Source: Mycobacterium barrassiae (GTDB taxonomy: Bacteria > Actinomycetota > Actinomycetes > Mycobacteriales > Mycobacteriaceae). Taken from it: DNA of 64,000 bases. Shown here piece by piece: positions 1 through 64,000 of this stretch (position 1 is its first letter; each line of letters opens with the position of its first letter). The notes below the pieces were generated by a model. It ran no database searches, had not been told where the DNA came from, and saw nothing but the letters and a program-made list of their open reading frames with translations. A program made the position numbers and the translations under genes. The stretch is taken from assembly GCF_025822765.1 (NCBI RefSeq), contig NZ_JACKUK010000020.1, positions 43,099-107,098 of the forward strand, in the 5' to 3' direction.

Positions 1-327
1 GTGGCACGGGCGGCGGAGACCGTTCTCATCGCCGCGAGTCTCGGCGTCGTCGGTATCGGCGTCGCACTTGGATCCGCCAGCATCGCCGGAGCCGAGCCCA
101 AGAAGTTCAACCAATCCGAGAGCGGCCTCAAGCTGATGTGCGACCGCTACGGCGGCAAATTCAGCCCGTCGGGCGAACACACGGGAGCGATGTGTTCATG
201 GAAGGACGGGTCGGACACGATTTGCAATAAGAAGCAGGAATGCGTGGTCGTCGAACCGATTGACACGCAACGTGATCCGGGCCTGCCAGTGCTGCAGCCA
301 CTGGGCTCGTTGCAGGTAGTCGCTTAG
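1..327 (+). CDS. small secreted cysteine-containing protein, unknown function (start possibly upstream)
   Basis: No family recognised. The frame opens with GTG at the first base of the window, so the true start may lie upstream and the N-terminus may be incomplete. Residues about 5-31 form a hydrophobic stretch ending in SIAGAEPKK, which reads as a Sec signal peptide cleaved near residue 31. The mature part of about 77 residues has four cysteines (in LMCDR, AMCSW, TICNK and QECVV), consistent with two disulfides outside the membrane. It converges on the next gene; the two stop codons overlap in TTAG. Confidence 0.6.
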   Translation: MARAAETVLIAASLGVVGIGVALGSASIAGAEPKKFNQSESGLKLMCDRYGGKFSPSGEHTGAMCSWKDGSDTICNKKQECVVVEPIDTQRDPGLPVLQPLGSLQVVA

Positions 328-890
328 GCGGCCGGTTCCGTCGCCGCCGCCTCGGACGCCTCGGTGGACGGCTCGGCAGGCGCGGAGTCGGGTGCCGGAG
401 CCACCGGGTTCGCGATGTTCAGCGGAGCGCCGCACTGCAGGGTGCCGTACAGCGGATCGTCCTTGACGCGGAACAACCGAGGCGCGATGAACTGATCGGC
501 CTGAGCGACGATCTGATCGTCGACCAGGATCTCGCAGTGCAGGTTCGATCCGTACGGCCACCCGATGGACAACTCCATCCCCGCCAGCTTGGGGTCGTCG
601 AGAACGGTGTTCACCTCGAAGGTCTGGCCGGGCAGCATCGTCGGCGTGGCGCTGTTGACGTTGTGGTCATCCTGCTTGTAGGCCACCACCGCGTCACGCG
701 ATGTGCCGTCGGCCCGCGCGCGGTAGATCACGTTGTGGAGCACCTGAGGCGGATCGGCGGCCGCTGGCGTCGGTGGCGGCTCGGGCTCGGTGACTGGTTG
801 CGCGAACGCGGCCGCCGGAGACAAGAGCGTGCCCGCGCCGGCGGCAGCGACGGCGGCAAGAGCAAGCCACCGGCGCTTGGTAGAACTCAT
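324..890 (-). CDS. secreted protein with Pro/Ala-rich tail, unknown function
   Basis: A 188-residue protein starting at MSSTKRRW; an in-frame start upstream at 998 would only add a tail without signal-peptide character. Residues 4-30 are a typical signal peptide (KRRW, then an Ala/Leu core, then AFAQP). A Pro/Glu-rich linker follows, then a probable beta-rich domain with two cysteines (LHCEI and LQCGA), and a low-complexity Ala/Glu/Pro tail. Loosely it resembles small mycobacterial exported accessory proteins such as MmpS in layout, but I cannot assign a family. A TAAAGT hexamer 8 bases before the ATG suggests a leaderless transcript. Confidence 0.7.
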   Translation of the reverse strand: MSSTKRRWLALAAVAAAGAGTLLSPAAAFAQPVTEPEPPPTPAAADPPQVLHNVIYRARADGTSRDAVVAYKQDDHNVNSATPTMLPGQTFEVNTVLDDPKLAGMELSIGWPYGSNLHCEILVDDQIVAQADQFIAPRLFRVKDDPLYGTLQCGAPLNIANPVAPAPDSAPAEPSTEASEAAATEPAA

Positions 891-987
891 GAGAGCTGAC
901 TTTACCGGCTTTGCCCATGTCAGAGAGATGCAGCCGGTTTTCGCAGAAATTGCCATCACTTGGTCATCGATCAAGATCAACCAGGCG

Positions 988-1464
988 TTACGTCGCATTC
1001 CGCCAGGTCAGGACCACGCCGTGGCTGGCGAGCCAGCGGTCGAGGTCATAGTCGTGCCGCGACAGTCCCTCGATCGTTGATACGGCGGTCTGAACTGCAT
1101 GTTCGCCGGTCTCGGGACTGAGTAAGCGGTGCCGGACGGCGGTGAGCAGCTCGTCGACGTCGGCCAGCTCGACGCCGAATCCGGTCCGCACCACCAGGTC
1201 GAGGTAATGATCCTCCGATTTCCACTCGGTTTCGCCCGGCGTGTAGCGGCCGACGTCGAGGTAGAAGTTTTGGTCGCGTTCATGACCAGGGTTGAAGTGG
1301 AACACGGTGACCCGCAGGCTCAGCTCGGGCAGCAGCCACGACTCGAGATAGTGGAATTGGGCGCGACCAGGCGTAGGCCGGGCCATGTACAGGCCCCAGG
1401 GCTGGACGGTGTAGACGTCCACGGCCCGCTCGATGCCCTTCGGATCGGTGTTGGTGCGGGCCAC
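988..1464 (-). CDS. DUF402 family protein (Rv1632c-like)
   Basis: The 158-residue frame has the DUF402/FomD-like signature in [29 protein letters not shown] and [10 protein letters not shown]. The family includes nucleotide/phosphate hydrolases such as FomD that bind metal through conserved Asp and Glu residues; the substrate here is unknown. It is divergent from uvrB, as Rv1632c is in M. tuberculosis. The start given is GTG. The frame stays open 14 codons further, and the in-frame peptide [12 protein letters not shown] from an ATT codon at 1497 looks coding, so the true start may be that ATT (see findings). Confidence 0.8.
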
Positions 1465-1566
1465 CAGGTCGAATGTCTCGTGTTTGGGAGGGTGAATGGA
1501 GACAGCCTACGGTCGGCTCGGTCTGCGGAACAGAACATGTCGGTGCGGGGTTCTACCCTGGTGAAT

Positions 1567-3717
1567 ATGGCTTTCGCTACCGAACATCCCGTGCTGGCGC
1601 ACTCGGAGTACCGCCCTGTCGACTCGATCGTGCGCGCCGGCGGACGCTTCGAGGTGGTCAGCCCATACGCGCCGGCAGGTGACCAGCCGGCGGCCATCAA
1701 CGAGCTCGAGCGCCGGATCAATGCGGGGGAGCATGACGTGGTGCTGCTCGGCGCCACCGGCACCGGTAAGTCGGCGACGACGGCATGGCTCATCGAACGG
1801 GTACAGCGGCCGACGCTGGTGATGGAACCCAACAAGACGCTCGCCGCGCAGATGGCGAACGAGCTACGGGAGATGTTGCCGCACAACGCCGTTGAGTACT
1901 TCGTCTCGTACTACGACTACTACCAGCCCGAGGCGTACATCGCGCAGACCGACACCTACATCGAGAAGGACAGCTCGATCAACGACGATGTGGAGCGGCT
2001 GCGGCACTCGGCGACGTCCAGCCTGCTGTCGCGGCGTGATGTCGTGGTGGTGGCGTCGGTGTCCTGTATCTACGGTTTGGGCACCCCGCAGTCCTACCTG
2101 GACCGGTCGGTCGAGCTGAAGGTCGGCCAGGAGGTCCCGCGCGACGCGTTGCTGCGGCTTCTGGTGGACGTGCAGTACACCCGCAATGACATGGCGTTCA
2201 CCCGCGGCTCGTTCCGCGTCCGGGGCGACACCGTCGAGATCATCCCGTCGTACGAGGAACTGGCGGTGCGCATCGAGTTCTTCGGCGACGAGGTCGAGGA
2301 GCTGTACTACCTGCACCCCCTGACGGGAGACGTGGTTCGCAAGGTCGACTCGCTGCGGATCTTCCCGGCCACCCACTACGTCGCAGGACCGGAGCGGATG
2401 GCCCACGCGATCTCCACCATCGAGCAGGAACTCGAGGAGCGACTGGCCGAACTGGAAGGCCAGGGCAAGCTGCTCGAGGCGCAGCGGCTGCGCATGCGCA
2501 CCAACTACGACATCGAGATGATGCGCCAGGTCGGGTTCTGCTCGGGCATCGAGAACTATTCGCGCCACATCGACGCCAGGCCTGCCGGCTCGGCACCCGC
2601 CACCCTGCTGGACTACTTCCCGGACGACTTCTTGTTGGTCATCGACGAGTCGCACGTGACGGTCCCGCAGATCGGCGGCATGTACGAGGGCGACATCTCC
2701 CGTAAGCGCAACCTCGTGGACTTCGGATTCCGGTTGCCGTCAGCGATCGACAACCGGCCGCTGACGTGGGAGGAGTTCGCCGACCGGATCGGGCAGACGG
2801 TGTATCTGTCGGCCACACCCGGCCCCTACGAGCTGAGCCAGTCCGCCGGCGAGTTCGTCGAGCAGGTGATTCGCCCGACCGGCCTGGTCGACCCGAAGGT
2901 TGTGGTGAAGCCGACCAAGGGGCAGATCGACGATCTGATCGGGGAGATCCGCCTTCGCGCCGAGCGCGACGAACGCGTGCTGGTCACCACGCTGACCAAG
3001 AAAATGGCCGAGGACCTGACCGACTATCTGCTCGAGATGGGCATCAGGGTGCGTTACCTGCACTCCGAGGTCGACACACTGCGCCGGGTCGAGCTGCTGC
3101 GACAGCTGCGGCTCGGTGACTACGACGTCCTCGTGGGCATCAACCTGCTGCGGGAGGGGCTCGACCTGCCGGAGGTGTCGCTGGTCGCGATCCTCGATGC
3201 CGACAAGGAAGGCTTCCTGCGGTCGCCGCGCAGCCTGATCCAGACCATCGGTCGTGCGGCGCGCAACGTGTCGGGCGAAGTGCACATGTACGCCGACAAG
3301 ATCACCGACTCGATGAAGGAAGCCATCGACGAGACCGATCGCCGCCGGGCCAAGCAGATCGCCTACAACAAAGAACACGGCATCGATCCAAAGCCGTTGC
3401 GCAAGAAGATCGCCGACATTCTCGACCAGGTGTACCGCGAGGCCGACGATGTGGAGGTCGGTGGTTCGGGGCGCAACGCGTCGCGCGGCCGTCGCGCTCA
3501 GGGCGAGCCGGGCCGTGCCGTCAGCGCAGGCATCATCGAGGGCCGCGATACCACCAACATGCCCCGCGCCGAGTTGGCCGACCTGATCAAGGATCTGACC
3601 GAGCAGATGATGGCCGCCGCCCGCGATCTGCAGTTCGAGTTGGCGGCGCGGATCCGCGACGAGATCCACGATCTGAAGAAGGAACTGCGCGGGATGGACG
3701 CCGCGGGGTTGAAGTAG
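1567..3717 (+). CDS. uvrB: excinuclease ABC subunit B
   Basis: UvrB is the damage-verifying helicase-like subunit of nucleotide excision repair; it is loaded by UvrA and recruits UvrC. The 716-residue product has Walker A GATGTGKS at 62-69, the damage-probing beta-hairpin with [12 protein letters not shown] near 114-124, the helicase motif VIDESH, motif VI with QTIGRAARN, and a C-terminal UVR coiled-coil from about residue 670. The start is ATG at [12 protein letters not shown] two codons earlier is possible, and the frame further upstream is not coding-like. TACCCT 7 bases before the ATG fits a leaderless transcript. No SOS box is evident upstream. uvrA lies 14 kb away, transcribed in the same direction. 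Confidence 0.98.
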
Positions 3718-3728
3718 CTCATCGCCCA

Positions 3729-3755
3729 AGGCGGGCGGCCCGACTCCGCCCGCCT
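3729..3755. terminator. hairpin terminator after uvrB
   Basis: A perfect 10-bp GC-rich inverted repeat (AGGCGGGCGG / CCGCCCGCCT) with a 7-base loop lies 12 bases past the uvrB stop. No T-run follows, as is usual for mycobacterial terminators. It sits between convergent genes and could serve both. Confidence 0.7.
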
Positions 3756-3781
3756 GCATCGGGTGCTCAAACGAGGCAGCC

Positions 3782-4228
3782 TCAGCGGCGAATGATGTCG
3801 GGGACCCCCCAACCGGGGCGTGGTGGCGGTGCGGGTTGCGTTGGCTGCGCCACTGGTTCCGGCGGCGCTGCTGGCGGCGGGTTCTGACCACCCACGACCG
3901 GCCCTGGGTTTGCCACTTCGGGGCTATCCGAGGGCATGGGAGGCCCTTGCATCGGGGCCGGTTCGCATCTGGACCCATTCAGCTGTCCACCAGCTCTCCA
4001 GCAGCAGAATTTGACCTCTTCCAACGCTTGCGGCGCCGTGGTCTTTCCGTCTTCGTGACGCTTTAACGCTGCATTGCTGCAGTTCTCGTAGGACTTAGGG
4101 TCCCACTTTCTTTCCGCGTGCGAGACCGCGGGTTGACTGAGGCCGCCGAGCGCCAATGCGAGCGCCGCCGCCCCGAACACCGTCGCCGCGGTCGATCGTT
4201 TGAATGTACGCACCTGCTGGGTGTGCAT
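3782..4228 (-). CDS. secreted proline-rich protein, unknown function
   Basis: The 148-residue product starts at MHTQQVRTF, preceded by the strong ribosome-binding sequence GGAAGAGAA. An alternative in-frame ATG at 4297 (MTTRNKLGK) also has AAGGA before it and would lengthen the N-terminus by 23 residues. A signal peptide spans residues 10-37 (Ala/Leu core, VSHAERK). The mature domain has cysteines in YENCSNA, KFCCWRA and SRCEPA, then a Pro-rich tail of about 55 residues. Small exported Cys domains followed by Pro-rich tails are common in mycobacteria; no function can be assigned. Confidence 0.65.
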   Translation of the reverse strand: MHTQQVRTFKRSTAATVFGAAALALALGGLSQPAVSHAERKWDPKSYENCSNAALKRHEDGKTTAPQALEEVKFCCWRAGGQLNGSRCEPAPMQGPPMPSDSPEVANPGPVVGGQNPPPAAPPEPVAQPTQPAPPPRPGWGVPDIIRR

Positions 4229-4616
4229 TTCTCTTCCTTCGGTTGATGGCCCGTCGAGCATCCAAAGAGGCTTGCCGAGCTTGTTGCGTGTCGTCATGTG
4301 GGTTCCTTGCTTGATGGGCTTCTGACGCGTACATGTCTGGCCGCACGGAACGGCCGGCACATGAGCGATTGCCTCAATTCGCAGGCGCGGCAACACACGA
4401 GGCAGAAGATCCGCACCCCATGCCGCGGAAGGCGGGTTGACCCGCGCCTCGAGTAGTCGTTTCGACGCTTGCGATTTCGGTCATGCCACGAACGTAGAAG
4501 CGGCGACGTGGGCGGCGCATCGCCCTATGCGGCCATCTTCTGCAGATGGCCCGTTTCGGCTACCTCACAAGATGCTGAGGCGCGCAACCTCCGCGCCGGC
4601 CGCGGGGCTGAAGTAG
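4229..4616. other. intergenic stretch without a supported gene
   Basis: About 390 bases between two minus-strand genes. It holds the upstream region of the preceding secreted protein, including its alternative start at 4297. Short overlapping frames here are Arg/Gly-rich on both strands and look like shadows. I see no RNA gene or long inverted repeat. Confidence 0.5.
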
Positions 4617-5678
4617 TCAGTCCCGCAGGTGGCTCTCGAAGAAGCGGCTTGCGGCGTCGGCGATCTCGCGATGCAGGGCCGCCCGGTCGACACCTGGTGC
4701 GTCGATGCAGGCTTCTGGGAACTCGTCGCGACCGATCTGGTTGCACTGGTTGGTGAAGATCTCGTGGTCGACGTCGCCGGGCAGGATGTTCAGCTCAGAG
4801 CCGGGAATATTGTGCGCGGCGAATTCGGCGTTCTCGTCGGGCGGCGTCTGGGTGTCGCGGGCGCCGACGATGAGATAGGTCGGCAACTTCAGTTCGTGCA
4901 GCCCGGCCTCGTCCATCCCGAACGCCTGGATGATCCCCGGCGCCATGGCGAAGACCGCCTTGATCCGCGGATCCGCGACATCGAGGGCGGGAGCGGCGTC
5001 GAGCGGTAGCTGATCGCGTAGATGTTGGGGCACCGCCCGGTTGTTCTTCCAGCCGCGCTGGAAGTCCAGATACCTCTCGGCGTTGACCCGGGCTCCACCG
5101 ATCCACAGCGATGTGAACCCGCCCTGCGAATGTCCGGCCACCCCGATCCTGTCCTTGTCGATCAATGGCCCCCAAAAGGCGTCGCCGACAAGGAAATTCG
5201 CGGTGAGCGTCAGGTCCTTCGGCCGCTGCCACAGCTTGTTGGCGAGATACACGATCGACGAGTCGTAGCTGTTGGCGCGGTAGTGGTCCAAGGCCGCGAC
5301 GATGTAGCCGCGGCTGGCGAGTGCCTGCGCGAACCATGCGTAGACCAACCCGTTGCTGCCCCGCCCGTGTGAGAACAGGATCAACGGGTGACGTTCGATG
5401 TCCACCGGGGACAGGTCGGGATAGACCGTCACGTCGGTGTAGAACGGCATCGGGAACGCCTCGGCGCCGGGCGGAGCCGCGACGGCTGGGTAGAAGACGT
5501 CCAAGGCCAGATGGCGGTCTGTCCCGTCCGGGCCGCGGTCGACGAACTCGACCTGCCGGATACCGACGGTGACGGCGGGATCCGGGGCGACGGGAGCGGG
5601 CTCGTTTCGGGTGTCGCCGCCCTGACCGCAGCCCGCGACCAGTACGGCGATCAACGTGCAAACCAAAGCTCGCAACAT
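4617..5678 (-). CDS. alpha/beta-hydrolase lipoprotein (PAF-acetylhydrolase/dienelactone-hydrolase type)
   Basis: A 353-residue predicted lipoprotein. The signal peptide ends in lipobox VAGC with Cys17 as the lipidation site. The hydrolase fold shows an oxyanion stretch LILFSHGRGSNG, nucleophile Ser184 in GHSQGG, probable acid Asp275 in VGARDTQ and probable His305 in DVDHE, so the triad is complete. It should hydrolyse a carboxylic ester at the outer face of the membrane; the substrate is unknown. The start is ATG at MLRALVC; 16 upstream in-frame residues are not signal-like. It is divergent from the MFS gene, and its upstream region includes the MerR-type palindrome. Confidence 0.85.
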   Translation of the reverse strand: MLRALVCTLIAVLVAGCGQGGDTRNEPAPVAPDPAVTVGIRQVEFVDRGPDGTDRHLALDVFYPAVAAPPGAEAFPMPFYTDVTVYPDLSPVDIERHPLILFSHGRGSNGLVYAWFAQALASRGYIVAALDHYRANSYDSSIVYLANKLWQRPKDLTLTANFLVGDAFWGPLIDKDRIGVAGHSQGGFTSLWIGGARVNAERYLDFQRGWKNNRAVPQHLRDQLPLDAAPALDVADPRIKAVFAMAPGIIQAFGMDEAGLHELKLPTYLIVGARDTQTPPDENAEFAAHNIPGSELNILPGDVDHEIFTNQCNQIGRDEFPEACIDAPGVDRAALHREIADAASRFFESHLRD

Positions 5679-5739
5679 GAGTTGCAACCTAGCGTCAGCC
5701 AGGGACTTTTGCGGTCTGAGCGCCACCTATCGGAATAAC

Positions 5740-5770
5740 TTGACCTCAACCGCGGTTGAGCTCCTAGCGT
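5740..5770 (+). promoter_or_regulatory. MerR-type promoter: long-spacer -35/-10 around a 16-bp palindrome
   Basis: A -35 box TTGACC (5740-5745) and a -10 box TAGCGT (5765-5770) are separated by 19 bp. The perfect palindrome CTCAACCGCGGTTGAG occupies 5745-5760 inside the spacer. An over-long 19-20 bp spacer with a dyad between the boxes is the hallmark of promoters activated by MerR/SoxR-family regulators. Transcription would start near 5777, at the GTG of the MFS gene. No MerR gene is present in this window. Confidence 0.7.
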
Positions 5771-5777
5771 GAGCGGC

Positions 5778-7181
5778 GTGTCCGTAACCGCAACGAAAGC
5801 CACCGGTGGCTGGCGTGAATTGTTGGGGCCGAAGTACCTCGGAGCCTCGACCGTGTTGGCCGGTGGCGTTGCGTTGTACGCCACCAACGAGTTCCTCACC
5901 ATCAGCCTGCTTCCGAGCACGGTCGCCGAGATCGGCGGCCAGCGCCTCTACGTATGGGTCACCACGGTGTACCTGGTGGCGTCGGTGGTGGCGGCGACCA
6001 CCGTGAGCGCTGTGCTGGCACGGGTGGGCCCCCGGTGGGCCTACCTTTCGGGACTCGGCGTGTTCGGACTCGGCAGCTTGTTCTGCGCGCTGGCGCCGAC
6101 GATGGAACTGCTGTTGGTCGGCCGAGTGATACAGGGCGCGGCCGGCGGACTGCTCGCAGGGCTCGGCTACGCGGTCATCAATTCCACGCTGCCACAAACG
6201 CTCTGGACCAAAGCGTCGGCCCTCGTGTCGGCGATGTGGGGCGTCGGTACGCTCCTCGGCCCCGCGGCAGGCGGCTTGTTCGCCCAATACGGTTCGTGGC
6301 GTTGGGCTTTCGGCGTGCTCGTCGTGCTGGCCGCCGCCATCGCCGTGCTGGTGCCGTTCGCCCTGCCCGCGCGCACCGATGCGCCGCCGGTGCGTGACCG
6401 GATACCGGTGTGGTCGCTGCTGCTGCTCGGTGCGGCGGCGCTGGCGATCAGCATCGCGGGTGTCCCTCGCAATATGCTCTGGACCGTCGCACTGGTTGGG
6501 GTGGGCGCCGGGCTGGTCGCGGTGTTTTTGATCGTCGACCGTCGGGCGAGCGCGGCGGTGCTGCCGCCCACGGCTTTTCGGCCCGGCCCGCTGAAGTGGA
6601 TCTACCTCACCCTCGGCATGCTGATGGCCGCGACGATGGTCGACCTGTACGTGCCGTTCTTCGGCCAGCGGCTCGCGCATCTCGCGCCGGTGGCGGCGGG
6701 GTTCCTCGGGGTCGCATTGGCTGTCGGCTGGACGCTGAGCGAGATCGCCAGCGCATCGGTGACCCGGACGAAGGTCGTCGTGCGCATCGTCGCGGTGGCG
6801 CCGCTGGTGATGGCCGCGGGGCTGGCTTTGGCGGCGGCGACTCAGGTCGACGACGCGTCGGGCCTAGTGATCGCGGTCTGGGTGGTCGCGCTGGCGCTCA
6901 CGGGGACCGGGGTCGGCATGGCGTGGCCGCATCTGTCGGCGTGGGCGATGGGCTCTGTCGACGACGCCAGCGAGGGCGGCCGTGCGGCGGCAGCCATCAA
7001 CACCGTGCAGCTGATCTTCGGAGTTTTCGGGGCGGGCCTGGCGGGCATCGTGGTCAACGCCACCGACCGCGGGGATGCGACGGCGGCACGGTGGATGTTC
7101 GTGACCTTCGCGGTGCTGGCTGTCGTCGGCCTTGTGGCCTCTACGAGAAGCGGTAGTCGGACAGGTCAATCGACACCATGA
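5778..7181 (+). CDS. MFS drug-efflux transporter (Rv1634-like)
   Basis: A 467-residue integral membrane protein with about 14 hydrophobic segments, of the DHA2-like major facilitator type exporting drugs with protons. Visible motifs are the motif A-type loop VLARVGPRWAY and motif C-like GLLAGLGYAV/GTLLGPAAGG. Position after uvrB matches Rv1634. The GTG at 5778 is preferred because it sits 7 bases after the -10 box, as in leaderless mRNAs; GTG 5769 is the alternative. The 3' end overlaps the convergent downstream gene by 41 bp. The MerR-type promoter suggests inducible expression. Confidence 0.9.
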   Translation: MSVTATKATGGWRELLGPKYLGASTVLAGGVALYATNEFLTISLLPSTVAEIGGQRLYVWVTTVYLVASVVAATTVSAVLARVGPRWAYLSGLGVFGLGSLFCALAPTMELLLVGRVIQGAAGGLLAGLGYAVINSTLPQTLWTKASALVSAMWGVGTLLGPAAGGLFAQYGSWRWAFGVLVVLAAAIAVLVPFALPARTDAPPVRDRIPVWSLLLLGAAALAISIAGVPRNMLWTVALVGVGAGLVAVFLIVDRRASAAVLPPTAFRPGPLKWIYLTLGMLMAATMVDLYVPFFGQRLAHLAPVAAGFLGVALAVGWTLSEIASASVTRTKVVVRIVAVAPLVMAAGLALAAATQVDDASGLVIAVWVVALALTGTGVGMAWPHLSAWAMGSVDDASEGGRAAAAINTVQLIFGVFGAGLAGIVVNATDRGDATAARWMFVTFAVLAVVGLVASTRSGSRTGQSTP

Positions 7182-7863
7182 GCTGATCCAAAAGCGGGCG
7201 GCCGTCGTCACCACGCCGGTAGGCCCGTCGTTTGGTCGGCATCTTGATGCCGTCGGCGTCCACGAAGTCCGAGATGTACTGAATCGCGGCGAACCCGCCT
7301 GCGACGTCGACGCGGTACTCGTGCCGCGCCAGGAGCAGGTCGGGCCCGAAGTAGAACTCCTGCAGGGTGCTGTGACTGGCAACGCCGGCCGGAAACGTCA
7401 CCTGCAGACCGGTCAGTTCTCGACCATCGTCTTCGATCGGATCGAGCGGTCGCAGAGTGAATCCCGGCAGTGTCAACAGGAATGGGCCCGTCAGGTACGT
7501 CCACATCGCGTAGCCGTTGAAGTAGGCCCGTTGCAAGGGATTCCACGGGGTGTCGAGCTCGTGGCCGGCGAACGACGACCTCGGGTCCGCTTGCTCGGCG
7601 ACCAGGGTGCCGTCGAGCTTCTGGATCGCGACCCGGTCCGGTGCGAAGTCGGTTCTCTGGTCGTCGGCGCCAAACGGGTGCACCGAGGCCCATTCGCGGT
7701 GCAGCGCTGCAGTCATCCTGCGAGGGGTCGGGTCCGGCTGTTGGCCCTTCATCTCGAACAGCAGGCCGCCGCTGACAATCGTGGCCTCGACGCGGGTGAA
7801 GCGCCGCCAGACGGCGAGTCCGCCGTGCGCGTCGAGCACCGCGGTCAGGAGATCGGGCGCCAT
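7141..7863 (-). CDS. conserved protein of unknown function, coupled to MTA/SAH nucleosidase
   Basis: The 240-residue product begins MAPDLLTAVLDAHGG. A GTG three codons earlier (7872) overlaps the stop of the nucleosidase gene in GTGA and is an equally likely start. No signal peptide or membrane segment is evident. The rest is mixed alpha/beta with aromatic-rich beta stretches (QRAYFNGYAMWTYLTGPF, LQEFYFGPDLLLARHEYRVD, AIQYISDFVDADG) that resemble lipid-binding or LolA-like beta folds; this is only an impression. Its 3' end overlaps the MFS gene by 41 bp on the opposite strand. Confidence 0.75.
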   Translation of the reverse strand: MAPDLLTAVLDAHGGLAVWRRFTRVEATIVSGGLLFEMKGQQPDPTPRRMTAALHREWASVHPFGADDQRTDFAPDRVAIQKLDGTLVAEQADPRSSFAGHELDTPWNPLQRAYFNGYAMWTYLTGPFLLTLPGFTLRPLDPIEDDGRELTGLQVTFPAGVASHSTLQEFYFGPDLLLARHEYRVDVAGGFAAIQYISDFVDADGIKMPTKRRAYRRGDDGRPLLDQLMVSIDLSDYRFS

Positions 7864-7868
7864 GGACG

Positions 7869-8585
7869 TCACAGTACGGGCAGCAGGTGCCGCAGAATGC
7901 GCGCCGAGGTCGCCGACGCCTGTTCGACGAATTCGGTGAAGTCGAACAGCGCATTGCCGCCTGCGAGGTCGGACAGGGCGCGGATGACGAGCCAGGGGAG
8001 ACCGAACGCCTCGCACACCTGCGCGACCGAGCCGCCCTCCATTTCGATCGCCTGGCCACCGAGTTCGGCGAGCAGCCGTCGCCGGGTGCTGTCGCAGTTC
8101 AGGTACTGGTCCCCGGTAAGGACTGTGCCGTAGACGATTTGGCCGGGGATCGACAGCTCGGCGAGTCGTTCCTTCACTCTGGCGAGCAGCTCGGGATCAA
8201 CGGGGTAGCCGAGCCGGTCGGACGGGTTGATGATCGGCGCGTGGCCCGGCTGATAGGTCCGGACCTGTTGGTTCTCGAGCACACCGGCGTCGTGCTGGAC
8301 GATCTGGTCCGCCACGACGACGTCGCCGATCGACAGCGCGGGATCGAGGCCACCCGCGACGCCGGAGAAAACGATTGTGCGACAACCGAACCGATCGGCC
8401 AGCACCGTGGTGACGATCGCGGCGTTGACCTTGCCCATGCCCGACCCGGCGAGCACGACCTCGTGACCGTCGAGAACCCCGGTGACGAATCGCGTGTGGG
8501 CCACCGCTTCGGAGTGAGTCTCGGTCAGGGCACTCTGGAGGGCGGCAAGCTCCTGCGGGATCGCGCAGATGAGTCCGATGGTCAC
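7869..8585 (-). CDS. mtnN: 5'-methylthioadenosine/S-adenosylhomocysteine nucleosidase
   Basis: Cleaves the glycosidic bond of MTA and SAH to release adenine, clearing by-products of SAM use. The 238-residue protein is normal length for the family. Expected residues are present: Glu12 in IPQELAALQ, phosphorylase-fold glycines in [22 protein letters not shown] with Glu183, and Asp206 in RALSDLAGG as general acid. The start is GTG at [12 protein letters not shown]; the 41 in-frame residues upstream are low-complexity and not family-like. It is the first gene of a two-gene operon with the following unknown gene (GTGA junction). Confidence 0.92.
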
Positions 8586-8682
8586 AGTGCATTGTGACCC
8601 AAGGCCGCGCGCCGTGCGGTTCGCGTCACGACGATCCGAACTGTGGGCCGGGGGATCGCATGGTGGCAGGGTCGGTTCTGCT

Positions 8683-8756
8683 GCGGGTGTGGCCGAGTGG
8701 CTAGGCACCGGCCTGCAAAGCCGTTTACGCGGGTTCGAATCCCGCCACTCGCTCCA
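8683..8756 (+). tRNA. tRNA-Cys (anticodon GCA), CCA encoded
   Basis: A full cloverleaf can be drawn. The acceptor stem GCGGGTG pairs with CACTCGC, followed by discriminator T (as expected for Cys) and an encoded CCA. There is a short D stem GCC/GGC, an anticodon loop CTGCAAA with GCA at positions 34-36, and a T arm GCGGG-TTCGAAT-CCCGC. The outermost anticodon-stem pair is a C/T mismatch; all other stems are intact. Confidence 0.95.
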
Positions 8757-8759
8757 GCA

Positions 8760-8890
8760 TCAGCGCGTCGAGCGCTCCCGGACCACGTGCTCCAGCGTCT
8801 TGACCAGTCGTTTCTCCGCGACCGGGAGCATCCGCCCGGCCCTGGGCTCGACCACAACACGCAGACCGTCACCCCGCGGGAGCCGGTGCC
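8760..8890 (-). pseudogene. possible gene remnant beside tRNA-Cys
   Basis: On the minus strand a frame ending in TGA at 8760-8762 encodes about 40 residues with coding-like composition, including RVVVEPRAG, MLPVAEKRLVKTLEHVV and RERSTR. It has no convincing start and runs into the neighbouring SRPBCC gene start. It may be the 3' remnant of a gene lost next to the tRNA. Weak evidence. Confidence 0.2.
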
Positions 8891-8902
8891 TAGTATTTCT
8901 GG

Positions 8903-9334
8903 ATGGCCAAACTGGAGTTGACTCGCGAGTTGTCGCTGAGCCCCGACGAGGCGTGGCAGCACGCGTCGAACCTGTCTGACCTCGGGGACTGGCTCCAGAT
9001 GCATGAGGGCTGGCGGGGCGACGTGCCGTCGGAACTGGCGGTGGGCACGACGATCGTCGGTGTCGCAGGTGCGAAAGGGATGCGTAATCGCGTCAAGTGG
9101 ACCGTCCGCGAGTTCGACCCACCGAAGCTGCTCGCGATCACCGGCGACGGCGTCGGCGGCACCAAGTACGCGTTGAAGATGACGGTCGCGCCGACCGAAT
9201 CGGGCTGCGCGTTCACCGTCAAGATCGACCTCGGGGGCAGGCCGTTGTTCGGGCCGATCGGGGCGGTGGCCGCACGTGCCGTGAAGGGCGACATCGAGCG
9301 CTCGATCGAACGCTTCGAGTCGCTGTACAGCTGA
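8903..9334 (+). CDS. SRPBCC-fold protein, Rv0910 family
   Basis: A 143-residue START/SRPBCC-like helix-grip protein. It opens MAKLELTRELSLSPDEAWQ, has WLQMHEGWRGDVP and VKWTVREFDPP, and ends in a long amphipathic helix. It resembles Rv0910, described as the toxin of a type II pair in M. tuberculosis, but no antitoxin-like gene lies next to it here, so a lipid- or ligand-binding role is just as likely. TAGTAT lies 6 bases before the ATG, giving a textbook leaderless start. A hairpin follows the gene. Confidence 0.85.
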   Translation: MAKLELTRELSLSPDEAWQHASNLSDLGDWLQMHEGWRGDVPSELAVGTTIVGVAGAKGMRNRVKWTVREFDPPKLLAITGDGVGGTKYALKMTVAPTESGCAFTVKIDLGGRPLFGPIGAVAARAVKGDIERSIERFESLYS

Positions 9335-9377
9335 GCTCCGCGCCTCGGCCGTGTCTTTACGATCTTCGCGGTATTGA

Positions 9378-9413
9378 CGCAGACGAAAATGATATACGCC
9401 CAATTCGTCTGCG
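9378..9413. terminator. GCAGACG-type hairpin after the SRPBCC gene
   Basis: Perfect 10-bp arms CGCAGACGAA and TTCGTCTGCG enclose 16 bases. The core GCAGACG/CGTCTGC is shared with hairpins at 37.4, 44.9 and 51.9 kb. It lies 43 bp past the SRPBCC stop. Probable terminator and member of a repeat family. Confidence 0.6.
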
Positions 9414-9548
9414 GCAGAAGCACGTTCAATGCCTGACCAGTATTGTTTGCTGAAGCTCACACGGCTGTGGCGCGGAATATTTGTTGCGCGACGGGGTTAA
9501 GATTATGTCGGGTCGGAACTGAAATTGATGCGGTAGTTGAGGTTGATC

Positions 9549-9839
9549 GTGAAGATGAAGAAGATCGCCGCCGGTGCGGCGTTTATCGGAACGTTGGGTT
9601 TCACGGCAGTCGGGTTGAGCGCGGGGCTCGCCAACGCTGAAGAGGCGCTACCGAATTCACCCGCGGTGACGTTGAAGCTCAACAAGCCCAAGCCCCACTG
9701 GGATGACTGGCGCGGCCCCGACCATTGGCGTGGCGCTCGCTGGGATGCTCCGCCTCCGCCTCCCTACTATTACGGCCCTGGCCCCTGTCCATGGGTGCCG
9801 CCGGCCGTATCCGGTTGGGTGCCACCAGCGGTCTGCTAG
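9549..9839 (+). CDS. small secreted Pro/Trp-rich protein, unknown function
   Basis: A 96-residue protein with signal peptide (MKKIAAGAAFIGTLGF, cleavage after ANA). The short mature part is Trp/His/Asp rich (HWDDWRGPDHWRG), followed by Pro/Tyr and a C-terminal Cys pair (PGPCPWVPP, AVC at the end). GTG 9549 is chosen because TTGAGG precedes it; ATG 9555 and TTG 9537 are alternatives. Similar small exported proteins are common in mycobacteria and have no assigned role. Confidence 0.65.
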   Translation: MKMKKIAAGAAFIGTLGFTAVGLSAGLANAEEALPNSPAVTLKLNKPKPHWDDWRGPDHWRGARWDAPPPPPYYYGPGPCPWVPPAVSGWVPPAVC

Positions 9840-9880
9840 GCCTGCAGCGCGAATAGTCGATCTGGCGTTAGGCATTACGG

Positions 9881-9950
9881 CGACTGCACGCTTGTTTGCG
9901 CCCGTTCTCGGGCTTGGATTCAGGCGATGCGTACAACAAGCGTGCAGTCG
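9881..9950. terminator. large perfect inverted repeat between convergent genes
   Basis: Arms CGACTGCACGCTTGTT (9881-9896) and AACAAGCGTGCAGTCG (9935-9950) match over all 16 bp. A small nested hairpin CCCG-TTCT-CGGG lies in the loop (9901-9912). It sits between two convergent genes, consistent with a bidirectional terminator, but the arms are longer and less GC-rich than usual and could be a repeat element. Confidence 0.6.
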
Positions 9951-9954
9951 GCGC

Positions 9955-10596
9955 TCAGCCCAGCAGTCCGGCGGCGAATCGCAGATCTGACACCAGCGCC
10001 TCGAAGGCCTTTTCCCGGTCTTCGGGTCGGCCGCGCAACACCGACGACGGGTGCGCGCTGACCACGACGGTCGGATCGGCCCCGAGTTCGTCGGAGTCGG
10101 GCAGGTGTAATGCCTCGCCACGATGGGCCGTGAGGCGAAAAGCGCTTCCCATCAACGACTGTGCGGCCGTCGCTCCCAGCAGCATCAGCACGTCGGGTCG
10201 CACCGCGTCCAACTCGGCCAGCAGCCAGGGGCGGCACGACACCACTTCGGTCCGGCTCGGAGTCTTGTGGATGCGGCGCTTTCCACGCTCCGGCAGCGTG
10301 AATTTGAAGTGTTTGACCGCGTTGGTGACGTACAGCCGGTCCCGGTCCACGCCCGCGGCCACTAGCGCCTTGTCCAGCAGCCTGCCTGCGGGCCCGACGA
10401 ACGGCGCGCCCGCCTTGTCCTCCTGATCACCGGGCTGTTCGCCGACCAGCATGAGGTCGGCCGTTGCCGGGCCGGCGCCGAAGACCGTCTGGGTGGCGTC
10501 GAGGTACAGGTCGCAGCCTTTGCAGCTGTTCGCGGCATCGGCCAGCTCAGTCAGGTCGCGACTGTCCGGAACGAAGTCGTCTGCCGTCGCTGCCAT
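9955..10596 (-). CDS. udgX: UdgX-type uracil-DNA glycosylase
   Basis: Removes uracil from DNA. UdgX is unusual in forming a covalent bond with the abasic product through a histidine in its R-loop. The 213-residue protein matches M. smegmatis UdgX in plan: Cys25 and Cys28 (SCKGCDLY) and Cys121 for the iron-sulfur cluster, the active-site motif GEQPGDQED at 52-60, the diagnostic loop GKRRIHKTPSRTE with His110 as the covalent residue, and HPSSVLRG near the C-terminus. The gene faces the small secreted protein across the 9.9-kb inverted repeat. I know no M. tuberculosis counterpart. Confidence 0.93.
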   Translation of the reverse strand: MAATADDFVPDSRDLTELADAANSCKGCDLYLDATQTVFGAGPATADLMLVGEQPGDQEDKAGAPFVGPAGRLLDKALVAAGVDRDRLYVTNAVKHFKFTLPERGKRRIHKTPSRTEVVSCRPWLLAELDAVRPDVLMLLGATAAQSLMGSAFRLTAHRGEALHLPDSDELGADPTVVVSAHPSSVLRGRPEDREKAFEALVSDLRFAAGLLG

Positions 10597-10702
10597 GGCA
10601 CGCGGATACCCGGCAATTGATACCGATACTCAAGACGATCTGTAATGTTTTCCGGACTTCACGCCATTGATCGTCTTACTCGCCGACCATAGCGTCGAAG
10701 TC

Positions 10703-11452
10703 ATGAAAACAGTTCTCATCACGGGTTGCTCCTCAGGCTATGGGCTCGAAACCGCGCGCCACTTCCATGCGAACGGCTGGAACGTGATCGCGACGATGCG
10801 CACACCGCGCGAGGGTCTGCTGCCCGCATCCGACCGAACCCGGGTGTTGCCGCTCGACGTGACCAAGCCCGACAGCATCGCCGCGGCTATCGAGGCGAGC
10901 GGCCCGATCGACGTGCTCGTGAACAACGCCGGAATCGGAGTCGTCGGCGCGTTCGAACCCATGCCGATGGCCACGATCCGGGAAGTGTTCGAAACCAACA
11001 CCTTTGGGGTGATGGCGATGACGCAGGCCGTCGTGCCCCAGATGCGTGAACGCGGGTCCGGCGTGGTGGTCAACGTGACATCGAGTGTGACGTTGACGGC
11101 GATGCCGCTGGCCGCTGTCTACACGGCCAGCAAGATGGCGATCGAAGGGTTCACCGCGTCGCTGGCGCTCGAACTCGCCGCGCTCAACGTCACCGTCAAG
11201 CTCGTCGAGCCGGGTTACGGCCCGTCGACAAGCTTCACCAGCAACGGCGCATCCCGGATGGACGGGCTGGTGTCCGAGCCGTATCAGGCCTTCGCGGCCC
11301 GGATCTTCGAGTCATTCGGGCAGGCCAGTCTCTTCACCACCGAATCCGACGTGGCCGAGACCGTCTACCGCGCCGCGACCGACACGTCGGGCCAACTTCG
11401 GTTTCCGGCCGGGGCCGACGCGGTGGAGCTGGCGGACGCCGGGGTCCGTTAG
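10703..11452 (+). CDS. short-chain dehydrogenase/reductase
   Basis: A classical SDR of 249 residues. The NAD(P)-binding motif TGCSSGYG is at 7-14, NNAG near 74-77, the catalytic serine in VTSSVT, and the YTASK catalytic pair Tyr140/Lys144. The substrate cannot be told from sequence. The start is ATG at MKTVLITG; TAGCGT 7 bases upstream suggests leaderless transcription, and the 12 residues in frame upstream are not family-like. The AraC gene follows 39 bases later on the same strand, so the regulator may control this gene. Confidence 0.9.
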   Translation: MKTVLITGCSSGYGLETARHFHANGWNVIATMRTPREGLLPASDRTRVLPLDVTKPDSIAAAIEASGPIDVLVNNAGIGVVGAFEPMPMATIREVFETNTFGVMAMTQAVVPQMRERGSGVVVNVTSSVTLTAMPLAAVYTASKMAIEGFTASLALELAALNVTVKLVEPGYGPSTSFTSNGASRMDGLVSEPYQAFAARIFESFGQASLFTTESDVAETVYRAATDTSGQLRFPAGADAVELADAGVR

Positions 11453-11491
11453 GGACCGGCGTCGGCACGGCGAAGGCGATATCTTGTCGGC

Positions 11492-12451
11492 ATGCCCGTC
11501 CGGGACGTCTCGCCGACGGATATCGCACCAGCCGCCGATCCGCTCGAAGCGATCATTCCGTTGTTGCGCCCCCAGGTTGTGCTGTCGAAAGTGGTGAGCG
11601 GCGCCGGAGACTGGAGCGTCCGCAAGCCGCGATATGCCGATCCGTCCTTCTGTCTGATGATCGAGGGAAGCTGCTGGCTCCATCCAGACGGAATCGACCC
11701 GCTGGAGCTTCATCAAGGCGACTTCCTGCTGCTGCCCGCGACGCCGAGCTTCGTGATGGCCAGTGAGCCCACCATCGAGCCCGTCGACGTCGAGCTCTAT
11801 CCCACGGGTGATGCGCACTACGGCTCACCCGATGGCCCATCGCCGATGCGCATGCTCGGTGGATACTTCCGCTTCGACCGTGCCAACGCCGCGCTGCTCG
11901 TAAAGCTGTTGCCGCCAACGGTTCTCGTTCGTCGCGGAGAACCCGGCTCTGCCCGCCTGAGTCGGATCGTCGACCTCATCACCGAGGAGGCCGTAGCGCA
12001 ACATCCGTGCCGCGACGTGATTCTCGAGCGGCTCGTCGAGGTGCTGCTGATCGAGTCCTGCCGGTTCCGCACAGAACGTCCTGCGGCAGGGGAGCACGGC
12101 CTCATCGCGGGCCTGTCAGATCCCGGCCTGGCCGGCGCGCTGCGCGAGATCCACGCCGACGTGGCACAACCCTGGACGGTCGAGAAGTTGGCAAGGGCCG
12201 CGAACATGTCGCGCGCCGTATTCGCAGAACGGTTCACCCGCATCATCGGCATGCCGCCGATGCAGTACGTGTTGGAGTGGCGGGTGGCACTGGCCAAGGA
12301 CATGCTGCGCGACGAACGGCCGTCGCTCGCAGAGGTCGCCGACCGAGTTGGCTATCAGTCCGCAAGCGCATTCACGACCGCGTTCACCCGAGTGAACGGC
12401 TGCTCCCCGCGGGAGTATGCGCGCAGTGCTGCCGTACGCCAGAACAATTGA
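11492..12451 (+). CDS. AraC-family transcriptional regulator with cupin_6 domain
   Basis: The N-terminal part (about 15-200) is a cupin_6-type ligand domain (SFCLMIEGSCWL, GDFLLLPATPSFVM). The C-terminal 100 residues carry the two AraC helix-turn-helix units (WTVEKLARAANMSRAVFAERF and PSLAEVADRVGYQSASAFTTAF) with the closing SPREYAR. It likely controls the adjacent SDR gene in response to a small molecule. TATCTT 6 bases before the ATG suggests its own leaderless promoter. The length (319) is normal for this subgroup. Confidence 0.92.
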   Translation: MPVRDVSPTDIAPAADPLEAIIPLLRPQVVLSKVVSGAGDWSVRKPRYADPSFCLMIEGSCWLHPDGIDPLELHQGDFLLLPATPSFVMASEPTIEPVDVELYPTGDAHYGSPDGPSPMRMLGGYFRFDRANAALLVKLLPPTVLVRRGEPGSARLSRIVDLITEEAVAQHPCRDVILERLVEVLLIESCRFRTERPAAGEHGLIAGLSDPGLAGALREIHADVAQPWTVEKLARAANMSRAVFAERFTRIIGMPPMQYVLEWRVALAKDMLRDERPSLAEVADRVGYQSASAFTTAFTRVNGCSPREYARSAAVRQNN

Positions 12452-12478
12452 CGTGACCGCTCATTCGATTCCGTTCTC

Positions 12479-12495
12479 CGGCAGCATTTCTGCCG
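12479..12495. terminator. short hairpin after the AraC gene
   Basis: CGGCAG and CTGCCG flank a 5-base loop 27 bases past the araC-type stop. It is the only terminator candidate in the 220-base gap before the universal stress protein gene. The stem is short, so confidence is low. Confidence 0.3.
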
Positions 12496-12670
12496 TTCGC
12501 ACACGTTATGTAGGACTGGTCACGTCGGGCGTGACGAGGTGATGTTGCCAGCGCAACCCTGTGCGAATGAGCAGGCGAATGGTATCCAGGTGTGGTGATT
12601 CGCACCCATGTTCCCGTGAGGACGGGTTACTGTCTCGGGTGGCGATCCAACTGACACTGGGAGGACTTGG

Positions 12671-13117
12671 ATGAGCGGCTACACGACCATCGTTGTCGGC
12701 ACGGACGGATCGGATTCGTCGCTGCGCGCGGTGGAGAGGGCCGGCCAGATCGCCGCCGGGTCAGACGCCAGGGTTGTCGTGGCGACGGCGTACTTCCCTC
12801 AGAGCGAGGATCAGCGGGCCGCCGACGTGCTCAAGGACGAGGGCTACAAGATGTCGGGCAACGCCCCCATCTACGCAATCCTGCGTGAGGCCCGCGATCG
12901 CGCGGTACAGGCGGGAGCGAAGAACGTCGAGGAGAAGGCGGTCGTCGGTGCCCCCGTCGATGCGCTCGTTGACCTCGCGGATGAAGTGAAGGCGGATCTG
13001 CTCGTCGTCGGCAATGTGGGCCTGTCCACCATCGCGGGCCGGCTGTTGGGATCGGTGCCCGCGAACGTCGCGCGCCGGTCTAAGACCGACGTACTGATCG
13101 TGCACACCACACCGTAA
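12671..13117 (+). CDS. universal stress protein (Rv1636/TB15.3-like)
   Basis: A 148-residue single-domain UspA protein. It starts MSGYTTIVVGTDGSD and has the nucleotide-binding pattern G-x2-G-x9-G-S in GNVGLSTIAGRLLGS. The M. tuberculosis ortholog Rv1636 is described as binding cAMP. GGAGGA 8 bases before the ATG gives a strong, non-leaderless ribosome-binding site. Its last 38 bp overlap the convergent lnt paralog. Confidence 0.93.
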   Translation: MSGYTTIVVGTDGSDSSLRAVERAGQIAAGSDARVVVATAYFPQSEDQRAADVLKDEGYKMSGNAPIYAILREARDRAVQAGAKNVEEKAVVGAPVDALVDLADEVKADLLVVGNVGLSTIAGRLLGSVPANVARRSKTDVLIVHTTP

Positions 13118-14522
13118 AGACCAGCGCCGCAAACACAATCGGCCAATCGCCGAGTTTGTCGTAGAGGGTCGAGCGCGATCCGAGCGGAACGTCGACCACC
13201 AACACGCCGCGATCACTTGCGGGCAGCCAGCCCAGCTTGCGGCCGCGTGCGTCGAACGCCGAACTGACACCGGACAACCCGGCATGCACCGCCGGATGGC
13301 CCACCTCGACGGCGTGGACAGCGACCATGCTCGCCAGTTGCGGCTGCGCCCAGCTGCCTTGATAACTCGACGTCGAACTTTGGTACGCCAGCAACTCCGC
13401 ACCCAGCCGCACCGCCCGTCGCGGCAGGTCCGAGAACGTCGTCTCGAAGCTGATCAGTGGGCCGACGGCCAGTGATCCGGTGTGTAGTACCACTGGCCCG
13501 GTCCCGCGCCGACGGTCCTCGCCTGCGGCCTTCGTATGACGGGTCGCCCACCCGAGCAGCGGCCGCAGCGGGACGTATTCACCGAACGGCACCAGCCGGG
13601 TCTTGGCGTACGAGCCCCGCACCCCGTCCGGCCCGATGAGCACCGAGGACTTGTAGATTCCGCCCTCCGGCGCGCGCGCATCGACGTTGACCAGCAGATC
13701 CGCGCCGATTCGTCGGCGAAGGTCGACCACGCGGCGCAGCGTTTCCGGATCACTCTCGAGGTCGACGCCGACGCTGCTCTCGCCCCAGACCACGAGGTCG
13801 AGCCGCTGGCCCGCCAAACCTTCGGTGAGCGCCTCGCTTGCCGCCTGCCGCGCCGTCGACTCCGCGATGTCGCCGGGCTGGACCAGCGCGATCCGCGCCG
13901 TGGCTCCCTCGTCGGGTGCCGGTCCCGCCCAGAACCACACCGGGCCGACGACCGCGAGGACGGCGGGCAGCGCGACCGCGCGCCAGGAGCGCAGCAGGAT
14001 CGCCCCGACGACCGCAGTGTTGACGGTGACCAGCAGGAAGCTGACGAGCCACACGCCGCCCACCGACGCGGGGGCGAGTGTGGCCGGCTGATTCCACTGC
14101 GAGGCGCCGAGCGGTGCCCACGGTCCGCCGAGGCGGTGCCACGAACGGACGGCCTCGGCGAGTACCCAGGCGGAGGGGAGTACCGCCACCGCGGTGAGCA
14201 GCTGTCGCATCGTGACGTCGCCGGAAAGCAGTCGATGCGCGGCCCAGCCCCACGGAAACCAGAGCACGCCGATCGCGGCTGCAAAGACAACCAGGAGAGG
14301 GCCGGCGCTCGGCCCCAGCCAGTATTGGTTCGCCAGTACGAATCCGGCCATACCGCACCAGGCCCGTCCACCACCCTGTGCGGCGGTGGGTGCCGCCCGG
14401 ACGAGGAGCAGCAGGGGCGCCAGCCCGATCCATGCCAGCCACCACCACGACGGCGCGGGGAAGGCCAGCGCAAGCAGGGCACCGGCGATCGGTGCCGCCG
14501 TGTAGCCCCGAATCGATGTCAG
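13080..14522 (-). CDS. lnt: Lnt-family apolipoprotein N-acyltransferase paralog with catalytic Cys replaced by Ser
   Basis: Lnt adds the third acyl chain to lipoproteins at the membrane. Membrane segments fill the first half and the nitrilase-like domain the second. From the CTG start, Glu248 (VVWGESSVG) and Lys307 ([16 protein letters not shown]) of the Glu-Lys-Cys triad are present, but the catalytic Cys is Ser358 (LISFETTF; codon AGC at 13449-13451). Family-like sequence ([17 protein letters not shown]) lies upstream of the first ATG (14351), in frame without ATG, GTG or TTG; the likely start is CTG at 14522, overlapping the aldolase stop in CTGA. The 3' end overlaps the universal stress gene by 38 bp. 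Activity is doubtful. Confidence 0.82.
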
Positions 14523-15406
14523 GTAGCGGATGCCTTGGCGATGCTCCCGATCGCCGCGTCGAGGGTGGTGTTGAACTCCTCGTCGCTCTGCTGCGCGGTG
14601 AGGCCCTCGGTCAGGGCGCGCGAGAAGCTCGCGATGACGCCGTTGTTGCGGGCCAGCCGCTCGCAGGCCTCGTCACGGCTGTAGCCGCCGGACAGGGCGA
14701 CCACGCGCAGCACGTTGGGGTGCTCGACGAGCTCCTTGTAGAGGTTGTCGGTGTCGGGCAGCGTCAGCTTGAGCATGACCGTCTGGTTGGCGCCCAGGGC
14801 GTTCACCCCGGCGAGCAACGCGGCCTTGAGCTGCTCCTCGGCCTCGGCTTTCTTGGGGCTCTTGATGTCGACCTCGGGCTCGATGATCGGAACCAGGCCC
14901 TTGGCGAGCACCTGCTGGCCGACCTCGAATTGCTGGGCGACCACGGCGTCCAGGCCGGCGCCGGGCAGCTTGATGACGGAGCGCTCCTTGGTGCCGAAGA
15001 CGCCGTTGGCCACCGCCCGGTCGAGCAGCTCGTCCAGCCCGGGCATCGGCTTCATGGTCTGGGCGCCGTCCTTCTCCTCGTTCAGACCCTTGTCGATCTT
15101 GAGGAACGGAACGATGTTCTTGACGTTCCACAGGTAGTCGGCGGTGGGACGGCCCTCGATCTGGCGGTCCATCGTCATCTCGAAGAGGATCGCGCCCATG
15201 ATCCGATCGCCGTCGAAGGCGGGGCTGGTGATGATGCGGGTGCGCATCTCGTGGACCAGATCGAACATCTGGTCATCGCCCGAGTAGGCGTCCTCGGAAA
15301 TGCCGTAGAGCTTGAGCGCCTTGGGGGTGCTGCCACCGCTCTGGTCGAGTGCTGCGATGAAACCGGCGCCGCTCTGCGCCTTGTTCAACTGATCCTGATT
15401 CACCAT
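14519..15406 (-). CDS. class I fructose-bisphosphate aldolase
   Basis: Schiff-base aldolase interconverting fructose-1,6-bisphosphate with dihydroxyacetone phosphate and glyceraldehyde-3-phosphate. The 295-residue protein has the class I pattern: [16 protein letters not shown] with Asp21, [29 protein letters not shown] and probable Schiff-base Lys213 in VMLKLTLPD. No metal-binding His motifs of class II enzymes are present. AGGAGAA directly before ATG gives a strong ribosome-binding site. It appears to be co-transcribed with the lnt paralog through a CTGA overlap. M. tuberculosis relies on a class II enzyme, so this is extra capacity. Confidence 0.93.
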
Positions 15407-15669
15407 TTCTCCTGGGTATCTCCTCGACGAGTCCTGCGCATCAGCCTAGGACAGCGCGTTCACGGCATTGCCGCGGCCCATTGCATGTGGCCCTCGAAGC
15501 CCAGGGACGTCGCCGGGGAACCCGATGTCGCCAACGGTCGACATACATCAAACGCGGTCAGAAGTCGGCAGGCCGGCGAGACATCACGATGCACCGAACG
15601 CTGCATAGGACGGGAACAACGTCGATGACGAAGGTCCTCATCCACGTAAACTCCTGGCAGCGAGACTCA

Positions 15670-15713
15670 GGTGTTGTTTCCGGTGTTGTTTGCGGTGAGT
15701 CTAGTGGTAATCT
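15670..15713 (+). promoter_or_regulatory. promoter and tandem-repeat operator candidate of the toxin-antitoxin pair
   Basis: TTGTTT (15686-15691) and TAATCT (15708-15713) are 16 bp apart, a good sigma-A-type promoter 35 bases before the antitoxin ATG. The 10-mer GGTGTTGTTT occurs twice with 12-bp spacing (15670 and 15682), the second copy covering the -35 box. Such repeats are plausible antitoxin binding sites for autorepression. Confidence 0.55.
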
Positions 15714-15747
15714 TGCGGGTGGATACAGCCGGTCCGGAGGTTACAGA

Positions 15748-16143
15748 ATGTCTGTTCTAACAGCTAGTGCCGCTGAGCGACTCGATTTCGAGGCAACAAC
15801 CCGCTCAATTCGTGAGATTGCCGGCTACCTGCAGAAAACGGTCGGTCAACGAATCACCGCAGCTCTCGCAGGTCTTGCCGATGCAAAACAGATCGGCAGG
15901 TACGCGCGGCCAGGCGGCCCGGAGCCACACGATGTAACCGAACGCAGGCTGCGTGAGGGCTACAAAGTTGTCCGAATGCTCGTTGATGCGTACGACGACA
16001 CGACCGCCCGGGCCTGGTTGTTTGGCACAAACACACGTCTCGACGATCGTGCGCCAGTCGAGGTTCTCGGCGACGCGTCTGACACGGCTGATTTCGCGAT
16101 GGTTGTGCAAGCGGCCAGACAGGTCGCTAGCTTTCAGGCGTGA
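15748..16143 (+). CDS. Xre/MbcA/ParS-type antitoxin (DUF2384)
   Basis: The 131-residue product starts at MSVLTASAAERLD, with GGAGG 8 bases upstream. Residues about 15-55 are a probable DNA-binding HTH region. The C-terminal half is a DUF2384 toxin-binding domain (VVRMLVDAYDDTTARAWLFGTNTRL, then APVEVL), as in MbcA. It would neutralise the next gene product and repress the operon. The two genes overlap by 4 bp (GTGA). Codons such as aca, tac and gtt are more frequent than in neighbours, suggesting acquisition. The long frame upstream of this start is not coding-like. Confidence 0.85.
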   Translation: MSVLTASAAERLDFEATTRSIREIAGYLQKTVGQRITAALAGLADAKQIGRYARPGGPEPHDVTERRLREGYKVVRMLVDAYDDTTARAWLFGTNTRLDDRAPVEVLGDASDTADFAMVVQAARQVASFQA

Positions 16144-16799
16144 CCAAAGTCGGCTCCGAGCTGCTGTTGTGGCGAGTTGGCTATCACGCAAGTCCACTTG
16201 ATTTCACACCGCTCGAGCTATACAGCTTTAACCATCGCTTCGACGACATTCACCACCGCTTCCGAACCCTTTATCTGGCCGAAGTGCCCGAAACCTGCCT
16301 TCGTGAAGTGCTGGCAGATCTCCGGCCAAATCTCGGTGCCAAGCTCAGGCACATCGAGCGATACGGGCCCGAGGCGGCTGAAGATTTCGCCTCCGAGCCG
16401 GTGACTGCAAGCTGGCGCCGCCAGCACGTACTAGTTCCGGCGCTACTAAGACTTGACGGCCCAATGATTGACCTAACCGACGGCGCGGTGCGCCAACAGG
16501 TTGAAGACAGGCATGCGTCGCTTCTGGTCGAAAACGGCATGGAACACCTTGATCTGCACGAAATCACGACAAGTCGTCGCGTAGTCACCCAGACGATTGC
16601 TGGTGACCTCTACGACTGCGGCGTGGCTGCCGTGAGGTTTTTGTCTCGGCTTGACGCTCAACCTTGTGTGGCCCTATTTGAGGGTCACGGAGATGCGGAC
16701 CCCGTGGGCGAGATCATTCCACTGACGGACCCCGCTCCCGGTCCGCTTCTTACTGTCACGACTGAGTGGAATCTGGACCTGGAGGAATGTCCTGCCTAG
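16140..16799 (+). CDS. RES-domain toxin (NAD+-depleting family)
   Basis: A 219-residue RES-domain protein. The family, including M. tuberculosis MbcT, degrades NAD+ and halts growth when not bound by its Xre-type antitoxin. Visible features are LLLWRVGYHASPLDF at the start, RFDDIHHRFRTLYLAEVPETCLREVL with conserved Arg and Glu residues, and AVRFLSRLDAQPCVALFEG, which matches the conserved Ser segment. The GTG start overlaps the antitoxin stop (GTGA). Base use is less GC-rich than flanking genes. The pair sits between the aldolase and the Rv1637c-like gene, a position with no toxin gene in M. tuberculosis as I know it. Confidence 0.85.
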   Translation: MTKVGSELLLWRVGYHASPLDFTPLELYSFNHRFDDIHHRFRTLYLAEVPETCLREVLADLRPNLGAKLRHIERYGPEAAEDFASEPVTASWRRQHVLVPALLRLDGPMIDLTDGAVRQQVEDRHASLLVENGMEHLDLHEITTSRRVVTQTIAGDLYDCGVAAVRFLSRLDAQPCVALFEGHGDADPVGEIIPLTDPAPGPLLTVTTEWNLDLEECPA

Positions 16800-16950
16800 T
16801 TCAAAGCCGCGCTCTCGCAGGACGTTCAGACGTTATGCGGTGCGTTACCAGCGGCTGACATTGGCTCGATTGGCCAGGTTGAGTGTTACTCGGTGCTGGT
16901 CTTGCGAGTTTCCTTCCGTGGTGGACTACCGCTCATAGCCTTCGGAGGGA

Positions 16951-17622
16951 TCACCAACCGCGTTCTTTCCACTCCCCGAGGTGGGGCCGCTCAGTGCCGA
17001 GCGTCGTGTCGTCGCCGTGGCCGGGATAAACGACCGTTGAGTCGCCGTAGACGTTGAACACCCGGCTGGTCACGTGGTCGAGCAGCTTCTCGAAGTCGCC
17101 CTCCTGCCAGGTCTTGCCGACCCCGCCCGGAAACAGGCAGTCACCGGTGAACAGGTGCGTCGCCTCGTCGGCCCCGTCGAGCGCCAGTGCCACCGATCCG
17201 GGGGTGTGGCCCTGCAGGTGGATGACGTCGAACGACAGCTCGCCGATCTTCACGGTGTCCCCGTGGGCCAGGATTCGATCGGGTTTGACGGGTAAGGGCT
17301 CGGCGTCGAGTTGATGTGCCGCGGTCGGCGCACCGGTGGCCTTGGCGACCTTCTCCAGCGCCTGCCAGTGATCGAAGTGCTGATGGCTGGTGACGATCAG
17401 GCTCAGTTTCGGCGCGAAGCGCTCGATGAGTTCGAGCAGGATCTCGGGGTCGTTGGCCGCGTCGATGAGTAGCGTCGCGCCCGTCTGGGAACACGTCACC
17501 AGGTACGCGTTGTTGTCCATCGGGCCGACCGAAACCTTGACGATCGAGGCACCCGGAAGCGTTTGTTTGGCTGCGGTCTGTGGGTCAACATGGCCGGTGT
17601 AGTTGTCGCTGACGACGGTCAT
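16951..17622 (-). CDS. metallo-beta-lactamase-fold hydrolase (Rv1637c-like)
   Basis: A 223-residue glyoxalase-II-like hydrolase. The zinc motif HxHxDH is intact as H80-Q-H82-F-D84-H85, with LQGHTPGS, FTGDCLF and VYPGHGDDTT supplying the remaining metal ligands. A thioester such as an S-acyl-thiol conjugate is the likely substrate class. The start is ATG at MTVVSDNY, with GAGGA upstream; 24 in-frame residues before it look non-homologous. Divergent from uvrA, as in M. tuberculosis. Confidence 0.9.
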   Translation of the reverse strand: MTVVSDNYTGHVDPQTAAKQTLPGASIVKVSVGPMDNNAYLVTCSQTGATLLIDAANDPEILLELIERFAPKLSLIVTSHQHFDHWQALEKVAKATGAPTAAHQLDAEPLPVKPDRILAHGDTVKIGELSFDVIHLQGHTPGSVALALDGADEATHLFTGDCLFPGGVGKTWQEGDFEKLLDHVTSRVFNVYGDSTVVYPGHGDDTTLGTERPHLGEWKERGW

Positions 17623-17726
17623 GTCCTCACGGTATCCGGCCCGGCGCACACTGGCCCAGAACTTGTCGGTGGGGGCACATAGCATGGGCTTCAACTATGT
17701 CTTGGAGGACTTCTTCTTGAAAGAGA

Positions 17727-20636
<2,910 letters not shown>

Positions 20637-20680
20637 TACCGGCTAGCCGGTAATCGAGACTGGGGCTGACGGTCGTCGCG

Positions 20681-20872
20681 TTGGCCGCTAGCCCTGACGA
20701 CATTGGATCGACGCTGCGTGAGGCTGGTCACACAGTCGCCAAAGGGTCCAAGGGGGTCGTCATGACAATCTTCATCGCAACGTCGATCACCGCAGTCGTC
20801 ACCGCATTCGGCGTCGAATGGGGTCAGCGTCAATGCGAGGCATGGGCGTTCAGCCGGGACAAGGACCTGTGA
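20681..20872 (+). CDS. possible small single-pass membrane protein downstream of uvrA
   Basis: A 63-residue frame from a TTG codon. Its middle (VVMTIFIATSITAVVTAF) is a likely membrane span, flanked by an acidic N-terminal part and a charged C-terminus (FSRDKDL). A small gene (Rv1638A) occupies this place in M. tuberculosis, which gives some support. No clear ribosome-binding site precedes the TTG, and its 3' end overlaps the opposite-strand gene by 23 bp. The N-terminus is uncertain. Confidence 0.4.
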   Translation: MAASPDDIGSTLREAGHTVAKGSKGVVMTIFIATSITAVVTAFGVEWGQRQCEAWAFSRDKDL

Positions 20873-22175
20873 CGCAACACCTTCGCCGAGACTGCGGGCA
20901 GATCGCGTTTCCGCGCTCAGACTCAAGTGGTCGCTGCAACACCTGACGGGTTCGGAGGTGTTGTTCGATGGGGTTTCGGGAGCCTGGTTGGCCGCGGGTG
21001 TCGGAGTCGGTTCGCGGGGAGTTCTGGGCCGCGGTGGGGAAGCGCGGACTGATTCGCACTCCGTCCAGCCACTCGGTCAGCTCATCAGCACGCCGCTGCA
21101 ACGCCTTCGTCGCCGCACGCCCGACATCCTCGAGCAATCGCACCTCGACTCTGCCGTCGGCATCCTGACCCCAGCCGCCGACGATGCGACCGTCGCACCA
21201 CGCCGTCGGACCGCCGTTACCGTTCGTGTCGAACACCTGGCCGCGGTGCCCGCCGAGATACCAGTCGCGGTCGAACCATCCCATGGTCGTGACGTCGAGG
21301 CCGGGCAGCAGCGCACACCACGGCTCGGCCGCCGGCTCTTCCTCCAGATCGTCGGGTAGCGCGAACCCGGGGGTCCCGTCCAGGTCCACCTCGACGGCCT
21401 CGAGATCGGCCAGTGCCTGGCGCGCCCACGTCAGCGTGTTGCCGAACCACCACTTGATATCGGTGACCGTGGCCGGGCCGAACGCCCATAACCACCTGCG
21501 AATCAACTTGGTCCGCGCGACCTCCGGCGCTGCGGTCGCGGGCGTCGAGTCTAGCCAGTCGGCCATCGACGCCCAGCGTGGCCGCGAGACCGTCCACGCT
21601 CCGTCGTTCGGTCCCCGGACGATGTCGCCGCGCACCGACAACACCGTCAGAATCCTTGGCGCCAGCGGTGTTTCGCCGCCCCACCGCTTGCCCGGCGCTG
21701 GGTCGTGTTTGCCCGCCAACTCCGGGAGCGCCGCCCGCAGGTCCTTGGCGCTGGTTGGTCCGTGTTCAGCGAGATGCCCCAAAACTGCGGCGGACGCGGC
21801 CGCCAGCCAGGCGTCGCCGTCGTCGCAGACCCCGGCCTTCTGCGCATCGGCCATGACCTTTCGGCGTTCGTTGTCCGCGACCCGATCGCTGGCCGCCGAT
21901 TGAATCAGCGGCAGATCCGCGGCGCGAACCACCCACAGCGTGCGCCGCATCGCCAGGTGCTTCACCAGGCGCCGACTGTCGTACAGCGCGGCGTCCAGAT
22001 CGGCGACCGCGAAGCCGGGCAACCGCGCCCACAACGACAGGTACGGCGTGGCCGGATCGGTGGCGTGCAATCCGACGACAGTGCCTGCGACGTCGACCGG
22101 ACTCTGGGCAGGCGCGTTGAGAAAGTGCCGCCGCGCGAGCCGGGCCCGCCGTTCGGCAATCGTGAAAGACCGCAT
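20850..22175 (-). CDS. winged-helix DNA-binding protein (HTH_42/YcaQ type) with altered C-terminus
   Basis: The 441-residue frame matches HTH_42 proteins, a winged-helix group linked with DNA-crosslink repair (YcaQ/AlkX type). Typical segments are LHATDPATPYLSLWARLP, RRTLWVVRAADLPLIQSA, WWFGNTLTWARQAL, LLPGLDVTTMGWFDRDWYLG and WLDGVRISPRFPT, which normally lies close to the end of the protein. Here about 60 unrelated residues follow, read antisense through an IS remnant (20919-21040) and beyond. The native 3' end has therefore been replaced. Function may be retained because the core is complete. Start ATG 22175 agrees with the family N-terminus (IAERRARLARRH). Confidence 0.85.
   Translation of the reverse strand: MRSFTIAERRARLARRHFLNAPAQSPVDVAGTVVGLHATDPATPYLSLWARLPGFAVADLDAALYDSRRLVKHLAMRRTLWVVRAADLPLIQSAASDRVADNERRKVMADAQKAGVCDDGDAWLAAASAAVLGHLAEHGPTSAKDLRAALPELAGKHDPAPGKRWGGETPLAPRILTVLSVRGDIVRGPNDGAWTVSRPRWASMADWLDSTPATAAPEVARTKLIRRWLWAFGPATVTDIKWWFGNTLTWARQALADLEAVEVDLDGTPGFALPDDLEEEPAAEPWCALLPGLDVTTMGWFDRDWYLGGHRGQVFDTNGNGGPTAWCDGRIVGGWGQDADGRVEVRLLEDVGRAATKALQRRADELTEWLDGVRISPRFPTAAQNSPRTDSDTRGQPGSRNPIEQHLRTRQVLQRPLESERGNAICPQSRRRCCVTGPCPG
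20919..21040 (+). mobile_element. left-end remnant of an IS30-like insertion sequence
   Basis: A short plus-strand frame begins at ATG 20968 after the ribosome-binding sequence CGGAGGTG and encodes FREPGWPRVSESVRGEFWAAV, which looks like the N-terminus of an IS30-family transposase. The preceding GACTCAAGTGGTCGCTGCAA looks like an IS terminal inverted-repeat end. The frame then breaks off at about 21040 into antisense sequence of the winged-helix gene. No right end is seen, so this is a truncated relic. Confidence 0.55.
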
Positions 22176-22292
22176 CGCCTGCGAACGCTACCTGCGGATA
22201 CCGACAAAATTTGGGATCGGTAGCGGTCGGCTCCGCCTTGACTTGGCAGCACGACGACGCCAGTGGGGCGGCGTATGACGAAGGGAAGATCG

Positions 22293-22778
22293 ATGAATCG
22301 AGTTGTCGCGGGTGTGGTCGGGCTGGCTCTCGGTACGGCCGTCCTGGTGGGCTGCTCGGACGATAAGAAGCCAGAGGCCGCGCCGAGCCCGGCTACCGGA
22401 GACACTTCGGTGAGCACGAGCGGTTCGACCGAGGTCAAGGTTGGTGGCAGCGACCTGGCCGGGCTGGATCTGAACACGGTGACCTGCGTGAAGCAGGGCG
22501 GCAAGATCAACGTTGCGAGCGCTGCGATCAACGGCCAGGCCGGTCTTGCCGTCGTGATGACGGATGAGGCGACACCGACCGTCGAATCGCTGGGCATGAC
22601 GGTGGACGGCAACGCCCTCGCCGTCACCAACATGATGGGCGCGAAGACGGGCTCCGCCGAGGTGAAGGTCGATGGCAGCACCTACACCATCACCGGTGAG
22701 GCCGCAGGCGCCGATCTGGCGAATCCGATGGCCGGCATGATCACCAAGCCGTTCACGATCAAGGTGACCTGCACCTGA
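22293..22778 (+). CDS. LpqH/19-kDa antigen-family lipoprotein
   Basis: A 161-residue predicted lipoprotein with lipobox LVGC and Cys21 as the acylated residue, then a Ser/Thr/Pro-rich linker likely to be O-glycosylated (PSPATGDTSVSTSGST). A beta-rich domain follows with a Cys pair (VTCVKQGG and the terminal VTCT). This arrangement matches the mycobacterial 19-kDa lipoprotein antigen domain of LpqH/LppE. The start is ATG at MNRVVAG, with GGGAAG upstream; ten in-frame residues before it are not signal-like. A strong hairpin terminator follows within 50 bases. Confidence 0.88.
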   Translation: MNRVVAGVVGLALGTAVLVGCSDDKKPEAAPSPATGDTSVSTSGSTEVKVGGSDLAGLDLNTVTCVKQGGKINVASAAINGQAGLAVVMTDEATPTVESLGMTVDGNALAVTNMMGAKTGSAEVKVDGSTYTITGEAAGADLANPMAGMITKPFTIKVTCT

Positions 22779-22791
22779 TCGGCAGGTTGCC

Positions 22792-22828
22792 GGAAGCGGC
22801 GGACGTACCCTCCACGTCCGCCGCTTCC
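22792..22828. terminator. strong hairpin terminator after the lipoprotein gene
   Basis: Perfect 15-bp arms GGAAGCGGCGGACGT and ACGTCCGCCGCTTCC with a 7-base loop begin 14 bases past the lipoprotein stop. The structure ends directly at the -10 box of the next gene, insulating it from upstream transcription. Confidence 0.85.
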
Positions 22829-22840
22829 TATGATTCAGAA
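22829..22840 (+). promoter_or_regulatory. -10 box and leaderless start of the TPR-CHAT operon
   Basis: TATGAT (22829-22834), one mismatch from the ideal TATAAT, lies immediately after the terminator hairpin and 6 bases before ATG 22841. This predicts a transcript starting at the ATG itself. The -35 region would fall inside the hairpin. Confidence 0.6.
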
Positions 22841-24463
22841 ATGACCATCGTGGCCGACCTCGAACGGGCACGTCACTTGATATTGGCCGCAGACGAGTTC
22901 GCGGCAAAGGATCTGCTGCTGTCACTCGTCCCCGCCATCGAAGCGGCCGATCGCGACGACTGGCTGCTCGAGGTCTATGCGCAACTGGGTCAGCTCTACC
23001 TCGTTCGCACCGCATACGAGGGCACCGAGGAGTGCGCGCGGCGCATCCGCGAATGCCTTGCCACACATGCGGCGATCCGGGCGGGCGCCCGGCCCGATCT
23101 GGTTCCGCAGGTGACGATGTCGGACGCCGAAATCGACCACATGATCTGTCGGTACTCACGCCGCGCGCAGTTCCTCGAGACGGGCCTGGCCGCCGCACAC
23201 GGCGAACACGAAGCCGCGGAGGCCGCCCTGCTGGTCCTCACGGAGGACACCACCGACTATCCGGATCTCGCCGACGAGCACCGCCAATTCATCACCTTCG
23301 CGCAGATCCTGTGCGCCAACGCGCTCTGCGATGACGATCTACACGTGCAGTCGGTTCACCTGTGGGAGAAGGTGATCGATGCGATCGACGGCTCGCACCT
23401 CGACGACGAGTTCGACGACTATCTGCTGGTTTTCGGTGCCACCTCATACGGCAGGTTCTGCATCGAGACGGGTCGGCTGCCGCAAGCGCAACCGTGGTTG
23501 CGGCGGGCCGGTGCACGCGCCGAGGCGCGCGGCTGGGCGCTGGGTGCAGCACGAGCGAAGTTCGAACGGGCCACCGCGGCATGGGCTGTGGGTGATCGCG
23601 CGCTGGCTCAGGACCTGGCGCACGAGTCGTATCCGGCGATCGCCGAAGGCCTGCGCGCACACGATGTGTCGCGGTGCTGGTTGTACTTCGGGTTGATCTC
23701 GCTCTCCATCCAGAAGCTCGACGACGCCGACGAGCGCTTTGAGAACGCCGAGCGGCACTGGCGCGAGATCGAGAAGCCGCTACACATCCATCGCATCCTG
23801 TTGCAGCGCAGTTGGGTTGACATCTTCCGCGGCGACTTCGACGCCGCCCGCCGACGCACCGAAGAAGCGCGCGAACTGCTCGATTCCTGGCCGCGACACA
23901 GCTGGCTGCAGTACGCCCGCCTGCACTACCACATCGGCAGCATCTGGCGCGCCGACGCATTGGCCGACCCGGCGAACAGGGCATACAAACTCGAGCGGGC
24001 CGCCGAGCTGAAAGTGCCCGCGGCGCTTGCCGTCGACTCGGTACGGCATGCCATCGACGACGCCGACGCCAGGATGCGCTGGGCCACTCACGTCTCGGCC
24101 CGCATGCTCGCCGGCGCGTTCGCCGTTGCCTGGGAATGGGGCAACACCGAACTCCTCAGCGAGTTGGTCGAGTATCACAGTGCTCGAGGAACTTTCAGCG
24201 CGGAGCCCGACCGGGAGACCGCCGACTGGACGCGCACCGCGACCGTCGCGGTGCCGCTCGAGACCGTCGATGACTACGCGTTGGTAGCCGCGGGCGAGTC
24301 GGTGCCGGGCAGACGCGCGGCGCTGACGCGGCTCGGTCCGTTGCCGCCGCTGCAGATGGACCCCAGGACCGGAGCAATACTGACCCGCTATCGGGAACTG
24401 GCGGCCGAACGGTACGGCCGTGCCGTGACTGCGCCGGGTCCGATGTGGGCGACGTGGCCGTGA
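22841..24463 (+). CDS. TPR-repeat protein paired with a CHAT protease
   Basis: The 540-residue protein is almost entirely helical with TPR-like repeats. Examples are LLEVYAQLGQLYLVRTAYEGTE, EFDDYLLVFGATSYGRFCIE, PWLRRAGARAEARGWALG and DDADERFENAERHWREIE. No signal peptide or membrane span is present, so it is cytoplasmic. TPR proteins next to or fused with CHAT proteases usually act as sensor, scaffold or substrate for the protease. It overlaps the CHAT gene by 4 bp (GTGA). The start is the ATG 6 bases after TATGAT; 18 in-frame codons upstream lie inside the terminator hairpin and are rejected. Confidence 0.85.
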   Translation: MTIVADLERARHLILAADEFAAKDLLLSLVPAIEAADRDDWLLEVYAQLGQLYLVRTAYEGTEECARRIRECLATHAAIRAGARPDLVPQVTMSDAEIDHMICRYSRRAQFLETGLAAAHGEHEAAEAALLVLTEDTTDYPDLADEHRQFITFAQILCANALCDDDLHVQSVHLWEKVIDAIDGSHLDDEFDDYLLVFGATSYGRFCIETGRLPQAQPWLRRAGARAEARGWALGAARAKFERATAAWAVGDRALAQDLAHESYPAIAEGLRAHDVSRCWLYFGLISLSIQKLDDADERFENAERHWREIEKPLHIHRILLQRSWVDIFRGDFDAARRRTEEARELLDSWPRHSWLQYARLHYHIGSIWRADALADPANRAYKLERAAELKVPAALAVDSVRHAIDDADARMRWATHVSARMLAGAFAVAWEWGNTELLSELVEYHSARGTFSAEPDRETADWTRTATVAVPLETVDDYALVAAGESVPGRRAALTRLGPLPPLQMDPRTGAILTRYRELAAERYGRAVTAPGPMWATWP

Positions 24464-25674
24464 CTGAGACAGAGCCCGAAAACGCGACTCTCGTCCTGCG
24501 ATTCGCAGATGTCGGTGTCGCCACATATGTCAGTCTGCGTGTCGTCGGCGAGCCCGCCAGGACGGTGGCGTGGGTGCTGGAGGAGGCGGCACTCCAGGCC
24601 GCGGTCGACGAGCTGAGCGGTGCGTTACCGGATCCGCTCGGCGACGAGACCCGGCGCGACGCACTCGAACGTGCGATCACCAAAGGTTCCTTCTCCTCGC
24701 CCACAATGGAATTCGCCATCGCACGCACCATGGGTACGCATCTGTTGGTGCCCGATGCGTGGCAATTGCTGCTGGACTGTGTCGCGACCTCCAAAGCGGC
24801 GCTGTTCGTGTCACCCAGCGCGCGGCTGGCCCGCGTCCCATGGGGACTCCTTGCGATGCCCGACGACGACCGCCGACTCATCGACCTCGTCGACGTGCTG
24901 ATGGCGGCTCCACCGAACATCGTTCATTCACCGCGTGAACCCACCGGCTGGGGCGGCAGAAAGGCCAATCCGCCGCTGCTGGTCCTCGATCCCCGCGTGC
25001 CCGGTCAGCGACCGGACTCTCCGCTGGGCTCCGTACTCGGACGCCCGTCGCCCGAAACGCCCTTGGCCAGGTACTTCGCCGAGGTGATGCACCAGCGAGA
25101 GGTGTTGCCCGACGTCGCGGCGTCCGTCGACTTGTTCCGCCGTTCCGACGCGAACCGCGACTGGCTGAAGGAGCTACTGGCGCAGGCGCCGAGTCGGCTG
25201 CTGTACGTGGGTCACGCGACCGCGGCCGACGGCGACGTCGGCCATGCCGATCGGGCCGCGCTCCATCTCGCCGACGAACATCCGCTCACCGCATCGGATC
25301 TCATGGCGCTCAAGCTGCCGATCCCGCCCCGCGTCGGCCTGCTGGCATGTGCCTCCGGCGGGGATTACCGCTTCGACGAGGCCACCGGGCTGGTCGCGGC
25401 GATGATTCTGGGCGGAGCCGAGTTGGTGACGGCCACCCTGTGGTCATTGCCGACCGCTGCGGGCTATCGGCTGTTCGCGCAGGACCGCGCCGACGCCGAC
25501 CCGATGAGCGAGGCGATCCTCGCCGTCGATCGCGCACACGAAGCCCCTGAAGCCGGGCGCGCGGTCAACGACTGGCAGCGGAAACAGCTGCGGCGGTGGA
25601 GCGAAGGCGATCTCGCGGCGAGTCCGCTCTACTGGGCGGCATTGGCGACCTTCGCCGTCGACGGCGCCAGGTGA
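24460..25674 (+). CDS. CHAT-domain (caspase-like) cysteine protease
   Basis: A 404-residue protein whose C-terminal 250 residues form a CHAT domain, a caspase/separase-like peptidase. The catalytic dyad is His252 in LLYVGHATAADG and Cys297 in VGLLACASGG. The usual ARVPWGLLAMPD strand precedes the dyad, and ATGLVAAMILGGAELVTATLW follows it. The N-terminal 110 residues are of unknown type. GTG 24460 overlaps the TPR stop in GTGA; GTG 24445 is possible. CHAT proteases often work in bacterial conflict or cell-death systems; the trigger and target here are unknown. The gene abuts the stop of the opposite-strand gene exactly. Confidence 0.9.
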   Translation: MTETEPENATLVLRFADVGVATYVSLRVVGEPARTVAWVLEEAALQAAVDELSGALPDPLGDETRRDALERAITKGSFSSPTMEFAIARTMGTHLLVPDAWQLLLDCVATSKAALFVSPSARLARVPWGLLAMPDDDRRLIDLVDVLMAAPPNIVHSPREPTGWGGRKANPPLLVLDPRVPGQRPDSPLGSVLGRPSPETPLARYFAEVMHQREVLPDVAASVDLFRRSDANRDWLKELLAQAPSRLLYVGHATAADGDVGHADRAALHLADEHPLTASDLMALKLPIPPRVGLLACASGGDYRFDEATGLVAAMILGGAELVTATLWSLPTAAGYRLFAQDRADADPMSEAILAVDRAHEAPEAGRAVNDWQRKQLRRWSEGDLAASPLYWAALATFAVDGAR

Positions 25675-26139
25675 TCAGCGCGGCGACACGCAAACGGCGA
25701 CCGCGGACTCGTCGCCGGAGCGGTAGTACGTCTCGATGATGCTGCCGGGAGAGACCTTCGTGATGGCCGACGCAGGGATCAGCGCCCTCTCGTGAGCCGG
25801 AAACTGTCCGCCTTCCGGCCGATTCACGATCACGTCGAGTTCGACCTCGCGGAAGTCCTCGCAGGTGTGCCCGGTCGTCCGCATTCCCGTGACGACGGCG
25901 CGGGACTTGGTGCCGTGTCGAATCAGGGCGAGCTGACCGTCGGTGACCAGTCCCTTGCCGACCAGCATCCGGTCGAACTCGGCCCGGATGGCCAGGATGT
26001 CCTCGGTGGTGGCGAGACGTTCGTCGGCTTCGCCCGGGTCTTGGGCGGCGTCGGGGACGTCACGGTCGGGGATCAGGTAGCACAGGGCAGTGCCGACGAG
26101 CAGAAGCATGAAGAACGCAATCGAAAACGCGCTGGACAT
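25675..26139 (-). CDS. single-pass membrane protein of unknown function within the CHAT locus
   Basis: A 154-residue protein with one N-terminal membrane segment (IAFFMLLLVGTALCYLIP). An acidic linker, a short helical segment (ATTEDILAIRAEFDRMLV) and a small domain follow (LVTDGQLALIRHGTKSRAVVTGMRTTG, DVIVNRPEGGQFPAHERALIPASA). The last part resembles the small beta domain of proteins that tune linear motifs near membranes, but I recognise no family. Its stop touches the CHAT stop, and its start is 72 bases from the next divergent gene. GGGA precedes the ATG. Confidence 0.75.
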   Translation of the reverse strand: MSSAFSIAFFMLLLVGTALCYLIPDRDVPDAAQDPGEADERLATTEDILAIRAEFDRMLVGKGLVTDGQLALIRHGTKSRAVVTGMRTTGHTCEDFREVELDVIVNRPEGGQFPAHERALIPASAITKVSPGSIIETYYRSGDESAVAVCVSPR

Positions 26140-26211
26140 GTCCCTAGGTTCGGACACCGCGTCGGCTACCGAACCCAACTTTTGCGTGGTGCCCGCTCTT
26201 ATCCTGATGGA

Positions 26212-27519
26212 ATGAGCACAGACACGGCCGTCGCCGTCGCGCACCCGCGCCGGGCGGTGATCGACCGGGCGTGGCGTGCGATCGGGCCCGGGGTGGAAGT
26301 GCTCAGCGGCGACGACGGCGGCCCGCTGCGGCGCACCGTGAAGCGGATCATCGACCCGCTGGTATTGCGCCTGCGCTCCAACACTCAGTTCTCGGCGCCG
26401 TTCGTGGCGGCCGACGTGGCTGAAGCCATGCACGACGCGATCGTCGGCCAAGCCGCCCAATTGCGCGCGGCGGCGGCCTGGTTCGAGCTTCTCAAACGCG
26501 AACGCCGCCGGCTGAGGATCACCAGCGGCAACGCCCAGGAACTGTACTTCCCGGTGTGTTTCGAGCTGGCCGTGACGAAAGGTCCGCCCGCCCAGGATGA
26601 TTCCGGTGCCGCCGAAACCGTTCTGCGGGATATCCATGCCGAGCGGGACCGCACCGCGATCGAAGCGCTGAACATCTACTCGTCCGACCACCTGGTCATC
26701 AGCGAGCTGTCGGATCAGCTGCGCTCCAGCTGGAACGATGTGCGCGCCGGTACCGAGATCACGCGTCCATTCCTGTCCGGACTGACCACTGTGCTCGGCG
26801 CGGCCGACACCCACAGCGCCGCCGCAGCGCGGCAACGGGTTTGGCAGGCGCTGATCGCGGACGCGACACCGTACAACCTCGGTGCCGCAGCGCACGAGGA
26901 CGCGAAACAGCTGCCGTGGTCGATCGTGGCACTCGGGCTCAGTTCCGCTGAACCCCAACGTCCCCCGGCGGTCATCGGTGGCTCGGATAGCGAGCGACCC
27001 CTCAATCGCTCCGTGATCGACCGGGTGCGGGCGACGCTTCGCCGCGCGATGGATCGCGAAGAGCTGCCCGATATTCCGATGCTGTGCGAGGAAGAGGTCG
27101 ACCGCTGCTGCGCACCGTGGGGCCTGTTGGCGGAGGACAAGCAGGCGACCCTGGTGGCCGGGATCGAGGTCGCCGTCGACCTTGCCCCGCTGTCGGAATC
27201 CGCGACGACGCGCTACGACCTCGCCGGCCAGATCCAGGCGCGGCTGCGCAAGGAGGCGTACGTGCTGCACGCACGCCGCTACCTCGCCGGAGGCGGACCG
27301 ATCCATCCGCGTCAGCAGCAGGTGATCGACGACCTCGCGGCCTTCGCCCGGCCCTACCTGAACCGGCTTTGGGCCCGGTTGCACGGCCGTGACGTGTGGC
27401 AGGAGCCATGCGATGACGTCGACGACGTCCGCGCGCTACTGGAGGGCGTCGCGCGCTCGGTGAGCCTCGATCACCGGCAGCGGATCAAGACGATGTTGGA
27501 ACTGCAGGTGGCCGGATGA
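26212..27519 (+). CDS. helical protein of unknown function, CHAT locus
   Basis: The 435-residue product (MSTDTAVAVAHPRRAV) is mainly alpha-helical, without signal peptide or membrane segment. I recognise no domain. Noticeable are a basic helix (ELLKRERRRLRITSGN), two acidic-Cys stretches (PMLCEEEVDRCCAPW and EPCDDVDDV) and a helical C-terminus. TATCCT 6 bases before the ATG indicates a separate leaderless promoter, divergent from the membrane protein. It is coupled by an ATGA overlap to the next gene. Position next to TPR-CHAT suggests a shared process, which is inference only. Confidence 0.8.
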   Translation: MSTDTAVAVAHPRRAVIDRAWRAIGPGVEVLSGDDGGPLRRTVKRIIDPLVLRLRSNTQFSAPFVAADVAEAMHDAIVGQAAQLRAAAAWFELLKRERRRLRITSGNAQELYFPVCFELAVTKGPPAQDDSGAAETVLRDIHAERDRTAIEALNIYSSDHLVISELSDQLRSSWNDVRAGTEITRPFLSGLTTVLGAADTHSAAAARQRVWQALIADATPYNLGAAAHEDAKQLPWSIVALGLSSAEPQRPPAVIGGSDSERPLNRSVIDRVRATLRRAMDREELPDIPMLCEEEVDRCCAPWGLLAEDKQATLVAGIEVAVDLAPLSESATTRYDLAGQIQARLRKEAYVLHARRYLAGGGPIHPRQQQVIDDLAAFARPYLNRLWARLHGRDVWQEPCDDVDDVRALLEGVARSVSLDHRQRIKTMLELQVAG

Positions 27520-28604
27520 AGTTGATGTCAGATTCCGGCCTGTGGAGTACGGGACCCGTGGTGGCGCCCTCTCCGCTGCAGGCCGTGCTCGAGATCAGTG
27601 GGGCGGTCCTGTCGTGGACGGTGGACGAGCCCGCCGCCGATCCACAGATCACGTTCACCGATTTGTCCCGTGCGGACTGGCTGTGGCAGGTGCTCGGTGA
27701 GAGCGGCCATCACGCCGTCGCCTCTGCCGTCGGTCACTCCTCACCGGACGACGCACAATCAGTCGACCTCACCGGGGTGCATGTGCTGCCCGGATCGCTG
27801 GATCCGCTGCGCCGGTTGGCATTCGGCCATTGGCTGCGGCGTTGGTGGCCGACGAGTCACCGCGACGGGATCGCGGCCCTGGACGCAGCGCTGCTGGACG
27901 CGGAGATCGCGATCCTGACGGCGGGTGCGGAGGACTTCTTCACCGATGACACGTTCGACTCCGACGTCGCCGAGATCTTGCGGCCGCACGTCGCGGCGCT
28001 GGGCGCCCATGTGCACGAGGGTGATCCGCGCATCGTCGAGTTGGTGGAGAAGTGCGCTGACCTGGCCGACGAGGTGGGCATCGCGTTCGACACCGTCGCC
28101 CAACCGTCGCGACGGGACGACTACGCGCTCGCCGCGGGCGGCGAAACCGGCGGCACCGCATCGACGACGGTCGCGTCGGGCGCCGGATCGGTCCAGTGGT
28201 CGGCCGTGCCGGCCGGAATATTCGATGCGGCCGAGGACACCGTCGACTGGAGTATCGAAGCCGCGGACGACGCGGCGACGGCGAGCGTGCGAGTCGAACT
28301 CGCGGGTCTGGGCTCGCCCAACGGCATCGCCGTCCGGCTGCGTTCCGGCCCGTTCGAAGGCGAGGGCGAGCTGGGGGCCGACGGGCGGGCGGAGTTTCCG
28401 CTCGTGGACGCCGAGGGGCAGCCGTTGTCGGAATCGGCGGCCTGGGGCCATGATTGGCGCCATACGTCGGTGGTCATCGGCGCGGATGTGGGGGAGTCTG
28501 TGGAGACCCGTGAGCGGGTCCGGGACTTCGCGAGGTCGCGGCTGGCCGCACCGGGCGCCGACGCCTTCCTGGCCGAGATCCTGGCCGCCGAATCCGACTA
28601 CTGA
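27516..28604 (+). CDS. acidic protein with C-terminal beta domain, unknown function, CHAT locus
   Basis: A 362-residue acidic protein (MKLMSDSGLW) sharing an ATGA overlap with the upstream gene, so both are likely made together. The first 200 residues are helical (ADWLWQVLGESGHHAV, RRLAFGHWLRRWWP, HVAALGAHVHEGDPRIVELVEKCADLADE). Residues about 220-330 alternate strands and turns (TVDWSIEAADDAATASVRVEL, GIAVRLRSGPFEGEGELG) like an immunoglobulin-type sandwich. No known family is recognised. The stop overlaps the convergent downstream gene by 7 bp. Confidence 0.8.
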   Translation: MKLMSDSGLWSTGPVVAPSPLQAVLEISGAVLSWTVDEPAADPQITFTDLSRADWLWQVLGESGHHAVASAVGHSSPDDAQSVDLTGVHVLPGSLDPLRRLAFGHWLRRWWPTSHRDGIAALDAALLDAEIAILTAGAEDFFTDDTFDSDVAEILRPHVAALGAHVHEGDPRIVELVEKCADLADEVGIAFDTVAQPSRRDDYALAAGGETGGTASTTVASGAGSVQWSAVPAGIFDAAEDTVDWSIEAADDAATASVRVELAGLGSPNGIAVRLRSGPFEGEGELGADGRAEFPLVDAEGQPLSESAAWGHDWRHTSVVIGADVGESVETRERVRDFARSRLAAPGADAFLAEILAAESDY

Positions 28605-28906
28605 GACTCGGGTTTGCGCATCGATTCGCGGATCTGCGCTAGCCGTTCGGCGGCGGCACGCTGCCTGGCCTCGTACTGCTCCTCGATGGTGCGGCCCTCC
28701 GGGGTATCGGCGTCGAGTTCCGCAGCGCCGACCGCGGTGCCGTAGCGGGTTTCGATCTTCTCGCGCACCGACTCGAACGTCGGCACACCTGTCGGGGTGT
28801 AGCCGGTGTCGACGGGCTCAGCGGGCGGTGGCGGCGGCTCGACAACAGATTCGACGACCGCGGGATCCGCGGTGGCTTCCGGTTCCTTGGCGGGTTCGTC
28901 CGGCAT
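28598..28906 (-). CDS. small acidic protein with helical C-terminus, unknown function
   Basis: A 102-residue protein (MPDEPAKEPEATADP). The N-terminal half is disordered, Pro/Glu rich (VVEPPPPPAEPVDTGYTPT); the C-terminal half is a charged helix (RTIEEQYEARQRAAAERLAQ) probably forming a coiled coil. No signal peptide. TAGCGT 7 bases before the ATG suggests a leaderless transcript. It is divergent from the next gene and converges on the CHAT-locus gene with a 7-bp overlap. Function unknown. Confidence 0.7.
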   Translation of the reverse strand: MPDEPAKEPEATADPAVVESVVEPPPPPAEPVDTGYTPTGVPTFESVREKIETRYGTAVGAAELDADTPEGRTIEEQYEARQRAAAERLAQIRESMRKPESQ

Positions 28907-29030
28907 ACCGCCAACGCTACCTGCGGTGAATCTCGCGCCGGCGCTTAGCGACGAACTTTTGATCGCCCGCCTGTGCAGGACGACATCACGTTATGCTTTG
29001 CAGATCGTCTGAAATCTGTAAAGCGCGGGG

Positions 29031-30035
29031 ATGGGGACATCCGTGTTCGACCACGTGGACTTCGAAGTCATCCGCCAAGTGCCTGAGCTGGAGCATTACC
29101 GGCGTGAGTGGATACCGCGCGAAGGTCTGGGTCTGGCCGGTATCTGGATCGGCGCGGTGGTCAGCGATGCCTCTGGTCAGAGCTACTGGGGAGTGCGCGG
29201 CTGCGAGGACTTCCTCACCGGAATGACCCACGTCGTGTCGCCGGTGTGCGGATTTCGTTCGCTTCCCAAGGGGCTCGACGGCGACGCCTCGCATCTGTTC
29301 GCCGAGTACTCCACGCTCGACTGGTTTGAGCCCATGCAGTATCTCGACAGCGGCGAGGCGATCCAGCTGACGTTTCCGAGCGGACGAATCGAACGCGACG
29401 CCGACGGGTTTCACTGGCATGACGCCAGCAACCGCTGGGAACTCCACGGTCGGACAGTCAGCGATATCGTCCTCACCCACGTGCCCGTACAGCAGGGTGT
29501 CGAAGACGACGTCTACTACCGCCACGAGCTGATGTACCTCACCGGCACCATCGACGGCACCGAGGTGTCTGGGTACGGACATCAGGATTTCGCCTACGGT
29601 CCGCCAGGGAAGATATATACCGAACTGCCGATCGCGCGCCATCTGCAAGGCATGTGGGTGTCATGGCTTCACGAGTTCGCCGACGGAGAACTCGGCGGCG
29701 GAAGTTTTTGGCAGGGCAAGGAACACGTCACGTTCGGTCCCGGTTATCAGCTCAAGGACGGTGTCACCACGGTGCACAAAGACATCGTCGCGACACCGAC
29801 GTTCACCGAAACCGGCAAGATGGCGACCTTGGATACCACCATCGGAACCGATTCGTACACCTTCACTTTCGACTCCACGGGCAGTCCGTTGCACTTCTTC
29901 GGACCCTTGACCGCGAGCTCGTCGGGCAAGCAGCCGGTGCGGAGTTGGTGCTGGGTCGAATACGCCGGAGGACTGCTCACGCCCGAACTCCTGGACGCAG
30001 CGACGGGAGTGTTCGCCCTGGCGCGCGGGCGCTGA
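29031..30035 (+). CDS. conserved protein of unknown function, lipocalin/AttH-like appearance
   Basis: The 334-residue product is rich in beta strands with many aromatic residues (SYWGVRGCEDFL, DGFHWHDASNRWELHGR, WVSWLHEFADGELGGGSFWQG, RSWCWVEYAGG). The repeated W/Y/H-x-G/D pattern recalls lipocalin-type AttH or carotenoid 1,2-hydratase-like proteins, but I am not certain. No signal peptide. ATG 29031 has only GCGGGG upstream; GTG 29043 (FDHVDFEVIRQ) may be the true start. Little can be said about function. Confidence 0.75.
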   Translation: MGTSVFDHVDFEVIRQVPELEHYRREWIPREGLGLAGIWIGAVVSDASGQSYWGVRGCEDFLTGMTHVVSPVCGFRSLPKGLDGDASHLFAEYSTLDWFEPMQYLDSGEAIQLTFPSGRIERDADGFHWHDASNRWELHGRTVSDIVLTHVPVQQGVEDDVYYRHELMYLTGTIDGTEVSGYGHQDFAYGPPGKIYTELPIARHLQGMWVSWLHEFADGELGGGSFWQGKEHVTFGPGYQLKDGVTTVHKDIVATPTFTETGKMATLDTTIGTDSYTFTFDSTGSPLHFFGPLTASSSGKQPVRSWCWVEYAGGLLTPELLDAATGVFALARGR

Positions 30036-30044
30036 CCATCTGAC

Positions 30045-31400
30045 CTACTTCGCGGCCACCTGGATGATCGGTGGCGGTGGCGGCGGTGTGGGCAGCGGCA
30101 CTGTCGGCACCCCTGGGGTGTGCAGCTGACTGGCCATCCAGGGCAGCGCGGTCGCAAAGGCCTGTGATGCGTACGGCCAATCATGCCCGCCGGGTTGGGG
30201 CACGACGGCGCAGGTGATCCCGTGCGCGTTGCCCAACCCGCACAGCGTGTTCGCGGCCGAACTCTGCTCCACGGCCGCCTGGCTGTTGATGGCGAACCAA
30301 CCGGTGACCCCGCTGTATGCGCCGTGCTGCGTGATGACCGTGGTGGGGTCGAAGGATGCATAGGCCGCCGCGTTGCCGCCGAACAGCCGTGAGATGGTCT
30401 GCTCCTTGGTGCCCGAATTGGGCGCGATGTCGCCCGCGATGTCCTCGAATGCGCTGAACATATCGGGATGCATCACGGCGAGGTCGACCGCACATGTGCC
30501 GCCCATCGACCAACCCACGATGCCCCAGTTCTCCCGGTGCGCGCTCACACCGAAATTCGAAACCATGTAGGGGACAACGTCTTTGGTGAGATGGTCGGCG
30601 GCGTTGCCGCGACTGCCGTTGACGCATTCGGTGTCGTTGTTGAAGGTGCCGCCGGCATCGACGAACACGAGCACCGGCGCGTTTCCGCCGTGGGCGGCCG
30701 CGAAGGCGTCGGCAGTGGTCACCGCGTTGCCGATACGCACCCAGTCCGCAGGTGTGTTGAACTCGCCGCCGATCATCATCACTGTCGGCAGGGGCGGCGG
30801 CGGGTCTGTCGCATACCAGGCGGGCGGCAGATAGACCAGTTCGCCACGGTGATTGAAACCGGACGCCGAATCGCTGATCTGCACCGGCACCACCGTCCCC
30901 TTGGTGGGAATCTGATGGTCGCGTAGCAGCGCCATGACGGTCACTCGATCCGTCTGGTCAGGTAGTGGGCCTGCGGTGAACTGGTTCCACGCCGTCTGCA
31001 CGGTGGGGAAATAGCCGGTCCACAGATTGACCGCGAGCGCGGCGGACAGTAGGCACAGCGGCAGCGCCGACGCCGCCACGCCGCGCCGCCACCACGGTGA
31101 CCCGCGCCAGGCGGCGATGAGAATCCCGGCGGCGGTGCCCGACAGTGCGATCCATAACCAGAGTCTGCGCGGTGCGGGATTTCCCGCGAGCCCTTCCGCT
31201 GCGATGTACCAGTACGCGGACGTCGTGAGCGCGACACCGCACATCGCCGCCCACGGCACCCACAGGTAGCGCCACCGCCGGATGCCCCAGACGATGGCCG
31301 CCACCAGTGCGACCGCGGCCAACACCTGGACCGTGATGGGAATCCAGCCGTGCAGCAATGACAAATGGTGGCGCAGCAGATCGCGTAACGTCACGGCCAC
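30045..31400 (-). CDS. membrane-anchored esterase D/mycolyltransferase-type protein (Rv1639c-like)
   Basis: About 451 residues. Four membrane segments fill the first 140, and a secreted-side alpha/beta-hydrolase domain of the esterase D/antigen 85 superfamily follows. Nucleophile Ser is in VGWSMGGTCAVD, with an Asp in VFVDAGG and His in QPGGHDWPYASQ near the end; a Pro-rich tail closes the protein. Substrate unknown. It lies 50 bases after lysX on the same strand, as Rv1639c follows lysX, so it may act in the same envelope process. The start is a GTG at 31400 or 31394; neither has a strong ribosome-binding site. Confidence 0.85.
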   Translation of the reverse strand: MAVTLRDLLRHHLSLLHGWIPITVQVLAAVALVAAIVWGIRRWRYLWVPWAAMCGVALTTSAYWYIAAEGLAGNPAPRRLWLWIALSGTAAGILIAAWRGSPWWRRGVAASALPLCLLSAALAVNLWTGYFPTVQTAWNQFTAGPLPDQTDRVTVMALLRDHQIPTKGTVVPVQISDSASGFNHRGELVYLPPAWYATDPPPPLPTVMMIGGEFNTPADWVRIGNAVTTADAFAAAHGGNAPVLVFVDAGGTFNNDTECVNGSRGNAADHLTKDVVPYMVSNFGVSAHRENWGIVGWSMGGTCAVDLAVMHPDMFSAFEDIAGDIAPNSGTKEQTISRLFGGNAAAYASFDPTTVITQHGAYSGVTGWFAINSQAAVEQSSAANTLCGLGNAHGITCAVVPQPGGHDWPYASQAFATALPWMASQLHTPGVPTVPLPTPPPPPPIIQVAAK

Positions 31401-31450
31401 AAGAGTGACTGCCGAACCTTGGGTCCCCCTGTGGATCTCCTGCGAACGCG

Positions 31451-34400
31451 CTAGCGCGGCTTGGCCAGCGGGAAGGGGAGCGTCTCGCGGATGCTGCGGC
31501 CGGTGATCAACATGACGACCCGGTCGACACCCATGCCGAGACCACCCGTCGGCGGCATCGCGTACTCCATGGCCTGCAGGAAGTCCTCGTCGAGCTCCAT
31601 GGCCTCCGGATCGCCGCCCGCGGCCAGCAGAGACTGTTCCTGCAGTCGCCGACGCTGCTCGACGGGATCGGTCAGCTCGCTGTAGGCGGTGCCCAGTTCG
31701 ACGCCCCACGCCACCAGATCCCAGCGCTCGGCGACGCCGGGGATGCTGCGGTGTGGCCGCGTCAGCGGTGAGACCGAGGTGGGGAAGTCCTTGTAGAAGG
31801 TCGGCGCCTCGGTGCGGTCCTCGACGAGGTGCTCGTACAGTTCGAGCACCACGGCGCCGGCGTCCCAGTGGGTCAGGTAGGGGATCTTCGCGCTGTCGCA
31901 CAGCTTGCGCAGCGTCGTGAGATCCGTTTCGGGCCCGATCTGCTCTCCCAAGGCCTCCGACACCGCGTCGTGCACGGTCTTGACCGTCCACTCGCCCGAA
32001 ATGTCAACGGGCTCCAACGCGCCGTCGTCGCGTGGTCGCATGAACACGTGGGCTCCGTTGGCGGCCTGCGCGGCGTTCTGGATCAACTCGCGGCAACCGT
32101 CGATCCACACGTTGTAGTCCGCGTGCGCTTGGTAGGCCTCCAGCAGCGTGAACTCGGGATTGTGGCTGAAGTCGACGCCCTCGTTACGAAATGCCCTGCC
32201 CAGTTCGAAGACTCGCTCGACGCCGCCCACGCACAGCCGCTTGAGGTAAAGCTCGGGCGCGATCCGCAGGTACAGGTCGAGGTCGTAGGCATTGATATGG
32301 GTCAGGAAGGGCCTGGCGTTTGCGCCGCCGTGTATCTGCTGGAGAATCGGCGTCTCGACCTCCAAAAACCCCTTACCGACCAGGGTTTCGCGGATCGCGT
32401 GCAAAACAGCGCTGCGCGCACGGATCAGATCGCGGGCCTCGGTGTTGATGGCCAGGTCGACGTACCGGGCGCGTACCCGTGCCTCCTGATCGGTCAGCCC
32501 CTTCCACTTGTCGGGCAAGGGGCGCAGGCACTTGCCGATCAAGCGCCAGTTGAGCACGATCAGCGACCGCGTGCCCTTCTTGCTGTAGCCCATCGTGCCC
32601 GTCACCTGAATCAGGTCGCCCAGATCGATGGCGTGGGTGAAGTCGGCCGTCGTGCCCTCTTCGAGCTGTGAATTGTCAAGCAGCAGTTGCACTTCACCGG
32701 ACCAGTCGCGTAGCTGCGCGAAGAGCACACCACCGTAGTCGCGGATGCGGAGCACTCGTCCCGCCACCGTCACAGTGCCCGCGCCCTCGGATTCGACCGC
32801 CCCCTGGATGGTGTGGCTGGGTTCTTCGCCGACGGGATATGCGTCGATTCCGCTGTCCTGCAACGCCTTCAGTTTGGCCATCCGGACCCGGACCTGTTCG
32901 GGCAGCCGCGACTGCTCGTCCTCATCCAAGCCGACTTGGAGCTCGTCGGCATCGGGTGCGGAGCCGTCATGGTGCAGCAGGCCCCGGTCGACGATGCTCT
33001 GTGGCACCGCCGTGTGGTGGCCGGTGTGGGGCTGTTCGTGCCGGCGCGAGAACGGCAGCACCAAGAAGCCTTCGGCGATCACCGACGCCACGCCGACGCG
33101 GGGGACCAGGCGTGCGTCCTCGTAGCACGCGTAGCGCGGCACCCACTCGGGCTGATACTTCATGTTCGAGCGGTACAGCGTCTCCAGCTGCCACCAGCGC
33201 GAGAAGAACACCAGCAGGGCCCGCCACAGCCGCGCGATCGGTCCGGCGCCGAGCTGGGCGCCCTGTTCGAAGGCCGATCGGAACATCGCGAAGTTCAGCG
33301 AAATGCGGCTGACGCCAATGCCTTCGGCCTGTTGGCAGAGCTCGCTGACCATGAGTTCGATGGTGCCGTTGGGGGACTGGGGTGACCGGCGCATGAGGTC
33401 GAGCGACACTCCGTTGGCGCCCCACGGCACCAGAGACAGCATCGCGACGACCTGGCCGCCGTCTGCGCCGGGTTGAACGGCCTCGACGAGCAGACAGTCG
33501 CCGTCGGCCGGGTCGCCGAGTCGGCCCAGCGCCATGGAGAACCCTCGCTCGTCGTCTGTGTCGCGCCAGGCATCGGCCCGCTCGATCACACGGGCCATCT
33601 CGTCGGCGTCGAGATCGCGGTGTCGTCGAATCCGCACCGAGGCTCCCGCACGTCGCGCGCGGGTCACCGCCTGGCGCACGGCGCGCATGTCCGGCCCCGA
33701 CAGCCGGAAGTTGTCCGGGTAGAGGATCGCCTCGTCGCCGAGTTGCAACGCGTTGAGACCGGCGGCCCGGAATGCCTCGGCTCCAGCGGAACTCGCACCC
33801 ATCACCCCGGGCGCCCAGCCGTAGGCCTGGCACAGCGACAGCCACGCCTCGATCGCCTGCGGCCACGCCTTGGGGTCGCCGACCGGGTCGCCGCTGGCAA
33901 GGCAGACGCCGACCTCCACGCGGTAGGTGACTGCGGCGCGGCCGTTTGATGCGAACACGACCGACTTGTCGCGGCGCGTCGCGAAGTAGCCCAACGAGTC
34001 GTTCTTGCCGTACAACTCGAGCAGACCGCGGATCGCCGACTCGTCTTCTCCGGTGAGCGCGTTCTCCGCACGTTGGGACTGGAACAACACGATCGCCGCC
34101 ACCATCAGCGCCAGGGCCCCGAAGAGGCCGAGTAGCGCATTGACGAAGACGTGCGGGTGACCGGTGAACGCGTCGGCACTGGCGCCTGCAAACGCGCCCA
34201 CCCGGTTCAGTGCGTAGAAGAAGCGGTCCTCGCGAGCCAGTGTTCCCGGGAACAGCTCTAGCAGGCCCCATCCGATCAGGGTGCCGACGATCAAGCCGGC
34301 GATGAGTGTCGCCGCGGCTTTGAACAGCGCGCCGCGGCGCACCTTGGCCCAGAACTCCTTGCGCGCCAGCACCAGGAACGCGATCGCGGCGAGATGGAAG

Positions 34401-34783
34401 CCCAGCCCGATGATCTCGCCACTTTCCTCGAGCCACGTTTCGTCGCCGGAGACGAGGTCGCCGATGTTCCAGCCGATGGCCGCGACCATGTAGCCGACGA
34501 GGATCCACCACGCGATGCTCTTGCGGGCCGCCAGCGCTGCCGCCAGCAGCGCCAGCACGAACGCCCACGCGAAGCTGGTGTCGGGGAAGTTGAAGATGTA
34601 GTCGTTGACGAACTCGCGCGGCACCTTGATCAGGGACCGGACCAACGGCGACACACTCGCAAGGAGCGACAGAGTGGCGATGACGCCGACGGTCCAGCCG
34701 GCCGCGGCGGGCACCCACCGGAACGCAGAGGTTCGGCGCGCGTTGGCCTTGTTCGCCGGGCTCGACTGGCTAGTCACCGTCAT
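31451..34783 (-). CDS. lysX: bifunctional lysylphosphatidylglycerol synthase / lysyl-tRNA synthetase
   Basis: LysX charges tRNA with lysine and transfers the lysine to phosphatidylglycerol, making the membrane less anionic and more resistant to cationic peptides. The 1110-residue protein has an MprF-like membrane part (about 1-260), the DUF2156 lysyl-transfer domain (about 270-600), an OB-fold anticodon domain (about 675-770) and a class II synthetase core. Motif 2 is [19 protein letters not shown] and motif 3 is [11 protein letters not shown]. It matches M. tuberculosis LysX (Rv1640c). TATCCT 8 bases before the ATG is a plausible -10 box; a dyad lies just upstream. Confidence 0.97.
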
Positions 34784-34796
34784 ATCGCGCGAGGAT

Positions 34797-34815
34797 ATTC
34801 GCTATTACCGCGAAT
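34797..34815. promoter_or_regulatory. inverted repeat upstream of lysX
   Basis: ATTCGC and GCGAAT are separated by 7 AT-rich bases, 14 bases before the lysX start and overlapping its probable promoter. Candidate operator; the binding protein is unknown. Confidence 0.35.
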
Positions 34816-34828
34816 TTGGTGTTACTGG

Positions 34829-35191
34829 CTACCAGACCGGGCCGGTGTACTTCTCGCCTGGACCTTGGCCCGGTTCGTCGGGAGCGGCACTTGCCTCCCG
34901 GAACGCCAGTTGCAGGCTCTTCAGCCCGTCGCGCACCGGCCCGGCGTGGGGGCCGAGGTATTCGGCGGAGGACGTCACGAGGCCGGCCAGCGCGGTGATC
35001 AGTCGGCGCGCCTCGTCGAGATCGCGGTGCGGGCTTTCATCGGGATCCTCGGCGGCCAGTCCGAGCTTCTCGGCCGCGGCGCTCATGAGCATGACCGCCG
35101 ACCGGGTGATCACCTCGACGGCAGGGATATCGGCCAGCTCGCGGGTGGGCGGCTCGGCTGCCTGGTCGGGCGATGCGGGATCCTCGGTCAT
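34829..35191 (-). CDS. DUF1844 domain protein
   Basis: A 120-residue protein with an acidic disordered start (MTEDPASPDQAAEPP) and a compact helical DUF1844 domain: VEVITRSAVMLMSAAAEKLGLA, HRDLDEARRLITALAGLV and GPVRDGLKSLQLAFREA. The family is widespread in actinobacteria beside infC; its role is unknown. It lies upstream of lysX on the same strand with a 45-base gap and is divergent from infC. Confidence 0.88.
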   Translation of the reverse strand: MTEDPASPDQAAEPPTRELADIPAVEVITRSAVMLMSAAAEKLGLAAEDPDESPHRDLDEARRLITALAGLVTSSAEYLGPHAGPVRDGLKSLQLAFREASAAPDEPGQGPGEKYTGPVW

Positions 35192-35197
35192 GGCTGG

Positions 35198-35414
35198 TAG
35201 ACTGCCATGTGCGACCGTCCCGGCTTACGCCAGGGACAGCAAGTGGAGTCCCGCTCCCACCGCTGACCATACCGGTTCAGTGGTCCGGTCACAGGCATCC
35301 GATGCCTGTCCTGGTCGGCTATGGGCCCTGCTTTGAGCAGGGCTTTTCTGTTCAATGAACAGAGTGCTGATGGTGTGGGCTCCACGAGTAACACAGGACA
35401 ACATAGGAGGCCCC
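35198..35414 (+). promoter_or_regulatory. structured 5' leader of the infC-rpmI-rplT operon
   Basis: A -10-like TAGACT (35198-35203) would give a leader of about 205 bases. It contains a hairpin ACAGGCA-TCCGA-TGCCTGT (35291-35309) and then a terminator-like hairpin before infC. This arrangement fits translation-factor or L20-type autoregulation by attenuation known for infC operons, although the actinobacterial structure need not match the Bacillus L20 leader. The segment 35355-35414 is open in frame with infC but probably untranslated. Confidence 0.6.
35325..35347 (+). terminator. intrinsic attenuator in the infC leader
   Basis: GCCCTGC-TTTGA-GCAGGGC followed by TTTT is a canonical intrinsic terminator with a U-tract, which is rare in this window. 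It lies 68 bases upstream of the infC start, so it can only act as an attenuator of the operon. Confidence 0.75.
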
Positions 35415-36020
35415 ATCAGCACTGAGACCCGCGTCAACGAGCGCATTCGCGTGCCCGAAGTCCGACTGATCGGACCAGGCGGCGAGCAGGTAGGCATTGT
35501 GCGCATCGAAGACGCTCTCCGCGTCGCCGCGGATGCCGATCTCGACCTTGTTGAAGTAGCCCCAGATGCCAAACCGCCGGTTTGCAAGATCATGGACTAC
35601 GGCAAGTACAAATACGAGACGGCACAGAAGGCGCGCGAGTCTCGCAAGAACCAGCAGCAGACCGTCGTCAAGGAACAGAAGCTCCGACCCAAGATCGACC
35701 CGCACGACTACGAGACCAAGAAGGGCCACGTAGTCCGCTTCCTCCAAGCGGGGTCGAAGGTCAAGGTGACGATCATGTTCCGCGGACGTGAGCAGTCGAG
35801 GCCCGAACTGGGCTACCGACTCCTGCAGCGCCTAGGCGCCGACGTGGCCGACTACGGCTTCGTCGAGACGTCAGCCAAACAGGACGGCCGCAACATGACG
35901 ATGGTGCTGGCACCGCACCGCGGCGCGAAGACTCGCGCCAAGGCGGCGCATGATGCCGACGCTCCGGCAGCGCAACGCGCACAGCCCGAGAGCGCACCGA
36001 CCGATACATCACAGAACTGA
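35415..36020 (+). CDS. infC: translation initiation factor IF-3 (ATC start)
   Basis: IF-3 binds the 30S subunit, prevents premature 50S joining and rejects non-canonical start codons. From ATC 35415 the product is 201 residues, the same length as in M. tuberculosis, starting [19 protein letters not shown]. The N-domain, the linker ([17 protein letters not shown]) and the C-domain (HYETKKGHV-like region through [13 protein letters not shown]) are complete. AGGAGG lies 5 bases before the ATC, while the in-frame ATG at 35355 has no such site. Rare start codons on infC are known to let IF-3 control its own synthesis. Confidence 0.95.
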
Positions 36021-36026
36021 GGACAT

Positions 36027-36221
36027 ATGCCCAAGGCGAAGACCCACAGCGGCGCTTCGAAGCGGTTCCGGGTCACCGGAAGCGGAAAGATCGTGCGCCA
36101 GAAGGCCAATAGGCGACACTTGCTCGAGCACAAGTCGAGCCGCCGCACCCGTCGGCTGGAAGGCCGCACCGAGGTGTCAGGCAACGACGTCAAGCGCGTC
36201 AAGAAGCTGCTGAACGGCTGA
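36027..36221 (+). CDS. rpmI: 50S ribosomal protein L35
   Basis: A 64-residue basic protein with the L35 signature [20 protein letters not shown] and a Lys/Arg-rich C-terminus. It starts 6 bases after infC, with GAGGAC as ribosome-binding site. Second gene of the infC operon; normal length. Confidence 0.98.
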
Positions 36222-36264
36222 CCGCGTTAACCCCTGTACTACTTGAACGAATAGGAACACTCCC

Positions 36265-36654
36265 ATGGCACGCGTAAAGCGCGCAGTCAACGCCCAGAAG
36301 AAGCGGCGGACAATACTCAAGGCCTCCAAGGGCTATCGCGGTCAGCGGTCGCGGCTGTATCGCAAAGCCAAAGAGCAGCAGCTGCATTCGTTGACGTATG
36401 CCTACCGTGATCGGCGTGCCCGCAAGGGCGAGTTCCGCAAGCTGTGGATCTCCCGGATCAACGCGGCGGCCCGCGCCAACGACATCACGTACAACCGCCT
36501 GATCCAGGGCCTGAAGGCCGCGGGGGTCGAGGTCGACCGCAAGAACCTCGCCGAGATCGCCGTCAGCGATCCGGCTGCGTTCACCGCGCTGGTCGAGGTG
36601 GCCAAGGGTGCGTTGCCCGCCGATGTGAATGCACCGTCGGGCGAGGCTGCCTGA
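36265..36654 (+). CDS. rplT: 50S ribosomal protein L20
   Basis: A 129-residue L20 with typical [19 protein letters not shown] and [15 protein letters not shown] at the start and [17 protein letters not shown] in the 23S-binding globular part. L20 is an early assembly protein and, in other bacteria, the repressor of this operon. Preceded by AGGAA. Its stop TGA lies inside CTGA, where tsnR appears to start. Confidence 0.98.
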
Positions 36655-37418
36655 CGCTCACCGAACGCTCTGCCCGCGTGGCGGCAGCGGTCAAGCTGCA
36701 CCGCCACGTCGGACGACGCCGCGCCGCACGCTTTCTCGCCGAGGGTCCTAATCTCGTCGAGGCCGCGTTGCGGCGCGGACTCGTCTCCGAGGTCTTTGCG
36801 ACCGAGGACGCGATGGCCAGATTCGGCGATCTGCTGAGCGGTACCCAGGTGCACCTGGTGACCGAGCGGGCGGCAAAAGCCTTGTCCGAGACGGTCACTC
36901 CGGTCGGCCTTGTCGCGGTGTGCTCGGTGCCCGAGACCTCGCTGGATGCGGTGCTCGCCGATTCGCCTCGGCTGCTCGCGGTGGCGGCGCAGATTTCCGA
37001 GCCGGGCAACGCGGGCACGTTGATCCGCGTCGCCGACGCGATGGGCGCCGATGCCGTCGTGTTCGCCGGCCACAGTGTCGACCCGTACAACGGCAAATGC
37101 CTGCGCGCATCGGCGGGAAGTATCTTTTCGATTCCCGTTGTGCCCGAGCAGGATGCCGCCGCCGCGGTGTCGGCGATCAAGGCTGCGGGCCTTCAGGTGC
37201 TTGCTACCACGCTCGACGGCGAACTATCGCTGGACGACGCCGATCTGACTGCGCCGACGGCGTGGCTGTTCGGTCCGGAGGCGCACGGCCTGCCGGTCGA
37301 ATTGTCCGATGCTGCGACGCATCGCGTGCGAATCCCCATGCCGGGCAAGGCGGAGAGCCTCAACGTGGCGTCGGCTGCGGCCATCTGCCTATACCAGAGT
37401 TCACGCGCACTTTCCTAG
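36651..37418 (+). CDS. tsnR: SPOUT-family rRNA/tRNA 2'-O-methyltransferase (TsnR type)
   Basis: A 255-residue SpoU/TrmH-like methyltransferase acting on 23S rRNA or tRNA with SAM. The N-terminal substrate-binding domain ([24 protein letters not shown]) is followed by the knotted SPOUT domain with [44 protein letters not shown] and [11 protein letters not shown]. The start is taken as CTG overlapping the rplT stop (CTGA), with GCGAGG upstream, because homology ([14 protein letters not shown]) begins there and no ATG, GTG or TTG precedes it; GTG 36678 is the only later option near the N-terminus. Confidence 0.93.
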
Positions 37419-37434
37419 CGCGCACCTTTTGCCG

Positions 37435-37492
37435 CGAGCAGACGCGAAAACCCCCAAATTGACCCCGAATTGGGGGTGTACGCGTCTGCTCG
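37435..37492. terminator. GCAGACG-type hairpin between convergent tsnR and fadE
   Basis: Outer arms CGAGCAGACGCG (37435-37446) and CGCGTCTGCTCG (37481-37492) match perfectly. An inner stem CCCCCAAATT/AATTGGGGG follows with one unpaired A. It sits 16 bp past the tsnR stop and 10 bp from the fadE stop, so it probably ends both transcripts. Member of the repeat family described in the findings. Confidence 0.75.
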
Positions 37493-37502
37493 GCGGAAGA
37501 AG

Positions 37503-38744
37503 TTAGTCGTCGCTCAGCAGACCCCGTGCCACATGGGTGATCTGCACCTCGTTACTGCCGGCGTAGATCATCAGCGACTTGGCGTCGCGGGCCAACTGCT
37601 CCACCCGGTATTCGGTCATGTATCCGTTGCCGCCGAACAGCTGAACCGCATCCATCGCCACATCGGTGGCGGCCTGGGAGCAGTACCACTTGATCGCCGA
37701 CGCCTCCGGAAGCGAGATCGGCTGACCCTTCTCCGCAGACTCGATCACCCGGAACAGGATGTTGCGCACGTTCATTCGCGCGACTTCCATATTCGCGAGC
37801 TTCAGCTGGATCAGCTGGAACTGTCCGATCTCCTGGCCCCACAGCTTGCGGGTCTTGGCGTAGTCGACGCAGAGCCGCAGGCATTCCTCGATGACGCCCA
37901 GCGACATCGCCGCGACGCCGATCCGCTCGGCCGAGAAGTTCGACCGTGCGCTCGCGCGGCCGTCACCCGAGGAACTGTCCTCGGTTTCACCGAGCAACCT
38001 GTCGCGACCCAACCGGACGTTGTTGAAGAACAGTTCGCCGGTGCGCGAGCTGTGAATCCCCATCTTGCGGAACGGTTTTGACTGAACGAAGCCTTCCATG
38101 CCCTTGTCGAGCACGAACGTCAGCACCTTGCGGTTACGCTTGTCGGCGCCGTCGCCCTCGTCGAGTTTCGCGTACACCACGACCACGTCGGCGTCGGGAC
38201 CGTTCGTGATGAACGTCTTCTGGCCGTTGAGGATGTAGTCGTCGCCGTCACGCACGACGTAGGACTTCATGCCTCCGAACGCATCCGAGCCCGAGTCGGG
38301 TTCGGTGATCGCCCAGGCGCCGATCTTGTCGTAGGTCACGAGGTCGGGCAGCCAGCGCTCCTGTTGCGCCAGCGTGCCCCGGCTCTGGATCGTCGGCACG
38401 GTCAGGCCGAGGCTGACCCCCATACCGGTGACGATTCCCATCGACACCTTGCACAGCTCGCTGACGACGACGAAGCCCATACCGCCCGAACCGCCGCCGA
38501 ACATCCCGCCGCCACCCGACGACTTGCCGGCCGACTCACCGCCCTCGCGAAGCCTTGCCAGCCGCTTGTTGAGCGACTCGCGAGCCATGTCGGCGATACC
38601 GAACGTCGCGAACAGCTTGCGGATGATCGGGTAGGGCTCCATCTCGCCGCTTTCCAGCGCGTCGACATGGGGGCGAATCTCTTTATCCACGAACTCCCGC
38701 ACGGCGTCGCGCACGGCGAGATCAACGTCAGACCATTCCAGCAT
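37503..38744 (-). CDS. acyl-CoA dehydrogenase
   Basis: FAD-dependent alpha,beta-dehydrogenation of an acyl-CoA thioester. The 413-residue protein has the family signatures AWAITEPDSGSDAFGGMKS and the C-terminal AVQLFGGNGYMTEYRVEQLARDAKSLMIYAGSNEVQ, placing the catalytic base region near residue 385. An unusual Gly-rich loop (SGGGGMFGGGSGGMGF at about 76-91) is inserted in the N-terminal helical domain. It starts 5 bases after the upstream MpaB-like gene, so they form an operon. Substrate chain length cannot be judged. Confidence 0.93.
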   Translation of the reverse strand: MLEWSDVDLAVRDAVREFVDKEIRPHVDALESGEMEPYPIIRKLFATFGIADMARESLNKRLARLREGGESAGKSSGGGGMFGGGSGGMGFVVVSELCKVSMGIVTGMGVSLGLTVPTIQSRGTLAQQERWLPDLVTYDKIGAWAITEPDSGSDAFGGMKSYVVRDGDDYILNGQKTFITNGPDADVVVVYAKLDEGDGADKRNRKVLTFVLDKGMEGFVQSKPFRKMGIHSSRTGELFFNNVRLGRDRLLGETEDSSSGDGRASARSNFSAERIGVAAMSLGVIEECLRLCVDYAKTRKLWGQEIGQFQLIQLKLANMEVARMNVRNILFRVIESAEKGQPISLPEASAIKWYCSQAATDVAMDAVQLFGGNGYMTEYRVEQLARDAKSLMIYAGSNEVQITHVARGLLSDD

Positions 38745-38749
38745 GCGCT

Positions 38750-39802
38750 CTAGGCTGCCTTACCGCGCCCACGCGCGGGACGGAGGCCCGCCAACGAGAA
38801 CGTGGTGTGCACCAAAGACCCAGCTCGGTCCAGCAGCGACTTGCGCGGCGGCACGTAATGCATGGGAAGGCCGTGTCGGTCGCGGGGCGGCGCCATGAAC
38901 GCGGGCGCCTCGACCAGGGGTGCGTTTTCGGGCAGCTTGCCCTGGGCCCGGCGGTAGGCCGCCAAGGCGCGAGGATGCAGCCGGATCTCGTCAGGCACCG
39001 CGACGAACGCCAACTCGACGAGTTTCCCGAAGATCCGGAGCAGGACCTCGTCGCCTGGCGTCCATCGCATGCCGGCCTTCTCCCGCACCGCCGGATCGAA
39101 CACGCCCGCGGCGATCCACCGCTGCGCGCCGACCATCGGCTTGAACAACTGATCCCAAATCGGCGTCGGCATCAGCACGAACCACGGCTTGGGGATGCGG
39201 ATCGAGAAGATATCGAGTGTCGCGCGGTTGATCTCCAACTCGTCGCGGCACTTCGCGTCCCAGTACTCGAGGAAGTCTTCCCAGCTCTTCGGAACCGGCC
39301 GCATGCTCATGCCGTACATCCGGTACCACTGCACGTGCTCGTCGAACAGCTGGCGCTTCTCGGCTTCGGTCAGTCCACCGCAGAAGTACTCGGCGGTCTT
39401 GATGATCAACATGAAGAACGTCGCGTGTGCCCAGTAGAAGGTCTCGGGATTGAGCGCGTGGTAGCGCCGACCCTCGGGATCGACGCCCTTGATCGTGTGG
39501 TGGTAGCTCTTGATCTGCTCTCCGGTCTGAGCGGCGCGCTCGCCGTCGTAGACGACGCCCATGATCGGATAGACGGAGCGGGCGACGCGCTGCAGGGGCT
39601 CACGCAGCAGGATCGAATGGTCTTCGACGCCGGCACCGAGTTCGGGGTACATGTTCTGGATCGCGCCGATCCAGACGCCGAGCATGCCGGTCCGCAGATC
39701 GCCGAAGTACTTCCACGTCAACGAGTCAGGACCGAGCGGGTCGACGTTCCGGTCGCAGGGCCGCCGTGCGTCGGTCGTGGGGGATGTCGATTTCAGGGTC
39801 AT
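38750..39802 (-). CDS. oxygenase MpaB-family protein (DUF2236)
   Basis: The 350-residue protein has the helical DUF2236/MpaB core: WKYFGDLRTGMLGVWIGAIQNMYPELG, DPEGRRYHALNPETFYWAHATFFMLII and EKRQLFDEHVQWYRMYGMS. Family members include heme-b latex-clearing and MpaB-type oxygenases; His and Arg residues in YHALNPETFYWAHAT could bind heme. The start is ATG at MTLKSTSP; 21 in-frame residues upstream are basic and unlike the family. First gene of an operon with the acyl-CoA dehydrogenase, pointing to lipid or terpenoid breakdown. Confidence 0.88.
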   Translation of the reverse strand: MTLKSTSPTTDARRPCDRNVDPLGPDSLTWKYFGDLRTGMLGVWIGAIQNMYPELGAGVEDHSILLREPLQRVARSVYPIMGVVYDGERAAQTGEQIKSYHHTIKGVDPEGRRYHALNPETFYWAHATFFMLIIKTAEYFCGGLTEAEKRQLFDEHVQWYRMYGMSMRPVPKSWEDFLEYWDAKCRDELEINRATLDIFSIRIPKPWFVLMPTPIWDQLFKPMVGAQRWIAAGVFDPAVREKAGMRWTPGDEVLLRIFGKLVELAFVAVPDEIRLHPRALAAYRRAQGKLPENAPLVEAPAFMAPPRDRHGLPMHYVPPRKSLLDRAGSLVHTTFSLAGLRPARGRGKAA

Positions 39803-40000
39803 CGGTCTCGCACTTCCCGCTCCTCGCGTGCGCCGCGTGATTCCCAACCCGGTGTCAAGCCTCACGATAAGCGTGACAACACACGTTGTCTACGATTTTG
39901 GGGCCGTGGCGGCACAGTGTTATTCAGCCTCCACACCGCTGCCGCTCGGCTGTGACCAGGTGCTTTATCCGCCGGTCTCCGCTCTACTAGGCTGGCGGGC

Positions 40001-41957
<1,957 letters not shown>

Positions 41958-41958
<1 letters not shown>

Positions 41959-44444
41959 TGCGCCTGCCCTACAGCTGGCTGCGCGAGGTCGTACAAGCCG
42001 GTGCACCCGGCTGGGACGTGTCGCCGGACGAACTCGAGCAGACCCTGATCCGCATCGGCCATGAAGTCGAAGAGGTCATCCCGGTCGGACCCGTCACCGG
42101 TCCTCTCACCGTCGGCAGAGTCGCCGAGATCGAGGAACTGACGGAGTTCAAGAAGCCGATCCGCGCGGTCAAGGTCGATGTCGGCGAACCCGAGCTGCGT
42201 GACATTGTCTGCGGGGCAACGAACTTCGCCGTCGGTGACCTCGTCGTCGTAGCCCTGCCCGGTTGCGTGCTGCCCGGCGACTTCGCCATCGCCAGCCGCA
42301 AGACGTACGGCCGCATCAGCGACGGCATGATCTGCTCTGCCACCGAACTCAATCTCGGCGCCGACCATTCGGGCATCCTGGTGCTGCCCGCAGGCACCGC
42401 GGAACCGGGAACGCCCGCCGCCGACGTGCTGGGCCTCGACGACACGGTGTTCCACCTGGCGATCACCCCGGATCGCGGCTACTGCCTGTCGGTGCGAGGT
42501 ATGGCGCGCGAGATCGCCAACGCCTACGACCTCGATTACGTCGATCCGGCCGATGTCCCGCAGTTGCCTGCCGAGGGTGAGGCCCTGCCGGTGACGATCG
42601 ACTCGGGCACCGGTGTGCTGCGGTTCGGGCTCCGACCGGTGACCGGCATCGATCCAAAAGCGGTGTCGCCGTGGTGGATGCAGCGCCGACTTTTGCTGTC
42701 GGGCATCCGGGCCATCTCACCGGCGGTGGACGTGACCAACTACGTGATGCTCGAACTCGGCCATCCGATGCACGCCCACGACCGTAGCCTGATCACCGGT
42801 GGCTTCAGGGTGCGGTTCGCCAAGCCGGGGGAGACGGTCGTCACGCTCGACGACATCGAGCGCCGCCTCGATCCCGCCGATGTGCTCATCGTCGACGACG
42901 TCGCCACCGCCGCGATCGGTGGCGTGATGGGTGCGGGCACCACCGAGGTCCGTGACAGCACCACCGACGTGCTGCTCGAGGCCGCGGTCTGGGATCCCGC
43001 CGCCGTTTCACGCACGCAGCGGCGCCTGCATCTCTACAGCGAGGCCGGCCGTCGCTACGAACGCACCGTCGACCCCGCGATCTCCGTCGCCGCGCTCGAT
43101 CGTTGCAGCACCCTGCTGGCCGAGATCGCCGGTGGCACAATTGAACCCAAGCTCACCGACTGGCGAGGTGACCCGCCGCGCGACAACTGGTCGCATGAGC
43201 CGGTCAGCATGTCGGTCGACCTGCCCGACCGAGTGGCCGGAGTCGAGTACGCCAAGGGCACCACCGAGAAGCGTCTCACCCAGATCGGCGCCGAGGTTGT
43301 CGTGAACGACGGCCGAGTGACCGCGACGCCGCCGAGCTGGCGCCCCGACCTTCGCCAGCCCGCGGACCTCGTCGAAGAGGTGTTGCGGCTCGAGGGCCTC
43401 GAGATCATCCCCTCGGTGCTGCCGGCCGCGCCTGCGGGTCGCGGACTCAGCCCGACGCAGAAGCGGCGCCGCGCCATCGGAAAGTCGCTGGCGCTCAACG
43501 GCTACGTGGAGATCCTGCCCACCCCGTTCCTACCGGCGGGAGTGTTCGACCAGTGGGGTCTGCCCGCCGACGATCCGCGACGGTCCACCACGTCGGTGGT
43601 CAATCCGCTGGAGGCCGACCGCCCCGAGCTGGCCACCACGCTGCTGCCGGGACTGTTGGAGGCGTTGGTGCGCAACGTGTCCCGAGGGGCCGCCGATACC
43701 GCGCTGTTCGCGATCGCGCAGGTTGTCGAGCCGACGGCGGAAACCCGTGCGGTGGAGCGCATTCCGACCGATCGTCGCCCCACACCGGGCGAGATCGCGA
43801 TGCTCGACGCGTCGCTGCCGCATCAGCCGCAGCACGTCGGCGTCGTCCTTGCCGGACTGCGTGAACCAGCCGGACCGTGGGGTAAGGGCAGGCCCGTCGA
43901 GGCCAGCGACGCGTTCGAGGCGGTCCGTGTCATCGGCCGCGCGGCCGGCGTCGAGCTGACCCTGCGGGCCGCCCAGCACCTGCCGTGGCATCCCGGCCGC
44001 TGTGCGGAGGTCGTCGTCGGCGACACCGTCGTCGGATACGCGGGACAGCTTCACCCGGCCGTCATCGAGCGGTCGGGTCTGCCCGCGGGCACCTGCGCCG
44101 TCGAACTGGACCTCGACGCCGTCCCGCTCACCGAATCGCTTCCGGCGCCCGCGGTGTCACCGTTCCCCGCGGTGTTCCAGGACGTCGCGCTGATCGTCGG
44201 CGAAGACGTCGCCGCCCAGGACGTGATCGACGCCGTCCGCGACGGTGCCGGCGAGCTGCTGGAGGACGTCCGGCTGTTCGACGTCTACACCGGGCCGCAG
44301 ATCGGCGAGGGCCGCAAATCACTTGCCCTGGCGCTGCGGTTCCGCGCCGCCGATCGCACGCTCACCGAGGACGAGGCGAGCGCGGCCCGTGACGCGGCGG
44401 TCCAGGCGGCGGCGCAGCGGGTCGGAGCCGAGCAGCGCCGCTGA
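41958..44444 (+). CDS. pheT: phenylalanyl-tRNA synthetase beta subunit
   Basis: The 828-residue beta subunit completes PheRS. It has an N-terminal tRNA-binding EMAP-like domain (about 40-155, with [22 protein letters not shown]), B3/B4 editing domain ([29 protein letters not shown]), B5 domain, a catalytic-like core and a C-terminal ferredoxin-like anticodon-binding domain (about 735-828, [18 protein letters not shown]). Translation is coupled to pheS by a one-base overlap. Confidence 0.98.
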
Positions 44445-44547
44445 ATTCCAGCCGCGTGGCGCCGACTGTGCGGCCACTGCGAAATTCGTGGCAGATTCTC
44501 ACCGTGAGCGCACGCTCGGCGACGGGAATCGGAGTAGGACGGTAGGC

Positions 44548-44916
44548 ATGATCGAGGTACTTCAAGACATGCCCGCCGGTGTTGCAGGCATTCGTATATC
44601 GGGGAAGGTCACCGGGGACGACATCAGCGCGTTCATGCCCGAGCTGGAGAAGCTGTTCGAATCCGGTGAACTCAGGTTCGTCGAGGTCATCGCGTCGGAC
44701 TACGAGGGTTTCGGGCGCGGAGGTCTGGTCGAAGATCTCAAGCAGAGCTTCGGCACCCTGATCAAGCACCATGGGGGCTTCAAGCGCACCGCGGTCGTCA
44801 CCGACAAGGAGTGGGTCACTCACACCGTGCACGCGCTGGGCTGGCTGGTGCCCGGCGACGTCGAAGTGTTCGGCCTCGACGAGCTGGAGAAGGCCAAACA
44901 GTGGGCGGCCGGCTGA
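44548..44916 (+). CDS. STAS/SpoIIAA-like domain protein
   Basis: A 122-residue protein whose whole length fits the SpoIIAA-like/STAS fold (DUF3478 type): IEVLQDMPAGVAGIRISGKVTGDDISAFMPELEKLFE, VIASDYEGFGRGGLVEDLKQS, KRTAVVTDKEWVTHTVHALGWLVPGDVEVF. Such small proteins may bind lipids or nucleotides; the role is unknown. GGAGTAGG before the ATG offers a ribosome-binding site. It stands alone between pheT and the arginine operon, with a hairpin after it. Confidence 0.85.
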   Translation: MIEVLQDMPAGVAGIRISGKVTGDDISAFMPELEKLFESGELRFVEVIASDYEGFGRGGLVEDLKQSFGTLIKHHGGFKRTAVVTDKEWVTHTVHALGWLVPGDVEVFGLDELEKAKQWAAG

Positions 44917-44927
44917 CCTCTCGCCGC

Positions 44928-44985
44928 CGAGCAGACGCAAGGGGTCCGCTATTTCCGGCGTGTCGCGGACCTTTGTGTCTGCTCG
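44928..44985. terminator. GCAGACG-type hairpin upstream of the arginine operon
   Basis: Outer arms CGAGCAGACGCAA and TTGTGTCTGCTCG pair over 13 positions with one G-T wobble. The inner stem GGTCCGC/GCGGACC is perfect. It begins 11 bp past the STAS-like gene and ends 12 bp before the argC -10 box, so it separates the two units. Confidence 0.75.
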
Positions 44986-44997
44986 CCAGGCCCGGGC

Positions 44998-47293
<2,296 letters not shown>

Positions 47294-47297
<4 letters not shown>

Positions 47298-48162
47298 CAC
47301 TGGCGACGCCGGTCAAGGCGCAAGTACTCGCCGCGGCCCTGCCGTGGCTGAAACAGTTGCACGACAAGATCGTCGTGGTGAAGTACGGCGGCAACGCGAT
47401 GACGGACGACACCCTCAAGGCCGCGTTCGCCGCCGACATGGTGTTCCTGCGCAACTGCGGCATCCATCCCGTCGTCGTCCACGGCGGTGGCCCGCAGATC
47501 ACCGCGATGCTGAAAAAGCTTGGTATCGAAGGCGATTTCAAGGGTGGCTTCCGCGTCACCACGCCCGAGGTGCTCGACGTCGCGCGGATGGTGCTGTTCG
47601 GGCAGGTCGGCCGCGAACTGGTCAACCTGATCAACGCGCACGGGCCGTACGCCGTCGGCGTGACGGGGGAGGACGCGCACCTGTTCACCGCGGTGCGGCG
47701 CGAGGTGACCGTCGACGGGGTGGCCACCGACATCGGTCTGGTCGGTGACGTCGAGAAAGTGGAAGCGGATTCGCTGCTCGATCTCATTGGCGCCGGCCGC
47801 ATCCCGGTGGTGTCGACCATCGCGCCCGACGCTGACGGGGTCGTGCACAACATCAACGCCGACACCGCGGCGGCCGCGCTGGCCGAGGCGCTCGGCGCGG
47901 AGAAGCTGTTGATGCTGACCGACGTGGAGGGCCTCTACACCGACTGGCCGGACCGCGGCTCACTGGTCAGCGAGATCGACACCGCCGCACTGACGCAGCT
48001 GCTGCCCAAGTTGGAGACGGGCATGGTGCCCAAGATCGAAGCCTGCCTGCGCGCCGTATCGGGGGGCGTGCCCAGCGCCCACGTCATCGATGGCCGCGTC
48101 GAACATTGCGTACTGGTCGAATTGTTCACAGACGAGGGGACGGGGACGAAGGTGGTGAGCTC

Positions 48163-48166
<4 letters not shown>
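47294..48166 (+). CDS. argB: acetylglutamate kinase
   Basis: Phosphorylates N-acetylglutamate, normally the arginine-feedback-controlled step. The 290-residue amino-acid-kinase-fold protein has [31 protein letters not shown] and [12 protein letters not shown], with the C-terminal [16 protein letters not shown]. The N-terminal helix ([14 protein letters not shown]) is the type found in hexameric, arginine-sensitive kinases. ATGA overlap with argJ, GTGA with argD. Confidence 0.97.
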
Positions 48167-53438
<5,272 letters not shown>

Positions 53439-53440
53439 GG

Positions 53441-53491
53441 CGATTTGTGTGCGTTTAGGAGCGCTGAGCGCTCGCGAACGCACACAAATCG
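53441..53491. terminator. nested hairpin between convergent argH and ABC-F gene
   Basis: Perfect 15-bp outer arms CGATTTGTGTGCGTT and AACGCACACAAATCG enclose a second hairpin GAGCGC-TGA-GCGCTC. It starts 2 bp after the argH stop and ends 3 bp before the opposite gene's stop, so it should end both. The arm sequence differs from the GCAGACG group, but the architecture is the same. Confidence 0.75.
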
Positions 53492-53494
53492 CAG

Positions 53495-55243
53495 CTATTC
53501 TTCGGCGGCTGCCAGCCACGCCTCTTCGAGAGACTCCTTACGCCTCAGCATGTCCTGAAGTTCGGCGTTGAGCTCGCCGGCCCGCACGTGATCGGCGGCC
53601 GCCTCGGCCATCGATTCGTGCAGTTCGGCGATCCGCTTCTCGAGTTTCTCCAGCTGCCCTTCGATGCGGGCCATCTCCTTGCCCGCGCGACGTTCCCGCG
53701 CCGACGCCGACTCGCCGCGTGGCGCGTCGACGCGAGCGGGGGCATCTGGTGCCGCGGCCGCGCGATCCGCCAAATACTGCTCGATGCCACCCGGCAACAG
53801 ATCACACCGCCCACCTCCGGTGAGCGCATACGTGACGTCGGAGACCCGTTCGAGGAAGTACCTGTCGTGTGTCACGACGATCAACGTGCCGGGCCACCCG
53901 TCGAGGTAGTCCTCGATGACCGTCAGGGTGTCGATGTCGAGATCGTTTGTGGGCTCGTCGAGCAGCAGCACGTTGGGTTCGTCGAGGAGCAGTCGCAGAA
54001 ACTGCAGTCGTCGGCGCTCACCCCCGGACAACTCGGCCAGTCGCGCGGTCAGCTTGTCGCCGGTGAAGCCGAAGTCCTTCAACAGCGTGTCGGCCGAGAT
54101 CTCCCGCCCGCCTGCCAATTGAGTGATGCGGCGCCGGTTTTCGACGGCATCGATCACGCGCTCGGAACCGTCGAGTTCGGCGAGCGCCTGGCTCAGATAG
54201 CCGATCCTGAGCGTCTTGCCCCGCTTGACCGTGCCCGACGCCGGTTGCAGCTCACCGGCAAGCAGCCGCAGCACCGACGTCTTGCCGGTGCCGTTGACCC
54301 CGACGAGTCCGATGCGGGCCCCGGGCCCGATCGACCAGTCGATGCCATCCAGCACGACGTTCGGCCCGACCTCCAATCGCACGCGATGCAGATCGAACAC
54401 GTCCTTGCCCAGCCGCGTGATCGCAAAGCTCTGCAGCCCAAGCGAATCCCGCGGTGGTGGTTCGTTCGCGATCAGATCGTTGGCCGCCTGGATGCGGAAC
54501 TTCGGCTTCGACGTCCGCGCGGGCGGACCGCGCCGCAGCCAGGCCAGCTCCTTGCGCATCAGGTTCTGACGTCGCGCCTCGACGCCCGCGGCCAACCGCG
54601 CACGCTCGGCACGCGCCAGGACGTACGCCGCATATCCGCCGTCGTAGGCGTCGACGACGCCGTCGTGCACCTCCCACGTCGTGGTGCAGACCGCGTCGAG
54701 GAACCACCGGTCGTGGCTCACCACCACCAGCGCCGTGGCGCGCCGGGCGTTCAGATGGGCCGCCAGCCAACCGATCACCTCGACGTCCAGATGGTTCGTG
54801 GGCTCGTCGAGCACGAGCACGTCATGCCCCGCAATCAACTCGGTCGCCAGCGCCACCCGGCGGCGCTCACCCCCGGACAGCCGACCCACCTCGCTGTCGA
54901 GCTCGACACCGGAGAGCAGATGCGACACGACGTCTCGGGTGCCGGGTTCGGCCGCCCAGACGTGGTCGGGCCGTCCACCGACGATGACGTCCCTGACGGT
55001 CGCGCCGCCGAACTCGTCGCTCTGCCTCAGATACCCCACCGACAGCCCCGACGTATGGGTCACCCGCCCGGAATCGGGCTCCCGAGTGCCTGTCAGCACC
55101 TGCAAAAGGGTGGTCTTACCGTCACCGTTGCGCCCGACGACCCCGATCGCGTCGCCCTCGTCGATCCCGAGGCTGACGCCGTTGAGCAGCGTGCGGGTGC
55201 CATACCCGACGCTCGCCCGCTCCACGTTGATCAGATTCGCCAT
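53495..55243 (-). CDS. ABC-F family ATPase
   Basis: A 582-residue soluble protein with two ATP-binding cassettes and no membrane domain. Walker A is GRNGDGKTT near 38 and GVNGTGKTS near 335, signatures are RLSGGERRRVALA and ELSGGERRRLQFL, and both halves have Walker B-type LLDEPTN segments. A linker and a C-terminal coiled coil (KEMARIEGQLEKLEKRIAELHE) complete the fold. ABC-F proteins work on the ribosome E site in translation control or antibiotic protection; which applies here is unclear. ATG at MANLINVERASVGYG; TATCAT lies 8 bases upstream. Confidence 0.94.
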   Translation of the reverse strand: MANLINVERASVGYGTRTLLNGVSLGIDEGDAIGVVGRNGDGKTTLLQVLTGTREPDSGRVTHTSGLSVGYLRQSDEFGGATVRDVIVGGRPDHVWAAEPGTRDVVSHLLSGVELDSEVGRLSGGERRRVALATELIAGHDVLVLDEPTNHLDVEVIGWLAAHLNARRATALVVVSHDRWFLDAVCTTTWEVHDGVVDAYDGGYAAYVLARAERARLAAGVEARRQNLMRKELAWLRRGPPARTSKPKFRIQAANDLIANEPPPRDSLGLQSFAITRLGKDVFDLHRVRLEVGPNVVLDGIDWSIGPGARIGLVGVNGTGKTSVLRLLAGELQPASGTVKRGKTLRIGYLSQALAELDGSERVIDAVENRRRITQLAGGREISADTLLKDFGFTGDKLTARLAELSGGERRRLQFLRLLLDEPNVLLLDEPTNDLDIDTLTVIEDYLDGWPGTLIVVTHDRYFLERVSDVTYALTGGGRCDLLPGGIEQYLADRAAAAPDAPARVDAPRGESASARERRAGKEMARIEGQLEKLEKRIAELHESMAEAAADHVRAGELNAELQDMLRRKESLEEAWLAAAEE

Positions 55244-55388
55244 CGCGCCCGATGATAGGTAGGCCGCTGCCAAGGCCTGTTTCCGGTTAGCTGACCGGCA
55301 CCCCGGCAATCCCGGCTGTCGCCTCCCGCGGCTATGCCATGATCGAAGGCGGAAATCGGGGGATTTGCAGCTAGGGGAGCGTGCGTTG

Positions 55389-58349
55389 GTGGACCTATCA
55401 GGACTGACCAGACCAGTGGAACGGTTGGTCGCCACCGCGCAGAACGGGCTGGAAGTTCTGCGCTACGGCGGCCTGGAGACAGGCGCGGTGCCGTCGCCGT
55501 TCCAGATCATCCAGAGTGTGCCGATGTACCGGCTGCGGCGGTACTTCCCGCCCGACAACAGGCCGGGAGCGAAGCCGCCAGGGCCGCCGGTGCTGATGGT
55601 GCATCCGATGATGATGTCGGCCGACATGTGGGACGTCACCCGCGAGGAAGGCGCCGTCGGCATTCTGCACAAGGCCGGACTCGACCCCTGGGTCATCGAC
55701 TTCGGTTCGCCCGACAAGGTCGAGGGCGGCATGGACCGCAACCTCGCCGACCACGTCGTCGCGCTGAGCGAAGCCATCGACACCGTGAAAGAGGTAACCG
55801 GCCGCGACGTGCACCTGGCCGGCTACTCGCAGGGCGGCATGTTCGCCTATCAGGCCGCTGCCTACCGCAGGTCGAAAGATCTGGCGAGCATCATCGCGTT
55901 CGGCTCGCCGGTCGACACGCTCGCCGGCCTGCCGATGAACATGCCCGCCAGCATCGCCCCCGCCGCGGCGGACTTCATGGCCGACCATGTGTTCAGCCGC
56001 ATGGACATCCCCGGCTGGCTGGCGCGCACCGGATTCCAGATGCTCGATCCGATCAAGACGGCGCAGTCGCGCATCGACTTCCTGCGTCAGCTGCACGACC
56101 GCGAGGCCTTGCTGCCCCGCGAGCAGCAGCGCCGCTTCCTGCAGTCCGAAGGCTGGATCGCGTGGTCGGGCCCTGCGATCGCCGAACTGCTCAAGCAGTT
56201 CATCGCGCACAACCGAATGATGAGTGGCGGCTTCTCGATTCACGGCGACCTCGTCACGCTGTCGGACATCGACTGCCCCGTGCTTGCGGTCATCGGTGAG
56301 GTCGACGACATCGGTCAACCGGCGTCGGTGCGCGGCATCAAGCGTGCCGCGCCGAAGGCGGACGTCTACGAATTCATCATCCGCGCCGGACATTTCGGAC
56401 TTGTGGTCGGCAGCAAGGCATCGACGCAAACCTGGCCGACGGTCGCCCAGTGGGTCAAGTGGATCGACTCCGACGGCAAGATGCCCGAGGGCGTCAACCC
56501 GATGCCCCTGCAGCCCGAGGAGCCCAAAGAGAGCGGCGTCTCGCTCAGTTCACGCTTGGCGCACGGCACTTCCGCGGCGACCGAGATGGTGTTCACCCTC
56601 GCGCGGTCGGCCGCCGATGCGGTGGTCGCGGCCAACAAGTCCGCGCGCGCAATTGTGGTCGAGACATACCGCACCCTGCCCCGCCTCGCGCGGCTGGGTC
56701 AGATCAACGACCACACCCGAATCTCGTTGGGCCGGATCATGACCGAACAGGCCCGCGACATGCCCAACGGCGAGGCCCTGCTGTTCGACGGTCGCGTGCA
56801 CACCTATGAGGCGGTGGATCGCCGCATCAACAACGTCGTCCGCGGCCTGATCGACGTCGGCGTCCGCCAGGGCGCACACGTCGGCGTCCTGATGGAAACG
56901 CGCCCCAGCGCGCTGGTGGCCATCGCCGCGCTGTCGCGCCTCGGTGCGGTGGCCGTGCTGATGCCGCCCGACGCCGATCTGGTGGCCGCCGCCCGGCTCG
57001 GCGCGGTCTCCGACATCATCGCCGACCCGAGCAACCTCGAGGCGGCGCGCAAGCTCGATATGCGCGTCCTCGTGCTTGGTGGTGGCGAGGCGCGCGACCT
57101 GGACCTCCCCGAGGACGCCGACGTCATCGACATGGAGAAGATCGATCCCGACCTCGTCGATCTTCCGGGCTGGTACCGGCCCAACCCCGCGCTGGCCCGC
57201 GACCTCGCGTTCATCGGCTTCAGCTCGATCGGCGGCGAACTGGTTCCCCGCCAGATCACCAACTTCCGGTGGGCGCTGTCGGCGTTCGGCACTGCATCGG
57301 CGGCCAACCTGGGGCGCGGCGATACGGTTTACTGCCTGACGCCGCTGCACCATCAATCCGGGCTGCTGGTCGCACTCGGCGGCGCGGTCGTCGGCGGGTC
57401 GCGTATCGCGTTGTCAAGGGGTCTGCGCCCCGATCGGTTCGTCCAGGAGATCCGGCAATACGGCGTCACCGTCGTCTCCTACACGTGGGCGATGCTGCGT
57501 GACGTGATCGACGACCCGTCGTTCTCGCTGGCAGGTAGCCATCCGGTCCGGCTGTTCATCGGCTCCGGCATGCCGACGGGCCTGTGGAAACGCGTCGTCG
57601 ACGTGTTCGAGCCCGCCCACGTCCTCGAATTCTTTGCGACCTCGGACGGGCAGGCGGTGCTGGCCAACGTCTCGGGCGCCAAGGTCGGCAGCAAGGGCCG
57701 GCCGCTGCCCGGCAGCGGCGAGATCGCCTTGGCCGCCTACGACCCCGAGGACGACCTCATCCTCGAGGACGAGCGCGGCTTCGTGCGTCGCGCAGAAACC
57801 AACGAGGTCGGCGTCCTGCTGGCCCGCCCGCGCGGACCGATCGACCCGACCGCGTCGATCAAACGCGGCGTCTTCGCCCCCGCGGACACGTGGGTGTCCA
57901 CGGAGTACCTGTTCCGGCGCGACGACGACGGCGACTACTGGCTCGTCGACAGCCGCGGTCTGGTGATCCACTCACCGCGCGGAGTGGTCTACGCCGCGAC
58001 CGTGAACGACGCCGTCAGCCGTCTGAACGCGGTGGACCTCGCGGTCACCTACGGCGTCGACGCCGGTGACCAGCGTCTGGCAGTGACGGCCCTGGCCCTG
58101 CGGCCGGGAGGGACCATTCCCTCGGCGGACCTGTCCGAGGCGCTCGCCGATCTGCCGGTCGGCAGCCCACCCGACCTCGTGCACGTGGTGCCCGAGATGG
58201 CCCTCAGCGCGTCGTGCCGACCGCTCGTTGGGCCGCTGCGCGAAGCGGGGATCCCCAAACCGTCGCGTAACGCGTGGTACCTGGACCGCGATACGAATCG
58301 GTACAAGCGATTGACCGTCGCGGTGCGCGCCGAAATCGTTGGTGGGTGA
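55389..58349 (+). CDS. bifunctional alpha/beta-hydrolase / acyl-CoA synthetase-like protein (Rv1683-like)
   Basis: A 986-residue fusion. Residues about 30-360 are a PhaC/lipase-type hydrolase with nucleophile Ser147 in LAGYSQGGMFAYQ, Asp in GEVDDIGQP and His in RAGHFGLVVG. Residues about 440-980 are an acyl-CoA ligase-type domain (GRVHTYEAVDRRINNVV, PLHHQSGLLVALGGAV), but the usual ATP-binding TSGTTGxPKG motif reads FSSIGGELVPRQITN. Rv1683 has the same plan and is annotated as synthase plus lipase, linked with storage lipid turnover. GTG 55389 follows AGGGGAG; TTG 55386 is possible. Confidence 0.92.
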   Translation: MDLSGLTRPVERLVATAQNGLEVLRYGGLETGAVPSPFQIIQSVPMYRLRRYFPPDNRPGAKPPGPPVLMVHPMMMSADMWDVTREEGAVGILHKAGLDPWVIDFGSPDKVEGGMDRNLADHVVALSEAIDTVKEVTGRDVHLAGYSQGGMFAYQAAAYRRSKDLASIIAFGSPVDTLAGLPMNMPASIAPAAADFMADHVFSRMDIPGWLARTGFQMLDPIKTAQSRIDFLRQLHDREALLPREQQRRFLQSEGWIAWSGPAIAELLKQFIAHNRMMSGGFSIHGDLVTLSDIDCPVLAVIGEVDDIGQPASVRGIKRAAPKADVYEFIIRAGHFGLVVGSKASTQTWPTVAQWVKWIDSDGKMPEGVNPMPLQPEEPKESGVSLSSRLAHGTSAATEMVFTLARSAADAVVAANKSARAIVVETYRTLPRLARLGQINDHTRISLGRIMTEQARDMPNGEALLFDGRVHTYEAVDRRINNVVRGLIDVGVRQGAHVGVLMETRPSALVAIAALSRLGAVAVLMPPDADLVAAARLGAVSDIIADPSNLEAARKLDMRVLVLGGGEARDLDLPEDADVIDMEKIDPDLVDLPGWYRPNPALARDLAFIGFSSIGGELVPRQITNFRWALSAFGTASAANLGRGDTVYCLTPLHHQSGLLVALGGAVVGGSRIALSRGLRPDRFVQEIRQYGVTVVSYTWAMLRDVIDDPSFSLAGSHPVRLFIGSGMPTGLWKRVVDVFEPAHVLEFFATSDGQAVLANVSGAKVGSKGRPLPGSGEIALAAYDPEDDLILEDERGFVRRAETNEVGVLLARPRGPIDPTASIKRGVFAPADTWVSTEYLFRRDDDGDYWLVDSRGLVIHSPRGVVYAATVNDAVSRLNAVDLAVTYGVDAGDQRLAVTALALRPGGTIPSADLSEALADLPVGSPPDLVHVVPEMALSASCRPLVGPLREAGIPKPSRNAWYLDRDTNRYKRLTVAVRAEIVGG

Positions 58350-58450
58350 TCGTCGCGGCCGTGCCGAGCGGTCGTCACGCTGTTAGGCTCCCGCTGGCGG
58401 CAGGCCGTCGTCGGGTCGGGCAATTGGTGGTCTATCGCGCTGGAGGGTTG

Positions 58451-59053
58451 ATGACATCGCAGACCGGTAACGCTCGCGTCGACTGGCGCCGCGCTCTCGT
58501 CGGCGGAGTGCTCGCCGTTGGCCTGATGTCCGGATTCGGCGCGTCGACCGCGTTCGCGCAGCCCGCAGAACCCACGAACCCACCGGCTCCGCGCAGCTGC
58601 ACCGGCGACGACTGCACCAAAGATGCCGAGGCCGCCGTGGCCGCCGCGGCGGGTTGCGAGCCGGACGACAAGAAGTGCTCCGATGCGGCGAACAAGCCCA
58701 GGAAGATCAACGGCGACCAGGTCCTGATGGCGATCTATGACGAGTACGGCCAGGGTGAGGCCGGCGGTCAGATCTCGAAGCTGATCGACGACGTCGTGAA
58801 TCTGCGCAGGCAGGGTTTCCCGATCTCCAGCGCCAACGCCCAAGCGCTGGTGGAAGCCTTGGATGACCGACCCAACCAGAAGCCGCTGATCGAGGCGCTG
58901 GGTTCGGCCATTCAGTACCAGCGCAAGATCATGGAGCAGCAAATGATGGCTGCACAGCAGCAGCAGCAGGGTCAATCCGGCGGCGGTGGCGGCATGCCGG
59001 GCATGCCGGGCATGCCGCCTGCACAGGGCGGCCCGCTCCCTCCGCAGGGCTGA
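58451..59053 (+). CDS. secreted protein with Gln-rich and MPG-repeat tail, unknown function
   Basis: A 200-residue exported protein. The signal peptide spans residues 12-36 (RRALVGGVLAVGLMSGFGAS, cleavage after AFA). The mature part has four cysteines (SCTGDDC, AGCEPDDKKC) and a helical domain (INGDQVLMAIYDEYGQGEA, GFPISSANAQALVEAL). The tail is low-complexity: QQQQQGQSGGGGG, then GMPGMPGMPPA. GGAGGG before the ATG is a good ribosome-binding site. It sits between the Rv1683-like and Rv1684-like genes. No family recognised. Confidence 0.8.
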   Translation: MTSQTGNARVDWRRALVGGVLAVGLMSGFGASTAFAQPAEPTNPPAPRSCTGDDCTKDAEAAVAAAAGCEPDDKKCSDAANKPRKINGDQVLMAIYDEYGQGEAGGQISKLIDDVVNLRRQGFPISSANAQALVEALDDRPNQKPLIEALGSAIQYQRKIMEQQMMAAQQQQQGQSGGGGGMPGMPGMPPAQGGPLPPQG

Positions 59054-59062
59054 CGCGCGGCC

Positions 59063-59278
59063 GTGCTCGACGAAAAGCTTCTCAGCATCCTCGTCTGTCC
59101 CGAGGACCGTGGTCCGCTCCTTCTGGTGGACGACGAGTGTCTGTACAACCCGCGGCTGCGGCGCGCGTACCGCATCGACGACGGTGTTCCGGTCCTGCTG
59201 GTCGACGAGGCCGTCACGGTCACCGACGAGGCCGAACACACCCGGTTGCTCGAGAGGGCGTCAGGAGAATCCGGGTAG
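59063..59278 (+). CDS. Trm112-like small protein (Rv1684-like)
   Basis: A 71-residue Trm112/YcaR-type protein: LLSILVCPEDRGPLLLVDDECLYNP, LRRAYRIDDGVPVLLVDEA. These small proteins usually activate methyltransferases. Only one Cys of the usual zinc ligands precedes the domain core. GTG start (59063) is 9 bases after the previous gene. The 3' end overlaps the convergent TetR gene by 18 bp. Confidence 0.88.
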   Translation: MLDEKLLSILVCPEDRGPLLLVDDECLYNPRLRRAYRIDDGVPVLLVDEAVTVTDEAEHTRLLERASGESG

Positions 59279-59875
59279 GTCCCCGGTGAGGTAGCGCTGG
59301 AGGTTGGGGCCGATCGTTTCGGCGATCTGCTCCACCGGCAGCGATTTGAACGGTTCCAGTTCGAGGATATAGCGGGCCATCACGACGCCGACCAGCTGCG
59401 AAGCGACGAATTGCACACGGATCGGCCCACTTCCGGGCGGATTGTCTACGCGAGAGCCGACTTCTTTCGCGATGATCTCCTGCAGGAACGACCGGATGAG
59501 CGAAGTGTCGTTGCCGGCGAGGATGGATCGCATCGTGGCGAGCAATCCCTTACCCATTTCGGAGTCCCACAGCGGCAGCAGCAGCGTCGGCAACGTGTAG
59601 CCGATCTCCTCGACGGGGATCTGCTGCAGCGGTTTGATGATCTGCATCGGGTCGATCGGGATGTGGATCGCCGCGGCGAACAGCTGGGTCTTGGTTCCGT
59701 AGTAGTGATGGACGAGCGCGGGGTCGACGTCCGCGGCGGTCGCGATGGCGCGGATCGAGGTCCTGTCGATCCCATTGCGGGCGAACAACTCCCGCGCACT
59801 GGTCAAGATGCGTTCGCGCGTATCGGACGTCCCGGGCGGTCGCCCGGGACGCCTGCGCTCAGTGTTGGTGGTCAA
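59261..59875 (-). CDS. TetR-family transcriptional regulator (Rv1685c-like)
   Basis: A 204-residue TetR repressor with HTH RERILTSARELFARNGIDRT and ATAADVDPALVHHYYGTKTQLF in the first 65 residues; the rest is a helical ligand-binding domain. It is the last gene of a three-gene operon with an ABC permease and ATPase. It starts at TTG five bases after the permease stop, with AAGGG before it. It probably represses the operon by binding the tandem palindromes at 61383-61414 until an exported drug or lipid is sensed. Confidence 0.92.
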   Translation of the reverse strand: MTTNTERRRPGRPPGTSDTRERILTSARELFARNGIDRTSIRAIATAADVDPALVHHYYGTKTQLFAAAIHIPIDPMQIIKPLQQIPVEEIGYTLPTLLLPLWDSEMGKGLLATMRSILAGNDTSLIRSFLQEIIAKEVGSRVDNPPGSGPIRVQFVASQLVGVVMARYILELEPFKSLPVEQIAETIGPNLQRYLTGDLPGFS

Positions 59876-59880
59876 TGCCC

Positions 59881-60636
59881 TTACGGTGTCCTTCGTCGTA
59901 GCGTGGCCGCGGCCAGGACCATCGACACGATCGCGAAGCCGACCACCACCGCGATGTCTCGTACCGCGATGAACGTCGGATCGGGATACGCACCGACCTG
60001 TTGCAGCGCTTCAAGAGCGTAGCTGGCAGGCAGCACATTGCTTATCCACTGCAGCCATTCGGGCATTGCCTCACGCGGCACGACGACTCCGCACAACAGC
60101 AGCTGTGGGGCGATCACCAGCGGCATGAACTGCACCGCTTGAAACTCGGTGCGGGCGAACGCACTACACAGCAGGCCGAGGCCGACCCCGAGAACGGCGT
60201 TGATGATCGCGATGAGGAAAACCAGTGCGGGGCTGCCCGCCGTGTCGAAGCCGAGGAGCCAGAACGACACGACGCAGGCCAGGGTGGCTTGCGCGGCGGC
60301 GGCGATCGAGAAGGCGGTGCCGTAGGCGGCGAGCAGATCCAGGCGGCGCAGGGGAGTGGTGAGGATCCGTTCGAGCGTGCCCGAAACCCGTTCTCGCTGC
60401 ATGGTTATCGACGTGATCAGGAACATCACGATGAGCGGGAACAGGCCCAACATGATCAAACAGACGTTGTTGAACGGCGTGGGCGCGCCCGGTGGGTGGG
60501 GTGCGTCCCGGAACATGAAGTAGATCAGCGTCATGATGAGGCTCGGTACCAGGAGGATCATCGCGATGCTGCGGTGGTCGGCGGCGAGCTGGCGCAGGAT
60601 CCGCGTCGTGGTGGCCAGGTAGGCCTGCGGGCTCAG
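59881..60636 (-). CDS. ABC-2 type transporter permease (Rv1686c-like)
   Basis: About 251 residues with six membrane segments (IAMILLVPSLIMTLIYFMF, VCLIMLGLFPLIVMFLITSI and others) and the ABC-2 permease motif ERVSGTLERILTTPLRRLDLL. Partner of the ATPase encoded upstream; exports an unknown drug or lipid. The start is placed at CTG 60636, in CTGA with the ATPase stop, because the family-like region begins SPQAYLATTTRILRQL. GTG or ATG codons further upstream (to 60708) would force a long overlap with the ATPase. Confidence 0.88.
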   Translation of the reverse strand: MSPQAYLATTTRILRQLAADHRSIAMILLVPSLIMTLIYFMFRDAPHPPGAPTPFNNVCLIMLGLFPLIVMFLITSITMQRERVSGTLERILTTPLRRLDLLAAYGTAFSIAAAAQATLACVVSFWLLGFDTAGSPALVFLIAIINAVLGVGLGLLCSAFARTEFQAVQFMPLVIAPQLLLCGVVVPREAMPEWLQWISNVLPASYALEALQQVGAYPDPTFIAVRDIAVVVGFAIVSMVLAAATLRRRTP

Positions 60637-61406
60637 CCGGCTTCGAGTTGTCGGGTCGCGGTGCTGTGCCTGATGACGGACAGAAACGCGTCCTCCAGTG
60701 ACTGACATCTCGTGTCCTCTCGTAACTTCGTGGGTGTGGTGTGCGCGAGCAGCGTTCCCTCGCGCATCAGCAACAGGTCACCGCAGTGATCGGCTTCGTC
60801 CATGACATGGCTCGACACGATGAGCGTCGTGCCGAGGTCGGCGATTTCGCGGAACCGCTCCCAGAGCTCGACCCGCAACACGGGGTCCAGTCCGACGGTG
60901 GGCTCATCGAGCACCAACAGGTCGGGGTGGGACACCAGAGCGCAGGCCAGCGACGCGCGGGTGCGTTGGCCGCCGGAAAGATTGCCGCACAGGGCGGTTC
61001 GGTGATCGTCGAGCCCGACGGCGGCGATCGCGTTGTCGGCGTCGGCATGGTCTGCACCAGTCAGCGCCGCGAAGTAGCGGACGTTGTCGATGACCCGCAG
61101 ATCGTCATAAATGGTCGGATTCTGCGTGACGTAACCGACCCGGTGCCGCAGCTCTGCCGAGCCGGCCGGGCGGCCCAACACCGTCACGGTGCCCGCCGCG
61201 ACGATTTGGGTGCCGACGACGCAGCGCATCAGCGTCGTCTTGCCGCATCCGGAAGGGCCGAGCAGGCCGGTGATCGTGCCCCGTGCGATCCGCACCGAAA
61301 TGTTGTCGAGCGCGACGCGTTTACCTCGGATGACCCGCAGATCTCGCACGTCGACGGCGATGTCGACGTCGGGGTGAAGCAATTCATCACGCGATGAACT
61401 CATCAT
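60633..61406 (-). CDS. ABC transporter ATP-binding protein (Rv1687c-like)
   Basis: A 257-residue nucleotide-binding domain of the drug-export (DrrA) type. Walker A is LGPSGCGKTT near 49-58, the Q-loop region is GYVTQNPTIYDDL, the signature is LSGGQRTRASLACAL, Walker B is LLVLDEPTVGLDP, and the H-loop is VSSHVMDEADHCG. It powers the permease encoded next. The start is a double ATG; GATTAT lies 7 bases upstream, so a leaderless mRNA is likely. The start codons are inside the tandem operator. Confidence 0.93.
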   Translation of the reverse strand: MMSSSRDELLHPDVDIAVDVRDLRVIRGKRVALDNISVRIARGTITGLLGPSGCGKTTLMRCVVGTQIVAAGTVTVLGRPAGSAELRHRVGYVTQNPTIYDDLRVIDNVRYFAALTGADHADADNAIAAVGLDDHRTALCGNLSGGQRTRASLACALVSHPDLLVLDEPTVGLDPVLRVELWERFREIADLGTTLIVSSHVMDEADHCGDLLLMREGTLLAHTTPTKLREDTRCQSLEDAFLSVIRHSTATRQLEAG

Positions 61407-61419
61407 ACGATGAATAATC
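61383..61419 (-). promoter_or_regulatory. tandem palindromic operators and promoter of the ABC-tetR operon
   Basis: Two abutting 16-bp palindromes, TTCATCACGCGATGAA (61383-61398) and CTCATCATACGATGAA (61399-61414), match each other at 13 of 16 positions. They cover the start codons and touch the -10 box GATTAT (61414-61419). This is the expected layout for steric repression by the TetR protein of the same operon. Confidence 0.75.
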
Positions 61420-61488
61420 CTCGGGGTGGGTGGGCATGTCAATGCCCGTCGGTGCCCTGACATCGCCTTGCCAGGCAGAATCGCTGCG

Positions 61489-62100
61489 GTGAGTGCGCGC
61501 CAGTTGTCCGTGGATCCCCTTAGTGCAGCGCGCCGGCTGCTCGGCGCCGTTCTGATCGGGCGTGGCGTGAGCGCGATGATCGTCGAGGTCGAGGCATATG
61601 GCGGTCCTGAGGACGGGCCCTGGCCGGACGCGGCCGCGCATTCCTATCGGGGCATGGGCGGCCGCAACGCTGTCATGTTCGGTCCCGCCGGACGGCTCTA
61701 CACCTACCGCAGCCACGGCATACACGTCTGCGCGAACGTCGTGTGCGCCACCGATCGCGTCGCCGGTGCGGTGCTGCTGCGGGCAGTGGCGATCGAGTCC
61801 GGAGCCGATGTCGCTCAAGCCCGCCGCGGTGAGTCGGTGCGACCCGCTGCGCTGGGGCGGGGCCCGGGCAATCTGTGCTCGGCGATGGGAATCACGATGG
61901 AGGACAACGGCATTGATCTGCTGGATGCCGAGAGCCCGATCCGGTTGGTGCTCGGCGAGAAGCGCGAGGGTGTGGCCGGCCCGCGCGTCGGTGTCAGCAA
62001 GGCGGCCGACCGTCCCTGGCGGTTGTGGCTGGCCGGGCGGCCCGAGGTGTCGCTTTATCGCCGCAGCCCACGGGCACCGGCTCCCGGGGAAAGCGACTAG
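61489..62100 (+). CDS. mpg: 3-methyladenine DNA glycosylase (AAG family)
   Basis: Excises alkylated purines and hypoxanthine from DNA in base excision repair. The 203-residue protein has the family core [26 protein letters not shown]-type region with the catalytic Glu, [20 protein letters not shown] and [15 protein letters not shown] 61489 ([10 protein letters not shown]) agrees with the M. tuberculosis length of 203; CAGAAT 7 bases upstream may be a -10 box. The start at 61426 in the same frame adds residues unlike the family. tyrS follows after 17 bases. Confidence 0.95.
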
Positions 62101-62117
62101 TACGGGAAGATCGGTGC

Positions 62118-63401
62118 GTGACTTCTACGGGCGCATCCATCCTCGATGAGCTGGAGTGGCGCGGACTGATCGCGCAGTCCACCGATCGCGACGCACTGGC
62201 AGCGGTGCTGGCCGCCGGGCCCACGACCGTCTATTCGGGTTTCGATCCGACGGCGCCGAGCCTGCACGCGGGACATCTCATCCCGCTGCTGACGCTGCGG
62301 CGGTTTCAGCAGGCCGGACACCGTCCGATCGTCCTGGCCGGTGGTGCGACGGGCATGATCGGCGACCCGCGCGACGTCGGCGAGCGCACGCTGAACAGCG
62401 CTGACACAGTCGCGCAGTGGGCCGATCGCATCCGGGGCCAGCTGGAGCGCTTCGTCGAATTCAATGACTCGCCGACCGGCGCCGTGGTGGAGAACAACCT
62501 CACGTGGACCGCGCAGATGAATGCGATCGAGTTCCTTCGCGACGTCGGAAAGCACTTCTCGGTGAATGTGATGCTCGACCGGGACACCGTGCGCCGCCGC
62601 CTGGAGGGCGAAGGCATCTCCTACACCGAATTCAGCTACATGCTCTTGCAGGCCAACGATTTCGTGGAGCTCCATCAGCGCTATGGATGCGCACTGCAGA
62701 TCGGCGGGTCCGATCAGTGGGGCAACATCATCGCCGGAGTCCGGCTCGTCCGGCAGAAGACCGGAGCCACCGTGCACGCCCTGACCACCCCGCTGGTCAC
62801 CGACTCCGAAGGGCAGAAGTTCGGGAAGTCGACCGGTGGCGGCAGCCTGTGGCTCGACCCGGAGATGACGAGTCCCTACGCCTGGTACCAGTACTTCGTG
62901 AACACTGCCGACGCCGACGTGGTCCGCTACCTGCGGTGGTTCACCTACCTTTCGCCGGATGAATTGGCGGAGCTGGAGCAGGCGACTGCGGAACGACCAC
63001 ACGAGCGCGCCGGTCAGCGCCGGCTGGCCCGGGAGCTGACGAATCTGGTGCACGGCGAGGCGGCGACGGAGTCGGTCGAGCACGCCAGTCAGGCACTGTT
63101 CGGTCGCGGTGAACTCACCCGGTTGGATGAGCCGACGTTGGCCGCCGCGCTGCAGGAGGCGTCGGTCGCCGAGCTACAGCCCGGACAACCCGATTCGATC
63201 GCTGACCTGCTGGTGGCCAGTGGTTTGTCGGCGAGTAAGGGAGCGGCCCGCCGCACGATCGGCGAGGGCGGGGCTTACGTCAACAATGTCCGCATCGAGA
63301 GCGAGGAGTGGGTGCCGCAGCCGTCGGACTTCCTGCACGGTCGCTGGCTGGTGCTGCGTCGGGGCAAGCGGAATATCGCCGGCGTCCACCGCGTTGGCTA
63401 G
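62118..63401 (+). CDS. tyrS: tyrosyl-tRNA synthetase
   Basis: Class I synthetase charging tRNA-Tyr. The 427-residue protein has [16 protein letters not shown] with the HIGH-type motif HAGH, the tyrosine-binding QANDF and GGSDQWGNI segments, KFGKST as the KMSKS loop and a C-terminal S4 RNA-binding domain ([22 protein letters not shown]). The start is GTG at [13 protein letters not shown]. It is followed by an rrn promoter and 16S rRNA, the known location of rrnB in rapid growers. Confidence 0.97.
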
Positions 63402-63550
63402 TTCGTCGGGTCATCGAGGCCCGACCAAAGTTGGTGTCGCTTCTCGGGAACAAAGTGTCCCGGAGGCGCGTTGAACCCCATGAACAACGAGTCGACGCAC
63501 TGCTGTGCGCACGATGGACGCGGATCGAAAGACACGCCCCATCAGCCCAT

Positions 63551-63579
63551 TTGACTCAGAGTTATCCCTCACGTAACTT
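63551..63579 (+). promoter_or_regulatory. rrn operon promoter
   Basis: TTGACT (63551-63556) and TAACTT (63574-63579) are exactly 17 bp apart, about 300 bp before mature 16S rRNA. Transcription would start near 63586. I see no second promoter of similar quality, in line with the single-promoter layout described for rrnB operons of fast growers. Confidence 0.75.
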
Positions 63580-63585
63580 ATCGGA

Positions 63586-63886
63586 GTCGCTGCGACACGG
63601 GCCAAGCCCGACGAGCGCGGCGGCTCCCAGAGGGAAGCCCCAACTTCGGTTGGGTTTCTGATTGTCCGCACTACGAGCCCGTGGCTTAAAGGCCGCGGGT
63701 TGGTTGCGCGGCCGAGCGGGTGTGTTGTTTGAGAACTCAATAGTGTGTTTGGTGGTTTTTGTTTGTTGTTTTTTGTCCGCCTCTTTTTTCCCGTTTAGGG
63801 GTGGATTTTTTGTGATGCCAGTTTTTGGTGTCTTGCTTGGTCAGATTTTCTCTGATTGTGGATTCACCTGACGTTTGTTGGGTTGT
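63586..63886 (+). ncRNA. rrn leader (pre-16S spacer) with antitermination and processing signals
   Basis: A strong drop in GC marks the leader. It has a hairpin CCCAAC-TTCG-GTTGGG followed by TTTCTG (63639-63660), the compact dyad TTGAG-AA-CTCAA (63729-63740) as typical boxB-like element, and then a T/G-rich run (63741-63785) where boxA-type sequences lie in mycobacteria. These should promote antitermination and RNase III processing. Short open frames here are chance. Confidence 0.65.
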
Positions 63887-64000
63887 TTTTGTTTGGAGAG
63901 TTTGATCCTGGCTCAGGACGAACGCTGGCGGCGTGCTTAACACATGCAAGTCGAACGGAAAGGCCCTTTCGGGGGTACTCGAGTGGCGAACGGGTGAGTA
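63887..64000 (+). rRNA. rrs: 16S ribosomal RNA, 5' end (truncated by window)
   Basis: Begins TTTTGTTTGGAGAG and continues with the universal AGAGTTTGATCCTGGCTCAG, then GACGAACGCTGGCGGCGTGC and CACATGCAAGTCGAACGG, followed by GGCCCTTTCGGGGG. The variable-region hairpin is short, as in rapidly growing mycobacteria. The gene continues past the window edge. Confidence 0.98.

Follow-up and report, generated by a model that had tools for sequence, protein, structure and literature searches.

What does a TPR-CHAT protease control when the genes coupled to it match no family? CHAT and caspase-like proteases are common in bacteria, and to our knowledge few of them have a known output. We addressed the question in a locus of Mycobacterium barrassiae, within a stretch of 64,000 nucleotides (hereafter the window, to which all coordinates refer), where a first-pass annotation had described a TPR gene overlapping a CHAT protease gene, a small membrane protein gene on the opposite strand and two ATGA-coupled genes of no recognisable family, set behind a 15-bp hairpin and read as a possible defence or cell-death system.

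The layout given there stands, with additions. The TPR gene (22841-24463, + strand, 540 aa) overlaps the CHAT gene (24460-25674, +, 404 aa) by 4 nt, and the two are a single fused protein in Streptomyces L063 and in genome G076. The gene for P3, a small, membrane-anchored protein of 154 aa, lies on the opposite strand (25675-26139, -), followed by P4 (26212-27519, +, 435 aa), an all-helical protein, and P5 (27516-28604, +, 362 aa), whose overlap in the window is ATGA. The hairpin (22792-22828, 15-bp stem) occupies the gap upstream of the TPR gene, which folds at -36.2 kcal/mol; the corresponding gap folds below -15 in 69/69 relatives in which it measures 20-150 nt. Missing from the earlier account were two promoter elements, described below, and the first gene of the cassette, an lpqH-like lipoprotein gene (22263-22778, +; Myco_19_kDa, PF05481, E=2.9e-29), which may in fact begin at an internal ATG slightly further in, by a few codons. 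Relatives carry it at 71/80 loci; the remaining nine offer less than 3.9 kb of sequence 5' of P4. Hexamers resembling a -10 stand directly 5' of the start codons of TPR and P4, as putative leaderless promoters would have them, and the P3 start also reads as leaderless, 7 nt past its own -10-like hexamer.

The protease belongs to the CHAT peptidases with a His-Cys dyad (PF12770, E=2.7e-17), and its dyad, which had been called intact, is so throughout: both His252 and Cys297 are retained in 78/78 aligned proteins (that of the window and 77 relatives, proteins under 395 residues being left out). TPR repeats are weak in the window protein (TPR_12, E=0.026) and clear in its homologues (TPR_12, 4.9e-15 in Nocardia; TPR_MalT, 3.2e-9 in Streptomyces). 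Neither a phmmer search with the fused L063 protein nor an hmmsearch with the CHAT profile matched any PDB chain. P3, P4 and P5 have no family match in Pfam, NCBIfam or PADLOC, the one PADLOC hit, between P4 and a methyltransferase profile (E=0.024), being regarded as noise; 12 P4 and 11 P5 relatives gave only isolated weak Pfam matches, the best at E 0.053 and 0.35, in one member each.

P4 and P5 keep close company with the protease. TPR, CHAT, P4 and P5 all occur in 34 of 80 genomes (that of the window included), P4 and P5 in 35, TPR in 34 and CHAT in 34, whilst neither P4 nor P5 occurs in 45 and one genome, G061, has a weak partial CHAT match with the rest of the cassette absent. The coupling proposed at first therefore holds in 34/35 P4-positive genomes; P4-P5 pairs regularly found without TPR-CHAT, the pattern which would have spoken against it, were looked for and the sole exception is G005 (locus L166), an 84%-complete assembly with P4-P5, no detected TPR or CHAT, and a protein-kinase gene at the expected place of CHAT. 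Across the 80 loci of our named collection P4-P5 is found in all 80, the two genes overlapping by 4 nt at every locus in which they were both measured, CHAT in 79 and a TPR match in 77, one gene set throughout with no variable effector gene seen. Flanks of slow-grower loci were identified at one locus (L160). Six P4 homologues lie on plasmids, three of which were read. Gene order and co-occurrence in these genomes establish lpqH-TPR-CHAT-(P3)-P4-P5 as one gene unit.

A 14-bp element, TTGGGWTCGGTAGC, lies 5' of both lpqH and the P3 gene. The copy before lpqH, TTGGGATCGGTAGC (22211-22224, +), is followed 13 nt on by a -10-like TTGACT (22238-22243), and the copy facing P3, TTGGGTTCGGTAGC (26165-26178, -; GCTACCGAACCCAA on the + strand), by a -10-like GAACCT after 13 nt. 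The element has 177 sites in the 80 genomes, in exactly the 35 with P4-P5 and none in the other 45, against five sites in the 80 genomes for the backwards-pattern control. In a second set of 396 genomes of the phylum the element (TTGGGWTCGGTAGS) was found in 11/11 genomes with full P4, six of these being new relative to the first set, and in 5/385 genomes without it, at one site each, the control giving six sites in five genomes. A DNA element at putative target promoters thus co-occurs with the candidate factor in both sets. An element also stands 5' of P4 in 78/80 loci (at most five mismatches to a 20-mer), including L104 and L174, in which P3 was not found. More than two sites occur in 29 of the 35 genomes, exactly two in G020 and G029 and one in four others, where the regulon can be nearly confined to the cassette. 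The window's own genome has eight sites of the shorter element, which overturned a count of the two cassette sites alone obtained with the 20-mer (at most three mismatches, control 1).

The element follows the cassette into distant relatives. It is exact at the cassette of G076, a different genus, whilst the variant TTGGGATCGGTAGG stands at the cassettes of Nocardia and G128 and CTGGGATCGGTAGG in two Streptomyces plasmids (the search on plasmids covering the records read, not the rest of those genomes); the Nocardia and Streptomyces variants are 1-2 changes from the element, and the window proteins are only about 32-44% identical to the Nocardia, G076, G128 and Streptomyces counterparts. The element is also present in at least 120 stretches of viral contigs, which chance would be expected to produce for a 14-nt motif given the size of that collection. 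As far as genome comparison can tell, the link between cassette and element is strong, and the presence of the cassette in actinobacteria varies in step with that of its element. The element could instead be read by a sigma factor or other regulator whose gene lies elsewhere in the genome, the cassette being just one target that is lost along with that regulator; two cassette promoters do carry the element, as those of any target would, and the cassette has no recognised DNA-binding domain. Such a regulator would need to be lost or gained in step with the cassette, about 11 changes by parsimony (on a single-gene uvrA tree of 41 genomes, without support testing), and must be common to the G076, Nocardia and Streptomyces cassettes, so we consider this explanation unlikely, though it is the foremost of the rivals. 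The putative reader is better sought within the cassette. P4/P5 is a likelier candidate than TPR-CHAT, given that G005, an incomplete assembly, has P4-P5 and four sites with neither TPR nor CHAT detected.

The sites outside the cassette have the character of promoters. Among the matches listed (150 of 177), 101 sites outside cassette stretches have a -10-like hexamer 13 nt after the element, a number in which L244 (G021) at least, and perhaps L292 (G005), is the lpqH of the cassette itself, set apart by a contig break. L244 and L292 both carry further PF05481 members, that of L244 probably being the cassette's own copy in G021. At these 101 listed sites the information content peaks at offset 13 with 5.32 bits and drops to about 0.5-1.4 past the offsets that overlap it, and the hexamer consensus there is T77 G52 T42 A72 C69 T90 (percent). 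Neighbouring genes at the same listed sites were picked with a rough script (longest GC3-favoured frame) of which several picks are visibly wrong (e.g. L241, L243, L255, L281); a hydrophobic N-terminus was found in 71, 67, 57 and 31 of 101 downstream picks at four thresholds, against 15, 9, 6 and 5 of 101 divergent-gene controls, and a lipobox in 10 downstream picks against one divergent pick, of 101 each. If this reading is right, the targets would include PE proteins and a lipoprotein of the LpqH family besides numerous small secreted proteins.

The fixed 13-nt spacing and the place of the element, at the -35 position, suggest activation. It would be distinctly improbable, on our weighing the least probable of the alternatives, that the element is instead a repressor operator or is otherwise read by P4/P5, for example as a silencing site, with the cassette restraining envelope genes: activator and repressor are indistinguishable by sequence and the element also adjoins the P4 promoter, just upstream, but the spacing and the replacement of the -35 favour activation, and with a mere operator cassette-free genomes should often retain a -35.

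The same sites bear on the defence role. Here the CHAT protease would be a defence or cell-death effector, P4/P5 its substrates or sensors, and the element would only set dosage. CHAT proteases with TPR partners do act in type III-E CRISPR (PMC10028731) and conflict systems frequently contain caspases (PMC8195603 and PMC7159879), but the extra element sites precede secreted and membrane genes genome-wide, none of the five cassette proteins has a PADLOC defence-system match beyond the P4 noise, no P4 or CHAT match occurs among 50,697 phage records, and no variable effector gene is seen in the 80 loci. We found nothing in support of the earlier proposal and, beyond these absent matches, no evidence either way; we rate it as improbable, a little above the repressor reading. 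Transcription control of an envelope regulon is preferred to defence because of the element, its targets and the co-occurrence, all of them sequence evidence.

We favour, with slightly better than even confidence, the view that the whole cassette works as a transcription switch complete in itself, linked to its protease and governing an envelope regulon, with P4/P5 as the reading part and TPR-CHAT as the gate. P4, with P5, would recognise TTGGGWTCGGTAGC, which stands in for a -35 and is followed 13 nt on by a -10-like hexamer, and would turn on genes for small secreted proteins, lipoproteins and membrane proteins, lpqH and P3 of the cassette among them, giving autoregulation. The TPR protein would sense a signal, upon which the CHAT protease, by analogy with the action of Csx29 on Csx30/CASP-sigma, may cut P5 or P4, releasing or ending their activity. 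The first-pass annotation had offered P4 and P5 as target, inhibitor or sensor of the protease; their tie to the protease genes stands, whilst the proposed roles appear too narrow, and the two are best placed as the candidate promoter-reading part, P5 as partner or inhibitor of P4. P4 is basic (pI 9.2-9.9) in Nocardia, Streptomyces and G076 and P5 is acidic in all members examined (pI 4.3-5.4), which count for the switch; against it count the slightly acidic P4 of the window (5.98) and the lack of a recognisable DNA-binding domain in P4 or P5. Sigma regions 2 and 4 have no recognisable counterpart in 12 P4 members, with no sigma-domain Pfam match up to E=10. Structure models, from alignments of 41/80 fetched P4 and 40/80 fetched P5 proteins, were poor for P4 (pLDDT 53.2), so that the empty PDB fold search (nothing below E 0.001) is meaningless, and good for P5 (83.5), which is predicted to mix helices with a C-terminal beta-sandwich region and has no PDB fold match below E 0.001 (best E=0.11). 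Neither sequence matched the PDB meaningfully.

Taken together, the genomes suggest an undescribed protease-controlled gene switch in actinobacteria. The 14-bp element and its link to P4-P5 are new in this analysis: the papers searched contained no such surface-protein control circuit and none on CHAT with TPR in mycobacteria, and searches with three forms of the element's letters returned only papers unrelated by title. Here the genome itself shows the output, as a defined element and a target list, which makes substrate, trigger and DNA reader directly testable. If correct, the switch provides a surface-protein control circuit for many non-tuberculous mycobacteria and some streptomycetes, and extends protease-to-transcription signalling beyond CRISPR.

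CATRA are caspase and TPR associated ternary conflict systems. Like the cassette, they occur in actinobacteria and combine a caspase-like protease and TPR with partner genes that stay constant (PMC8195603), but P4, P5 and their relatives match no CATRA model in Pfam (CATRA-N, CATRA-C or CATASP, up to E=10); CATRA-N (PF20269) found no match in the window's genome, where control genomes were equally silent. The first gene is a member of the LpqH or Mycobacterium 19 kDa antigen family (PF05481), yet differs as a constant companion of a protease cassette with which it shares a promoter element. In type III-E CRISPR, Csx29 cleaves Csx30, an inhibitor of an ECF sigma factor (CASP-sigma; PMC10028731). 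Unlike that system, the cassette has no CRISPR effector or sigma gene (among the genes searched for, the window and 80 loci gave the cassette and housekeeping genes only, with neither gRAMP/Cas7-11 nor, as far as gene content shows, a CRISPR array), P4 and P5 match neither Csx30 nor an ECF sigma factor, having no family match and no meaningful PDB match, and its promoter element is the 14-bp element. In both, a TPR-CHAT protease (fused in L063 and G076) sits next to proteins that fit no known family, and both are linked to transcription from specific promoters, their own included. It is conceivable, and we put it forward tentatively, that P4 (with P5) founds a previously unseen class of promoter-recognition factors without sequence kinship to sigma and helix-turn-helix proteins, reading a 14-bp element kept from Streptomyces through to mycobacteria, switched by the caspase-like TPR-CHAT protease and remodelling the cell surface, as a standalone, CRISPR-free counterpart of Csx29-Csx30-CASP-sigma.

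In the window, lpqH (22263-22778, +) is followed by genes for a TPR protein (22841-24463, +) and a CHAT protease (24460-25674, +), a 154-residue membrane protein (P3; 25675-26139, −) and the ATGA-coupled P4 (26212-27519, +; 435 residues) and P5 (27516-28604, +; 362 residues). Each gene in the first-pass annotation sits where it had been placed, and its CHAT call with a His252/Cys297 dyad is borne out by a clear domain and a dyad invariant in 78/78 aligned proteins. Its TPR call gives a weak match in the window protein and is safe through homologues, whilst P4 and P5, which it could not place, and P3 returned no family in family-model searches that also covered relatives of P4 and P5. The closest named P4 relatives are in M. 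neglectum and M. tusciae (91% identity), and the window is mycobacterial. The cassette is flanked by uvrA (17727-20636) and lysX (31451-34783), both named from sequence. In this setting an AlkZ-like DNA glycosylase gene (20850-22175, −; PF06224, E = 1.7e-67) lies divergent to lpqH, and is retained where the cassette is absent (e.g. genomes G013 and G027); a 334-residue gene with a weak DUF7064 match (29031-30035, +) occurs only in the window and genome G039 among the loci compared.

P4 and P5 were present in 35 of 80 genomes in a first set (the window's own, 47 of the same genus and 32 others of the order), with TPR and CHAT together in 34; a 35th CHAT match, in G061, is weak, partial and stands alone. 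In G005 (84% complete, 720 contigs) P4-P5 adjoin a serine/threonine protein-kinase gene (PF00069, E = 6e-42) in the place of CHAT, with no TPR-CHAT (locus L166:152-2047, −), explained either by a gap in the assembly or by a variant of the proposed switch that the kinase drives. Among the best 80 of 462 P4 stretches from a named genome collection, P5 was found in 80, CHAT in 79, a TPR match in 77, lpqH in 71 and P3 in 33, the nine stretches lacking lpqH having <3.9 kb of sequence upstream of P4. Where P3 was not detected, the gap at the M. asiaticum locus L160 holds, by eye, a different small minus-strand frame; the gap is 79 nt wide in L104 and 62 nt in L174.

The cassette occupies more than one chromosomal site: one group has it between uvrA and lysX, and at the M. 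asiaticum locus L160 its stretch includes an aspartate aminotransferase gene. N. farcinica (Nocardia) and a pair of Streptomyces plasmids show the order P4-P5-TPR-CHAT, and TPR and CHAT are fused in Streptomyces locus L063 and genome G076. In 12/12 cassette-free genomes all six genes were absent downstream of uvrA, lysX being reached in 11. Parsimony requires at least 11 changes in cassette presence among 41 genomes (27 carriers, 14 non-carriers) on a uvrA tree, which rests on this one gene without support testing, and a 14-bp promoter element tracks each change.

This element, at 22211-22224 before lpqH and 26165-26178 before P3 in the window, recurs as the near-invariant GCTACCGAACCCAACTT upstream of P4 in 78 of the best 80 loci and, on the opposite strand, as GCTACCGATCCCAA upstream of lpqH in 67/71, where the 18-mer search (≤4 mismatches) gave seven extra matches elsewhere in these loci, at 4 mismatches. 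A search of the first 80 genomes for TTGGGWTCGGTAGC located 177 sites: each of the 35 P4-positive genomes has at least one, and none of the 45 P4-negative ones does; the backwards pattern gave 5 sites in total. More than two sites occur in 29 genomes, and the majority of sites therefore lie outside the cassette. In 396 genomes of the phylum all 11 with full P4 (five shared with the first set; G128 counted though in two pieces) carry the element. Among the remaining 385, single sites turn up in five, on a par with the control, which gave 6 sites in 5 genomes; G284, whose P4 fragment match (E = 8e-4) was discounted, has none. The element is conserved at cassettes whose proteins share only about 32-44% identity, its final base being G in Streptomyces and Nocardia. 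G005 keeps four sites. Seven remain in G031 (L082; P4 and TPR broken into several frames) and four in G045 (L092; P4 and P5 broken), these cassettes being either in decay or wrongly assembled.

Among the matches listed, 101 distinct sites lay outside fetched cassette stretches, and here six bases beginning 13 nt past the element hold 5.32 bits of information, more than at any other of the 36 offsets, with percentage consensus T77 G52 T42 A72 C69 T90. The same spacing precedes TTGACT at window lpqH and GAACCT at P3, which has a leaderless start; by eye, Streptomyces and Nocardia show a TANNNT-like hexamer ~14-15 nt after the element. Of the genes picked by a rough script at these 101 sites, 67 downstream picks vs. 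9 divergent ones have a hydrophobic N-terminus (71/15, 57/6 and 31/5 at other thresholds) and 10 vs. 1 a lipobox. Family assignment, with ten picks tested or re-tested, gave PE (L224), DUF6636 (L208), DUF4232 (L213), Myco_19_kDa (L292 and L244, the latter probably the cassette's own copy) and MbtH (L206, starting ~220 nt from its site); small membrane proteins and several small secreted WCPG-motif proteins matched no Pfam family. Two sites 7 bp apart, back to back (L199:2988-3034; genome G000, contig C39, 52235 and 52256), each precede a small secreted protein gene, and read from the sequence are a predicted compact divergent promoter. In Streptomyces the element precedes genes (L063:9317-9739, −; L064 near 17744, −) for a small MGxFxxRxSREE... 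protein without a Pfam family, present in two copies around L064, whose first residues resemble those of mycobacterial MGFFDKAK... regulon proteins.

The element co-occurs with P4-P5 in 35/35 genomes and with TPR-CHAT in 34/35. The simplest account would be that P4, perhaps together with P5, reads the element. P4 is modelled as helical and is basic outside mycobacteria, P5 is acidic throughout, and many factor-inhibitor pairs have a charge pattern of this type. The TPR-platform protease would then be the switch. Which protein reads the element, what the protease cuts, what the signal is and whether control is positive or negative are all inferred, and we lean slightly towards the mechanism as a whole.

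The cassette matched no CASP, CATRA, PADLOC or sigma model, the P5 model had no PDB fold match below E 0.001, and no description of either the element or the cassette was found in the literature searched; we therefore regard the system, apart from its CHAT protease of known family, as new. In the type III-E CRISPR system (PMC10028731) the TPR-CHAT protease Csx29 cleaves Csx30, freeing CASP-sigma, a factor that controls its own locus as well; Csx29 is thus the precedent for the protease switch proposed here.
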